Below, in pieces: positions 1 to 64,000 of a stretch of DNA of 64,000 nucleotides. Position 1 is the first letter of the stretch. Each line of letters begins with the position of its first letter. The notes under the pieces are model-generated. The model saw only the letters and a list, made by a program, of their open reading frames with translations, was not told where the DNA came from and ran no database searches. Position numbers and translations under genes: made by a program. Location of the stretch: NCBI GenBank assembly GCA_019044685.2, contig JAGTXX020000011.1:1054001-1118000 (forward strand), in the 5' to 3' direction. This DNA is from Nannochloris sp. 'desiccata'. Its lineage: Eukaryota; Chlorophyta; Trebouxiophyceae; Chlorellales; Chlorellaceae.

Positions 1-1817
1 TTGAGCATCTTGCAACGCTTCTGTGGTGCTTTGTAACTGCATTGCAGCATCAGCAGCAGTCTGGAGCTGCTTCACCAACTCTTCTATCTTAGTTTCCAGA
101 GCTTGTCTTTCGGCTTGAGCCTGGTGTAAGCGCTCCGACGCCTCCTGCTCGGCTGAAGCATGCAGCTCTGCATAGTCTCTATCAGTGGCAGTAAGCTGCC
201 CTTCTGCTGCTTTTAATCGCGAAGCCAACGTAGCGCGTTCTTCGGCTAAAATCTCTACGCGCGCACGAGACTGTGCTAGCTCTTGTAACAACGCACCAAG
301 CTGTTCAGGATCCAGCCCTTGTGGCCGCTCTTGTGCTGCCAGCAATTGAGATTGAAGCAGACACTTCTCCTCCTGCAAAGCAGCTGCAGTTTGACGTTCC
401 TTTTGGAGTTTATGATGCAAGACACGCATAGCATGGTTGGCTTTGACCAGCATATGGTCTGCACGCTCGCATTTTCTTTCCAGAGTGCCAATTTCAGAGC
501 GGAGCAAACGCTCTTCGGTGGCATGTTGCCTTTGTCTAGCTATATGGACGTTTTCAAGGACAGCGTTTTCCTTGGCAACCTCATTGTGAGTGCGTAAAGC
601 GGCAGATTTTGCTACGCCACGGACTGCAGCGGCTGCCTCGGAGACTATTACGTCATCGCTGTCAGCAACAGAAGCAACCTCGTCTTCGTTGTTGTTGTTC
701 TCGTTAAGAATTGCAGTACGACGATGAAAACCACCTCCAGCAGCAGCAGCAGGACGCACTTCAGGGCTGGCAAATACATCTAGTAAGGGTGATGCGTGGC
801 CCACAGCAGCAGCATCGTCCTCATAATCGACAATTCCAAGTGCACCGCCAGGTCGGTTGCTGCGGACGGGAGTTTCGCCATATCCAGAGAGATGCAGTTT
901 CACTTCAAGCTCAGCAAGCCGCTGTTGCGATGATTCTAATTTCGCGTTTGCTTCACGGCGCACTGCCTCCATGTCGGCATCCTTGCGTCTGGCAGCATCA
1001 AGGCTGTCTCGGGCAACCTGCTCCGCGGCAGCAAGCTTTGCCTGTAATTCAACTACCTTACCCTCTAGTTTCTGGGCTTTAACGGAAGATTGTTCTGATT
1101 CTTCTTTGTATATCTCGCATGTGGTTTCTACAGTGGCAAGGCGAGCTTCAGTGGTGGCCAGAGCAAGGGCGACAGCACCGGCCTCCTCCTCAGCTCTTCT
1201 GCGAGCATTTTCACGATGCAACAGCTGCTCTTTCAGAAATCGAGCAAGTCTTTGTCCTGGCGTAATTGAGGCTTCGTCATCTCCTTCAATAAAGACAGAT
1301 CCGGCTCTGTTGGCTGCAAATTGCTGAACAGTGTCGAGGGCAGTTAAAGCAGCATTCAGTTCGGCGTCTGCACCCTGAGGTCCAGACCCTGCGACAACCT
1401 CCATAAAATCGCGCTCATGCTCTTGCTTTTTTTTGAGTTTAGGTCGCTCTGAAACGGGACTGGCTGCAGCCTCGATTGCGGCAAAAAAGTCACCTTCTCT
1501 TCCATCCTTTTCATTCGTTGTAATTTTACTTTTCGCCATGGGAGGTGTCTGCAGATAAAATTAACAAGATTTTAGCACCGGTAAAATAAGTCCTTAATTT
1601 TGCATCAAGCTAGACCCACCTCCTGGGAGAGTGCGTGCAGCACTGCTTGTGCGTTTGCGGCAACAGAATCAAAAAGGAGACCTGGTCTTTTATTGCTAGG
1701 AGGCGTCGACGCCCCTGCGAGGTTGCCAGCCATTCCAATATTTAAATCTCCACTATCAAGCGCTTTGACCGAGAGATTTTCCCTCTGGGCTAGAGGTTCT
1801 CTCACTGGCAGTTGCAT
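1..1817 (-). CDS. Coiled-coil protein, 3' end beyond window
   Basis: Two exons are supported. Exon 1 (1620-1817) starts at an ATG and exon 2 (1548 down to the window edge) stays open for more than 500 codons without a stop. The 71-nt intron 1549-1619 has GTGGGT at the donor and CTGCAG at the acceptor, and the reading frame continues in phase 0. The visible protein is about 580 residues. After a polar N-terminus come two long heptad-rich stretches full of Glu, Gln, Ala, Arg and Leu (about residues 165-280 and 400-580), separated by a low-complexity linker with an Asn run and acidic residues. This is the look of a golgin, kinesin-tail or centrosomal scaffold, but no catalytic domain is visible and I do not recognise the family. 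It is transcribed away from the small ORF at 2069, with 250 nt between. Confidence 0.75.
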
Positions 1818-2068
1818 GTTAAATTTTTTGACGACAGGACATTGAGCAGCTCCTGGCCAATCAGCCCTCTTAATAAATCAATGATGTTTTTAATAAGCTT
1901 AGATATTTTTTTCTGGTGCTCAACATCTATAAAGAGTACTTTTATTAGCGACAGCTGTAATTGCGGTTTAAAATACCAACAAAGCAAATTTGCATAAAAC
2001 TGTTCAACTCCAGAGGAATCGACTCAATAATTTTCTGCCGCAAATTAATTGAGATTAGAGCCGCCGCG

Positions 2069-2236
2069 ATGGCTTTTGAACCCTTCAATCACTCGACGAC
2101 AAGCTTCAAGCAACATTTGCGATCGGTATCAGCGGTTGCAGTCGTCTTTGCTGCAGGCTCGGCGTACCTAGGATACTTAGGATTAAAGCGATTATCCAAT
2201 AGCACACCTTCCGTCGCAACTAAGCCCACGAAATAG
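2069..2236 (+). CDS. 55-residue single-pass membrane protein (candidate)
   Basis: This is a short ORF with a favourable start context (GCCGCG before ATGG). It encodes a polar N-terminus of about 18 residues, one hydrophobic segment (about residues 19-39, rich in Ala, Val, Gly, Tyr and Leu) and a Ser/Thr/Lys tail. The arrangement resembles small mitochondrial inner-membrane proteins, but I recognise no family. The stop codon lies only 26 nt before the start codon of BCD1 on the same strand, leaving no room for a separate terminator and promoter. It could be the first cistron of a dicistronic mRNA or a long uORF. Coding status is unproven. Confidence 0.45.
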   Translation: MAFEPFNHSTTSFKQHLRSVSAVAVVFAAGSAYLGYLGLKRLSNSTPSVATKPTK

Positions 2237-2262
2237 TTGCCACCTCAATCACTAATCTTGCA

Positions 2263-3156
2263 ATGTCGGCACCCAACGCAGAAAAGCAGTCTGCTGGTGC
2301 TAATCTAGAAGAAGGTTCTGAGAAGTCAGCATCGTTATGTGTCGTATGCAATGAAAAACTTTCTAAATACTGCTGCCCACGATGTGATCAGAAGACATGT
2401 AGCTTAGACTGTGTAAAGCAACATAAAGAAACCACCGGTTGCAGTGGGAAAAGAGACCGCACTGCCTTTGTAGGGCGTGGCGATCTCGACGAACGCAGCC
2501 TAATGTCCGATTACAAGTTTTTAGAGCAAGTGAAGCTTGCAGAAGATGTTGCGAAACGTGCGAAACCTCCTGCACCCAGAGCTGAGCTACCACATTTCTT
2601 ACAATCTCTGGTACACCAAGCCCGACGAAGAGGCGTTCAACTACATCTTCTCTCTCCTGGGATGGAACGTCGCCGTTCCAATACGACTCGATATGATAAT
2701 AAAGCGCAAATAGTTAGCTGGAGGATAGAGTGGAATTTTGTAGGAGCTTCCTGCAGTGCTGCAAATGCTAGAGTGAGTGAGCAATCTAAACTACGGGACA
2801 TCTTAGCGGCTCATCTTACCCCACCTCATGGCGCAGCGTTGAAAACCCCAGAGTTACAGAAATACGCAGATTGTGGAATAGACAATCTTACGGTAGTTAT
2901 GCGCAAGGAAAGGACTCCGGCTAATGCGGTATTGTATTATAAAATTCATATTACAGAAAGAATGTTGGGAGAGGTGCTGCAGGGTAAAGTTATTATAGAA
3001 TACCCTGTGCTGTTGGTACTGTTGCCTGAAGAAGTTGGAGGGTACACACTAATAGAAGAGAAGGAAGATGTCCAGAAGGAGGATATTGCAGAAGAACAAG
3101 AAGAATTAGATGGGCAGGAGGACGAGGGCGCTGGCAGGGGTGACCTAGCTGCTTAG
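2263..3156 (+). CDS. BCD1: Box C/D snoRNA assembly factor BCD1 (HIT zinc finger)
   Basis: A single-exon protein of 297 residues. An HIT-type zinc finger lies at about residues 25-66, with the Cys pairs CVVC, CCPRC, CSLDC and the distal HKETTGC cysteine. It is followed by the RDRTAFV segment typical of the BCD1/ZNHIT6 family, and by the conserved region with a long-chain Arg-rich helix and the IVSWRIEW motif. The C-terminus is a Glu/Asp-rich tail. Members act in the nucleus in early box C/D snoRNP assembly (known of the family). Length is near that of fungal and plant homologues. It lies 26 nt downstream of a 55-codon ORF, suggesting shared transcription. Confidence 0.85.
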   Translation: MSAPNAEKQSAGANLEEGSEKSASLCVVCNEKLSKYCCPRCDQKTCSLDCVKQHKETTGCSGKRDRTAFVGRGDLDERSLMSDYKFLEQVKLAEDVAKRAKPPAPRAELPHFLQSLVHQARRRGVQLHLLSPGMERRRSNTTRYDNKAQIVSWRIEWNFVGASCSAANARVSEQSKLRDILAAHLTPPHGAALKTPELQKYADCGIDNLTVVMRKERTPANAVLYYKIHITERMLGEVLQGKVIIEYPVLLVLLPEEVGGYTLIEEKEDVQKEDIAEEQEELDGQEDEGAGRGDLAA

Positions 3157-3334
3157 TTTAGTTACTGGGGGTCGTGTCAGCAAAATTAAAGAACGTAAAA
3201 GAGTACAGTAATAGCTTTCGTTTAATATGAAAGATGCATTTTTATGTAGTCCGTTGTGTAAATGTGCTAGCTTATAGACAATTAGCCCAAGATATTTCGT
3301 TTTTGCAAATCGATCTCTCAGATCGGATTATAAA

Positions 3335-4285
3335 ATGGAGGAAGCTCTTGAAACCACGGCCCTGAACGCGGCGACGTCAACAACTACAGCAACCGCAGAT
3401 TTTATTGCTGGTGGCATTGCCGGAATGAGTGGCGTTATGGCGGGTGCCCCTCTTGATGTCGTAAGAATCCGCCAACAGCAACCATCTACTGCTGCTGCTA
3501 CCACTCTCCAACAAAAGCAAAGGACTCTAGTGCAGCTGCTTCGGCACACTCTACGCACTGAAGGCCCTCAAGCGCTCTTCCGCGGAACAGTTTACCCATT
3601 AAGCACAGCAGCTTTGCAGAATGCCGTCTGTTTTCAGAGTTTCGGTGCCGCCTCACGAGCAATTAATACCATCACTTTTGCAAGTACTCCGCTATCGTTA
3701 GAGAATGTATTCTGGGCTGGATGTTTTGCCGGTGGAGTGCAAACAGCCATCGTAACCCCGATTGATTTGCTTAAAATTAGACTACAGCTGCAGACTGCAA
3801 GGCCAGGAACTCCTCTCTATACCGGGCCGGTGCAGATGCTTCAAAGAGTGCTGGCTAGAGAAGGCGGCATCAGATCTCTATATAGAGGGACTACAATAAC
3901 AGCAATTAGAGATGTTCCTAGTCACGGTGTGTATTTTGCAGCATTTGAGTGGGTAAGAGAGCTGTTAGAGCCAGGATGTCGACAGCCTGGTAGAAAAAGT
4001 CAAAGCCATGGTGCTATCTGGGCGGCAGGAGGCCTTGCGGGTGCAATCAGCTGGCTTTCAGTATACCCGTTTGATGTGATAAAGTCTAGAATCCAAGCTA
4101 CGGCAGGCAATACATCGAAATATTCGAGTTTATGGGACTGTGCAGTGAGAAGCTATAAAGAAGAAGGGGGTTCAGTGTTTCTCCGAGGGTTGCCAGCAAC
4201 ATTGTGTAGAGCTTTTTTAGTGAATGGAGCAATTTTTACAGCGTATGAGGCTTCACACAGTATGTTGACTAAAACTGAGGCATAA
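3335..4285 (+). CDS. Mitochondrial carrier family (SLC25) transporter
   Basis: A single-exon protein of 316 residues with three tandem carrier repeats. Each repeat has its signature: PLDVVRIRQQ near residue 40, PIDLLKIRLQ near 145 and YPFDVIKSRIQ near 250, and each is followed by the matching G-x-LYRG or FLRG element. Six membrane helices are expected and the length is standard. Similarity is closest to the carnitine/ornithine/basic amino-acid group (SLC25A20/29/45-like), but the substrate cannot be fixed by eye. The N-terminus is Ala/Thr-rich. BCD1 ends 178 nt upstream on the same strand. Confidence 0.85.
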   Translation: MEEALETTALNAATSTTTATADFIAGGIAGMSGVMAGAPLDVVRIRQQQPSTAAATTLQQKQRTLVQLLRHTLRTEGPQALFRGTVYPLSTAALQNAVCFQSFGAASRAINTITFASTPLSLENVFWAGCFAGGVQTAIVTPIDLLKIRLQLQTARPGTPLYTGPVQMLQRVLAREGGIRSLYRGTTITAIRDVPSHGVYFAAFEWVRELLEPGCRQPGRKSQSHGAIWAAGGLAGAISWLSVYPFDVIKSRIQATAGNTSKYSSLWDCAVRSYKEEGGSVFLRGLPATLCRAFLVNGAIFTAYEASHSMLTKTEA

Positions 4286-4449
4286 AATGAGGTACTTTTC
4301 TCGTAATATAATGATTGTACAAAGCAAAAACAATAAACAAAACAGGAAAAGGCTAGGTCAGTAGAGGTCGGGAGCTGATGCTGATGAAAATATTCTATTT
4401 ACCGCCACCAGGAGCATATCTACAGTAGTATTCGAATCTATTCGTATTA

Positions 4450-4869
4450 TTAAGTATCAAGATAGTTACTGGCCATCAATAGTTCCAGAGCTAGTTCAGG
4501 TGGCACAGGGAATTGAGGAATATCCTTCGAGGGAACGTTGGTGTAGCGGAGCTTGTAGTAAAAATATTGGCAGCATTTCTCAAGCACCCTAGCAGGAATT
4601 TCTTGGAGGTGCACTGTACGAGATTGTGTCTCTTGAAAGTCACCTGAAATCCAGGGAACGAAACGCAGAGCTTTAGAGAACAGTTGATCAGACAATTTAA
4701 TTCTTGAGAAAATGGCAGATCACACTGTTTTACCTTGAGAATCCAACATGCCACGGATAGTGGAGCTTACACGAGCAGCTTCCTCATCTATAATAAATTC
4801 AAATCCATCTTCGCTAATAAGCTTAACTTTTCCCTCCGGGAGCTGAACACTTGATTCACTCGTGGCCAT
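4450..4869 (-). CDS. ELOC: Elongin C
   Basis: Two exons: 4734-4869 and 4450-4643. The 90-nt intron starts GTAAAA and ends TTTCAG, and joining them gives a 109-residue protein. The Skp1/BTB fold is evident: [13 protein letters not shown] at the start, the [21 protein letters not shown] helix, and the C-terminal [17 protein letters not shown] that is nearly diagnostic of elongin C. In other eukaryotes elongin C pairs with elongin B in cullin-2/5 ubiquitin ligases and in the elongin transcription factor. The length matches the family (about 110 residues) and the protein looks complete. It converges with the mitochondrial carrier and is divergent from DNAAF1 (189 nt between starts). Confidence 0.93.
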
Positions 4870-5058
4870 GGTTAATTATAGAAAAAGCAGGGTTCAGCTC
4901 CGCTGCAGCTCTTTGTTCCAGAATTATCGACTATGTCCGAGTCGGTGATTCCACCACGGCTTTTGTGTTCATAGACTCCTGGTTAAATTCAAGTTGGCGC
5001 GCCTTCTCTTCGTTCAAGGGTTGACCGACCTGTTTTCAGCGAACAAAGTCCATCAACA

Positions 5059-6054
5059 ATGAAAGGATGCATACCACACATACGAACCAGTCCTCTGAAA
5101 ATAATGCAGTTGACGAAAGCTGCCCTCAAGGCTATATGCCGTGAGCACAACTTGTACATGACCCCAAGTTTGAATGATGTCCTTTATTGCAACTCCGGTG
5201 GTTTTACAACTCTAACTGGGTTGGAAGCATATTGCAATGTGAAATCAGTCTTCTTCGAGAACAATGCTTTGACTGACCTCTCAACTATGCCGTCGTTGCC
5301 ATTTCTCAAGTGCTTGTAAGTGTCCAAAGATTGCGCTGTCAGTTAGCGGCTTGACCCAGACTGCTTAACTGGTAAGATATATTATTTTCCATTAATTTTG
5401 ATTGCAGATATCTGCAAAACAATGCAATCAAATCTCTGGAAGGACTTGATACCAAGGCACCAAGCTTGCACTCTCTCAACGTCTCTCGAAACCAGCTTGC
5501 TTCTCTCGACAGGTTAAACCTAGCTGAACTAAGCACCTTGCTGTGCGCGGAAAACAGGTTAAATGACATCGAAAGCATCTCTGTATTAGGTAAAATGACG
5601 CAATTACAAACTTTGGATCTTCAAGAGAATGAGCTTGCTGATTTTGATGTGGTTTTAGACCTCCTTGCTACCTTGCCGGAGCTTCGATGCCTCTACCTTG
5701 CTGGCAACCCCCTAGTTCGTGCTGCACCAAATTATAGGAAGCGCTTGATTCTGGCATTGCCTAACTTGTGCTACCTGGATGATAGTCCAGTCTTCGATAA
5801 AGAGCGGCGCTGCGCTGAAGCATGGTACGTTATATTCTTCTCGTTTTTCCAATGATTTAGGGCGGCAGTTGATTTTTTTTTTTTTGAAAATGTTCCCTTT
5901 CTTGATAAACAGGGCAACCGCCGGCAGAGAGATTGAAGCCCAGCAAGCAGAGCAACGATTATCAACTGCATCAGCCAGGCTGGCGGATCCAAGCAGCGTT
6001 TTGGCTGAAGTAGACGAGAGTAGGGGCACCACTGCTGGGGACGAGACTATTTAA
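5059..6054 (+). CDS. DNAAF1: Dynein axonemal assembly factor 1 (LRRC50/ODA7)
   Basis: Three exons (5059-5315, 5408-5824, 5913-6054) join in phase 2 at GTAAGT/TTGCAG and GTACGT/AAACAG sites to give 271 residues. The N-terminal [18 protein letters not shown] and TPSLNDVLY segments, five or six leucine-rich repeats, and the terminal LRR cap ([23 protein letters not shown], split here as the PNYRKR and YLDDSPVF elements, then ERRCAEAW) match DNAAF1/ODA7. The family acts in the cytoplasm to pre-assemble outer and inner dynein arms. This protein is the compact LRR form without the long animal C-terminal extension. It implies a flagellated stage, or recent loss of one. Confidence 0.9.
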
Positions 6055-6804
6055 TTTGGAGAAAAGGATTGTAATCACTCGAGGGGTTTTACAAACAAAG
6101 GAATCAGTACTTGTTCTCACTCGGCGAGAGATGGAAGTTCCGTTCAGTTTCAAGGAGAATTTATTTAATTGAACCAAAAGGCCCTGACATATAATAGCCT
6201 ACGTGGTTCTTGATAGATATCATTCAGCGAATTCAGCAATTTCACAACGGGGGAAAGGCAAAAGAGAAATTATAAAGGAGGAAAAAGGAACGCAAAATGG
6301 CTCTTTTGAATACCAAAGATTGGAAAAGCAGCCATTTGAATTCACGGAGAACGCATAAAACAGTTTATTGATTAATTTAAGATCATATATCGTAAATAGA
6401 TACATAACTTTGAACCGGTAAGAAAATAGGCTTCGTCTTTCTGAGGGTTCAGACCACTCAATAGGAGAAAAGAAAAAGGAACAACACACGGGCCTTGAAG
6501 AACCAACAGAAATTGCTACTTAATAATACAGGTATGAAAACGTGGAAGGAGGAAATATAAATGAGTAAATCATATAACTTGATAATATCAACGAGGCAAA
6601 ACGAAAAGCGGAACGCTAAAAAGAAAGCGAGCTAATGTAAAAGAGGATATTTGAAGGGCGAGTTGCAAAATGCGAATAATGCGGCAGAGAAAGAGAGAAT
6701 GTGCTCTCAAAGAGAAGTAGAAAAGAAGCAATTAATTATGCATTTGCTGTAAGGAAAGGAAAGAAATGCGGTATTCATCTACAAAACGGATGGCGCATTA
6801 TATT
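6055..6804 (+). other. Intergenic, purine-rich
   Basis: About 750 nt between the convergent 3' ends of DNAAF1 and the unknown gene at 6805. It is AT-rich and strongly purine-biased on the plus strand between about 6250 and 6770. Only short ORFs without coding character occur. It probably holds both 3' UTRs. Confidence 0.6.
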
Positions 6805-8001
6805 TTAAGTGGTATTCAGGCGTCTCATGCCAGGAATCATCACCAAACCTTCAGTCCTATGGTCCTGAGGGGGTGATGGCGCAACAGGAGCACTCGGCTT
6901 TGCAGTAGCAGCGGCAGCAGCAGCTAAAAAGGGGCTCAGTTTCACCACATCGGGGCCATTGCAACTAAAAGACCTGTTAATGACACGCTCACTAGAAACC
7001 TGAGGGGCGGGTGGGGCTGCGCCTGCAGATGGGCTCGATTTTGCCTTGAAATTCGCTAGCAAGGCGCCTAAATCGTAGGGGTTATAGGTAGGATTATGAG
7101 GGAGCGTGTTTGTATGCACTCGGGTAGGGCGTACAGTTAAACCAGGGACACGTGTTTCCCCTTTATCGCTAGGATTCCAACTTAAGTTTTGGTACACTGC
7201 AACCATTCTATTTGATGAGATATCGATATCTCCTTCGTTGGAGTTTTGGGATGAGGAGGTCCCCGGCGATGTCGTCGGCCAGGGTTGTTGTACCTTGACC
7301 TTGGCTAAAGCCATGCACTTGACATTATCAAAAGCGGCGATGGCATCTACGGCATCTTCATGGGATCGATCAGATCGGGCAGAAAGGGACCCGTCCGAAG
7401 AGCCTATCCGAGAATGGAGGAAAGGTCGGGCTCCAAGATCGGATGCTGAAGACTGCCTGCTAGATAATTGGAACTCAGAAGCTTCCAATAAAAGGCTTGT
7501 TAAGCTACTTGTGGCCGAATTTGGTTGACTATGAGTAGCAGTACTACCACCTAAGGCTAAGGATAGGATCGATGGGTTTCCAACTAGGCCAGCTGGAGAG
7601 GTTGAGCCCTCGCTCCACTTGGGGGCTTTGCAAGGGACAGGATCCTCCAGGGAGGCTAGATTGAGAGGGACGATGCCCTCAACGTAGACTGGGACCTCAA
7701 TTCGCCCAGGAACCTGCGGAGAGATGGATAATTAATGGCAAAGAAGTGAATTGAGTTGAGGGGCAAGTGGAATCAATGTACTGCTAATTTGAATTTTAGG
7801 CATATGGATTAAGCTTGTGGGCCATCGCAGGGTAAACACAAAGGGTATGCAATGAAGATATGGCTGTGGGACGGTCAGGGGCTAAGAGGGGCGGGCAAAC
7901 GCTCTACACGGCCGAGTCATTGCTTCGCCCATAAGGGGGGTTGATCACTGCCGCAAAGGAGGTTGTAATCTTACCTGGGCAGACGTATCAGTCCTCCACA
8001 T
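6805..8001 (-). CDS. Unrecognised Ser/Ala/Pro-rich protein
   Basis: Two exons: a 27-nt first exon (7975-8001, nine codons starting MWRTDTSAQ) and a long second exon (6805-7713). The 261-nt intron has AG|GTAAGA at the donor and CCGCAG at the acceptor, with frame kept in phase 0, and gives 311 residues. The protein opens with a conserved-looking VPGRIEVPVYVEGIVPLNL segment. The rest is mostly disordered: Ser-rich, with a central block WNPSDKGETRVPGLTVRP and NPTYNPYDLGALLANFKAK, an Ala run and a Pro-rich tail. I do not recognise the family. Its splicing and the uninterrupted frame make it a credible gene. Confidence 0.65.
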
Positions 8002-10221
8002 AGTTGATAACAACTGGGGACTGCTAAAGTCGACGTTCAGGTGGTATGGGCAACAAGTTTAAACGTATGCAAATTCTTGACACCAGTTTCTTTTGTCACC
8101 CCGCTGCCTATTCGCGGCCCGAGCACACAAATAACTAGACGAATATAATTGTGGGCCCGCGGCGCATTATTTTGCAAGCAATCATTCCTACGTCTAACCA
8201 AAATCAGATCTTGCCATTTTTGTGTAACAATTCAGGTCAATAGAGCATAATATCCTAGTTTATCAGGTTTACTATCTATTATTCAATACTACTAGTATAC
8301 AAAAGAAATATTTGAGCTAAAGGAGAATGGAAGGGGGCTTCATCTCGCCCTCTCCAACCCTCCCATACCCCGGCGGAAGCTGCTGCGCCAGCTGCTGTGC
8401 CCCCGGGGCCCGTTTCGGTTTAAGTTTCAACCGTGGGAGAGAGAGAGAGAGATTTACAGCCATATAGCGCGGAGAACGCACCCTACTGCGGGGTATACAT
8501 TAATTCAAGAGAAAGCAAGGACAAATAATAGCAGGATAAGAGAATAACGTTAAAAGCTGTAAGAACAGAAAAACCATCAAGCCTATAGCCCCACGTCATC
8601 CAAGCCGACACCCCGTTACCGAAGTCTTCCCCAAAGAGCTTCAGGCTCTTCCTGTGATGGGACCGGCACCACGAGTCCGAGGAGGTTTAGCAGCGAGTAT
8701 ATTCGGCCGCCGTTCGACGCGAGGACGAGCGCTTGCAGCGTGGTTTTGAGAAAAACCCAAGCGGGACTCGAAGTTTCAACCGTGGCAAAACAAGCTTCAA
8801 TTTTTTATGACATTCCTCTTCACAATTCATTTTTTCAGCGGAGCTCTAGCACTTTAATCGCCCAATTCGATTTCTCAACATTAATCACGACATAATAGAC
8901 ACGCGGGACCTGCAGAGATACGCGCAAATTCTCATTAACGAGGAGGAAGCTTCAGGCTTCAGCCGATTTAGGATGAATTGTTTCCTGTTCTATATCTCCT
9001 AAATTATCTTCAGAATGCGCAACGCACCCCCTCTCCCAGCCAATCCCTGGGGCTTTACTCGGATGTAAAGACGAAAAAATCCTACCGTTGGTCGTTGGAA
9101 GAGACACTGGCGTTGGTGCCAGCTTGGTGGGCGTCGGAAATTGGGCTGGAATTAAAATGTTACCTTTTCGTGCTTTTACAGATATACTGGAAACGCGTAC
9201 TCCTGTCAATAAAGATGATTAACGGCGCAAGTTGGAGCGATCCGCTTGCCTTCGCAAAGCGGAGCTTCGAGGGCTGTGGTTGAGGAAGGCTTATTCTGGA
9301 GTCTTTGGAGACGATGCTGACGGTGCAAGAGTTGATGGAAGCTGACCAGGAGAAACAGAAAGGACGCATTGCCTACATTAATGATGGTAGCTAAATACTA
9401 CAGTAGCTCCAATTCCTTCTTTACTTCCTTAGGAATTGATTAATGAGTTTCAAAGCTGTTCATGTCATCTCCAAATCTGACCACCCGCCATTTGGGGAAT
9501 CCGGACACCGTCAACAAGAGCCTTCAGTCTTATCATTCTAATTTTACAAGACAAAGGTGGATGTAGATTATTAACGGAGGAAAACAATGTCGCTAAGTAT
9601 TCAAATGGACTGTGGAAAGATGAAATGCTTAAAAGAAAAAAAAGGCAACGCCTCAAATAGTATATTATTGCATCCAGATCAAGTGGTGACGCTATTGGGA
9701 AGAATTCCAGTTGGTACCACGGGGGAAAAGAACAGAGAAGAGAGGACCGTTCATACGTTCCTTAAAAAGTGGAATTTATTGTTATGGCCAGTGTACTAAG
9801 AACAAAAGACATGTGGGAAACAGTTTATCCGAAAGTTAAGAACTAAAAAAAGGACTGATCAGAGGAAAGCCAGAGGGGGAGGCTGCGCCACCCTGTTAAG
9901 GAGGAGAAATTGCCTACTTATTAAAATAAAGACGCATTTTTATTAATTTATTAATTATTATTATTATTCGCCTTGGCGAATGAAATAGAAAAGATGGTAA
10001 CTTCCAAATTAAAACACAGTGGGAAGTGTATGTCCACTCTCGGTACGAGTGAGTGACCACATGGCGGACGCTAAAATGTAATTTTCCATACCATTGTAAA
10101 GAAATATGATACAACGCAAATTGGATGAATTCAGAGGGATAAAGAGGAAGAAAATCCACACTTAAAGTTTCATCCCTATAATATCAAATCAGGCAAAAAT
10201 CTAAGCATCGATCTCAGATCT
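8002..10221 (+). other. 2.2-kb region without a convincing gene
   Basis: No ORF here has coding character or family resemblance. It contains a (GA)n microsatellite (8436-8452), a GC-rich island with small hairpins (about 8580-8780, for example around 8635-8650), and an exact 15-nt direct repeat AAGTTTCAACCGTGG at 8422-8436 and 8771-8785. From 9400 to 10200 it is AT-rich, with an ATT/TTA-rich stretch near 9945-9970. A structured ncRNA in 8330-8790 is possible but I could not match one. Confidence 0.5.
8422..8785. repeat. 15-nt direct repeat bracketing a GC-rich segment
   Basis: The 15-mer AAGTTTCAACCGTGG occurs exactly at 8422-8436 and 8771-8785, same orientation. The first copy runs straight into a GA microsatellite. 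Between them lies about 330 nt including a GC-rich portion. Function unknown. Confidence 0.7.
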
Positions 10222-12321
10222 TTAGACGCTAGGATCTTGATCCATTTTCTGCTTACTGGCAGTTTCAGAAATGGTAACAGAAATGTCTCCGGTTTCTGCC
10301 GCCTTTGCAGCCTGGTCATCATCAAACTTCTTAGCACGCTCGTCGTGATCATTCCATCCAGGGATACGTACAAACATAGAGCGGTCTTTCGCCATCACCT
10401 TTTGATACCACGAATGGCCAGGGCCCCATTTTTCTTGATACATCGGGAAGCCGGTCAGCTGGAAAGTGACGACCTTGGAAATTACCCAAGCAATCCATCC
10501 AGCGATGATGCCATACGCAATGTTATGGGTAAAGGGCATAACCAGCATGGTCATATATGAAGGAATAGCATTAGACATATCTTTAAAGTCTACTTCATAA
10601 ATAGCAGACATGAAAATAATCACACCAATGAGGATTAAAATCGGTCCAGTGGCGATGGTGGGAATTTGTGAAGTCCAAGGATAGAAGAAGCAGGATAAGA
10701 AGAAAAGGATTGCACAAACACAGGCAGTGAGTCCAGTACGACCACCTTCCCTGACAGCTGCAGCAGACTCAACGTAGGTCGTCAAAGCAGATGAGCCCGT
10801 TAACCCACCTAGCATCGTTCCACAAGCGTCAGCCAGAAAAGCCCGGTTGGAACGAGGTATTTCTCCTTTTTCATTCAACATACCACACATGGCACCCATT
10901 GCAGCAAAGGTAATAGCAGAGCCAAGGAAATCCAAGTACAAGAAAGTGAAGAGCGCCCCCACCAAGCGACCTGTATTATCTCCCCAATTAAAGTCCAGTT
11001 TGCCAGCAGTAGCAGACCAGCTGGGCACATCAACAAATTTGGACGGTACCAAACCAGGAGGAGTAGCATCAAGCTTATTGGGGAAGATTATCCAGGAAAT
11101 AAAGGTAGTGAAGAGAATTCCAGCGATCAAGGCGCCATTCAATTCCCAAACCAGGAGAATGCCAGTGAAAATAAGACCGCCAAGGGCAAGCCAGTTGCAT
11201 TGTACGCCAAAAGGAGCACCGCCAAAGTACATAGCGCAGCTATTCCAGCGAGGTCCATCGTGATAGCCCAAATCGATCAAAGGTCCTCCATTATATTGAT
11301 TCTCAAGATTGAGACGAAGCAAGGTGGGATACGCTGCCTGGGTAATGAAGCCTGCATCTTTGAATCCGACGAAAGAAATGAAAAGTCCAATACCACAAGC
11401 ACCAGCCAAAAGAATCTGTTTAGGCACGATTTTCAAAAACCAGAATCTGAGCCCAGTCACGCAAATTAAAAAGAATATCACTCCTTCAAGAAAAGTGGCA
11501 GCCAACGCTTGTTCAAAAGGAATCTTCGTTCCCAAGCATACGTTTGTCGTGTTGGTAGAACAGGTAGGAGATGCTGCAGGGTCGAGAACAGTGAAAGCAG
11601 CAGGGTTTGTCATGTCTCCAGTGCACTCGCATGCAACACGGGAACAGACTTGATCTTCCCCATTGAGAGTAGCGTGAGCGCCACAGGGTGTGAATGGTAT
11701 TAACACATTATTGACAAAATAGACGTTGGTTCCGAGCTGAGTTGACACCACCCATGGATAATTGGCTACCAAACCCATTATAGCTGTCGCAGCGCCTGTC
11801 GAAAAGGTGGTGGCCAGGGTGACATCTTCAGACGGCATCCCGGTCGGGAAACCAATAGAGTTGCCAGAAAGGATCAGAGGGTTCAGGAAGAGAATGTAGG
11901 CAGAAGCCATGAATAGAACAATTCCAGCACTGCGATAGACGGGATTGGATTTTACAGATTTGTTAGAATAAAAATTAAAGATACTTAGGAAGAACAAGGA
12001 GTTGTGAGACCACCTTGGTACTTAGGGTAAAATAAATATTCTCTAGGGTGAAACATGACGCTAGTGTACTCACCGTATTTCAGCCGTGTAAGAAGATCCT
12101 CGCGTCTTAATCTGTAATGAATGAAGAATTGCAGATTGTTAGCGAAAAAGGTTAGCAAGGGGCACCCACCCAAGATCGCTTCTTTAAGATCAAGTTCAAA
12201 GGCTACTGTGGCAACTATAATGCAAATCTTTGGGTATTAAATGAATCTGATACTGTGATTTAACTGATTACTGAGGACGCACCTGGAATATCCGCTCCAT
12301 TCCGGCGTGGAAACCGGCCAT
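10222..12321 (-). CDS. AzgA-type (NCS2) purine permease
   Basis: Three exons: 12283-12321, 12074-12111 and 10222-11929, with GTGCGT/TTACAG and GTGAGT/TCGCAG introns, giving 594 residues. Splicing restores the family N-terminus: MERIFQ, then IKTRGSSYTAEIRAG, then the first membrane helix with the SAYILFLNP segment. The TTYVESAAAVREGGRTGLTA block in the C-terminal half is the hallmark of AzgA adenine/guanine/hypoxanthine permeases. About 12-14 helices are expected. A Cys-rich extramembrane loop of about 60 residues, with CSRVACEC and a second Cys pair, interrupts the helices after the third segment and is unusual for the family. The protein probably imports purines at the plasma membrane by proton symport. 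The exact substrate is inferred. Confidence 0.88.
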
Positions 12322-12645
12322 GATGACAACAGAGGTAGGGCTTTGCGGTGGAAGAGATGCGAGGCGTACTGACTGACTCCGTGCGTACAAAGTCAGAGGC
12401 AGAAATATATCAACCGGAAAACTTGCCAATCTGATGTTGCACGGGCGTGTCGACGTTTTAAATACCTCGTTTCTCTTCATTCCTGCAGCTGCGAAGCAGA
12501 GGCAGCAGCACGAAATTGTGATAAGTTAAGCATCGTGGCCCCTTTTCAATGCTATAATCAAATATTATAAATTTTTTAACTTGGAGGATTCAGTCAAAAG
12601 CTGCAAGCCCTGACAAGGTCACGAGGTTTTGATTAGATCATCCAA
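12322..12645 (+). other. Divergent intergenic region
   Basis: About 324 nt between the start codons of the purine permease and the small membrane protein. It must hold both promoters. AT-rich near 12550-12580, with no other recognisable element. Confidence 0.5.
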
Positions 12646-13104
12646 ATGAGCAACACTATCATTAAGAGGCGCACACCGTCTGTATTGAAGCCCCAAGCCT
12701 CTAATAATTATTTGAAAAGTGTATCGGTTGCATTTAAAGACTCTTCCTCTGAACTCAGTCAAAAACAAAAAAGTTTGTTGGGTGTCTCCGCCCTCATCGT
12801 TGCAATCTTGTCTGCAGCTGCTGAATTCAATACAGCAATTCAGTACGAAACGACGCTCTGGACACCAGTACTGTATATTGCAATTAATTTTGTTGTGAGT
12901 TGTTTGCTCGCCTTGATCATTTGCTACTCCCCAGCAGGGCGATCTTTGAAGCCCGGCGGTGTTAGGATGAAGGAGCCTAAGATGGGTGTTATTGGTGGTG
13001 GCTGTATAGCAGTTGCATTATGGCTAGGATTTGGACTGTTTGGTCCTTGTGGCTTAGTTACTTTTGTTGGGCTGTGTACTTATATCTTACTGGTCCTGCC
13101 GTAA
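12646..13104 (+). CDS. Hypothetical four-pass membrane protein
   Basis: A single ORF of 152 residues: a basic Ser-rich N-terminus of about 45 residues, then hydrophobic segments at about 46-62, 71-98, 116-135 and 138-152. I do not recognise a family. A consensus-like donor (CC|GTAAGC) overlaps the last codons, so a further exon could replace the present C-terminus. Only 80 nt separate this stop from the ABP1 stop on the other strand, so the two transcripts probably overlap at their 3' ends. Confidence 0.6.
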   Translation: MSNTIIKRRTPSVLKPQASNNYLKSVSVAFKDSSSELSQKQKSLLGVSALIVAILSAAAEFNTAIQYETTLWTPVLYIAINFVVSCLLALIICYSPAGRSLKPGGVRMKEPKMGVIGGGCIAVALWLGFGLFGPCGLVTFVGLCTYILLVLP

Positions 13105-13184
13105 GCCCTGGATTTGCTTCTCACCATACTTTTTTCTCTCAATTCATTCGTATAAATACAACAAGCTTACAATTTAGTGTAACA

Positions 13185-13982
<798 letters not shown>

Positions 13983-14228
13983 CTTTGCCTTCTATAGCCC
14001 ACAAATTCGTTCTATAAATATTTTTCAAGTTCCCAATTTTACCTCAGGATGTCTAAATTTGCAGGGTTATAAAGTATGGTACTGTCGTGCCAGTTCAGCC
14101 TGAGGTTAAACTTAAACACATGGTTCAAGTTAACAATGTGTTTTTTTCACACTTATACTCCATGGTGTTTGTTTTAGTTCATTGAAACTCCGTATTTGAA
14201 GCGTAGTTTCTCTCAGCAGTTGATCATC

Positions 14229-15897
14229 ATGCCATCCTGCTCCAACAGCCGGCCATATTCTTGGCCATATGACGCCAAGTTGACTCCTCAGAACACAGTT
14301 TTCTTGGTTATCGACATGCAGGTGGGATTAAACAGCACTGGCCTAACCCAGAAGAGTTCGATATCTGCTTTTGTCGGTCACGTGATCACAGGGGAGGAAT
14401 TTAAAATCCTTGGAGAAATAAAAGGTTTGAAATTCTTCGATTTCTACGAACGCAGGTTGATTTCTGTGGCAATGGAGGGTATGTTGATCAGGTATGAGCT
14501 TAATTTATCTCTCTCTTGTAAAAGCCCTAGCCCACCCAATAGCCAAAACAACCACTTCCACCGTCGCCTTGAACAGAACTTTATCCGTTCTCTAACGCAA
14601 TTATGATGAACTTTCGCAGATGGGTTATGACCTCAGTCTCACCCAAGGTCCAATTGAACCAATTCGTAAGGTCATGACTGCCTGCCGGGCAGCTGGATAC
14701 CCAGTGATGCATACCCGAGAAGGCCACCGACCAGACCTTTCGGACCTGCCAGCTAATAAACTCTGGCGATCCGAGCAAATCGGCGCTGGCATTGGATCTC
14801 TAGGCCCTATGGGAAGGATCCTTATCCGTGGCGAGCCAGGATGGGAGCTTATTCCTGAATTGGCCCCGGAACCCGGCGAGGTGGTTATTGACAAACCAGG
14901 AAAAGGCAGTTTCTGCGCAACGGACTTGGATTTGATTTTGAAAACACGTGGAATTCGCAATCTCGTGCTTGCAGGTATTACCACTGACGTCTGTGTGAGT
15001 ACAACGATGCGTGAAGCAAATGATCTAGGGTACGAATGTTTACTGCTGACAGACTGTACCGCAGCGACTGATCCTGCTAATAAGGAGGCCATTTTTAGCA
15101 TGGTGCAGAAACAGGGCGGTGTCTTTGGTGCTATTGCTTCTTCAGACGATTTCATCTCGGTTATTTCACAGCCCGCTATGCTGCCAACGCCAAGTACTAC
15201 TGGTCCAGTGGGTATTATCTCTGCTGCGATTCCGTATACATACAGCTTTCCTCTTGATCGCACTGCCTTAATTATGATTGATTTCCAAAAAGATTTCATT
15301 TATCCAGGTGGATTCGGTGCTGCTTTGGGAAATGATGTTAATTTACTTCATGCCTGCCTTCCTGCTGCCTCAAAGTTACTGACCGCAGCACGCGCAGCGG
15401 GCTTGAAAATAGTCCATACTTTGGAAGCACATAAATCTGACATGTCAGATTTACCCCATTCTAAATTGACGCGTGGAAATCCCCCAAAAGGCATGCGAAT
15501 TGGCGATACTGGCTCTATGGGTCGAATTTTAATTGCTAACGAGCCTGGCAACGGCATTGTCGACGAAGTAGCTCCTTTGGAAAGTGAAAAGTTGGTTCAT
15601 AAACCTGGCAAAGGAGCCTTTTACGCTACGGATTTACAAGAATATTTAAAGAAAAACAATGTTACTCATCTACTTTTTGCCGGGGTAACCACCGAGGTGT
15701 GCGTGCAAACGTCTATGAGGGAAGCAAATGACCGAGGCTACGAGTGTTTAATTGTAGCAGATGCCACTGAAAGCTACATTCCAGAGTTCAAGACATCTAC
15801 TTTGGCGATGATTGCTGCCCAAGGAGGGATTGTAGGATGGTGTGCGGATAGTGGAAAGGTACTGGCTGCCATGGAGGCAGCAAGGGAAGCAAAGTAA
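14229..15897 (+). CDS. Tandem two-domain isochorismatase-like hydrolase
   Basis: Three exons (14229-14321, a 36-nt microexon 14456-14491, 14620-15897) give 468 residues. The microexon restores [12 protein letters not shown] directly after the FLVIDMQ strand, exactly where this family needs it. The protein is two complete cysteine-hydrolase domains in a row. Domain 1 has DMQVDFC, KPGKGSF and TTDVCV. Domain 2 (from about residue 240) has DFQKDF, KPGKGAF and TTEVCV. Both therefore keep the Asp-Lys-Cys triad. The closest relatives by motif are biuret/ureidoacrylate amidohydrolases (RutB-type). A cytosolic amidase role in nitrogen salvage is likely but the substrate is unknown. Confidence 0.85.
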
Positions 15898-16168
15898 TAG
15901 ATATATCTGCTATACGTCTCTTACAATTGAGCACTTGAAGATAATTAAATCAAAAAATCCTTTTTTTTGATTTAAAAAGGACTCTGTAGTTTTTTCTGTT
16001 GTTGTTATAATGCTTACCATGTAGCTTCTCTTGCGTATTGAAATAGTAGTATTGCTGCGTATTCGCTATTTGAAAAATCATCAAAATTAAATTTAGCTAC
16101 ATTTTCTATGCCTACTCATTGCCTTGGACTGTTCTTATATCTATATATTTAACAAATAAAAGTGTTCT

Positions 16169-17767
16169 CTACGCCGACGGTGCCACAGTGTCAATAAACC
16201 AATTCAAATGCGCTCTCAGCTGGCGTGCTGCAGGTAATGGCATATCACGTGGCACACCAACTCTATCCCTCATATACTCCAAAGAAGGAACAACAGGAGC
16301 GCCGCTCAAAGAAGATCCTTGCTGTTGTTGAGAGGATGACAATGCCACCTCGACCGCTGGCTTTCCATTTACCTCACCACCACTTAACAAAGCAGCAGCG
16401 ACAAAACGCAACGCAGCATCGACCTCTGTTTGATAATCCATACCAGGGATTGCGGTAGGGTCAGAAAGAGGGGCAGATACTGGACGTGGGCCAGGTTGTC
16501 CTACACCACGCAAGGCAAATTTGGTAACATTGGTGTGATTCGAAACCAGCTGATGTGCGGCTCTTAATCTATCCCTTGCCGAATCTTCTCCAGGGCAAAA
16601 CGGCTCTAAAGAAGTCGCAGTCAAAGGTGGCAACGGTAAATGCCAGTTCTTTCCATCAGTTCCATCAATTGCAGCGGCAAAGGGGAGTGATTCAGGCGTT
16701 GAAATGCAGCCGCCGAGCTGTGGCGGTAAATCGTGGCAGTGGGTATAAAAATCAGATCGGAAAGCTAAGTACGGTTCTCTGGTCTCCATTGCTTCAAACC
16801 AACGGTCTAAATTAGGATATCGGCCTTGTCCTCGCACAACTACGCCTTTATAATAAGGAATAGAAGCAACTACCCGCTCTAAAAAGGGCGCAAAAATAAC
16901 ATCAATCAAACTGAAATTCGAAAGAAAATAGGGTCCCTCGGTTGCACCCAGTTCTTTATTTATTGTATCCATTGTATTTTCAAACGCAGCGCGATTTCCA
17001 TCATTTCCCCATGAATTACACAGCCATTGTAGCCAGTCACTGAATAATCTGCGTTCTAAGCGCATTAAAGCACTGGCACGAGCTCTTTCTTGTGTGCCGT
17101 CTTTAGGCAGTAAGGCGGGTTCCGGGTAGAGCTCTTCTAAAAGACCTTGAATTACAGCAGATTCTGTGATGATTTTGCCGTCGATTTCGAGAACAGGTAA
17201 GAGACCAGAAGGGACCTTGGCCAAAAACTCGGGAGGTTTGCCGCCATAACACCTCATATTAATCTTTTCAATTATATAAGGAATCTTCTTCTCTTCAAGC
17301 TGTAAAACTACTTTATGGCAGTAAGGGCACCATGCCGCATGGTCTCTATACAACTTTACACGAGGTTCTCCAGGCTGGCCAAAAGTGCGGCGCAGTGCCG
17401 CTGGGTTTGATGGACCTGTTTCTAAGTCTTGAGCCTCCACGCCAAGTTCTTTGGTCTGCTTGTCAACCATGGCTTGAAGCTCTTCCCAGCTAGGAGCAGT
17501 GTTGTGGAAATAGAGGGGAGTCCTGCTTGGAGCACTAGGGGCAGTGCTGCTAGAAGAAGTTCTGTTATCGTTTGACAGCATTGATTTGAGGCTGGCAAAC
17601 ATGTCTGCGACAACTGGCACGCTTCGCGCTGAAGAGAGTCTACGAGATGACTTATTTTGAGAAGAACGGAGGGCAGTATGAGTGAATTGTGTGGTTTTTG
17701 CAAAGTGGGTGCAAAGTGATCGGGTAGTAAACGATGTGGTTGTAGAGTACATCGCAACCACGTTCAT
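16169..17767 (-). CDS. GST-like protein with CPYC motif and organelle leader
   Basis: A single ORF of 532 residues. The first 60 or so residues are Ser/Thr/Arg-rich and nearly free of acids, as in plastid or mitochondrial targeting peptides. A thioredoxin-fold GST N-domain follows, with the redox motif AAWCPYCHKV and the cis-Pro region GLLPVLEIDG then ITESAVI. An all-helical GST C-domain comes next (about residues 225-345). A further C-terminal region of about 180 residues ends with LRAHLNWFIDTV. The CPYC motif places it with glutaredoxin-like/omega or DHAR-type GSTs, so a thiol transferase or dehydroascorbate role is more likely than classic conjugation. Organelle location is inferred. Confidence 0.8.
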   Translation of the reverse strand: MNVVAMYSTTTSFTTRSLCTHFAKTTQFTHTALRSSQNKSSRRLSSARSVPVVADMFASLKSMLSNDNRTSSSSTAPSAPSRTPLYFHNTAPSWEELQAMVDKQTKELGVEAQDLETGPSNPAALRRTFGQPGEPRVKLYRDHAAWCPYCHKVVLQLEEKKIPYIIEKINMRCYGGKPPEFLAKVPSGLLPVLEIDGKIITESAVIQGLLEELYPEPALLPKDGTQERARASALMRLERRLFSDWLQWLCNSWGNDGNRAAFENTMDTINKELGATEGPYFLSNFSLIDVIFAPFLERVVASIPYYKGVVVRGQGRYPNLDRWFEAMETREPYLAFRSDFYTHCHDLPPQLGGCISTPESLPFAAAIDGTDGKNWHLPLPPLTATSLEPFCPGEDSARDRLRAAHQLVSNHTNVTKFALRGVGQPGPRPVSAPLSDPTAIPGMDYQTEVDAALRFVAAALLSGGEVNGKPAVEVALSSSQQQQGSSLSGAPVVPSLEYMRDRVGVPRDMPLPAARQLRAHLNWFIDTVAPSA

Positions 17768-17944
17768 TGCTTGCCCTCCCTGCTATGTAATTAAACCAAC
17801 AAGGAATGGGTGGTGGTGCCTAATATGGATCTATTTATTCCTTTTCTAGATTTTTTTAGCATTGAGGTAGAAAATGGAGCAGCCACAACTTTTTGAAAAA
17901 ATGGGGTTGCAAGTCCTCTAAATGCGTCTATAAAATAAGGTAAA

Positions 17945-19073
17945 ATGGTGAACTACGAGCATATGGGTGGAATGCGCGAAGCTGACCCAGCAGCGGTCGC
18001 CAAACTTCGCAATAAACTAGTTGATTCGTCAACCACATTGTCTCAAAAATATAGAATATTATTTTCTCTACGCAACCTCGCTGGCTCAGATGCCCATGAA
18101 GCTATGTTACTAGGTATTTCATGCCATCGATATGTGATGCTTTTCAAAATTGACGTGAACTTTCTCACAAACATGCATCTCTGATTTCGTCCGCCGGCGG
18201 CCTTTCCCAGAATGACTAAATCTCCCCATCCCTCTACCTATACTGACATCAGCTCCATTTATATTAATATCGACAGGTTTAAAGGATCCATCAGCTCTCT
18301 TTCGCCATGAAGTTGCTTATTGTCTTGGCCAACGCCAAGACCCTGCCGCCATTCAAACCCTCACCACTATTCTCCAAGACACCGCTGAGCACCCTATGGT
18401 CCGCCACGAAGCTGGAGAAGCCCTCGGTGCTATTGGTAAAGAATCTTGTTTAGCTCCATTACGTGAACATGTAGACGATCAGTGCTTAGAAGTCGCTCAA
18501 ACATGCCAATTAGCTCTGCAAAGGATAGAATATCACTTGGCTGAAGCGGAGAAACACAACACAAGGAATACTTCTACAGAGATGCAGCACCCAGAAACAG
18601 AATCAGGTCCCTCGCCCTACTTATCTGTGGACCCAACCCCACCAGCACCCGACTCAATCCCTTCCACTGACCTCCGCTCCTGCCTTCTAAACGACGAAGA
18701 AAGAATATTCGATCGATACAGAGCGTTATTTGCATTGCGTAATCGCGGCGGTACTGAAGAAGTACAAGCTCTTAGTGCATCATTTAAGTCAAACTCTGCT
18801 CTACTTAAACATGAAGTTGCATACGTACTCGGTCAAATACAAGATGCCAATACTGTATCGCAACTAAAAATAGTACTGGAAGACTCTAAAGAAAACCCGA
18901 TGGTACGACATGAAGCAGCAGAAGCACTGGGGTCTATTGCTGCACCTGAATGTTTGGATCTGTTAAAACAATATACTCTAGATATTGATCCTATTGTCGC
19001 AGATAGTTGTATTGTGGCGTTGGATATGTTGGAGCATGAACAAAGTGGAGAGTTTGAATATGCAAAAATATAG
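17945..19073 (+). CDS. DOHH: Deoxyhypusine hydroxylase
   Basis: Two exons (17945-18113, 18277-19073) joined in phase 1 give 321 residues, the usual DOHH size. The protein is a dyad of HEAT-like repeats carrying the four His-Glu iron-binding motifs: FRHEVAY and VRHEAGEA in the N-terminal half, LKHEVAY and VRHEAAEA in the C-terminal half. A linker rich in Pro, Ser and Thr joins the halves. The enzyme completes hypusine on eIF5A in the cytosol using a di-iron centre. All four metal motifs are intact, so it should be active. Confidence 0.93.
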
Positions 19074-19258
19074 TGAAGCTTATATATAATATATACATTC
19101 TTAGACTGTAGTGGTTTTAGAAATAATGAGGTATCAACTGTAATGGCAGTAGTATGTATCTACTATCTGGCACTAGTTCGTCTGGCAGTATGTAATTATT
19201 AAACCCTAAACAAAACTGGATGACTAGAATTTAACGATGATATTCTATTTTTGTAACG

Positions 19259-21216
19259 CTATGACAAAACTGCATTAATTTCTCCTTGAATATTGACTTT
19301 CCTGCTTAATTTCGCACTTAACGCAGCCTCGACACCTGTCTTTACTTTTCTTGTCCGTCTCACGAGAGATGCAAGCTTGGCAGAGTCAGAAACAAGTTGA
19401 CGCTGTACTTCAATTTTTCGAGCATCGGCATCAGCTGCAGCTTTGCGGAATTTCCCTTCTTGGCCTCCTTGTCTAGCTAAGGCAGAGGCCAAACGGTCAC
19501 AGTATACAGCACTAGTGGCAAGAGATACTAACTGCAGGGTGCGAGGTTCAGTCAGCGCGGTGATAGCAGAATCTACACTCGACTGCATAGAGGCGGCAGC
19601 GGCTTTATCGACCGAGGAAATTTCAGAAGGCGCAGAAGCCAATAACGACTGGTTTTCGGAGGCTAATTCGTTGACACGTGCTTTTAAGAATGCTCGAAGT
19701 TCGTGTAAGTCGTCTAAAAGCTTGGCACGGTAGCCACCATCGACTATCAAACGGGAAATTTCAGGAGAGGCATTGATTTCAAAAATGCCGCCATTGCTCC
19801 TGTCATTGGTCCCTACAGCTGCTGCTGTCAATGTTTGATCAGAAGAAGATGCATCAGTACCTCCACCTGCTACTGCTGTTTCTTCTCCAGTACCACTTAA
19901 ACTGATATCGATGTCCCATGAAATGCCTGCTGCGCCAGTAGCATCACCTCCTGCACCACCGCCATCACTGATGATGCCAGCAGCACCACTGTCGCCTGTC
20001 TCTACAGCAATCGTTTCGAAATCCCATGAAATGCCTCCTGCATCTCCACTGCCACCAGTAGCAGCATCAGTATCTTCCACTCCTATATCCCATTGAACAT
20101 CGCCAGGAGCAACATCATTGGCTTCCTCAACACCCCAATCTATTCCACCGCCACAACTGTTACTCTCGCCCACAGGTAAATTAATTTCTTTTGGAGCTTC
20201 TGTACGTCCTTCCCGTACCTCATTCAACGTCACAAGCTCTTGTTTGGATTTAGAAGACTTCGAATCAGATGATAGCATTGTGTTGATAAATGCTGCATAA
20301 TAAGTGCAAGCATCTCCAACTCCTTGGGCTTTGACTGACTCTACCGCTGTACCCATCAGCCCAGGAAGCTGCGCAGTCAAGGCAGTCAGTGCTTTCTTCA
20401 ATCCAGGGATTGTATTCGACGTACCAAACGATCCTGCAGGGATACCCGTTGACTCCAGTTCTTGTTGAAAATCATTCGCAGCTACCACGGCACTTTTCAA
20501 ACACTCTGCCGAACGCTTTTCAAGATCTGCCATCAAATGTTGATTTTTTGCTGCTTGTTTTTTTAAGTAAGGGATCTCAAAGTCTACATTACGGGCTAAA
20601 GTTAAGCCACCTTCTGCTGCTTGAAATAAATTCGATTCGTAAGCTTTTACTATACGTTCCCAGGTCCCTGCCGAACCCTTTAATGAGCCAAGCAGGCCAC
20701 GGTCAGCGGTTTCTATGAGTTCATTAAGAATCTCTTTTGCCATATAATAATCAATAGGAACATCCTCACCGCCTGTATAGAACGGCGTTAATATTAAGAA
20801 TGAAAGTAAGGATACGTTGGATAAGCGCTCATTAGAAGATTTTTAATATCCTTTTCAAATTTCTTATCATTTTATTGAGAGGCGGTTGTGCAAAATAGAC
20901 TTACCATTGAACTGGCCAAGGAATCCAGGAGGTAGTTCCTTAACTGCATCTGCTGCTTTGGCTTGGATAACGTGAAGCTTGCGTGTCCAATCTTGAGCAA
21001 CAAGACGGCGATCAACCTGTATATAATTAAAGAGAAAGTTGCTTGTTAGAAGATCACTGACTGTCATGATCAAATAATCTTTCGTTTTGATCAAAGTGTG
21101 TTCTTGGCAAGCATACTTACAAGCCAATCTGAAACTTTCGCGTAGTTTACATCTAGTGGGAGTTCGTTCTCGGCGTTAGGGCGTTCATACCCTTCGCCTA
21201 CTAGTTTTGCAAACAT
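19259..21216 (-). CDS. CDK5RAP3: CDK5RAP3/C53 (UFMylation and ER-phagy adaptor)
   Basis: Three exons (21121-21216, 20905-21016, 19259-20772), phases 0 and 1, give 573 residues. The N-terminus (LPLDVNYAKVSDWL, then VDRRLVAQDW) and the helical region NVDFEIPYLKKQ identify the C53/LZAP family. A Gly/Ala/Asp-rich disordered region at about residues 270-375 carries four short Trp-centred motifs: IDWG, VQWD, ISWD and ISWD. In plants and animals such shuffled motifs bind ATG8 and UFM1. The C-terminal helical domain closes the protein. It works with UFL1 and DDRGK1 as the ER-bound UFM1 ligase complex. It is divergent from NAA35 with 277 nt between starts. Confidence 0.92.
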
Positions 21217-21493
21217 TTAATTAATCAAAGTAATCAGTGATTAAAATGTAATGTGCAATCCTCAGCACCTTATATTAATTTATACGAGTATAATCGGATC
21301 GCTCATGTGTGTTTTCAATGCACGTATACATGCAAAGCTGCAGTTCTTAAGCTGGAAATTCAGTCTTGAGTTCCACTTCTTTCTCTCGTCAAGAGCCGTT
21401 CTCGCCGAAATAAATGCACGTTTTAAATCTTGCGAAAACTTCATTATGTGGTGAAGGTGTATAGCTAGAGCGCAGTGATCACATCTCGCCAAA

Positions 21494-23974
21494 ATGTCTG
21501 ATCAAAAGCCGCATGTCGAGCATTTGGATGTCCAGCCGTTCCTTCAGACTGTGTGCGATGGCATGCAGGTGGGAGAACTCCTATGTCGAGACAATTTTAA
21601 TCTACATGATGCCATGATTGCCGTCGAAATTGGCGATTCTAAAATGGATGTTGGACTGCGCCGGGGCGACACTCGCTCTCTAGGAGAGCTTATCGCTGCA
21701 GGCCTTGCTCCAGTAGATATCTCTCTTGAATCTCAGCTTGCTGTGATTGATAAACTCATGTGTATGGAAGCTACGTGGCATAATGGCGTGGTACTGTCTC
21801 AAACGGTCTTCACATCGCTGTATCTCTTGGACACCGCACGGTAAGTTAGATTTTTGTAATGTAGTTTTCCTTCATTCTCCGTTTATAACAGAAACTCGAC
21901 TTTCTAGTAATAAAATTATAGAAGTATGTTCTACTTTTTCTCCTGTACATTTTATCTCTTTCTCAGGCTAGAAAATACGAATCCTGTACTTCACGCTACC
22001 GCTCTGGGCATAAGGTCAACCTGCACACTACTTCACGATGGCATCGTGGCTGGACAAGTAGTAGATGATGAAGATATGTTACTACACTCATTTGGATTTA
22101 GATTAGATTCACCTGGATCTAAATCTGTGAAAATAGCTATAGCTGCACTTCAAAACGTAATAGAAACTCTCAGGAAGACCACCGACACCGACACGACAGA
22201 AGATGTGCAAGATATACAAGCGATTATATCTCGTTTTCAATTCAGGATTATCTTATTACAACTTTTAGACGCAACATACCCAGCTACAGAAAAGAGTATT
22301 GCCTTGGCTGCTGAGCTGTGTAGGAAAGCGTGTGAAGTTCTCGACAGTTTTTCAAAATTTAAAATTCTTTCCTCGGAAATTTTAGATTCGGTGCCGGGTT
22401 TTTGTCCAGAGGTCCATAGAAAAGCCATGGGGCTGGTTCCACCCCGTTCAGTCACGGTACCATCATTCAACAATGCTGTGCAACACTGGAAAGACACTTT
22501 ACAGCTTCTAGGAGATGCCTGTAGCTGGCTAGGTAGCTGCACTCGGTGGCGGGACTTGAGATCGAATCTAGTAAGCTTTGCTGCTACACCTAAGAATCTG
22601 CCTATAGCACGCTCACTTGTACACAGAGCCATAGTTTCACCAATTAAAAATGCACAAAATGCTGCTGCTGCTGCTCATGCTGCTCAAGCTGCCACTGATT
22701 CGAAGCAGTCTACAGCCGATGGGAATACTGATGCCACAAGTAATTTAAATAATAGCGGTGCAGCCAAAAAACTAGAGGAGCTTCCCAAATGGTGTCCATC
22801 GCCTTCTATGTTTGCTGCAGAATTTGGCTGGCCTTCTGACCCTGCGTCTTCCATCTCTAGCCCTGATGCTGCCATGTTTATCGAGCAGTGTGCTATTGCT
22901 GTACAAGGCTGGTGCCACACAATGTGTTTAAATAGATGCAGGCAACGACGAAGGCTTCGGCGCCTTTTGGAAGACTGGCGCAATATGACTGACCACGCTT
23001 TTAACGCCGAGTCTTCTGGTGGTGTACAGGACTACTTCACACAACATAAGTGGAATTGGCAAGCTGTGGATGGTGAGAATAATCCATTAGCTGGCCCCGT
23101 AACTGCCTGGGTCGAATCAGAAGCTGCCAAAACAATGGGGGCTCATATTATGCTTGGATTTCAATTAGATTTATACTATCCGTACGAGTATTGCGTCATG
23201 TATTGGTATTGTGATTATTTGTACGGATCGGAACAGGGTGCAATGGAAGAATTGGCAAATATGAGACCCAAACTAATTGTAGCAGGAAATAAACATAGAG
23301 GCAGTGGTGGGGGCAGCGTCGGGAAAGGCAAAAAACAAGGAAGGGTTGGTAGTAGCTTGAGCGCAACTACTGCTTCTCTTGCTGCTAAACACGAAGAAGA
23401 GAGTGTTGCTGCTACATCTATGGTTCTTAAAGTCGACCGAATGATGTGTCAAGCAATGATGAGACTCTGTTTAGGGTTAGAATGGCTCAACCTTTTGCCA
23501 TCACCCCCCGCTCGCCCATTCAACACAGAGAAAGAGCATTTCGTATCACGATTTAGTTCCTTTGAACAGCTTATTCGCCCTCCTCCACTGAGCTATGAAG
23601 ATTTTAAACGGTCTACAAACCCTGGAGAGATCACCCCGCAGCGGGTATTGCTTGCAGCCTACGAGGCATTGGCCACCGCCCAATCGACGATAGCAGCGCT
23701 TGAGGCAAGTCCTGTAATAAAGCAGCTGCCTGAGTATCAAAGGAAGCATGTAAATGGGATGAAGAGGATTGCAATGCAGAACATGATGGGTGTCAAACTG
23801 CTGGTAACGTCCCTTGGTGATGGTGGTGGTATCAATACGAAGAGTGCTGTTATAAAAGGTGGTGGTGGTAAAGAGGCTCCCCCGGCGTTTGTAGTCGGAT
23901 GGGATTTTAAAGTTGCATTTCAGCATAGTGCAGTGGCGTTTTATCCTGCTCTTGTTCTGAAAACTAAGAAGTGA
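21494..23974 (+). CDS. NAA35: NatC N-terminal acetyltransferase auxiliary subunit NAA35 (Mak10)
   Basis: Two exons (21494-21840, 21967-23974) join in phase 2 to give 784 residues. The conserved start (VCDGMQVGELLCRDNFNLHDAM, broken here as DGMQVGELL and NLHDAM) and EIGDSKMDVG are typical of Mak10/NAA35. So is the central NRCRQRRRLRRLLEDW motif. Low-complexity inserts (Ala/His near residue 330, Gly-Ser-Lys near residue 560) are lineage-specific. NAA35 anchors NAA30 and NAA38 to ribosomes so that NatC can acetylate Met-Leu/Ile/Phe N-termini. In plants NatC subunits affect photosynthesis (family knowledge). Confidence 0.9.
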
Positions 23975-24200
23975 CTGCCAAACCAGTCTTTAAAAAAAAA
24001 ATAAAAAAACTCGAAGCCCATTGGCGGCCAGAACGTTAAAAAGTAGGATAAGAAGAAAAGATTAATTTTTGGTTGTGTTCAAGGTCAGAGAATGAATCCA
24101 CGCGAAGGATAGGAATTGAAGATGGTGGTCGTACACACACAGACATTATCAAAATAAGCTTGTAAAAAAGATAAAGAAAGAAAAAAAAAGTTTAAAGGAC

Positions 24201-26128
24201 CTACACAGCCGTTGTGGTAGTTGTGCCAGTTGTTACCTCCTGATCAGGAATAAGAGCATCCTGTAATACTTCTACAGCTCCACTAGCATCAGGCTTAATT
24301 ACCTCATCGCCACCTGCACCAACCTCAGTAGCAGCAGCACCTGCAGCACTGTGAGCGCCACCACCCGCCTTGGCCAACCGTCTGTTTTCACGAACCTGGC
24401 TCACTATCCGCCAGAAGCACAAGGCAGAGAACAGGAATGCAAATCCGCCTACAATAGTCCAACAAATATACAATCTCGCGACTGCACTTGCACCTTCACA
24501 GCACATTAATGATTTTGCTCTTTTATAAATAGCATGGTTTGTATCTCTGGAAGCCAGTTCATCCATATTAGCAATATTGTTAGCAATTGGTTGTACGACA
24601 CCAGATAAATCGCCAATAGCGTCCACTGTAGCAGGTTCTAAAACCTGTTTCAAACCTAATTTCGCTAAAGGACCATCAAGCAAACCTAAAACTTTTGTCA
24701 AGGCGCCACTTTGAACCACCGCTTTAATAGGTTTTAAATTCACACCTAGAACTTCTGATACCGCGCTACCGGCTTCAACAGGTGCTCCTGCTTCACCGTC
24801 AGGTCGCATATAGAAATCCAAGGCTTTACTCAACCATTTCTGTTTCGCAGGGTCTTTCACCTGCTTCAGCAACGTTACTGCGGCATAGGTCTCCGAGTAC
24901 ATGCATGCATCGTCTGACAGCGTTCTCATTGACTTTCCAACGCCAGAGCCGAACAGAAGAACAATAAAGATGAAGAAAAGCATCACAGCCAAGAAAGAAG
25001 ATGCGATAATCGGGTGTTTCATCGGAACAGACCAACACAGCCATGTCAAAATCAAAGCGCACAGCATGATCATGCCTATGATCACAACAATAACAATCAC
25101 ACGACCTTGATTTTGGAATCGCAGAGAAGGTCCCTTTAATTTATTTTTCAGTTTGGCAATATTGGCACCGACGTTTTCCTGAATCGCAGATACAGCGGTA
25201 CCAAGGCCTTCTTGAACGGGGGCAGTGTCTGTCGTGGCATCGGTTAGGCCTCCAATAACATTCGAGAAAGTATTACCGACATCGCCAAATTTGGACAAAA
25301 CACCTTGAATTTTGTCAGATTCTATATTCAGTTGCTGCGTTGCGGTTTTAAGCACGCTCACTTGGCCATTTAAGTCTGCTATTTCATTAGCAATCTTGGC
25401 TTGAGCGTTGTCAACAGTTTCAACAAGATCCCAGAACTTGTCGATTTGAGAATTAGTAACGAGTAAAGAGTCAATAATGGCCCAGATACTGCACGCGACG
25501 AGGATTGTACCAATGAAAAGAATAGCCCAACGTAACCATTTTAGCCAAGCAGGCATGGTGTTTTCTTTTATAGTAGCGGCAGCAGCAGCATGAACACCAC
25601 TCTCTGGATCTTTAGGGCTTGTAGATGTGCTCATATCCATTGGAGAAGGCGCAGCATCAACAGTTTTTGAATTTTCTGTAATGAATTGAGTAGTGGGTGT
25701 AGCATCTGTGGTAGCACCGGACGCGGTGGATGTGAGCTTCACCTGTTTGCGTTTACTGCATCTGCGGCAAAAGCATGTGCAGCAGCGGCAAAAATTGAGA
25801 GAAATCCAAATGATCATCGCTACGAAAGATAAGAGAGCAAGAATGGCGAAGACACTGCCAGCAATAGCGGCGGGTAAGACTTCCCTCTGGAAAAATATTG
25901 TGAGGGGGCGGTGAAATTTAACTAATGTTGTGGTGATAAACAAGTGATCAATTCTTTAAGCAACGACTTGATTAAATCATCTTAAATGTAATTTACCGTG
26001 TAATAAGAGACGCTTGCAGGATCAAATTTGAGCGCCTCACTCCGGTCGAAATCATTGTCCAGCCTTCCCTTTAAGCAATCTGGGAGGTAAGGATCGACGG
26101 CAACGTTTAAATCGATGGGCGCATCCAT
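24201..26128 (-). CDS. Prominin-like five-pass membrane protein
   Basis: Two exons (25997-26128, 24201-25886), phase 0, give 605 residues. The predicted layout is a 48-residue N-terminus, TM1, a Cys-rich juxtamembrane patch (FCRCCTCFCRRC), a cytosolic stretch, TM2 (near WAILFIGTILVACSIWAI), a loop of about 120 residues with heptads, then TM3 and TM4 close together, a second loop of about 130 residues with few Cys, TM5 and a Gly/Ala-rich tail. Five passes with two large loops and a Cys-rich patch after TM1 is the prominin/tweety-like architecture, shared by uncharacterised plant proteins. No cleavable signal peptide is seen. Membrane-protrusion or lipid-organising roles are known for animal prominins only. 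Confidence 0.62.
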
Positions 26129-26510
26129 TTTAAAGCTTCTTCTTGGGCATCAACGGGGCAAAATTACCGTAAAAATGAGGTGATGAATTGGATTAAAATA
26201 GTAATCCAAATCCAAAATACCAGTACAGAGAGAACGCGGTGTCGGAGGACCAAGCAGGTTCAAAGCCTGCCGTTGCAGACGTTATGACGGAAATACGGAA
26301 CAATTGGGTGTAGAAAAGGCCATTTTAGTGTATTCACACTGTAGTGCTCAAATTAATTCCAGTGATTGTGTCGTCAGCAATGGCAGCGCCTCAGCCTTCT
26401 GCCAGGTGGAAATAATTTTGAGACTAGGCCATTATGGCTCATTCGCCGCGTTTCGCTGCATTTCTCGATTTTATTCCGCTTTTAATAAATCGAGGTTATA
26501 GATATAAAGC
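26129..26510 (+). other. Divergent intergenic region
   Basis: About 380 nt between start codons. A T-arm-like hairpin (26254-26270, stem GCAGG/CCTGC) occurs but has no matching tRNA remainder. Otherwise nothing recognisable beyond promoter space. Confidence 0.5.
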
Positions 26511-27268
26511 ATGAGGACTTCAACATTCTTTGTTTTCGCAGCCTTGTTGCTCATTTCAACTACCCAGCTTCCTGGCGTATTCGGTGGTTGCAACGTCCGC
26601 TTGGTTCAAAGTGCAACGGCAGACGCCCAGACCCAGGCAGTTAATGCGATTACATCAGCGTTTGCAGCATGCACAAAATGCCCTTGCAACGTTAGGGTTA
26701 CTTCCGAAGCAAAAGTTGTCGCAGAGGTGATAAAAAACAAAAGTTGCCAAAATGCAGCAGCGTTGGCCAGCTTCATTTTCTTAATACCTTCTGAATCTGC
26801 TCTTTTATACAGGCATCTGCTGGCGCGTTCATGAAAGAAAGCAAAGAAAAGCGAGCAGGAAATTGCGACAGCGTCACTGCTGTTGCTGAAGGCTCTGCCT
26901 ATGGCGATGTCGCCGGGGACCTCTCAACTGCAATATCAGAGGCAATCTCTAAAGCCTGCGGTGGCAATATAGCTTCATCTGAAGCTGATATTATCAGCTC
27001 TGGTTTGTCTTCCGCAGCAGGCAAAGCAGAGGCAGCGACTGCTCAAGGAGGAGGCACTACCGATACTTCTGCGGAATCTGAAATCACCGGAAGTCTTGAA
27101 GGGGTGCTTGCTGATAGTATTAGCAGGGCTGTTGCAAAGTGTAAGTGCGGTAAAGGGAGAAGTGGTGGTGCTGGGAGTGCGAGTGGGCAAAATGGTGATG
27201 GTGGAAGTGGTGGGTCAACCTCTTCGGAAAACTGCCCGCCTGGACACCAACGCCAAGGTCGGTGTTGA
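26511..27268 (+). CDS. Small secreted Cys-containing Ala/Gly/Ser-rich protein
   Basis: Two exons are proposed: 26511-26726 (donor GAG|GTGATA) and 26813-27268 (acceptor TATACAG), phase 0, for 223 residues. The start gives a clear signal peptide (FVFAALLLIS, cleavage near FGG). The mature chain is Ala/Ser/Gly-rich with amphipathic stretches, and has paired cysteines in CTKCPC and KCKCGKG and a C-terminal ENCPPGH with a final Cys. No known domain. It resembles an extracellular matrix or cell-wall component in composition only. Splicing is needed because both flanking frames otherwise end. The donor choice is the least certain part. It precedes the thrombospondin-repeat gene on the same strand. 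Confidence 0.6.
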
Positions 27269-27601
27269 TCTTTGAAATGGAAGGTGCAATACGAATGGTT
27301 GTAAAAAATTTTGTATGTATTAGTTACCGTTTTCGTTGCTGCATTATAGTCTGTAACTGTTGCACATTGGCTTGGGAGCCCCTGCTGGAGCTGGCTGCAT
27401 TTCACGCAACTTGAAGTTCAACTGCCGCAAGCAGCTGCTGTGTGACAGTGTGTCAACAAACAGTTAAAATTTTAAACGAAGAAAAGCTGCTGCAATAAGA
27501 GTGCCTCCGCGTCAACAAAAAATCAACTGACAAATATCATATATAAATTAGTAGCTGATATCACGGGTTCTTATGCGGCTTTGCAAGTAAATATAGCAAT
27601 T
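27269..27601 (+). other. Promoter space before the thrombospondin-repeat gene
   Basis: About 330 nt. A TATA-like TATATAAA occurs at about 27539-27546, some 55 nt before the downstream start codon. No other element is recognised. Confidence 0.45.
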
Positions 27602-30600
27602 ATGCGTGCGATCATTGCAGCATGGTTGTTCTTTGCAACGCTTACTGCAGCCCAGCTGCCCACTGAAATTGCTCCTGTAGCTGATACAATAGCATTGGCC
27701 GCCCCAACTCCTGCTGCTGCACCAGAATGGGCACCTGTTTTTCGAAATGGCACCTGTGCGTTTGTTTATACTAGCCCTCGCTTCTACCGCGTGAAGGCCG
27801 AAATCACCCTGCAAGGTGTGCGTACTGATGATGTTCTCCTCAACGATTCCCTGATCAGAGTCCTTCGGGCACAGCTTAATTTGTCCCCTTGCCAAGTAGG
27901 AATGAGCCAAGGCACCAACTGCACCAGTGGCACGCAACAACTGCCCTGCTCTGACCCTGTTTTTAACTGCGGACAGGGTCTAGTAATTTCTCAAGACATC
28001 TACAACGCAGCAATTAATGGAGATTGCGTCACCCAGACAGCCAACAATACTCTAGTCTGCAACACTATTGCAGCAAATCCTGCAATTTCTTCAGCTGTCG
28101 CTGCAGGTTCTTGCCGGCCTGCCTGCCTTTCTGGATCCGCTCAGGCAACTCAAGAGTTCCCAGTTGCCTGCACCAGCTACCTTGTATCGATTGATGCACC
28201 CGACAAGGCTGCTGCTCTTGTTGCTGCAGCGTCTCTTGGCAACACCACCTTGCAAAATGCAGTCAGCAGTAGTCTTTCAAGCTACTCCAATGGAATGGGA
28301 CTCCAGTTTCTGGTAGTTAACTCTGGCGTGGAACCTGCTGTTGGATATGGATTCTTCCCTCCACCTCCTCCTCCCATGGTGCCTATTGAAACTCCCAGCC
28401 CCAAGCCCATCAACTCCACCGCTGTTGCCTTGGCTGCTACAGGCACCCTAGTAAACGGACCTTGGAGCTCATGTACACCGTCTTGTGGAGATGGATATAG
28501 TACAAGAACTGCTTCGTGTTTTGCACCTGATGGGACTTTGCTTCCTTTACAAGCATGCCCTGGAGGCATTGGCACTGAGACCTACCAGCAGTGCTCGTAA
28601 GTAAATTGATAATTGGATCAAAATAATTATATATTTTCGCTAGTTTTGCAGCTTTGTCCTTTACTGAAAGTTCCATTTGAATAAATAGAACTATTTCTAT
28701 CAAGCGTTTCATGACATGCTGACTTAATCAATGCCCTCCTCTTATCATTCTTACTCTTTTCCTTCCTTCTCTGTAGAAACTCTTGCCCCGAGGCATTTTA
28801 TGAGTATTCCCCTTGGAGCCCCTGCAACACTACCTGCGGTGGTGGTATTTCCACCCGCAAAGCTACCTGCATGGCACCCGCTGGAGAGGAATGCGCCGAT
28901 CAGCCTGAACCAACAACTCTCATCTGCAACACCGCCCCGTGCTCATCGTACTTTTGGGCAATGTCTGCTTGGAGCGCTTGCTCAGCTTCTTGCGGAGGTG
29001 GGAATCGTACACGTACCGTCATGTGCGTCGACTCAAGTGGTCTTCAAGCGTCATACAGTGAATGTATTGGTAAAAAACCTCGTTCTACTGAGCAATGCAA
29101 TGTTGCAAAATGCGATTTCTGTTTTGAAAATACATGTCTTGGTAGAGGAACCTGCGCTGCCGGTGCGTGTGCCTGCCGTGATGGGTACAGAGGCCTTTTC
29201 TGCGAGATTCCTGGGTCGTGTGCAAGCGGAGTTATTGATTCCAAGCTCACATGCTGCCCTTCTGGGTTAATCAATGTTCGAGGTGAATGCTGCCCTGGCG
29301 GGGAACGCCTTGATGCTGATGGCGAATGCTGCAGTCAATCTATCGACGTGTGTGGTGTCTGTGGTGGAAATGGTACGTTTGTTGACATGCAGGGTTCCTG
29401 CTGTACAGTCGCTGATGCAAATGGAGTCTGTTGTCCTAGTGGATTCATCGATGAATGTGGTGTGTGCGACGGTGCCGGAAATTCTTGTGCAATACAATTA
29501 GCTGCCCAAGTAGACGTACCTGCAAATTTGATTCAGAGTGGAGGTGTGCTTGATGCCCCGTTAACACAGTTCTTCCAAGGGGCTGTGGGTGGTATGGGTA
29601 TCCCACCAGAGTCAGTGACTGTGACAAACGTAACTACAGGACCACCGACGGTGACTGCAGGACGCCGGAGAAGAAATTTGTTACAAGGAGAACAACAGCA
29701 AACACAGCCTGGAGTCGATGCTAATATTGAACAGCCTTATGATACCACTGCAGTTACTTCAGCTGCATCTGGTACCGCTCCTCCTACTGAAGAACCTACC
29801 GAAGCTTCTGTTACTACTGGTCTTCCCGTGCCTGTTGCTGCTCCTGTCCCAGAAGTTGTTTCTGCTCCTCCTGCCCCGGATGGACCGTCATCGCTCTGGA
29901 CGACTGTGTCCATTCAACCCAGCGTCAACGCCACTGGATTCACCCCTTTCAGTTCCTCCTACATCTCCGCCGAGCTTCCTGCAGCTGCAGCAGCTGCTAC
30001 CAACACCTCTTCTGGCATTCAGATGCCAAACAACCCGTATCCAGGGCGTTTAGGAATCTGTGGAAATGGCGTGTGTGAAATTGGTGAACGATCTACCGTT
30101 GGTGCTATTGAAGGATCCTGCCCTCAAGATTGTGGCCTCCCTGCTGTCGCTTGCATTGGTGGTTGCGGTATCGGTGGAAATTGCTTGCCTTCTACTGGTG
30201 TATGCCAATGCTATGTGGGATACCAAGGCACCAATTGCGCTGACTGCGCTCCAGGTTTCATGAGCAATGGTGGTGTCTGTGTTACCAGTGTCACCTCTTT
30301 ACAGCTGGTAGATGCATCTGTACTTGGCCCCAATGGAGAAGCCTTGGTTTCTGGAGTGGCATCAAAATCTAACACAGGATTAATTGTTGGAATTGTAGTA
30401 GGTTCTTTAGCAGGTTTTGCGGTGCTGGTCTTTGTTTTCATGATGTTGCGCAAATGCTTGAAGCGTAGGTACGATGCTGGTGAAGCTGCCAAGGCTGCGT
30501 ATGGTGGTGGTAAAGATGATTTCAATAAGCCATATGGCGCTGTTGGTGGTGGTGCGTCTGGTGGTGTTGATGAAGAAATTGGCTTGAGGCAACGATATGG

Positions 30601-32113
30601 TATCCCTACTAGTGCTCGTAGTGTAGATGGTGGCTTTGGCAGTGCCAGATCGTACACTGTACACGTCGATGGCACTGGAGCTATTGCTGGTGGTGACACC
30701 TGCGGTCAAGTCAGTGCTCGCAGTGGCGATGGATGGCAAAGTGCTCGTGAGAGCTCTCGTTCTGGCCATGGTTACCAAGTTGACGCTGCTGCCTTCCCTC
30801 AGCTTCATTCTCAAAGTTTGCACTTTCAAGGTGTCTCTGGATTTAGTGCTGGTGCGAGTACGAGTGCAGGGCTCATGGCTCAAAATGCAATGGAACGTCG
30901 CAGTACATTCTCATTACCTGCTGAGGCCGAAATGCGTGCTTCGTTCCCACCAGCTCAGCAGCAAGGTGGTGTTTACTACCCAGGATCTGGTCGCTCAATG
31001 AGCGCACCAGCAGCTGACGCAGTTGCAGCAGCAGCACCTCCACTGCCTTCTCACCGTGATCGTGATGTTCGTGCTTCAATGCAGAGCATTTCTGAATCTC
31101 AATCTCACTCTTCTGCAGTGTCTTTGGCTCTTTCTTCAGTGGATCTTTCATCTTCTTCTGGTGGAGCGCCAGGAACAACAGCAGTTGCAGCAGGGGGTAA
31201 TAATAATGCCTTGAACCAGGCTGCATCTAGATTATTTTTCAACCCTGCTTTTAGCGTTGAAGGCAAGTCTGGTGTTGACGTACACACCTCTATCGCTCCT
31301 GGATATATCGCCAAAACTCGGTCTTTATCTGCCAGAGGCCCTGCAGGTTCCGTGACTGCAGCAGGCTCGGCAGCAACAACAACTGCAGCGCCTATGAGCG
31401 CTCGCCCTTATAGTGCTCGTCTCAACGAAGAAAGTGTTCAAGACCGACGTGCAAAGCTTGATGCATTACGCGCTGCAGTCAAAGCTCTGGAACAACAAGC
31501 AGCGGCCAAGGGAGGACCTCCCATGCCACCACATGCTACTGCAGATTTTTCTTCTTCTGAGCAACAACAGCATCAACAAGAAAAGATATTCTTACCTGGC
31601 CGACCGACAGTCCCAAGACTCTCTCTTGCCACGTTAAACGCACCTCCACAGCAGCGACCACGTCGTCCTGGACGCCCTGTAGTCCGCCAAGAATCACTCC
31701 CTGAATCTGAGCTGATTAAATCCCACCCTGGACCTCCGCAAACTATGTTGATAGCTCCAGCAGCAGTTCCTCAAGTAGCAGCAGTCCCCAAACGGTCAAG
31801 CCCTGGAGCTGCTCTGGCCAGAGGAGCTAAATCCATTTTCAAGGAGCTTACATCCTTCAAAAGTGGGTCTCCTAAACCTGCAGCAGAAGCTGCTAAGCCC
31901 TTGAGTGGACAGGGCAGTGGCCTTGTTTACTCTAGTGGTGGGTATACTGCTGTGATGGCCAAAGTAGAAGGCGCACTGCAAAGATCTGCAGGAAATAGCC
32001 CGGTAAAGCAACCTGCAGGGCAAGGGAAAGGAAGTGCTCGTGGTACTACTGGACCTTCAGCAGGTCCAGGACCTTCCCGTATCCCTTCTGCACCTGCTGC
32101 TGCATGGCGATAA
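27602..32113 (+). CDS. Thrombospondin-repeat receptor-like type I membrane protein
   Basis: Two exons (27602-28596, 28777-32113) join in phase 2 for 1443 residues. Layout: signal peptide; an N-glycosylatable ectodomain ending in a short Pro run; three TSP1 repeats (WSSCTPSCGDG, WSPCNTTCGGG, WSACSASCGGG, about residues 280-440); an EGF-like module (CACRDGYRGLFC); CC-containing repeats with DVCGVCGGNG and DECGVCDGAG as in ADAMTS-type Cys-rich regions; a Thr/Pro stalk; a CGNGVCEIGE module; a second EGF-like module; one transmembrane helix (about 863-889) followed by RKCLKRR; and a cytoplasmic tail of about 550 residues, Ser/Ala/Gln-rich and disordered, with repeated SAR motifs. No protease domain is present. 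Adhesion or surface-receptor function is inferred. Confidence 0.85.
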
Positions 32114-32569
32114 GAAAAACAAATAAGAAGTTATAAAAAATATCCTGCAGTTGATTTTTTTGTTCCCCCTTGAAAGCTTATCATTATATATTCCATCTTT
32201 ATTTCTGTATTGGCTCCCTTTTGCTTTCTCGTCCCCCCGCGAAATAACTCTTAGACTTTGACGTTTTTCTAGATATAAGAAACAAGTGCTGCTGGCCACC
32301 ATTGCTTTTAGGCCAGCCAGCGCCGTTGTGTGCACTCGGTTTTTAGCAAGCAGACTACTATGTGTAATTTGTGATTATGATTCTTACATTTAGATAGATT
32401 AACACGTCAATGGTAAAGGAAAAGTGGTATAAAGAAAGTCAGATGCATATCCATGCTATTCACTCAAGTCCTAGGGTGGCAAATAGGATCATGCCTTGGC
32501 TTGGCGTGCGCCTGCAGGAAGCGTTGACCACGAAGCTCGGCATGAAATTAGCCAAAACAATGAGTCTTC
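32114..32569 (+). other. Convergent 3' intergenic region
   Basis: About 456 nt between two 3' ends. AT- and T-rich near 32150-32190. No ORF or RNA signature seen. Confidence 0.5.
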
Positions 32570-32920
32570 CTAAAGTTTTCCTACTGTAAAAAGGTGTTCA
32601 TTAAGTGCACTGTCTTCTCCGTGCTTTAAAATAAGCTCCTTGATAAGCTGAGGAGGAGCTAAGCCCAGTTTCTCGGCTCGCTCAAAGCGCTCGAGTCTGC
32701 TCATACCAGAGACAGGGCCATATTTGCTCTCTAAATCAAAGCTTCTAAGTGTTCTTTCATCATCATCGATTTCTGCAGGAGCGGGAGTGCAAGGATCTTC
32801 TGAAGCAGGAGTAGTTTTGATACCACGAGCGGGCTGAGCCTTCTCGGTGTCTTTGACTTGCTTGGTGGAAGCAGGAGCAGCTGGGTTGAAAGCTGTGGTA
32901 ATGCGGCGCGTAGTAGGCAT
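32570..32920 (-). CDS. POLD4: DNA polymerase delta subunit 4 (p12)
   Basis: A single-exon 116-residue protein. The C-terminal half holds the family signature: LRSFDLESKYGPVSGMSRLERFERAEKLGL (cited here as FDLESKYGP, GMSRLERFERAEKLGL) followed by PPQLIKELI. The N-terminal TRRITTAF sits where human p12 has the non-canonical PCNA-binding KRLITDSY, so a PCNA contact is plausible. The middle is disordered, Pro/Lys/Glu-rich. p12 stabilises the polymerase delta holoenzyme and is lost on DNA damage in mammals. Many lineages lack it. Size matches the family. Confidence 0.85.
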   Translation of the reverse strand: MPTTRRITTAFNPAAPASTKQVKDTEKAQPARGIKTTPASEDPCTPAPAEIDDDERTLRSFDLESKYGPVSGMSRLERFERAEKLGLAPPQLIKELILKHGEDSALNEHLFTVGKL

Positions 32921-33329
32921 GCTCTTTGATGTAATATTAGACGCAGGGGAAGCTTTGACCAGCAGGCGTCTAAGAAATTAAATATCAGATTCTAAAAAAT
33001 CCAGCGGATCTAAGGCAGATCGAGTTAGCAATGCAAGTACAGCATTCAGTGGTGCAAGAAATTATTTTGCTCAATCTATTTAGCAGCGTGAAAATAGACG
33101 CTCTGGCTTTTCTATACCTCCATCGAGAAAAAAGACTTGTTTGCGCTCTTTAGACCACAAGGCAACCTCAACCCAAAAACACTAGTCTCTAAAATCCAGT
33201 GCATTGCCAAAATACATAAACTTTAAACTTCAAGCGACTTGGAGCGCCGCGCTCAGGTCCAATTCATCCCCGACTACGCCGTTTTACACCCCAAAACCCA
33301 CCAAAATCAACGAACAAATTCAAACTACA

Positions 33330-34343
33330 ATGTCTGTTGCCAGCTTCCCCAGCGCAGCTTTCAGAGCAGCGCGCCCAACTATTACTCGCCAAGTGCGATG
33401 CTCGTCGGCAGGTGGACCTCCAACCAACCCTGCTGGGGCAGCCAGAGATTACAAAGTTGCACTTGTGACGGGCGGTAATACTGGCATCGGCTTCATCACT
33501 GCCCAAAGCCTCGCTAAAAAGGGCTACTACGTTGTCTTAGGTTGCAGAAACAAAGAGAAAGCTGAAGCAGCACGCGACCGTATAAACGCTGCTGTCCCCG
33601 GCAACCGTGGCGTTGAGGTAGCCACCTTTGATCTTGCAGACTTGGCGTCTGTTCAAGCGTGGGCAAGTCGTGCTCGTGACTTTGGGCTCCCTCTCGATGT
33701 ACTAGTAAACAACGCAGGTGTCATGGCCTGTCCAGAATTGAAGACTAAAGATGGTTTTGAGTATCAGCTTGGAGTCAACCACATGGGTCATTTCTTATTA
33801 ACTAATATGCTTCTACCATTGTTGACAAACCCGGAGCGCCCGTCGAGGATTGTCAACGTCTCTTCAGCGGCCCATATGTTTGGCCATATGAATTTTGACG
33901 ACTTACAAAGTACACAAAATTACGATGCATGGAGGGCATATGGTCAATCCAAACTTGCCAACGTGCTGTTTACCTATGAATTAGCCAAGCGGTTGCCGCC
34001 TGGAAGCAACACAGCAGTTAATTCTCTACACCCAGGAGTCGTAAATACTGAGCTCGGCAGATATTTATTACCAGAAAAGCCTGCATGGTGGCAATTGCCG
34101 TTATTAAATGGTCTTAAAGCGTTTACTTTATCACCCGAACAGGGGGCTGCAACGAGTATTTATTTGGCATCAAGTCCTGAAGTAGAGGGCGTCTCCGGGA
34201 AATATTTTGATAAATGTAAGCCTATTGTGAGTAGTAAAGAATCTTATGATCCAAAGGTCGCTGCAAAATTGTGGAATAGTAGTGCTGAGTTGGTTGAAGG
34301 AGCTCTTGGTGGAGCTGCAGTTAAAGATTTGATGACTGTTTAA
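33330..34343 (+). CDS. Short-chain dehydrogenase/reductase, RDH/TIC32-like, with organelle leader
   Basis: The chosen ATG gives 337 residues. The first 38 or so are Ser/Ala/Arg-rich and acid-free (MSVASFPSAAFRAAR), like a plastid transit peptide. The Rossmann core has the cofactor motif TGGNTGIG, NNAGVM, the catalytic Ser in NVSSAAH and the YGQSK Tyr-Lys pair, so the enzyme should be active with NADP(H). The LGVNHMGHFLLT segment and the C-terminal SGKYFDKCKP then LWNSSAEL match retinol-dehydrogenase-like/TIC32-type SDRs, and it lacks the NAAVYLPT-type segment of true protochlorophyllide reductase. Substrate unknown. It is divergent from POLD4. Confidence 0.85.
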   Translation: MSVASFPSAAFRAARPTITRQVRCSSAGGPPTNPAGAARDYKVALVTGGNTGIGFITAQSLAKKGYYVVLGCRNKEKAEAARDRINAAVPGNRGVEVATFDLADLASVQAWASRARDFGLPLDVLVNNAGVMACPELKTKDGFEYQLGVNHMGHFLLTNMLLPLLTNPERPSRIVNVSSAAHMFGHMNFDDLQSTQNYDAWRAYGQSKLANVLFTYELAKRLPPGSNTAVNSLHPGVVNTELGRYLLPEKPAWWQLPLLNGLKAFTLSPEQGAATSIYLASSPEVEGVSGKYFDKCKPIVSSKESYDPKVAAKLWNSSAELVEGALGGAAVKDLMTV

Positions 34344-34537
34344 TTATGGCTGAAAATCTCTAGACCTTGTTGATATATGTATGTAACGCTTGTTTGTTTT
34401 ATTGCTCGTGATCCAATTAGTGCTCTTCAGAAATTGGCTATTTAGAGTATCAAACTACAGTACTACACGTATAGTCTACATTACAGTACATCCGCAACCA
34501 AATACATATAATATCAACTTAATGCATCTTTGTTCTA

Positions 34538-35602
34538 CTACTCATAACTAAACTCTAAAAGTGGCGGTGGCTGCCTCTGCTCTTCTGGTAATATCGACCA
34601 ATTTGGAGACGCAGACGACCTCAGCCACCCAAAATCTTGCACATCTGCCCACTCTGTACCGCCTTGATCATCATTATCTTCTAAACCTTGTAAACTAAAA
34701 TGATTTGCTGCCTTTGGGTGGTCTAACAATGCCTCTGCCGCTCCGAGAGGAGCAAATCTGAGCCTTGTTGAAAATTCTATTATAGGCCCAGAGCGGACTT
34801 TTAAATAAAAATCACAGTTTTCAGCAGAATGAATCCTCACTTGCCGCGAAGATGCATATATTTTGCAGTCTATTAAGTTCTCTAAGTGGAGTGCGCCAGC
34901 TACAGGGCCGCCAATGAGAGTGCAGCGGGTTAGACCGTGAACAAATAAAGCGCCAAGAGGGCTTTGTAGGTGGATCGTACAATCTTCTAGATCAGCTAGT
35001 GTGACATCTTCACTTTCTTGAAAATCAAAAGATGTTCGGTGTATTGCTTGGCCACGCAGTCCGGAAATAATACGGCCACTTAGAGGTGCCGCGGCAGTGG
35101 CGGCGGCAGTGGTGGGGATAGCGGTCTTAGCAGCAGTGGTGCTTGAATTCTTCTTTAGTTTCGCTTCAGCTTCTCCCTCTGAAGAATTTAAAGTTGAAAC
35201 TACTGCTGGTTTCTTAGAGAAAGAAAACTTTTTGCGCGGCTGTTGAGTTTTCGTTGCTGTATCTAAGCTATCTTTAATCGACGCCACCGCCAATGAAGCG
35301 TTCCGTAGATCATAGGGGGGCAAGAAATAGGCTGCCGAAGCTACAGTTTGCTCTAGTTCAGATATTTTAGTTGCTAAAACGTGTCCTTTCTCTGGTTCGG
35401 CAATACCTCCTTCAGCGTAAGAATCTATGTCTGCACTCAGAGCTGCCTGCAGCTGACTGAAATTGTCAAGAAATGCTGCAGCAGATTCTGTGCCAAGCCC
35501 CGCTTCTTTCACCTCTTGATGGCGCTTCGCAGCGTCTGCTACGCGCTGCGCTTCACGGGCTTTCATCCGCTCAACTACTGCAGGTTGCTTCGCTTCGCCC
35601 AT
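34538..35602 (-). CDS. TBCC: Tubulin-binding cofactor C
   Basis: A single-exon protein of 354 residues. An N-terminal spectrin-like coiled-coil (about residues 1-120, beginning with ERMKAREAQR) is followed by a Lys/Ala/Thr-rich linker and the C-CAP/TBCC beta-helix (about 185-310). The beta-helix contains ALHLENLIDCKIYASSRQVR and IHSAENCDFYLKVRSGPIIE (cited as SSRQVRIHSAENCDFYL). The Arg in the QVRIH motif corresponds to the catalytic arginine finger that stimulates tubulin GTP hydrolysis. TBCC acts with cofactors D and E in the cytosol to release folded alpha/beta-tubulin. The architecture is complete. It fits with the ciliary gene elsewhere in the window. Confidence 0.88.
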   Translation of the reverse strand: MGEAKQPAVVERMKAREAQRVADAAKRHQEVKEAGLGTESAAAFLDNFSQLQAALSADIDSYAEGGIAEPEKGHVLATKISELEQTVASAAYFLPPYDLRNASLAVASIKDSLDTATKTQQPRKKFSFSKKPAVVSTLNSSEGEAEAKLKKNSSTTAAKTAIPTTAAATAAAPLSGRIISGLRGQAIHRTSFDFQESEDVTLADLEDCTIHLQSPLGALFVHGLTRCTLIGGPVAGALHLENLIDCKIYASSRQVRIHSAENCDFYLKVRSGPIIEFSTRLRFAPLGAAEALLDHPKAANHFSLQGLEDNDDQGGTEWADVQDFGWLRSSASPNWSILPEEQRQPPPLLEFSYE

Positions 35603-35865
35603 GTTTTTCTGATCTGGTAATGTGATCAGTCAAATTGGCGGTGAGTTCGAGGTAAAGATGGAGCTTTGGGAGCATCAAGGGCCTTATCTATTGCTTGGGA
35701 GATTTGAGATATGGGTGAATAAAATGAAATAGGCTGCTTGCGCGTAGATGAGAGCAATAAAACGAAACATGTCACGGTATGACCTTGTTCCTATTTCTTA
35801 GCTCTTATAGCCAGTTGATTGTAGAATGCAATATTAGATCTTTTTATTGCATACAAAAGCCGCGA

Positions 35866-36240
35866 ATGGAGGCCTCGGTGGGTGCTTTGAAGTTTCACTA
35901 GCATATGCATGTCTTTTGGAAACAGATGTCATGGACTGTATTTTAATCTCAACTTTACCTATTAATTTCTCTCTTTCGCAGTCAGAAACAACGAAGAAAC
36001 TCTCTCCGTGTGACGTTGCGGCATTAGAAAAGTGTCTAAAGGAGCACAAGGGTGATCATAAAAAGGTAATGGATTGAGAATGTTCTCACCGCCGCCGTTG
36101 TCAACTTCACCTAAGAGACGCATTGCCTTGCAGCATCCAAGCATCACAAAGGACTAACCTTTTCTTTTTTGATTCCTCTGCAGTGTATGGAAGAAGTCCA
36201 GGCGTTCCAAAAAACTTGCAGCAAACCTCTAAAGAAGTAA
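35866..36240 (+). CDS. 50-residue twin-cysteine (CHCH-like) mini-protein
   Basis: Three small exons (35866-35877, 35982-36065, 36184-36240) in phase 0, with GTGGGT/TCGCAG and GTAATG/TGCAG introns. The product has four cysteines in two helices: PCDVAALEKC (seven residues between) and CMEEVQAFQKTC (ten between). This resembles the twin CX(n)C proteins of the mitochondrial intermembrane space, although the spacing is not the standard nine. Similar small PCD-containing proteins occur in plants. The stop lies 33 nt before the next start codon on the same strand, so the two may share an mRNA. The 4-codon first exon is the weakest part of the model. Confidence 0.7.
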
Positions 36241-36273
36241 TAGTCCGACATTGATAATTTCGAAACGGGGATA

Positions 36274-37176
36274 ATGAATCCGGCCTTTGTTGATGATGTC
36301 TGCTCCACACTACAGACTGGCGTTGAGATAGTCCGCTCGGCCTCTGACGCCTCAGCCCCACCCCCTTCACGTGATACTGTCGCTGCTGTAGCAGAAGGAG
36401 TAAAATCTGAAGCAGCAAAGGTGGGGTATATGTTCAGTCAAAAGAATCTGCCAGAGAGCGTTGCTGGAGAATCCTTAATAGCAGGTTTAAGAGACACTGT
36501 AACAACTCTATGCATGCTTTTTGCTGCCGCAGCTTCTGGAGGTGGTCCTTCGCTTCGTAAATCCTTAGAAGATACGATCAATAAGGTAATTGAACCAATT
36601 ATAGAATTAATCAAAGCCGTGGCTGCTGCACACTTGGCAGATCCCCAACCGGCGGCAGCAGCAGCGGTACCTCAACGTGCTGGTTTAGTTATGGAACGAT
36701 GCGACATTGCAGCAAAAGCTCCATTAGATGATCGTACTGCAATAGGACGAGCATTAACCTCTGTTGCACGGCAACTAGCAGATGCTGCTTCGGAGCTAGC
36801 TGAGGAACTCGCAGGTGACAACGATGGCATTGAAAATGATCAAAAAGAAGTAATCAGCGCCGCTTTGCATGTAATCCAAGCAGCAGGAAATGTAATACGT
36901 GCTACTATGAGAGAATTACTCTCTGTAGATGCTTCTCCCAATCAAAATGGCGAGGTGTGGGAAAGTATTTTATTTCATGGAAAACAGCTTGCTGGAGCTG
37001 TTGATGATTTAGCAATTGCATCGTATAGTTCTGAGGACAAAGAAGATGTACGCGGATCTGCTGAAGCGGTGGTGACGGGATGTCAGTTAATAGCGGAAGA
37101 GGTAACAGGGGAAGCAGTGAGTGAAAGGGTGGCGGCGGTGGAGGAAGCGGGAGAAAAATTGATGAGTTTAGTGTGA
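36274..37176 (+). CDS. GCIP/cyclin-D1-binding-protein-like helical protein
   Basis: A single ORF of 300 residues, almost entirely alpha-helical, with alternating Ala-rich amphipathic helices and few aromatic residues. Features such as the SLIAGLRDTVTTLCMLF segment, AAGNVIRATMRELL and DDLAIASYSSEDKEDV suggest the GCIP (CCNDBP1) fold, a vinculin/alpha-catenin-like helical bundle found in plants and animals. In animals it binds D-type cyclins and helix-loop-helix factors. In this organism the role is unknown. It lies 33 nt after the twin-cysteine ORF with no room for a separate promoter. Confidence 0.6.
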   Translation: MNPAFVDDVCSTLQTGVEIVRSASDASAPPPSRDTVAAVAEGVKSEAAKVGYMFSQKNLPESVAGESLIAGLRDTVTTLCMLFAAAASGGGPSLRKSLEDTINKVIEPIIELIKAVAAAHLADPQPAAAAAVPQRAGLVMERCDIAAKAPLDDRTAIGRALTSVARQLADAASELAEELAGDNDGIENDQKEVISAALHVIQAAGNVIRATMRELLSVDASPNQNGEVWESILFHGKQLAGAVDDLAIASYSSEDKEDVRGSAEAVVTGCQLIAEEVTGEAVSERVAAVEEAGEKLMSLV

Positions 37177-37391
37177 TTATGTTGATTGGTTTTAGTAGTG
37201 ACGAATTATATCGTCTACATGTAAGGTATATTTGGTATGCGTTGGACATCGCTGTCCTAATTATAGGAATTTAATTGACTTATCATGACAAGCAAACCAA
37301 TGCTCTGTCGAGAGTCGGCGCCCAAAGCAGGAGAAAGCAGGCTAAAATCTTACTCCTGCAGCTAAGCTGGCATAAAATAAAATTTGACGAA

Positions 37392-37858
37392 ATGATGAAC
37401 AAGGCGAAAATCTTCAAGCTGGCAAAAGGCTTTAGAGGCCGGGCTAAGAATTGCATAAGAATTTCTAGGGAAAGAGTAGAGAAAAGTTTGCAATATGCAT
37501 TTAGAGATAGAAGAGTGAAGAAGAGAGAAATGCGATCATTATGGATCACACGAATTAGCGCCGGATCAAGGCAGTATGGGGTGAGTAGCGCTGCACTCAT
37601 TTAAAGTTGATTTTTAAATGACTTTGATGGGGTGGCCAAACCTCTCTCTTTTTGTTCTTACAAGTTTATGGCACATGATTCACCTCGCCAATACCTTATA
37701 CTACCCTGCAGATTAAATATTCTCAATTAATTCACGGTCTACAGCATGAGAATATTCAAGTAAACCGCAAAATGTTGGCGGAGCTGGCGGCGAATGAGCC
37801 ATACAGCTTCAAGGCCCTTGTGGACCAAGTTAGATTCATGAAGGGACCGTCAGCATGA
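37392..37858 (+). CDS. Mitochondrial ribosomal protein bL20m
   Basis: Two exons (37392-37580 and 37712-37858) joined in phase 0 give 111 residues. [34 protein letters not shown] and [15 protein letters not shown] elements (here [11 protein letters not shown]) are the bL20 signature, and the C-terminal exon supplies [20 protein letters not shown]. bL20 binds 23S-type rRNA early in large-subunit assembly. Since plastids normally encode their own rpl20, the nuclear copy is most likely mitochondrial. The frame is open upstream of the chosen tandem ATGs to about 37275, so a short extension or leader exon is possible. Confidence 0.88.
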
Positions 37859-37994
37859 TTATGCTGACAGTAATGATTTCAAAAGTTACTATATAAATGC
37901 ATGCTTACCTTTATTATTTCGTTCTTAACGTTATTTACTTTCCTACCTATGTTTTACCGCTGCTTTACAAATTATTATGTTCAAGAAATAAGAT

Positions 37995-40718
37995 TTAAGA
38001 ACCCGGCAAGCCACGGCCTCCTCCTCCTCCTAACATTGTCACAGCTGCAAGGGCAGCTTTATGCGCCTTGGCACTACCAGAACGTGGCCTTTCTAGTGTT
38101 GCTTCTCTCAAGCCGCTTTTCAAAGGACTGCTGCTCCGACTCTCTCCTCCCTTCCCTCCTTGTTCAGCATCTTCGAGAGCTTGCATCGCATACTTAAAAC
38201 TCCATCTCGCTCCACTCGCATTAGTAATAGCTCTGCCCGTCATTTCACCAGGCAAGGCCTCCAAAGTTTTTACCGCAACCCGCAGAGCTCTCAAGGAATC
38301 TTGGCATTGCTGCCTTCGAACAGCCACGTCTTCTCTCTCAGCCATCAACTCGCCAAGCAAATCTTCACGATATAGAGATCGAATCAAGTGCTGTTGTAAA
38401 GCGCGACGGGTAGCTCCAACTAAGAAATTCATTACCGCCTTGGGAACAGCATCTTGTAAATTCTTTCTCACGATATCGAAATACGAGTCTACAAGGACAC
38501 GTGTTACTTCAACCTGGACACCTTCTTGATCACTGGCTGCTCTGGGAACCTTCAGTGTAGGCGCAGGTCGTTGAAGAACGTTTTCACCGGAGGGGCTACC
38601 TATGTGGCCACCACCACCACCACCTCCATTGCCAGCGGTATCAACAGAACCTCCCCCGCGCGCAAACCAATTCGAAAACCAGCCTTTATGAGCATCATAT
38701 TCATCATATGAAGCAGAAGCCGACGAGTTCTCTTTCGCGCTGAGCAACTCTTCTGGTCTAAATAACTCTGGCTGGGTCGGACGTGCCGCCATCTTCGCAG
38801 CAGCAGCTAACCCATTCGGTGAAGAAGTAGAAACAGGGTGGGCTTTAGGAATAGCTTTGTGATGACCAGAAGCGCTTTTTGGTCGGTGTGCTGGCACAGC
38901 GTCGTCATCTCCGCTGATATTGCCAGACCCTCCACGCCGGCCGAGCACCTCGGCAATAGCTCTATTGCCCCCAATAAACTGTGGATGGCTGGTATTAATA
39001 TACGCCAGCTCACATGCTACTAAATTACGAATCATATGCTCTGCAGGGCTCGAACCAGAGTTTACAAGGTCCTCCACGGCTTCCGACAATACGGTCTGTA
39101 AAGTAGGAAAGCGGCCAACTTCTGGGGGAACACACTGAGCTGCAATACGGAGCAACTCGGCGTGTACAAACTCTTTGCATTGCAAAGCTGGAGAGAGAAG
39201 ACGTTCAATAGCACGGCGAACTAGCAGCTCAAAGGGTGCTTCAGGAATTAACAGCGAGCCTTTGATTCCACCGCTGTTTTTTATTGCAGTGCGAACATCT
39301 TCATCTGAGAGCTCTGCTGTAGGATCTAAAGCATCTAAACCAGAGCTGAAAATGTCTAAAAAGATGTGTCTGATACGTGCACCACCAGCTAATTCAGTAA
39401 TAGGCAAATGATCACCATGACCGTCCAGCATCGCAGCAAAGCGTGCAGCATAACTATCTAAAATAGAAAGCAATAGCGCTCCACGTGCTGCTCCAGTACT
39501 CCCTGGTGGAGCATCACCAAGCATGCGTAACTCACGCCTCCGGCATGATGCTGCATCTTCCAAGCGACTACGCAAAGTTGGCAATGCTTCTCTTATATGG
39601 CACACCAAGATGCCGTTGAGCACTCGAGCTAGGGTAGCAACACCGCAACTGTTTGCAACAGCAGCATACTCTGACCGACATTGGAAGAAATTCCGTTCAC
39701 TTTCTCTTGCTTCCCCCATACTACGGCGCTGTGTAATATCTTCTTGGCTGCGAAGTACAACTCCGACATAACCCAACCGCAGCGGTACAATTTCATTTCT
39801 AAGTGCAGCTGCTGCATCTGTACCTCGGTCCATAATATCAAGTTTAGTGAGGACACCTATGGTGCGTACTCCCTCAGGATCTGCTTGTTTAGCAAGGTCT
39901 AAAGCATCAGAAGAGGCCAAGTCTTGGTTGGCCGGTGAGACGGCCAAAATGATACAGGATGGTGAAGAGACATAGTTTAATATGAGCGTACGCAATTTAG
40001 CTTCAATATCAGCTGGTTGATCACCAACAGGTACACGTGTTATTCCAGGGAGATCTACTAATGTCATTGTCAAGACGTTGGGAGAATGTATTTTCAATCG
40101 AATGGGCTTTTCAGAAACGCCCTTGTTTGATCCCACGAGTCTTTCTGTTTCTGCTGATATTTCATGGCGAATACGGTCGAAATCGTGGAAACGTTTGCCT
40201 GGGAGGTGTAGAAATTCTCCCCATTCTGCATGCTGGCCTTCTCTGGGGGTTGTTTTTACCAACTGGAGGATGAGCGGGCGGCGGGTGACAATGTTGGAGC
40301 CCCTGGGCAGAAAATCACGACCGACCTGCAGTTGATAGGGGAAAATGTAATTTAATATGAGTTTAAAATAATTTTTTACTTGCGTATGATCAGTGAATTT
40401 GGCTTTTATATAGTGAGCAAACTTACCAAGGCTTCAAGGACGCTCGACTTGCCGCTGCTCTGACTTCCAACAACAGCGACTTGGGGCAAATCCAGCCTCA
40501 CATCAGGGCTAATCTGCAATAAAAGAATTTTTAAAAAGTAATATCACGCACCAAAAGGCCGCAAAGGTAAAAAACCTTGTTCCGTCGCGAGGCAGGTGAA
40601 GTTGGGATTCAATTCCAACTATTTTAGCGCTGCGTACCTGGCTGAAAATATCTTGCAGCTTATTTATAATTGGTATTATTGTTTGCCCTAACGTCTCATC
40701 ATATTTTTGTCTCGCCAT
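37995..40718 (-). CDS. Dynamin-related GTPase (DRP1/DRP3-like)
   Basis: Three exons (40638-40718, 40427-40513, 37995-40325), all phase 0, give 832 residues. The GTPase domain has GSQSSGKSS (P-loop), the switch I region PRGSNIVTRRPL, DLPGIT and TKLDIMD. The G5-type motif reads VVLRSQEDI, with Leu where dynamins usually have Asn. The stalk includes AEHMIRNLVACELAYINTSHP. A Gly/Ser-rich variable loop of about 170 residues takes the place of a PH domain. The GTPase effector region (VLVDSYFDIVRKNLQDAVPK) follows, then a Gly-rich tail of about 70 residues. This is the layout of mitochondrial/peroxisomal fission dynamins. A plastid role cannot be excluded. Confidence 0.88.
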
Positions 40719-41297
40719 TGAGGTAGACTGCAAAAGTATTTTCTCAACAACCTTGGCTGAAGATCTGGGGAATCGGCGAGGAATGAGCAAGTATCTCTTG
40801 CTTACAGTCTTTGTAACTAGCAATTAATTGTTCGAATAAATATTATAATTGCCGGATACAGCTGCCGATACAGGTTTAAGCAAAAAACAATCCAGAGGCT
40901 TCTTTCTACACCTCTAAACTTTTTTTTGGATTTGCCGGCCTGTCTTTCTCTACTTCACTTGTAGCTTATCTATTCCAAATCTACTCTTCTATTATCTTTA
41001 CACGTTTATACTTAGCTAATGCTACTAAGATCAAGGTTAGGTGCAGGTTACTTGGTTTATTCAACTAGCCAGACAACTAAGATAAGCACTCTCCGCCAAA
41101 ATGAAAAAAAAACGTAAAGACGAAAACGCAAAACACAAAAGAATCAAACAGACACAGCATGAAAATTAAAACATCGCGTCTTTTCATAAACGCACAAAAT
41201 CAGATGGTAGGTAGAAAGGGCGGTGGTTATAGAAGAAGGGCACATGCTGCTGCCGCCATAAAAAATTTATAAACTTGAAAGGAAAAAATTCGAGAGC
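40719..41297 (+). other. Intergenic, AT-rich
   Basis: About 580 nt between the dynamin start and the cysteine oxidase stop. It contains poly-A and poly-T runs. It should include the dynamin promoter and the neighbouring 3' UTR. No further feature seen. Confidence 0.5.
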
Positions 41298-42414
41298 TTA
41301 ATGGCTTTCTAAAGTATTCTTTGATCCTGTATTGGTACTCAAATGCGAGTTTTCAAGTTTATTCGTCAATGCTGTCGTTTTCGCTGCTTGCTCAGCGCTG
41401 CTGCCGTCATCACCCGACGGGTCTCCAGGTGGTGTCACGCTTCGTGGACTACCAGCACTCCCCCCACTGCTCCAGCTCGGCGTCGTCGTATCATAGCCTT
41501 CATCACCATGGTGTGACTCACTCGATAACCGTTTCTGACGTGAGGTAGCATCAACGGGAAGACCGTGGTATTGCTCACTGGTAATCACAAAATTTTCAGG
41601 AGGGTCGCACTCCTCAAGTAAAGTATTTACACCAGGATCGAAGGCAGTGCTTGTAGTTGAAGCTGTTGTTATTGTTCTATAATAGGTGCAATCCCTCCCA
41701 TCTTCCGTTGAGTAAGGAGGAGATAGTAAATCTAAAACTGCACAGTCAGTCATTGCTTTGAATTGGTGAATGTTTCCACCGTGGGTTGGGAACAGAGACA
41801 TGGGCGCGTCTTCTGCAGTAAAGTTTCTATCGTGCACCGTGATTGCCCCTTTTGCAAGGGATGACGGGTCTTTTAGGTCGTAAGATTGCACGTGCATGGT
41901 TCCATAAAGCACCCGAGAGAAGACTGTCATGCCAGGGTGGTTGTGGAGAGGAATCTCTGCATTCGCCGGAAGGCAAAAAATGCCAAGAGAGAATTTTGGA
42001 TCTTCATAAATGTGCAGGTATCTAATTTCAGAGCCAGTACTAGATGGTTTAAAGGGGTTCTTTTGGGCAAAATCAGGGGTAGAATTTGTGGCGTGGGTGT
42101 AGGGTGAAGCTCCAGAAAAGCCATTTTGTTGCAATTCTATTCCAAGCTCGCTCAACGGCACAAGCGCTGCAACGAAGAGAGAAGGAACAAATAAGAGGCG
42201 GTTAATTTACAACTTGCTCAAGATACCATAATAAAAGATAAGCATATTGATAATATAGGAGAAAAACAAAGTGCGTGGGAAAACAAGCCAGTAACTTACC
42301 TAGAGCCTGCCTGAGCGCCTCCGCTTGCTGCAGTGAAGGAGGACGATCCCCCCCAAACGTGGCTTCCGCCAGATCCCAGAGCAGCTGCAGCTGCGTGCGT
42401 TTCGTTGAAGTCAT
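41298..42414 (-). CDS. PCO: Plant cysteine oxidase / thiol dioxygenase (PCO/ADO)
   Basis: Two exons (42300-42414, 41298-42166), phase 1, give 327 residues. The cupin core shows IPLHNHPGMTVFSRVLYGTM with two iron-binding His, and GGNIHQF with the third, then AVLDLLSPPYS and CTYY. These are hallmarks of the PCO/ADO family. In plants PCOs oxidise the N-terminal Cys of ERF-VII factors to couple oxygen to N-degron turnover. In animals ADO does the same for RGS proteins. The 90-residue Ser/Gly-rich C-terminal tail is extra. No PCO substrate is visible in this window. Confidence 0.87.
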
Positions 42415-42883
42415 CCTCTCGCTATGCTTTGGTGCGAAACTTCTGGCAGAGCGATAGGAGAGGTTCAATGGACGCTTAAAAACTTTGCGTAATGTTGCGT
42501 TTCGCATAAACTACGCGTCCTCTGCACTTGAGGAGGCTACACGACCAGTCGTCTAAATTAATCAAACAGTTAAATGTTATGCAGATATTGCCAGGGTCAG
42601 AACACGGGCTTTAAGCGGGTCAAAGGACCGACGAAGCAAAATTGAACATGAGCTAAAATGTAGATAAAAGGTATTTAGAAGTGGTGGAGATCCTTTTATA
42701 GTTGTCAAACTAAACCTAGAATCTGGTATATATTAGTCAATGAATTGAGAGGGTCACCTCTTAGTTTTATGACGTAGCTACCCGGCATGAAGTTCACGTC
42801 GCCTACTCGACAACTTTCAAATTTTGGATTGTAGGCTGGAATAGCTTAATCAATTTGAAGTTCTTGATTGTGTTACAAGAGGT
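42415..42883 (+). other. Intergenic, no feature seen
   Basis: About 470 nt between the cysteine oxidase start and the stop of the RNA cyclase gene, both on the minus strand. It should hold the oxidase promoter. No ORF or RNA signature is seen. Confidence 0.5.
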
Positions 42884-44232
42884 TCAACCGGTATCATTAT
42901 CGGTAACACCAACAGCAGATATCCCTGCTCCTTGGCATGAAATGCTCCACAATCCCCCGTTCCCTTCTTTCAATTCCCTAACGTCAAATTTTGCCGTCGT
43001 TAAGATTTCCGCAACTGCGACCGCTGTCCGCGTATGCAGGGTAGGTTCCCTCGCTATTACTTCAGATCTGCCGTCAGCCAAGGCCATAAAAATAACTAAT
43101 TGATCCATTAAATGGTCATCTACACACGCTTCGCTATTGAAAATTAAATCCATTAACTCATCTGCTGCTCCCCGAGCCACATCCTCTGCAGAGACACCAC
43201 GCTCCCCAAGGCCAGTAGCTCCAAGAAGACAGCCAGTTGAAGATTTAGCCACAAGAATAATGCCGCATCCATCCCCAAATGCTCGTTCAGGCGGTTCGTG
43301 AACGCAAGTTTTATTTATTTTTATACTTCTATCTGTGAGTGGAAAATCCGCGAATGCAGCGGTGATTTCGGCAACCCGTGTTCCTACTATTTTCTCAGCT
43401 GTAGCCACCATTCGCTCTCCAACGCTATGTTTTACTTTACCAGCAGTGAAAACGCTTATCAGTATCTCTTCGACATCGCCACGGGAAGTAATACAGATAG
43501 AAGGAAGACCAGAGCTTTTTACCCGCAATGAATTTACTTTTAAACTAACCAACCCTTGACCACGTGGGAAGAACCCTCTCCTGACTAAATTTAGACTCGC
43601 ATCAATGTGCAAATGTTGTCTTAATGTAGGTATTAATACCCGTTGCAGGTATTCAATAGGCGGAGCCATTGCCGCATCGGTGCCGCCTTTTAGTTGTATC
43701 TCGTTATTTTCTACAGATTCCTCTTGATTTTGTTGGTCTGAATAAAGAAGGCAAGGTAAAGCTACTTGGGCCAACAGCATGCAGCTCCCTGCAGTACCAG
43801 TGTCTGCGACGAGAGGGCCGCCCCGTAGTTGGTGCCCTGGCAAAAAGGTGACTTCTGTTGAGCCAACCGAGGCTCCCAGCAAGGTACTACCTTCTGAAAG
43901 AGAATTGATCATTTGTAGACCTGTGAGGTGTTGTGGTCGGAGGCCTGGCTTTGTGCGCTTGGCTCTAATATTGTCAATAGTAATGGCGGTGCCTGTGATT
44001 GCTGATAAAGAAGCGGCATTTCGTAGAATTTGTCCACCTCCTTCCAACAGGCTACCTATAGGTAATAGCGACTGTTACTTAGTCATGAATGAATTAAGGG
44101 GTCCTGCATTTGATAAAAGAGAAACAACTTGCCATCTATTTTCTTCACAAGATGATGGACTGCATCTGTCTGTTTCGGAGAGCTTTGGGATGGCACCTCC
44201 ATCCTCAGTCGTTTGGGATTCATATTTGCCAT
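42884..44232 (-). CDS. RTCA: RNA 3'-terminal phosphate cyclase
   Basis: Two exons: 44133-44232 and 42884-44055. The intron has a non-canonical GC donor (GATG|GCAAGT) and an ATAG acceptor. Joining them in phase 1 yields KKIDGSLLEGGGQILRN, the conserved family start, and 423 residues in all. GLRPQHLTGL, ADTGTAGSC and RRGFFPRGQG are present. His in the EPTLHTRTAV segment aligns with the adenylated nucleophile of RtcA, which RCL1-type relatives lack, so this is the catalytic cyclase. It converts RNA 3'-phosphate to a 2',3'-cyclic phosphate. The 30-residue N-terminal extension is not in bacterial enzymes. It shares a 157-nt divergent promoter region with psuG. Confidence 0.92.
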
Positions 44233-44389
44233 TGTATTAAATAATGAGATCGCTGTCCGAATCTAGAGGTTATTATAACACAACTTTTCAAAAATCATTG
44301 GTCACGGGTTTCGGCATAAAATGAAAGTATTTAACCACTTCCGGCCAGATAAACATATATTTAAATCAACAGCAAAAACTTAAGAGCCC

Positions 44390-45400
44390 ATGGATCGCAT
44401 TGCTGTGCTTTCCGGGCATTTTGAATATATTAGAAGTGATCATCATCCAGCGATCAACCCAACTTCTTCTTCAAGCAGAGGGGTGAATTTAGTGTATAGC
44501 CCTGAAGTTGAAGATGCTTTGAGGCAACGACGACCAATCGTGGCTCTTGAATCGACTATAGTAAGCCATGGAATGCCCTTCCCACAGAACTTCCAGACAG
44601 CGCATTCGGTAGAAGAGGTCGTTCGCTCAAACGGAGCAGTCCCTGCAACGATAGCTATTTTAGGAGGCGTACCTCACATAGGACTGACTGCAAGCCAGCT
44701 AGAACGCATTGCCCGTGGAGGGACAGCGGTGCGGAAAACTTCCCGCCGAGACCTCCCTGCAGTCATAGCGTTACGACAGGACGGTGCTACAACTGTATCT
44801 GCAACCATGCTGCTTGCTGCACGCGCTGGAATTTCAATCTTTGTTACTGGAGGCATTGGCGGTGTTCACCGTGGGGCAGAGACAACAATGGACATTTCAG
44901 CCGATTTGACCGAACTTGGCCGCACCCCTGTGACTGTCATTTGTGCTGGAGCCAAGAGCGTGCTTGATATTCCCCGCACCCTGGAATATCTAGAAACTCA
45001 AGGTGTATGCGTAGCAGCCTACGGTGTAGACGAGTTTCCCGCCTTTTTCACTCGGCACAGCGGGTGTCCTGCTCCTATACGATTTAATAGCATAGGAGAG
45101 ATCGCAGCAGCAATTCATGCCGCTGATAATCTAAAGTTAGATAGCGGCATGGTGATTGGTGTACCAATCCCAGAAGAGTATGCAGCAGCAGGGGCAGAAG
45201 TGGAGAACGCAATTGAAACGGCATTAACAGAGGCGGGAGAGAGCAAGGTGAAGGGCAACGACGTGACTCCATTTTTGCTAAAACGTATTAGGGAATTGAC
45301 TGAAGGCCGTTCTTTGACAGCTAATATTCACTTAGTAAAGAATAATGCGGCTGTTGGAGCGCGTATAGCAGCAGAGTTGGTCAAGTTGAAGAAGGAATAA
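44390..45400 (+). CDS. psuG: Pseudouridine-5'-phosphate glycosidase
   Basis: A single-exon 336-residue protein. PsuG motifs follow in order: IVALESTIVSHGMP, PATIAILGGVPHIGL, VRKTSRRDL with the Lys that forms the ribose adduct, VSATMLLAARAGI, VFVTGGIGGVHRG-type (here FVTGGIGGVHRG), and CAGAKSVLDIPRTLEYLET. The enzyme splits pseudouridine 5'-phosphate to uracil and ribose 5-phosphate. No PfkB-type pseudouridine kinase domain is fused, unlike some eukaryotes. It is divergent from the RNA cyclase, so two RNA end/turnover enzymes are paired. The extra 30 residues at the N-terminus do not look like a clear leader. Confidence 0.92.
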   Translation: MDRIAVLSGHFEYIRSDHHPAINPTSSSSRGVNLVYSPEVEDALRQRRPIVALESTIVSHGMPFPQNFQTAHSVEEVVRSNGAVPATIAILGGVPHIGLTASQLERIARGGTAVRKTSRRDLPAVIALRQDGATTVSATMLLAARAGISIFVTGGIGGVHRGAETTMDISADLTELGRTPVTVICAGAKSVLDIPRTLEYLETQGVCVAAYGVDEFPAFFTRHSGCPAPIRFNSIGEIAAAIHAADNLKLDSGMVIGVPIPEEYAAAGAEVENAIETALTEAGESKVKGNDVTPFLLKRIRELTEGRSLTANIHLVKNNAAVGARIAAELVKLKKE

Positions 45401-46119
45401 GATGAAGAATTTCTTTTTTCAAGTAGTTTGCCGTGTTTTTATTTTAAGGCAGTAAGGGAGCACCACCCCTCTCTGGAAGATCTCTTTCCTTGCGTTTTTA
45501 CCCTGCTGTTACAAGGACCGCATAATAATCAACCTTTCCCACCCAGAATCTTGTAATCATTGCATTGTAATACTATTCAGACTTTGCTCACAAGAGAACT
45601 CTTCCCTTTGAAGAGGCACTTCAATCAAAACCCATTCCTTATGTGGCAATGCGGGTTTCTACTAGTTTGGATACGCAAAAATGTAAACATTACAAAGTAT
45701 ACGACTTGGGATGCGCGTGGCAACTTTAAAGTACAAGCACCAGAGGTCAAAAATTCAACAACTGCCACCTTACCGCCATCGCCGCCGCTGAAAGACCATC
45801 ACACGAGCAACTGTCCTCTGGATGGTGTTATAAATGCATACTATACCTCTGTAGACCTATATTAAACGGTTATTAAGGTATGTTCACAGCAATTGGACAT
45901 TTGATTGGATTCGAGATTGCTGAGATTCAATTGATTCGATAAACGAATCATTTCAAGGGTGGCTGTATGGTACCAGATACGGATATTAATGAAGTTGAAA
46001 TGGATAAAAATAAAATATGCATGCGAGAGAGGCAAAAAATTTTGAAAAAAGTGAAAAATTAGCATTTTGATAATATATTTATATGAAATTACTAAGGATC
46101 ATCTGAAGCTGAAATAGCA
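45401..46119 (+). other. Intergenic upstream of the tRNA
   Basis: About 720 nt. A 101-codon ORF (45560-45865) has no recognisable family or clear coding character. From about 45900 the DNA becomes AT-rich and leads into the Pol III-like TATA element before the tRNA. Confidence 0.45.
46071..46085 (+). promoter_or_regulatory. TATA-like element upstream of the permuted tRNA
   Basis: The run TAATATATTTATATG lies about 35-50 nt before the first tRNA base. Upstream TATA-like elements accompany tRNA genes in several algae. Inferred from position and composition only. Confidence 0.4.
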
Positions 46120-46204
46120 CCGACAAGACCCGGGTTCAATTCCCGGTGGGGGAATCCTACCATACAGTCCTTCATAGTATAGTGGCTAGTATATGTCGCT
46201 CTCA
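46120..46204 (+). tRNA. trnE-CUC: Permuted tRNA-Glu(CUC): 3' half precedes 5' half
   Basis: The 3' half (tRNA positions 38-73) occupies 46120-46154 and the 5' half (positions 1-37) 46168-46204, with a 13-nt spacer. Reordered, the 72-nt RNA folds fully. Acceptor TCCTTCA pairs with TGGGGGA (7/7, two G-U). The D stem GTAT/GTAT pairs as in eukaryotic tRNA-Glu/Asp. Anticodon stem TGTCG/CGACA pairs 5/5. T stem CCGGG/CCCGG encloses TTCAATT. The loop reads CTCTCAC, giving anticodon CUC for Glu, and the discriminator base is A. Box B (GGTTCAATTCC) thus lies upstream of box A (TAGTATAGTGG). Leader GAAAT (46111-46115) can pair with trailer ATTTC (46205-46209), giving a relaxed bulge-helix substrate for splicing endonuclease at the 37/38 junction. 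Permuted tRNA genes are known from red algae (Cyanidiales) and some green algae. Confidence 0.88.
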
Positions 46205-46209
46205 ATTTC

Positions 46210-46229
46210 TTTTGTCCATTTCTATTTTT
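46210..46229 (+). terminator. Pol III T-run terminator
   Basis: TTTT at 46210-46213 and TTTTT at 46225-46229 follow the tRNA 5' half directly, as expected if transcription runs 3' half to 5' half. Confidence 0.5.
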
Positions 46230-46239
46230 CTCCAGTAAA

Positions 46240-46260
46240 AGTGGCTAGTATGTCAGTCTC
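46240..46260 (+). pseudogene. Decayed second copy of the tRNA 5' half
   Basis: AGTGGCTAGTAT followed by GTCAGTCTC repeats the D-loop-to-anticodon part of the 5' half at 46181-46203, with a two-base gap and two substitutions. The acceptor part before it is not conserved. Probably a remnant of a duplicated tRNA half. Confidence 0.55.
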
Positions 46261-46284
46261 GGTTTAGGTCGTTTTTGCAACTCA

Positions 46285-46946
46285 ACTTCAACTACTCTAC
46301 GTCAACAGGCGTCGAATGGCGCTTTCTAAACTCAATCCTGACTATTTAAAAGAATCCTGACGCCATTTTCAAACTCTAAGAGCTTGGGCCACGCCGGGAC
46401 ATGTGGCGGTGAGCGGTGAGCCTTTGACAGTCTCAGAGCAGTTAGTTTCAGTTTTTCTCACACTTAATAAACAGATAAAACCTCGACGCGGTCTCTTCAC
46501 TAATTATACGAAAACAGTACGAGAAGACAGGGTGAATTGTACTACATACATGCGCTTTTTTGTATCTTTTTAATTATTCATTGCTGCAGAAAAGCACAGA
46601 GCGAGATGCAGTGGTGCAAAATTGTACCTGTCGGCGGCGGTGCAGAACTGCGCCAGTGCAAAAGGATACAAAAAAGCGCATGTATGTAGTACAATTCACC
46701 CTGTCTTCTCGTACTGTTTTCGTATAATTAGTGAAGAGACCGCGTCGAGGTTTTATTTGTTTATTAAGTGTGAGAAAAACTGAAACTAACTGCTCTGGGA
46801 CTGTCAAAGGCTCACCGCTCACCGCCACATGTCCCGGCGTGGCCCAAGCTCTTAGAGTTTGAAAATGGCGTCAGGATTCTTTTAAATAGTCAGGATTGAG
46901 TTTAGAAAGCGCCATTCGACGCCTGTTGACGTAGAGTAGTTGAAGT
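46285..46946. repeat. Foldback element: 282-bp inverted repeat with 98-nt spacer
   Basis: The left arm 46285-46566 and right arm 46665-46946 are reverse complements over 282 bp without a gap. I count two mismatches. The spacer 46567-46664 includes a GGCGGCGG-containing segment. No transposase ORF or clear target duplication is visible, so a MITE-like foldback or a young palindromic duplication are both possible. If transcribed it would give a long hairpin RNA. It begins 80 nt after the permuted tRNA. Confidence 0.9.
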
Positions 46947-47211
46947 CATCTGGGTTTTGGAGATGTATGATTCTGCGGCTTTTTTTTGGATCACGGATCT
47001 GTATAACCGAATGCACTTGTGCTCTTTTGTTGTAATACACGCTCGTTCTTTTCTGTGATTTTCTGCATTGCTGTAGATAAGCACAGGGCGAGATGCACTG
47101 GTGCAAAATTGTACCTGTCGGCGGCGGTGCAGAACTGCGCCAGTGCAAAAAGACACAAAAAAGCGCCTGTGTGTAGTACAATTCATCCTTTCTTTTCGTA
47201 CTGTTTTCGTA
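46579..47211. repeat. 146-bp direct repeat derived from the foldback element
   Basis: 46579-46724 (spacer plus inner right arm) and 47066-47211 align over 146 bp without gaps, with about 11 differences. The second copy ends at a GAAA-rich purine tract (about 47217-47260). Confidence 0.85.
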
Positions 47212-48350
47212 CAACTTGAAAGAAAGAAAAGAAAGAAAGAAAGAAAGAAAAGAGAAGGTAGGAAGAGCCCCGATTAGAGCTAATATTTCTACCCCCCTAC
47301 TTTTGCCTGATACGGCCGAATATGCCATTAGTTTGCTGATATTCTTAATAGAATTTGAATTATAGCTATTTTATTGCTGTTAATTGAGTTCTGTGTAATT
47401 TTGCGCAGATACAGACGGCGCTTTTCGGCACTGGTGCAAATTTGCGGCGGTGCAGGGCGGCACTTTTTTGCTCTTTTTTGCACCGCCGCAAAATAGCACA
47501 GGACGGAACGCAAAAATGCAAATCTGCGCAAGTTGCAGTGGCGCTTTTCTGCTGTAATCTGTAATTCAGCAAATAAGCACATGTGCATAAGGGGGCATGG
47601 CTGCTTTTCCTGCGCCTTTCTGCTCCTGCACCAATTTCCACCTTTCCCAAAACCCAGATGAGTTGAGTTTCAAAAACGTCAACGATTATTGGGAGATTTT
47701 TGATCCGATAGAGCCCAATGAAGGATAATTAGTGAAGAGACCGCGTCGAGGTATTATTTGTTTGAACATAGACGTGTCCTGTCTTGTGTTCTTAAATTCA
47801 AATTGATTAATATGTTTCAATTGATGGCAGCGGATGCTCTCTCCAGGTTACTATAGCGCTCAGTTCCTATGAAAGCGTGCCCTGTGAGAAATATTGAACT
47901 CGATTACGTTTTTGAGGGAGGGAAAAAGAATTCAGGAGCGGCGAGCGCCTAGGGGAGTACGTCTAGAAATGTAGCTCTAGTAGGAAAGCCAAAACGGAAA
48001 TTGCAAGACGCGCTGATAGTTACGCTTGGGTAACTGCGGCTGAACAATGAATTACTAAGCTGCATGCGATGAAGGAGACTGCTTTTGAGATGCAAATTTT
48101 CACCTTCCTATTAAAGCCTTCTTTGCTGCCTAAGGTATTGACTTCGACAGTCTAATCTTTTTATATATCTACTGCCTGAATGATGTTTAAGTTTCTCCTG
48201 TGTTTTCTAATTGTGTGCCATTGCATTGTATAGCGTTTATAGTTTCTATTCATTCAGTAATGCTAAAAATATCTAAAAAAAGCTTTGGTAAAAAGTTAAA
48301 TTTTCTCGCACCCGGAGAAAACCATATCACCATTCATTCATTCATTTCTT
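47212..48350 (+). other. Repeat-derived intergenic DNA
   Basis: It holds a GAAA-type microsatellite (about 47217-47258), a segment rich in GGTGCA/GCGGCGG words (about 47395-47600) that recalls the foldback spacer, and a 39-nt fragment at 47725-47763 matching the right arm from 46724 with one difference. Small ORFs here follow repeat composition and are not believed to be genes. Confidence 0.6.
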
Positions 48351-49445
48351 CTAAATCGCCTCTTCCTCCGGTGGCAGCATACACAACCTCTTCAAAAACT
48401 CATACGTCGTCACCATAACTGTCCCCCAGATAGAAGTTGACACCATTCGAGGTGCCACCCCCCTAAACAACCCTTTCAGTCCTTCATTTTTGATCAACTC
48501 TGCAGCGGTACTGCGCCACGTGGGTGCAGCACTACCAGATCTTGTCATACTAGTATTAGCGGAATCTCTTGTTTGTAGCCGTGTTTTCACTACATCTAAT
48601 GGAGTTGTCAACGAAGCTGATGTGCACCCAGTTAACACGCCGGCAACGACCTCAACAGCAAGCAGTTGACCTTCAGTTCTTGCCAGAGGGGCAGAGCTAT
48701 TTCGATTTTCTTGAATTCTGTCTAAACTTTTCCATAAAAATGCTTGCCAACCACCATATGCAGACCACCAGATGGCACTTGAAGGCACGAATGTAGCTAC
48801 AGAAGCACCAAAGCCACGATAAAGACCTCGGATGCCTTCTTCTCTTATTATTTTCTGTGCTAGGGTGAAACCGTTGATATTAGTTGTACTGCTAGCTCTA
48901 GTACCTGACGGTGCTGGTATAGTGCCTTTTGTACTCTTATTACTAGTCGACATTGGTCTACTACTATAGCTATCCCCACCCTGTCCACTACTACCACCAC
49001 CCATGATCATTAGGCGCTGAGAAATTACGTCGACGGGAACAACCACCAGCTGTCCAGCTAAAGAAGCAACCCCTCCTGCTACAAAGCTCGCGGAACTGGC
49101 TACAATTGTCTGTGATAGACTAGGGATATGGTGCATGCTTGCACTGATGGCCGATTTAGTTGATTCTAGGGCAGCAAGGTAGACCATACGAGCAGGGATG
49201 GCCCCAACGATCACAGTGCCAAACCCTCTATAAAGACCTTTAATTCCATCGCTTCGTACCACATCTCGTGCAGTATAGATTGCACCACTGATACCAGTGT
49301 GTGCACCATCCAGAGCCATCATTCTAGTCTTTACAACAGTGAGCGGGAAAAGAGCGCCAGTGAGCGTGGAAAAGACTGCTGCTCCTTGTACAAAGAATTT
49401 CTTCTTGTCTAGTCTTTCCCAGTCCACCTCTTGTGAACGTACCAT
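48351..49445 (-). CDS. Mitochondrial carrier, SLC25A44-like
   Basis: A single-exon protein of 364 residues. The start VDWERLDKKKFFVQGAAVFS is characteristic of the SLC25A44 group (branched-chain amino-acid carriers in mammals, plant orthologues uncharacterised). Three carrier signatures follow: PLTVVKTRM, VPVDVISQRL and TPLDVVKTRLQ. A Ser/Gly/Thr-rich insert of about 45 residues lies in the second matrix loop. The length is slightly over family norm because of it. Substrate specificity is inferred from subfamily only. Confidence 0.85.
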   Translation of the reverse strand: MVRSQEVDWERLDKKKFFVQGAAVFSTLTGALFPLTVVKTRMMALDGAHTGISGAIYTARDVVRSDGIKGLYRGFGTVIVGAIPARMVYLAALESTKSAISASMHHIPSLSQTIVASSASFVAGGVASLAGQLVVVPVDVISQRLMIMGGGSSGQGGDSYSSRPMSTSNKSTKGTIPAPSGTRASSTTNINGFTLAQKIIREEGIRGLYRGFGASVATFVPSSAIWWSAYGGWQAFLWKSLDRIQENRNSSAPLARTEGQLLAVEVVAGVLTGCTSASLTTPLDVVKTRLQTRDSANTSMTRSGSAAPTWRSTAAELIKNEGLKGLFRGVAPRMVSTSIWGTVMVTTYEFLKRLCMLPPEEEAI

Positions 49446-49938
49446 CTTGTATTTTGGGCACGATCAAGGTAAAAAGAATAGTTGATATCGTTGAACAAGA
49501 TTGCAGTTTGAAAAATCAAATAATCAATTGTGACAGAGTGAACGTTAAATACAAGATTTAGCAGGTGTTCATTTGGATTTAGATGTGTGATCGAATTAAT
49601 CAGAATTCTTAATATGCCGCATTGTGGTATTGTCTTTAATTTTCTGCAAGTATCAGCAAGTTCAAGCTGTGGAGGAAATTCTTTGCAAGACAATGCTGAT
49701 CTCATATCAACTCTATTTTGCCATCAGAGCCATCAAAGATATTGGCTGGGTGTATTTCGAAGTTTAGGACGCTCTAGTAGAGCTTGCCTTGCTGATCTAT
49801 TCCTTTAAATCTCCTACATTTCCACATCACATGGCTGGCCTCTGAACCACCAACTAAGCACAGTTTCTTACCCGCATTTGCATCCATTGCGATTTTTATA
49901 AGTTGAAAGTCGTCTTAAAGTCAACGCCAACCTAGGAA
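49446..49938 (+). other. Divergent intergenic region
   Basis: About 490 nt between the carrier start and the cysteinyl-tRNA synthetase start, presumably containing both promoters. No other element seen. Confidence 0.5.
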
Positions 49939-51780
49939 ATGCAGCTCAACATGCCTGCCACAAGCCTGCTCCCTGCAGTGACGGCATGGAGAGCTCTCGC
50001 CCACCGCCTGCCTTCTCTGAGCAGAGCATCGTGGCCATCATCCACGCCATTCGGTCACCACCTAGATACATTAAAATTACATGGTTTTAAGAGCTATCAC
50101 ACCAGCGCCAACCTCGGTACTGCAGCGGCATTGAGCTCATCTGCACCCGCCACCACCACCGCCGACAGCACTGCAGTCCGCCCTCCATCCTTAATGCTCT
50201 ATAACACCATGACTAAAACCAAGGAAATGTTCACCCCACGCCCCGATCAAGGGAATGCCGTCTCCATGTACGTATGTGGCGTTACTGTATACGACTACAG
50301 CCACATTGGCCATGCTCGTGTCTACGTCGCATTTGATGTACTATACCGCTATCTTCTTGCCCTCCGGTACGATGTTACCTACGTACGTAATTTCACGGAT
50401 ATTGATGATAAAATCATCGCCCGTGCAGCAACTACAAATGAAGATCCTTTAGCGCTTTCTAAAAGATTTATCGAAGAGTTCCATGCTGACGTGGACATTC
50501 TGGGCTGCTTGCGCCCTACTATTGAACCATTAGCTACAGAATACATCCCTGCAATGATTGAATCTATCCAAAAAATCATCGATCATGGCCATGGGTATGC
50601 AGTAGGCAGTGATGTTTTCTTTGATGTCTCCTCTCTTCCTGGATATGGCGCCCTTTCCGGCCGCAATCAAGAAGATAACAGAGCCGGAGAGCGCGTTGCG
50701 GTTGATGAACGCAAACGTGGACCTGCCGATTTTGCTCTTTGGAAGGGCGCAAAACCAGGAGAGCCAACTTGGGAATCTCCATGGGGTCCTGGTCGACCTG
50801 GATGGCATATTGAATGTTCCGCAATGATCAATCAAATACTAGGCAGTACAGTAGATATCCATGGTGGTGGGAGAGATCTGGTATTTCCACATCATGAGAA
50901 TGAATTGGCACAGGCACGTGCGACTGCTGGACCGTGCTCTTGTGGGATAGATCACAGCAGCGGCCACAGCCATGAACACAACGACCACAGCGGCGGCAGC
51001 GGTGAAGCAGCAGATTCTGATTCTTCCCCTTTTGCTCGGTACTGGGTGCACAATGGCTTTGTCAATGTAGAAGCCGAGAAAATGAGTAAAAGCCTGGGCA
51101 ATTTCTTTACCATTCGTCAAGTATTACAACAATATCACCCTATGGCCCTTCGCTGGTTTTTAGTCAACACTCAATATAGACAAGGTATTAATTACACCCA
51201 GCGAGCGCTTGAAGAAGCCTCTGATCGAGTATACTATTTATATCAAACAGTTGCTGATATTCAAGAAGCTCTAGGAGGTGTAGAAAACATCGATACAGAT
51301 GCTAGTATGAAAGAACCTGGTGTAGCGGTGCTGAATGAAGCGTTTGATGCTCTTGCTGATGATTTGAATACCCCCTTGACGGTGGCTGCCCTGTCTGGTC
51401 CCCTGAAGGCAGTGAATGATTTATTAACAACAAAAAAAGGAAAGAAACAGGCCGATCGTGCTCATTTATTAGCTTCATATCATGGTGCGATGCATGGCGT
51501 GCTGGGCATGCTGGGATTATGGCCAGACAATGCTACTGCTGCTTTGACTGAATTAAAAAAGTTGGCGCTGATTCGATCTGGACTGACGGAAGCTGAAGTC
51601 GCAGCTGCGATTGAAGAAAGAGCTGGTGCACGTGCTGCGAAAGATTTTGAAGCGGCAGATGCTGTTAGAAAAAGGCTTGAAGCGTTAGGTGTGATGATCA
51701 TGGATACTCCCAGGGGGACTGAATGGAGACCAGGTCCGAGATTGAACATCGCCGAGGAAGATCCCAGAGAAAAAAATTAA
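49939..51780 (+). CDS. cysS: Cysteinyl-tRNA synthetase, bacterial-type, organellar
   Basis: A single-exon protein of 613 residues. A leader of about 90 residues, rich in Ser/Ala/Arg/Thr, precedes the catalytic domain. Class I signatures: YVCGVTVYDYSHIGHARVY (cited as YVCGVTVYD and SHIGHARVY), FTDIDDKII, WHIECSAM, the zinc-binding HHENE and the KMSKSLGNFF loop. An insert right after HHENE contains a CSC and several His (DHSSGHSHEHNDH), absent from most homologues. The C-terminal anticodon region is normal. Closest to plant organellar enzymes. Dual mitochondrial/plastid targeting is likely but unproven. Confidence 0.92.
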   Translation: MQLNMPATSLLPAVTAWRALAHRLPSLSRASWPSSTPFGHHLDTLKLHGFKSYHTSANLGTAAALSSSAPATTTADSTAVRPPSLMLYNTMTKTKEMFTPRPDQGNAVSMYVCGVTVYDYSHIGHARVYVAFDVLYRYLLALRYDVTYVRNFTDIDDKIIARAATTNEDPLALSKRFIEEFHADVDILGCLRPTIEPLATEYIPAMIESIQKIIDHGHGYAVGSDVFFDVSSLPGYGALSGRNQEDNRAGERVAVDERKRGPADFALWKGAKPGEPTWESPWGPGRPGWHIECSAMINQILGSTVDIHGGGRDLVFPHHENELAQARATAGPCSCGIDHSSGHSHEHNDHSGGSGEAADSDSSPFARYWVHNGFVNVEAEKMSKSLGNFFTIRQVLQQYHPMALRWFLVNTQYRQGINYTQRALEEASDRVYYLYQTVADIQEALGGVENIDTDASMKEPGVAVLNEAFDALADDLNTPLTVAALSGPLKAVNDLLTTKKGKKQADRAHLLASYHGAMHGVLGMLGLWPDNATAALTELKKLALIRSGLTEAEVAAAIEERAGARAAKDFEAADAVRKRLEALGVMIMDTPRGTEWRPGPRLNIAEEDPREKN

Positions 51781-52066
51781 TTGAAAATTTTAGCGTCGAA
51801 GATACTCGATAATGTTGTACTAATTCTACTTACATAGTTTGTTGATTCATTATTATCGACATAATGGTGTTGAAGAATCTATGAGCAAATAAAAGCCTAG
51901 AAATAGGTATCTAATAGTAATGATCGAAGGACGAACGAGGCCCCTATCAAGGTCAAGGGGGTAAAATAAACGGAAAATGGGGGCAAATTCTTATTTTCTT
52001 TTTGAAAATGCCATTGTAACCTCTAAATGCCATTCACCAAAGATACAGGAAACCACTGTTTTCAGC

Positions 52067-53356
52067 TCATCGCCACACTTCTGGTTTACTAATTTTGTTT
52101 TTATACTCACACCGTCTATCGCCTCCAAATTCCAAAGCAACATCTTCAAGCACCTCAGAATGAATCAACACACGTTCTTTTTTGCATCCAAACCCTTGAC
52201 ACTCTTTCAAAGTATATAATTTCACTGTTGCGAGTCCAGTATAAGAGTGATCGCTGTCAGGAGCGAAGCCGTGTTTTGTAGGACAATTCAACCCAGAAAA
52301 ACTATCTAAAGGAGCTTTTATAAAAATTTCTACTTCTCTACTTTGTAAAGGTTGTACTACATTGAATTTTAAAGTGGCAAAGGGCTCAGGGTCTCCAGAG
52401 TCACCACAAGATTTTGCTTTTACTGAAAACGCTGTAGGATCCCACGGGTGGAACCGCCATTGTAATTGGTCGCCTACATGTACAGCAGCTAAATAAATTT
52501 CCGGGCCAAGGCCTGAGGGGAGCAGTGGAGAGGGGGGAACCCCTCCTGCAAGAACAAATGATGTCTGTTGTGCGCCACCTTTCTGTTCCTTTCCGTCTTC
52601 TTTTTTGGAGCGATGTTGACTTATTCCTTGAGCCCAGATCCACGAGACAGGAAAACTTTCTCCCCAATTCTTTTCAGCGTGCATCCACCCTTTTCCATTA
52701 ATATACTCATCATCACTACCACTGCTTGAAGAATCAGTAGTACGTAAAGTATACATAACAGGCGTTCTCATTGAAAGGACGTACCAATGTAATCCAACGA
52801 TGCCTGTGGGAAAACGAGAGAATAAAGGACCCTCTGGACTTTCAAAATCAGGTCCATACGGCTCAGAATCTCCACTACAAGTAACTCCCAGTTCTTTATT
52901 ACCAATCGCAGCGGCAATAGAGCAGTCTTCGTTGTTAAATGAGGCGTGCAAAACAGAATTCCAGTCGCTCGATGCAGCGGTAACTTCAAAATCTGGGGGA
53001 GTCGAGATATCTGGGTCATCTTGAATGATATCTCCGTGATAAGTCACATTAAACTCAAGGTTGACATTTTCCTTTATTTTTAAAGGGTCTCCGCTTTCCT
53101 GTTGTATTAAAAGCATAACCTCGCTGCTATTCCAAGCCCGGAGTCCGCTCGGTGTTTCTCCAAAAACTATTCCGAGGGACCTTGGAGCGCTTTTATCGGT
53201 AGATTTGCTATCTAAATCTGTGACAATTCTTAGATACCAGCCTTCGGCCCAACTTGGGGAGAAAGAGGGCAAGTGAGGGTCAAAAAAGCTTGCTTGGCCA
53301 CCGTCCAAGAATGCTGTCAAGGTTGCCAGCAGGACTACCAAAGAAACCCTAGGCAT
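52067..53356 (-). CDS. Secreted tocopherol-cyclase-like protein
   Basis: From the ATG at 53356 the ORF encodes 429 residues. A signal peptide (SLVVLLATLTAFLDG) opens it. Elements of the tocopherol cyclase (VTE1) fold follow in order: AEGWYLRIV, GLHWYVLSM, AEKNWGESFPVSWIWAQG, YLAAVHVGDQLQWRFHPWD and VALEFGGD near the end. Plant VTE1 is a plastoglobule enzyme with a transit peptide. Here a secretory signal and insertions suggest a distinct secreted paralogue, possibly a lipid-binding or cyclase relative. A GTGTGAG donor-like site close to the 3' end means the last dozen residues could be replaced by another exon. Confidence 0.7.
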   Translation of the reverse strand: MPRVSLVVLLATLTAFLDGGQASFFDPHLPSFSPSWAEGWYLRIVTDLDSKSTDKSAPRSLGIVFGETPSGLRAWNSSEVMLLIQQESGDPLKIKENVNLEFNVTYHGDIIQDDPDISTPPDFEVTAASSDWNSVLHASFNNEDCSIAAAIGNKELGVTCSGDSEPYGPDFESPEGPLFSRFPTGIVGLHWYVLSMRTPVMYTLRTTDSSSSGSDDEYINGKGWMHAEKNWGESFPVSWIWAQGISQHRSKKEDGKEQKGGAQQTSFVLAGGVPPSPLLPSGLGPEIYLAAVHVGDQLQWRFHPWDPTAFSVKAKSCGDSGDPEPFATLKFNVVQPLQSREVEIFIKAPLDSFSGLNCPTKHGFAPDSDHSYTGLATVKLYTLKECQGFGCKKERVLIHSEVLEDVALEFGGDRRCEYKNKISKPEVWR

Positions 53357-53655
53357 GCTCGATAGGTTAATAATGAGTAACAAGGTTGTTTATAATGAAA
53401 AACAAGGGCTGTATGGCTGTCCTTGACTTTGGGTTTCGCTGCGAGCTTCTGTTTAACGCAGCAAAAAACCCGCTTGCGCGCGAATGCTGACCGGATCCTC
53501 GTCTGTTTTCGGCACCTGGTCCTGGTTGGAGGTTTTGATTCCGATAGTAGGCCTTAACCCATCGTCTCTCGACCATACGTTCATTCTAATTATAAAATTT
53601 CATTTTTTGACTTGCGTTACTTGCTGCGAAGCATATCTTACTTACTTCTTGCACC

Positions 53656-54263
53656 ATGGCATCAATCAAGGCAACTCTTATCCTCGCCGTGTGCGCCATG
53701 CTCGCCTGCAGCGTTACCGCAAAGGCGTCTTCACTCTCCAAATCCCGTTTCTTGTTGGCCGAACAGTAAGTATACTTCATATCTGATCTCCAATTTTGAA
53801 TTTTGCTCACCATCATCTTGATGGCGCTCAAGAAAATCTCAGCCTCTAATTTTCAAATCCAACTTATTCCTTGCGCAGTTCCGCTGAAGAGAAGGCCCAA
53901 GAATGCTTCGACCTCTGGAACGAAGCCTTGGCTACCAAAGACCCTGCTGTTGTGACTGCCAGGTACATGCATGATGGTGAGTATGGCGTCCTTGTCCCAA
54001 CCCTCTCCAATGTGGTCCGCAGCACTGAAGAAGGTATCAATGACTACTTTGTCGAATTCTTGGCGAAGGACCCCATCGGCGAGATCACCGAACTCTATGC
54101 TTCCGAGCACGATGGGTATACTTTTGCCAGTGGTCTCTACGACTTTACCCTCACCACCGATGGTGTCACTTCCGTTACTCCTGCCCGCTTCACCTATGTC
54201 TTTGACGACGAGTGCATGATTGTTAAGCATCACTCTTCCCAAATGCCTGAGCCAGTGGCTTAA
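53656..54263 (+). CDS. Secreted SnoaL/CaMKII-association-like protein, acidic copy
   Basis: Two exons (53656-53765, 53879-54263), phase 2, give 164 residues. After a signal peptide (ILAVCAMLACSVTA) comes a single NTF2-like domain of the SgcJ/DUF4440 type: CFDLWNEALATKDP, GVLVPTLSNVVRSTEEGI, ASGLYDFTLTTDG and the terminal HHSSQMP. The mature domain is strongly acidic: I count 23 Asp/Glu and 7 Lys/Arg in the second exon. Such domains often form oligomeric rings. No catalytic function can be assigned. The paralogue at 55825 shares the exon structure and most of the fold-defining residues. Confidence 0.85.
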
Positions 54264-55824
54264 TAATTTTCTTTAAAACTCAAACTCAAATTTAAAAAAC
54301 CTGCAAATGCTTTCCCATCCCTGTTCATACTTTGGAAGTGTCGTAAGTGTGCCTGCTTCTCTGCACTGCTTTTCCCTCCATTCTTTTCCCTGCATCGCTT
54401 CCTCCCGCCTTTATTTGCAGCTTTTTACCTAAATTTGTCCTCCTCTAATGCAATGCTTTTCCTGCACTGTTTCCCCCTGCATTGCTTCCCCCTCATCTAT
54501 CAAAAGCACTGTTTTTCGCTTTTACTCCAAAAGTCAAATCTGTCTTTTGAGTATTGTTTATAGACAATATTGTCTATATCTTTATTTGTTGAGTCGATTT
54601 GTAATAAAAAGAATAGTATGATTTATTTACCAGCGAGGGAACAGACACACAAGAAGATTTCAGATGTGTTACAGTGGTGAATAGATCTACTCCTATAGTG
54701 GTCGCGCCCACAGGGAACTGCAACTTGCAACTTGCCTTGAAGGCAACTCGCATAGACCCCTTCATACAGATTTAGCAAGAAGCAGGGTTAGAGAGGCATG
54801 TTGGCAAGAGAAGGGCAAATTGATATAACAAACAGCAACTCCTATAGAAAATATCAGCTGTTTAATCTTCTTCAAATCCAGTTGTCTTCTACAAGGTCAT
54901 TTAGTAAGTCTTCTACTAGGTAATCCATCAAGCTGTAGCAGGCAACAACAGCAGTAGCCAGAGGAGGAAAGACTGGAAAGAGACTAGGTATGTCGGGCAA
55001 GTTGGGTTATAAAGGAGTCGCTCTGAGTGTAAATTTTGGCGAGGCAAGTGCGGGTGAGGATGAGGCGGTGGGCGGGGAGGTGAGGTAAAGTTGTAGGACA
55101 TAATCTGCAAAGAAGATTATACAATGGCGGGATGCTCGAAGCATATAAGTGACAATGGCTTAAATGAACATCATTATGACCTTCTTGGTTGGTAAGGTTA
55201 TCAGGATAGTGAGCACAGAGCAGGTGTTCGATTGCTGGAGTCTTGGGTAAGCTGGTACGGGAGTTCGGTGATCAGGCTTGAATAGAGAAAAGGCAGAAGG
55301 AGCCGCCGAGCCGCTGCCAGAAAACTGCAATTTTGATCAAGAGTAGTGGGTTGTTGTAGCAAACACGTTCAGTCTGTGCCTAAGGTCTAAACGTTTTCTT
55401 GATCTTCGCCTGATGGACCCAGCTTCCAATGATCGCTGACATTCCAAATTTTTGTCTCGAGATTGTTCCCGGAGTATAGATGCATGTAAGACGATGTGTG
55501 ATGTGAAGAGCCTATTAGGCAAAGAAGTGTTACAATGATATTTTAAGATGTAAAGGCAGAGGAGGGATTGTCAGCCTATATAAAGAAAGTCAAAGAGGAA
55601 AGGATTTTAATTGATCAGATGATCTCTCAGACCTGTTGGACCCGGGGTGCTTTTCAATGGGTGGATTTTCCTTACTACAATGTTCGCTGTAGACCTCTTC
55701 AGCTATAAATTCGGCACTTGGACGATTTTGATAGTATTATTATAACCAAGCGCCCTCTTTCTGGCCTGGGATTTTGCCAAGCAGGTCGATTTGCTCCTTC
55801 CATTCGCACCCAAGCGGCATTGAG
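54264..55824 (+). other. 1.56-kb spacer between the SnoaL-like paralogues
   Basis: No credible gene. It contains a pyrimidine-rich stretch with recurring TGCA(C/T)TGCTT-like words (54340-54500), a perfect 20-nt palindrome TATAGACAATATTGTCTATA (54559-54578), and unremarkable sequence with short ORFs up to 55700. Confidence 0.55.
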
Positions 55825-56433
55825 ATGAGAGCAACTCTTTTTATTGCCTTGTGCGCCCTGCTGGTCTGCAGTGTTGCTGCAGACATGTCAATGGCAGGCT
55901 CGCGACGATTTCTGAGCCAGAAGTAAGAATCATGCAGACTTAATAACAAAATCGTGAATATATTTTGCCCACCACCTCCCCTGCTTCATCGCTGTAACAA
56001 TCAATCAATTGCTGGGTCGTAATTCTTCGTTGTTATCTCTTTTTTGCGTAGATCTTCTGAAGACAAGGCCCGCAGATGTTTCAATCTCTGGAATAAAGCC
56101 TTGGCTACCAAAAAAGCCAGCGTTGTGACCGCTAGGTACAAGTATGGCAACAAGTATGGCGTCCTCCTTCCTACCCTCTCAAATAAAGTCCGACGCACTA
56201 AAGAAGGACTTGAAGATTATTTCAAGTCTTTTTTGAAAAACAGCCCCCAGGGTAAGATCACCGAACTCTATGCTTCCCAGAAGGCTGGGTATACTTTTGC
56301 GAGTGGTCTCTACGACTTTACCCTCACCACCGATGGCAAACAAAGTTTGGTGCCAGCTCGATTTTCTTATGTATTCAATAAGAACTGCAAAATTATCCAG
56401 CACCATTCCTCCCAGATGCCTGAAGGCAACTAA
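55825..56433 (+). CDS. Secreted SnoaL/CaMKII-association-like protein, basic copy
   Basis: Two exons (55825-55922, 56052-56433), phase 2, give 159 residues. The intron sits at the same place as in the copy at 53656. After a signal peptide (LFIALCALLVCSVAA) the NTF2-like domain keeps YGVLLPTLSNKVR, ITELYAS, GYTFASGLYDFTLTTDG and HHSSQMP. Many Asp/Glu of the other copy are Lys or Asn here: second exon about 21 Lys/Arg against 9 Asp/Glu. Core residues are nearly identical, so the change is concentrated on the surface. Clearly a tandem duplicate with divergent charge. Confidence 0.85.
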
Positions 56434-56621
56434 GTTAAGATCAATTTTGATTCATCGTTAATATATTTAAATTATAACAGCCATTCCTCCCAGATGCCTC
56501 TTTAACCTGCCTTTGCTGCCGACGCCACCAAAGAAATCACAACTTTGTATATTTTTTTTCTCAAGCCATAAGCCCGATAATCATTTTCCTGCATATTCAA
56601 ATTTTGTAAAGATTGTTTAGC

Positions 56622-58235
56622 ATGCAGAAATCCGTAGTAATCCAAATATTGCCATTACGGCGAATGAATTTGATTCAATCCGCTCGGCATGTTGCAACGC
56701 ATGCAACGAGAGGAGAATACTTTGCCACATGCCATCCAGGCCTGGAAGAAACCGTCGCGCTTGAGCTCTCATCCCCAGCTATTGGCGCCGATAATATACG
56801 CATTGGCAAGGCAGGTGTTAGCTACAATGGCAACGTAGATGTCATTTACAAAAGCAACCTTTGGCTTCGCAGTGCCATCAGAGTCCTCAGTCTCCTGACA
56901 GAACTTGATCTCAACCCTAATCTACCTGCTGGAGAGTCCATTTACGAAGCTTTCAGCGAAGCAGCTACGTGGACAGACTTGTTAAAACGAGGTCAAACTT
57001 TTTCAGTTGACGCTCGTATTTATGGCAACTCAAATTTCACTAATTCTCAGCTGTTATCTACTCGAGCACGTGATGCTATATGTGATTATGTCAGAGACAG
57101 GACAGGAACACGGCCATTACCTCCAGAACGTGGCCGTACCCCAGATTTGCCACTTTTTGTCACCGCTTTTCAAGATCAAATTCGAATCTATCGAGATTGC
57201 TCAGGAGAGTCTCTCCACCGCCGCGGATACCGGCAAGTAATGCATGCTGCGCCGTTAAATGAAGCTGCAGCTGCAGGGTGTCTATACCTGGCAGGCTGGG
57301 ATAAGAAAGCGCAGCAGGCACAGCAGGGTGGTGCTGGTGATCAACTTGTCTTGGCCGACCCAATGTGTGGCAGTGGCACTTTCTTAATTGAAGCTGCATT
57401 GATGGCTACAAACACCGCTCCTGGGTTGTTCCGTCGTTGGTGGCCTTTTTTAGGATGGCCAGATGCTGATTTAGATGCTTGGAGAGATGCGGTAGATAGC
57501 GCCAAAGACTCTGCACGCAGCGGTGCTGCTGCCTCCTCCACCTCCGGTCTTACAATTTATGGTAACGACTGGTATTCAAAGGCCTTGGAGCTTTCATTAC
57601 GCGATATCCGCGCATCTGGGATGGAAAAATACATCAAACTTCACCATGGCAACTGTAAAACGTGGGAGTTACCTCAAACGCCGTCTATTGTAGTCACCAA
57701 CCCTCCTTGGGGTAAAAGGCTAATGAGCGCCCAACGGGGCGCAAGGGAGGGACAAGAACGAGGTGGGGGGAGGGAACGGGAGAGGGAAGGAAGAGGCGGG
57801 TATGCAGATAGAAGACAAGGAAGAGATAATTATGGTGGTGGTGGTCGTGGTAATGATAATCAGTATAATAGGGATTTTGCTTATGAGAATAGTAATAGCT
57901 ACGGAGACGGGGAAGGCCGAGGCGGTGACTTTGGTGGTGGTGACGGCGACGCTATGGATAAAGAAGAACAAGAGCTTGCAGACGCATGGAGTGGTCTTGG
58001 TACCTTCCTCAAACGTCAAGCTGGTGGTGCTGATGCCTTTATTTTGAGTGGCAGTAGTACAGCAACTCAGCACTTGAGGTTAAGAGCCGATAAGAGAATG
58101 CCGCTAACTATTGGTGGTGTTGATTGTCGGTTGTTGCAGTATCATATTAGAGGATTAAACCCTGATTCTCCTTCTTTAAGTGGATTTTCTCCACAAGATA
58201 AAAACTTCAAGGGAAGAGATTCTATACTTGGGTAA
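56622..58235 (+). CDS. THUMP-type rRNA guanine-N2 methyltransferase (RlmL-like)
   Basis: A single-exon protein of 537 residues from the ATG at 56622. A short basic leader is followed by the THUMP-like region (EYFATCHPGLEETVALEL, cited as EYFATCHPGLEE, to SGESLHRRGYR) and a Rossmann methyltransferase. Motif I is ADPMCGSGTFLIEAAL and the catalytic loop is TNPPWGKRL. Directly after the catalytic loop lies an insert of about 85 residues, very rich in Gly, Arg and Glu with RGG/GR repeats (57721-57960). The fold then resumes at ELADAWSGLGTFLK. RlmL relatives methylate 23S rRNA. The leader suggests an organelle. Confidence 0.85.
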   Translation: MQKSVVIQILPLRRMNLIQSARHVATHATRGEYFATCHPGLEETVALELSSPAIGADNIRIGKAGVSYNGNVDVIYKSNLWLRSAIRVLSLLTELDLNPNLPAGESIYEAFSEAATWTDLLKRGQTFSVDARIYGNSNFTNSQLLSTRARDAICDYVRDRTGTRPLPPERGRTPDLPLFVTAFQDQIRIYRDCSGESLHRRGYRQVMHAAPLNEAAAAGCLYLAGWDKKAQQAQQGGAGDQLVLADPMCGSGTFLIEAALMATNTAPGLFRRWWPFLGWPDADLDAWRDAVDSAKDSARSGAAASSTSGLTIYGNDWYSKALELSLRDIRASGMEKYIKLHHGNCKTWELPQTPSIVVTNPPWGKRLMSAQRGAREGQERGGGREREREGRGGYADRRQGRDNYGGGGRGNDNQYNRDFAYENSNSYGDGEGRGGDFGGGDGDAMDKEEQELADAWSGLGTFLKRQAGGADAFILSGSSTATQHLRLRADKRMPLTIGGVDCRLLQYHIRGLNPDSPSLSGFSPQDKNFKGRDSILG

Positions 58236-58440
58236 ATCATTAAAACTAGATGACTCTTTAATTTTGTGCTATGCTACTTCCCTGTAAATTTAATTATTTT
58301 CATGATACAGAGGATATATCAAGGCAACAGGAAATTTATTATTATCATAGTATGAATTAATAGAAAAACTTTAGTGAAAAAGAAGGGGAAAATCGTTATC
58401 TATTCAACAACATAGTAGCAAAAAACCATTTCTAACTACT

Positions 58441-60593
58441 TCACGCCGCTCCAGCATCTTTCTTCTTGCGCTGACCTAAAGAGGGCAACCCTTTGGGTGC
58501 ATCAGCAGTTGGGGCAACTTCAGGGGTAGGAGGAGGTGCAGGTGCAGTAACAGGTTCAGGCTCAGGACCGATAATATCTTCCATCTCTTCGGCTTTAGGG
58601 TGGCCTTTCAATGCTTGACGGATATCACTTTCTGCAGCACCCGCTTCCCGGAAAAGCGCTTGCGCCTTTTCAACCTGAGATTTCCAATCTGCACCGCACG
58701 CAGCACGTAAAATCGAGTGTTCATAATGTGCATTGCCCAAAGTGATGAGTAATGTTGCCTTCAAAGGGGTAGCATCCTCAGGATCAGTGGGGACCTGTTC
58801 GGCCATTGGTTTTAACGGTTTCAATTCTTTATTTTTTTCATTTTCAGGCAAGGCATCAATACCTTGCTGGATGAATGCATATGCCTTTTCCAAGTTGGCA
58901 TCTGCGGCGGCGATTCCATTCTTTGTCACGCGTTCAAAGGCCTTCAAAACAGCCTCTTTACTGGCAGTTTCTTCAGCGGCTTGGCGCTCGGCAATGTCAG
59001 TAAGGTCCTCTCTAGGAGCAACAGGAGGGACAACATAACCCACAGCAACCTTTGCACGGCTTTGTTCTATGTTATTAAGCATCAAATATCCATCAGTCAA
59101 CGTAGGACAATAAGCTAAAGCTTCAACAACCTTGGCCTCTGCTTTCTTTAACTGGACTTCAGCTGCAGCAGCAACGCCACTGATGGCAGTGCCTTCCAAA
59201 GCAGCCTTTTGCATCAACAATTGAGCTTTTCCTTCCCATACCTGAGCTTGGCAAATCATCCCCATACCAACTACTTCTTTAAACCGCTCTTCTGCTTGAT
59301 CAAGCAACTCATCTGCCTTGGGGTCATTGGTCATCATTGCTTGAAAAGCTCTCGTGAGTTTCTCTTGACCGACTTCTTGAAGCTCAACTGGACGATCAGG
59401 GTCAACACCTACATGTTCTTTCAGTAAATCAACGAACGACAAGATCCAATCATCAACGACAACCTGCTGCATGGCTTGCTGCTGCGCCGCCTGCTGTGCT
59501 TGCTGTTGAGCAGAGGCAGCCCCACCTTTGTTCTTGCCTTGCAGCTGTTGAATCTTTTGGAGTTGTTCCATCATTTGCTGCATTCTCAAATTTTCTTCTT
59601 CAGGTGCTTTAGGCACATCAGCGGCAGAAGCTACTTTAGAGACGTGCACGCGGATAGCGGGTAAGGCACCGCCTTGGGCAAGGCGTTTACGATCTACAGC
59701 CTCCACAGCCTCTTGAATAGCGCGATTAATGTCATTGCGAGACGTGATAGTGACCAAATCACCTTCTTTATCCAAGAACTTCAAAGCAAATGGACCAACA
59801 GAAGGGAATAAAGCTTTAGCGTAATCCATCATCTCGCTGTATGAAACGCCAGGCTGGACTTGGAACATACGAGTATCATCTCCACAGGTAATTTTAACAG
59901 GTACAACCAATTGACGGCCCGCACCACCAGCACCCATGCCTGCAGCACTGCCGAGAGCAGGGTTTTTGCGGGCAGCACCACCATTGGTGCTCTTGCCAGC
60001 AGCCAAGTCTTTGACGCGCTTTTCAGCAGCACGGGTCTCATCAGTGGCTGAATCAAGCTTGTTAGCAGCTTGCAAATCGACTAAAGATTGCTTGTATTGG
60101 CCCATCGCTTCATATGCTTTGGCGCGGCGGACAAGAGCTTTGAGGTAATCAGGTTGGGCTGCGAGAGCGGCAGAGCACTCGGCAACGGCATCCTTGTATT
60201 TTTTGCTGACCATGTGGCATGCTGCTTTGTTGTTGCGGAGCAATGCAGCATCGGCAGGAGTGATGGTTTTCATGGCGAGAGCCTTATCCCATGCAGCATT
60301 GGCCTCAGCATACTTCTTCATTGCAAAGGCGCGGCTTCCCTCTTCCTTGAGGGCGGCCAGGCTCACCTGCGGTAAAAAGCAAGCAAAATCGTGTGTGGGT
60401 TAAGTCGATCATGGTATACACGTAATTGTGGAATGCACATTGGAGCTGAGCAGGCCAATTTCAGAGATGCGACATGCCAACAGGTACTCAGATTGCAGCA
60501 TGCAAGTATCAAGGACCCAATTTTCTCTTTGCTTGTTATTATCATTGACATCCTTACCTGACCAGCATCGGTTGCAGCAGCAGTTTTTGCCAT
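58441..60593 (-). CDS. TPR-PB1 protein, CLMP1/Phox-like
   Basis: Two exons: 60558-60593 (12 codons) and 58441-60366, phase 0, giving 653 residues. Three TPR motifs occupy about residues 15-120, and a PB1 domain about 165-255 (VPVKITCGDDTRMFQV, then the acidic DKEGDLVTI). A Gln-rich stretch of about 40 residues follows, and then a long helical region with further TPR-like repeats and a Pro-rich, basic tail. TPR-PB1-TPR is the plant family that includes CLMP1 (chloroplast positioning) and Phox1-4. It supports membership of the green lineage. Molecular role here is inferred only. Confidence 0.82.
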
Positions 60594-60904
60594 CTTTTCA
60601 ACTAGATATATAATCTAAGGTGATGGCCGCGAGTGCTTAAATCTATAATCGAAGGCGATTAATTGCCCTAGATTCGCGCAGTAATCTACCTTCTAGGCTT
60701 TGCTAAGGTACTGAAAATGCAAATAAACCACACCTAATGGAGTTTAGGCTTCAAATTGGTCCAGCGGTGATTTTCGAGCCTTCTTTTCGACTAGATGAAA
60801 CACCCACAATCGCTTCTTAATCCAAGCATTCTAGCACAATATATTCACATCAATTGTTATACTTAAACAATATATTCATAGATCAGGACCCAGAATCCAT
60901 CAAA

Positions 60905-63150
60905 ATGGGTATCGGTGTCAGAAATGTATTGCAAACTCCAATTCTAGCCTATCACAAAGGTGAGCTTCTTGAGCATTTTACGCCCTCTAAATCACATCAT
61001 CGCGTGTGTACTAATATGGTCTTGAATTACTCCCCCTGATATTCCTTGCAGGCATTAACTGGCGAAGGCGATCGCTGATCACACCCCTTTCTTGTCGGCG
61101 CAGCACAGTTGGTTTAAAGCTTAACAGGCCAGGCCGTTCTCTCGTTATTAAATATACAGCTGAAGCATCCACCAGTGGCCGCGCTTCTGACACTCCCCAA
61201 CCTTCCGACTTCCTTAAAGGAACTCTCCTCGATAATCGATATGAAGTAGACTCTGTGCTTGGTCGTGGCGGCAATGGTGTTACCTACCGTTGCCTCGACA
61301 CAGAAACAGGTCACCTCGTTGCAGTCAAATCCCTATCCCTAAAAAACTTACGTGACTGGAAACAACTCGATTTATTCCAACGTGAAGCACAAATTTTAGA
61401 AAATCTTAGTCACCCAGGTATTCCCAAATATATAGATTCTTTTGAAGAGGACACTGCCTCTGATCGTTGTTTTTTCTTAGTTCAAGAACTCGCTGCTGGG
61501 CGCTCTTTGGAAGGTATGGTAAATGGAGGATGGCGTGCAGATGAGAAAGAAGTAGCCCGTATTACCAAAGAATTGCTTACCATCTTGCAATATTTAGGTA
61601 GTCGTCGTCCTGCTGTAGTCCACCGGGATGTAAAGCCGTCAAACATAGTTATCGAGGGTGGAAAGACAGGTGGGCGAGTTTTCCTAGTTGATTTTGGGGG
61701 CGTTCAAGCTGCTGCTGCGACTGGAGATATGCCTGGAAGTACTGTTATTGGTACGTATGGGTTTATGGCACCTGAGCAATTCCGTGGAGCTGCACAACCA
61801 CTTTCAGATCTCTACGGACTTGGGGCGACTGTATTATTTATGTTGTCGGGACGGCCACCAAGTGCTTTTCCAGTAGATAGAATGCGGTTGGATTTGTCCT
61901 CTGTAGTTATGGGGCCAGTACTAGAATCTGTGGTTGAAGGGTTATTAGAACCAGTGCTCGAAGATAGACTTTCTGCTGAAGAAGCGTTAAATATATTGAC
62001 AGGAAAAGAATTTCGAAAGACCGCTGGTGCTGCTGCTGCTGTTGCTGCTGCTGCTCAAAGGGGTGGTGGTAGAAGTGGAAGCAGAACTGCTGGTGTTGGC
62101 AATGGAGCGCCACGACGCAGTGGAGGCGCTGTTGGAGGCTCTGCATTTCGTAACAGTAGTATCGGGGATACTAACAACACTGCGTCTTTACAGCAGCGGG
62201 GCAGCAGGGAGTCTCCTGCCTTCTTAGAACCACGACCTTCCAGCGGAAGTACCGGGCTGAGTCTACGTAAACCACCTGGTAGTCGTATCCAAGTAAAGAA
62301 GAAAGGTCCCCGTCTTGAAATAGATATCCCACCAGCACGGTTTGATGGAAATACTGCAGCAACTGGTGCATTTGCTGTCGTTTGGAACGCCTTTGTTGCC
62401 TTTTGGACGGTGAGTGCTCTGGCTGGAGGTGGTATTTTATTTGCGTTATTCTCCGTTCCGTTTTGGTTTGCTGGCGTGTCGTTATTAAAACAAAGTTTTG
62501 GTCGTCAGTTTTTACGTGAAAGAATTGAAATTGGTCTTGGGAAATGGACTTTACAACAACAACTAGCAGGTTTGAAAAATAAGGGGGAAGTAGACTGGTC
62601 TAAAGGTGGTGGCAAAGAAGCTCAAGGCCGCACTGCCGACCTCGTTGGCGCATCACTGCAAATCACAGGGTATATAAACGGTGTTCCCCAGGGTCAATTA
62701 GTTCTCAGACAAGGGGTAGAGACATATATTTTAGGCGAAGGGCTGGATCCGATAGAACAAGAGTGGCTGGCTGAGGTGATTAACGCCCATTTAGATGAAG
62801 TTTCTGCTACTCGAGGTGAAATCGAAGCCTTTGCCGAAGACGATGATGATACTGAAGAAGAAAATTTTGAACAGGAGGAGGAGAGAAGAAAGTACTCGGA
62901 GTTTGCTGAATTTGATAGAAAGCTCGGTGTACAAGCAGCTGCAGCTGCCGAAAAGGCGGAGGTAGCAGGAAAACAAGCAGCGAGAGAGGCACAAAGAGCA
63001 GGGAATGAAGCTGCTGCAGCAGTGAAACAGGCAGCAGAGGAGGCACAAAGGAAAGCGAAAAGAGCCGCTGTTCAAGCACAAAGACCATGGACTGATCCTA
63101 CTGGGACGATAGAACTAGATTCTGGAGAATATGATGTATTTGATGATTGA
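60905..63150 (+). CDS. Membrane-anchored Ser/Thr kinase of cyanobacterial type, putative plastid
   Basis: Two exons (60905-60959, 61052-63150), phase 1, give 717 residues. An Arg/Ser-rich leader of about 70 residues resembles a plastid transit peptide. The kinase domain (about 95-350) has LGRGGNGVTY, AVKSL, the catalytic VVHRDVKPSNIV, VDFGGVQ (DFG followed by Gly) and GTYGFMAPEQ, all intact. The style is that of cyanobacterial Ser/Thr kinases and their algal relatives. A disordered Ser/Gly/Arg region, then two adjacent hydrophobic helices (near VVWNAFVAFWTVSALAGGG and ALFSVPFWFAGVSLL) and a C-terminal Ala/Lys/Glu-rich coiled coil follow. Likely anchored in a plastid membrane. Substrate unknown. 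Confidence 0.82.
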
Positions 63151-63365
63151 CTTGAGTGATTGAAATAGTATGGACGATGTGGCATACATATTATTTTTAC
63201 CTATTATAAATTTTTTAACAACAACAAATGCAACGACTCGAAATAAACACAAAATTATACTTTGTTCGTATTTTGTACTCTATAAAACAATCTTACTACT
63301 ACACAAAACTCAGATACTAAAATAACAACGCATCTTTCTATCAATCAAAGAGAAAAAAAATCTTT

Positions 63366-64000
63366 CTACAACCCTATATGAGTTTTCTTCCTATAATCAT
63401 GGAAATATAAAATCTCCGCCAATGGCTGACCTAGGAAACAGAACGATACCCAGAAAATCACATTCCCAAGCCTATCGTTATTCTGATACTTATTTTTCAA
63501 CATTTCAGTCATCCACATCAGCGGTACCTGTGCCATAATGCCCCAAAAGGCCCAGCCTCTCAACATGTGGAGAGGGACACCGACCAGTAACTCATGAAAT
63601 ACCGCCGACACAAAAAAAACAATCACCCCTGCGGCGAATTTAGGCAACCCAGCATGGATGCATGGGAAATACACGTGTCGTACCATCCATTTATGAACCG
63701 GCATATTCCATAATCTCCAGTATTCTCCCAAGGTAGTCGCATTCCACCACTCCTTATAAAATTCTCTGTCACCAAAACGGGTTGCTTCAGCGAGAATATT
63801 AAGCCAGAGATCGAACAAGGCGTAAAACATAGCAAGCCAAAAGTACAGGGTAGGAATAGAGAGTTTGAGGACTCGTTCAGCCATGCGCAGCCAATCCATT
63901 TCCTGAAGCGGCTTCAATGAATTGTCAATTGTGGGCTCAATATACTGTTCAAAAAAGAAAAGCATGAGCCCTAATGCAGCGAAAAACATGGATACACGAC
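63366..64000 (-). CDS. DGAT1: Diacylglycerol O-acyltransferase 1 (DGAT1), C-terminal part
   Basis: The ORF is open to the window edge, so only the last 211 or so residues are visible. The acyl-binding FYKEWWNAT motif (FYxDWWN type) and the catalytic-His helix SAVFHELLVGVPLHM are typical of the DGAT1/ACAT branch of MBOAT enzymes, along with NMPVHKWMVRHVYFP. The C-terminus carries the usual GQPLAEILYFHDY. The ER enzyme makes triacylglycerol from diacylglycerol and acyl-CoA. The 5' part, including the usual N-terminal disordered region, lies beyond 64000. It converges with the kinase gene. Confidence 0.92.
   Translation of the reverse strand, partial: RVSMFFAALGLMLFFFEQYIEPTIDNSLKPLQEMDWLRMAERVLKLSIPTLYFWLAMFYALFDLWLNILAEATRFGDREFYKEWWNATTLGEYWRLWNMPVHKWMVRHVYFPCIHAGLPKFAAGVIVFFVSAVFHELLVGVPLHMLRGWAFWGIMAQVPLMWMTEMLKNKYQNNDRLGNVIFWVSFCFLGQPLAEILYFHDYRKKTHIGL

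Follow-up and report, generated by a model that had tools for sequence, protein, structure and literature searches.

Can a tRNA gene that is encoded with its 3′ half ahead of its 5′ half be a working gene, and does it stand alone in its genome? This question is raised by a locus in a window of 64,000 nucleotides from Nannochloris sp. 'desiccata' (C11:1054001-1118000, ~45% GC), which a first-pass annotation had read as a permuted tRNA-Glu(CUC) gene. Permuted tRNAs have been described from few algae and one archaeon, with a maximum of 11 per genome in the table of a 2014 review (PMC3978253). Judged on its sequence and on that of the surrounding genome, the window gene is very probably a working circularly permuted nuclear tRNA-Glu(CUC) gene of type II (junction 37/38) and one of a large set.

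The permuted tRNA-Glu(CUC) locus

The 3′ half of the gene (nt 38-73, positions 46120-46154) comes first and carries the 3′ strand of the anticodon stem, the variable loop, the T arm with the B box, the acceptor 3′ strand and the discriminator A. An intervening spacer of 13 nt (46155-46167), free of TTTT, bridges the acceptor 3′ and 5′ strands and is followed by the 5′ half (nt 1-37, 46168-46204), which comprises the acceptor 5′ strand, the D arm with the A box, the anticodon 5′ strand, the anticodon CUC and A37. These features, like all others given below for the window, are on the + strand, and the gene has the make-up of type II: 3′ half first, both halves on the same strand, a short spacer and a junction at 37/38. 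Rejoining the halves yields a tRNA of 72 nt in which 21 of 21 stem pairs form (acceptor 7/7 with two G-U, D 4/4 with two G-U, anticodon 5/5, T 5/5), with CTCTCAC as anticodon loop and CUC as anticodon; our recount gives the same values as the earlier one for the acceptor, anticodon and T stems and for the loop, and the D stem is newly counted. The rejoined sequence keeps U8, A14, G15 with C48, G18G19, U33, A37 and the T-loop TTCAA, consensus positions that belong in part to general knowledge of tRNAs. Part of this checklist was taken from the 2014 review (PMC3978253). A TTTT that begins 6 nt past the 5′ half (46210-46213) is the presumed RNA polymerase III terminator, and a second T run (T5) follows at 46225-46229. 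Ahead of the 3′ half, at a distance of 36-46 nt, a TATA-rich stretch (46074-46084) is a possible promoter element.

In the encoded order neither ARAGORN nor Rfam finds any tRNA in the window. The rejoined 72-mer is called tRNA-Glu(CUC) by ARAGORN, which is lenient in this use, as it also accepted 130 of 474 false joins between halves of different tRNAs. Our structure finder, which counts stem pairs, gave the gene a score of 21, against a best score of 20.5 and 34 matches at or above 19 in 1.846e9 strand-bases of Markov sequence with the dinucleotide make-up of the window; its working threshold of 19 corresponds to ~0.8 false matches per genome of such size. The covariance model R2, trained without the window gene, scored it at 52.6 bits (rough E 3.3e-15), whereas the training set of a second model, R1, included it among others. 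With both halves placed, all stem pairs present and this R2 score, the permuted tRNA-Glu(CUC) reading is borne out. Minimum-energy folding proved uninformative as proof of a cloverleaf, which neither the rejoined tRNA nor the pre-tRNA yields: the fold of the 72-mer keeps the acceptor and T arms and loses the D and anticodon arms (z -1.0).

The region of the gene is adjoined by a cysteinyl-tRNA synthetase gene, whose best named relative is a record labelled Syzygium grande (53% identity); identities are 59-73% to Micractinium and Chlorella, 62% to Picochlorum and 85-90% to metagenome proteins.

Permuted and conventional tRNA genes in the genome

We made a partial survey of the genome (21,550,525 bases in 18 contigs) that covered one junction, 37/38, and permuted genes lacking introns. 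Two short T-arm patterns that fit either gene order matched at 91 and 50 places, of which 133 of 141 were inspected; most of these places are chance matches, because reversed control patterns matched at least as often (109 and 78 places). Permuted loci were identified by the covariance models and the structure finder, both designed for the 37/38 junction only. The result was 24 intact permuted loci representing 23 distinct tRNAs, against ~10 distinct tRNAs in normal order, within this partial survey of 37/38 breaks. The two T-arm patterns alone led to 22 permuted and 9 conventional intact loci; the Cys, Tyr, Val and Gln genes were detected by other routes.

The permuted set consists of Glu CTC, Cys GCA, Leu CAA, Leu AAG, Leu TAA, Ala TGC, Ala CGC, Gly TCC, Phe GAA, Ile TAT, Ile AAT, Lys CTT, Tyr GTA, Arg TCG, Arg ACG, Arg CCG, Arg TCT, Arg CCT, Ser GCT, Ser AGA, Trp CCA (two identical copies), Met CAT and Thr TGT. 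We read the permuted Met CAT as the elongator and counted it separately from the initiator Met, and Leu TAA was detected by model and placed by hand, with an anticodon stem of 4/5. The conventional genes are Val TAC, Gln CTG, Met CAT, Ser GCT (twice, in duplicated contig stretches), Ser TGA, Ser CGA, His GTG, Pro TGG and Asp GTC, together with one locus of ambiguous anticodon, L024; six of the conventional genes contain introns. ARAGORN labelled the Ser CGA gene Pro(cgg), and we reassigned it by eye. L024 itself (L024:1328-1522) is in normal order and has a long insert (122 nt, ARAGORN Ile(aat)), and its acceptor stem is Pro-like by eye.

The degenerate loci L059 (Trp-like) and L134 (Leu-like) and the T-arm-like hairpins L029 and L140 were excluded before counting, as was a Thr prediction by ARAGORN in L058, overlapping the Trp locus there; the Trp copy L058 was left out of the per-gene tests only, being identical to that in L057. 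The third permuted Trp copy (L059:287-413), near the end of contig C8, contains extra single bases and is either a pseudogene or a sequence error, and the two hairpins have no recognisable complete tRNA, that in L029 being organelle-like by eye. The permuted Cys(GCA) gene (L010:1618-1704) has, as placed, a variable loop of 12 nt, which is long for tRNA-Cys; its 3′ half may contain a short insert, or a boundary may be misplaced.

ARAGORN assigned the expected anticodon to 23 of the 23 permuted genes when rejoined, a result that says little by itself because of the mis-joined halves that also pass, and in linear mode it called 0 of 23 as encoded. Its default circular mode was used in several locus scans, which is why it reported the permuted Arg CCT gene on the short piece L135. 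On the 22 permuted loci other than the window gene, R2 placed 19 at the same position, one off register (L048, 21 bits) and missed two, L103 and L107 (spacers of 48 and 55 nt), both of which R1 found; its end positions deviate by up to 16 nt at long variable arms. Two conventional loci reach 23 bits with R2, so matches below ~25 bits are non-discriminating, and the identification of L048 comes from the structure finder alone.

The Rfam tRNA model gave 16 matches genome-wide at a loose threshold, and permuted genes appeared in this search merely as weak matches under the cut-off. Supplied with 20 loci that include 16 permuted genes, Rfam at its own thresholds recovered none of the 16, an indication that permuted tRNAs escape standard tRNA searches. 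The first-pass annotation had predicted further permuted tRNAs elsewhere in the genome, and the 23 distinct ones from this partial 37/38 survey amply agree with that. It had also called for a check for a standard tRNA-Glu(CUC) gene; none was found in the partial inventory. By its D-arm pattern the window gene is the single exact match genome-wide, and the 6 of 19 one-mismatch places that were inspected hold no tRNA. It is likely, on these incomplete counts, that most nuclear tRNA genes of this alga are permuted.

Junction, termination and proposed maturation

Comparison of nt 32-37 and trailer +1 to +6 with leader -1 to -8 showed that the strongest three of 96 combinations were 34:-5, 32:-3 and 35:-6, which together make one antiparallel helix. 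The register that pairs loop 32-35 with leader -3 to -6 was chosen for testing after this result was seen. It has 52 of 92 Watson-Crick pairs, compared with 33.5 (sd 3.5) for swapped leaders, and 0 of 100,000 shuffles reached 52 (p about 1e-5; p = 2e-4 with G-U allowed), although such permutation p-values are optimistic because related genes are not independent. Four registers shifted by 1 or 2 had no pairing excess. With G-U counted, 4 of the 23 genes have four pairs, 7 have three, 9 have two and 3 have one. The window gene has 3 of 4, formed by leader nt -6 to -3 (46114-46117) with anticodon-loop nt 35-32, and its -3/32 pair is G:C. Three intron-bearing conventional tRNAs of the same genome form 3, 4 and 2 of the four pairs that this register allows. 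Across the set, this co-variation describes a bulge-helix (hBH) motif at the junction, putatively the recognition helix of the endonuclease.

At pair 32:-3, 11 of the 23 genes have C:G and 4 have U:A (p = 0.003). In the account of PMC8479045, the A-I pair joins the pyrimidine six before the 5′ splice site to the purine three before the 3′ splice site, and human TSEN requires it for cutting at the 3′ site; by its place in the sequence, 32:-3 is the position of this A-I pair used by tRNA splicing endonuclease. The earlier suggestion that the flanks GAAAT and ATTTC pair beside the junction stands for the window gene, but does not extend to the set: pairing between leader and trailer is no stronger for own than for swapped partners (means of -1.90 and -1.83 kcal/mol, p = 0.40), which rules it out as a set-wide motif, and the conserved helix is instead that of leader with anticodon loop.

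In 23 of 23 permuted genes the 30 nt that follow the 5′ half include a TTTT, compared with 16% of background 30-mers, and 6 of 23 have one in the 30 nt upstream. A TATA-like upstream element has been reported for permuted tRNA genes of C. merolae. In our set TATA occurs in 4 of 22 upstream stretches, which is no enrichment over background, and a common upstream TATA box is not apparent; the window gene has the TATA-rich stretch nearby. A/T-rich hexamers are enriched upstream, for example AAATTT (7/22, 5.8-fold).

These results bear on three other explanations of the locus. That the gene is a non-functional leftover, a scrambled or tandem tRNA fragment that is not expressed while the true tRNA-Glu(CUC) gene lies elsewhere in normal order, is improbable in our estimation. 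Degenerate permuted copies do exist in the genome (L059 and L134), a decayed 5′ half sits downstream of the window gene and the tRNA inventory is incomplete; however, the stems of the window gene are all intact, 23 different tRNAs share the order, the terminator and the co-varying recognition helix, and the partial inventory yielded no conventional Glu gene. Chance adjacency of two tRNA-like pieces, or an inversion mis-joined in assembly, has nothing found in its favour and a negligible probability, as no match of equal score occurred in the 1.846e9 strand-bases of null sequence and 23 different tRNAs on many contigs have the same order.

It is also conceivable, yet highly unlikely, that the halves are two genes whose transcripts are trans-spliced like the split tRNAs of Nanoarchaeum, instead of parts of one permuted transcript. 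The halves meet at 37/38, as do those of the split tRNAs of N. equitans in the description of PMC4090602. Their adjacency is by design, since the finder seeks adjacent halves only; against separate transcription, however, spacers are 5-73 nt long (median 15) and TTTT occurs in 0 of 23 (2.75 expected, P(0) = 0.048) and in none of the halves, while the terminator follows the 5′ half in all 23 genes. A single permuted transcript remains our preferred reading of the window gene.

The genome encodes parts of the machinery that such a transcript would need. There are two genes with the endonuclease catalytic domain PF01974, a Sen54-type domain at two places and two RtcB genes, one of them in two pieces. 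The Sen54-type domain is found twice probably because contig C13 duplicates part of contig C6. C13 and the end of C6 share the Sen54-type gene and Ser(GCT) together with flanking sequence, in inverted order, and C13 may represent an alternative haplotype of this end of C6. A homologue of Tau95 of TFIIIC, which we take to be TFC1, is also encoded (42/144 positions, 45.9 bits), and the inverted control boxes are therefore not tied here to a loss of TFIIIC. For C. merolae, the 2014 review gives the TFC1 and TFC3 homologues of TFIIIC as unidentified (PMC3978253).

From the encoded endonuclease subunits and RtcB and from the recognition helix at the junction, we infer the following maturation route. 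RNA polymerase III would produce a single RNA composed of leader, 3′ half, spacer, 5′ half and trailer, stopping at the T run. In the folded pre-tRNA the two ends would close the anticodon stem and the acceptor stem would form a hairpin over the spacer, while leader nt -3 to -6 would pair with nt 32-35 of the anticodon loop, an arrangement like that at the 3′ splice site of ordinary tRNA introns. Cleavage by the Sen endonuclease would take place after 37 and before 38, and a ligase, for which RtcB is encoded, would join 37 to 38 to give a circle, from which RNase P and tRNase Z would remove the spacer before CCA addition. As permuted genes outnumber the normal-order genes found, the cell must probably form circular RNA to produce many of its tRNAs.

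If permuted genes are the nuclear majority, as the balance of the evidence suggests, most cytosolic translation would need circular pre-tRNAs made by splicing, RNA polymerase III would work with the B box before the A box while TFIIIC is kept, and the 37/38 permutation would have been fixed repeatedly in one lineage with an anticodon-intron helix inherited from tRNA introns. Such a genome would open to testing the origin of permuted genes, a few of which have relic half-copies beside them, the way in which polymerase III reads inverted control boxes with TFIIIC present, and the question whether most decoding comes to require the enzymes of tRNA splicing.

Known permuted tRNAs, origin and neighbouring repeats

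The closest likeness is to the nuclear permuted tRNAs reported from green algae in 2010, which as tabulated in Soma 2014 (PMC3978253) number 3-6 per genome and also have a junction at 37/38 and a short spacer; five anticodons are shared (Cys GCA, Leu TAA, Arg TCT, Ser GCT and Ser AGA). In Nannochloris 23 distinct permuted tRNAs were found, of which Glu(CUC) and 14 others are absent from Table 1 of that review for any organism. C. merolae resembles Nannochloris in its large permuted set, with 11 of 43 tRNA genes permuted in the 2007 study, a proposed upstream-directed transcription and a demonstrated circular intermediate (via PMC3978253). Its junctions are at four sites, in contrast to the 23 found in Nannochloris at 37/38, the only junction searched, and Nannochloris has the Tau95 homologue. 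The archaeon Thermofilum pendens, as the review presents it (PMC3978253), has two permuted tRNA genes with a junction at 59/60 and an encoded CCA, and shares with Nannochloris the order of 3′ half first, a splicing-endonuclease junction and a permuted Tyr(GTA).

Among trebouxiophytes, permuted tRNA genes are described for Auxenochlorella UTEX 250-A (Plant Cell 2025, PMC12636532 / PMC12633428), according to which it has, like Nannochloris, a streamlined genome and a tRNA set that is incomplete by standard search; its permuted set may be as rich. It was the one trebouxiophyte with permuted tRNAs found in the open-licence literature searched, in which, judged by titles and abstract starts, no treatment of the tRNAs of the Nannochloris genome was found. 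The known range, which the first-pass annotation had given as Cyanidiales, some prasinophytes and a chlorarachniophyte nucleomorph, now has to include the trebouxiophyte Auxenochlorella. Permuted tRNAs are a known kind; relative to the sources cited, what is new is the scale of the set, the co-variation of loop and leader and the Glu isoacceptor, which the 2014 table lacks.

In one model given in PMC3978253, an intron-bearing tRNA gene duplicates and the outer halves are then lost, and O. lucimarinus is cited there for a permuted Cys gene with an additional 5′ half downstream. The window gene is alike in having downstream a degenerate second copy of the 5′ half, from D arm to anticodon loop (46234-46260), with a score of 15, which none of 474 swapped controls and none of 3172 other window stretches attained (best of the latter 14); this is probably a remnant of local duplication. 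Ala(TGC) has a relic 5′ half (score 13; 1 of 474 controls), and Met has a relic 3′ half downstream, the side predicted by the duplication-loss model (score 12; 1 of 474 controls). In 4 of 92 tests the gene's own half scored above every control, about chance by our reckoning, so relic halves are suggestive only and were rejected as general proof of an origin by duplication and loss; Glu, Ala(TGC) and Met alone stand out in size. T-arm-like stretches just upstream of the permuted Thr(TGT) gene (L103:301-311) and of the conventional His(GTG) gene (L006:1482-1493) are possibly further relic halves; the former resembles Thr no more than it does certain other tRNAs (own score 14, best control 17).

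Repeats were observed beside several of the tRNA genes. The E1 family consists of long direct repeats with a period of ~1.14 kb, copies ~95-99% alike and, in the copy checked, one ORF of at least 60 aa (71 aa). Copies at L027:1-1351, L040, L055, L107, L127 and L129 each end 84-147 nt upstream of a tRNA gene, permuted in five cases and conventional in one, and the orientation is the same every time. E1 is thereby present at 6 of 34 places with a tRNA and at 0 of 98 without (Fisher 2e-4); an E1 end also lies ~86 nt upstream of the permuted Arg CCT gene. E1 is not a tRNA marker in every instance, as none of four further copies inspected has a tRNA beside it. It may represent integration directed to polymerase III genes, in which case the initiation side would be upstream of the 3′ half.

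A second family, E2, carries the B-box-like GGTTCGAGTCC and ends 80-101 nt upstream of the permuted Cys, Arg CCG, Phe and Arg TCT genes (copies at L010:1115-1537, L048:426-611, L109:1613-1747 and L116:1610-1724). It is present at 4 of 34 tRNA places and 4 of 98 others (p = 0.20), a comparison that is biased because E2 contains the search pattern. Among the four non-tRNA places, that in L070 is ~760 nt from a conventional His gene, and those in L030, L069 and L101 are without a tRNA in the stretch inspected. Inside contig C7, L147 holds a head-to-tail array of the 5-base unit TTTAG, with related stretches around it.
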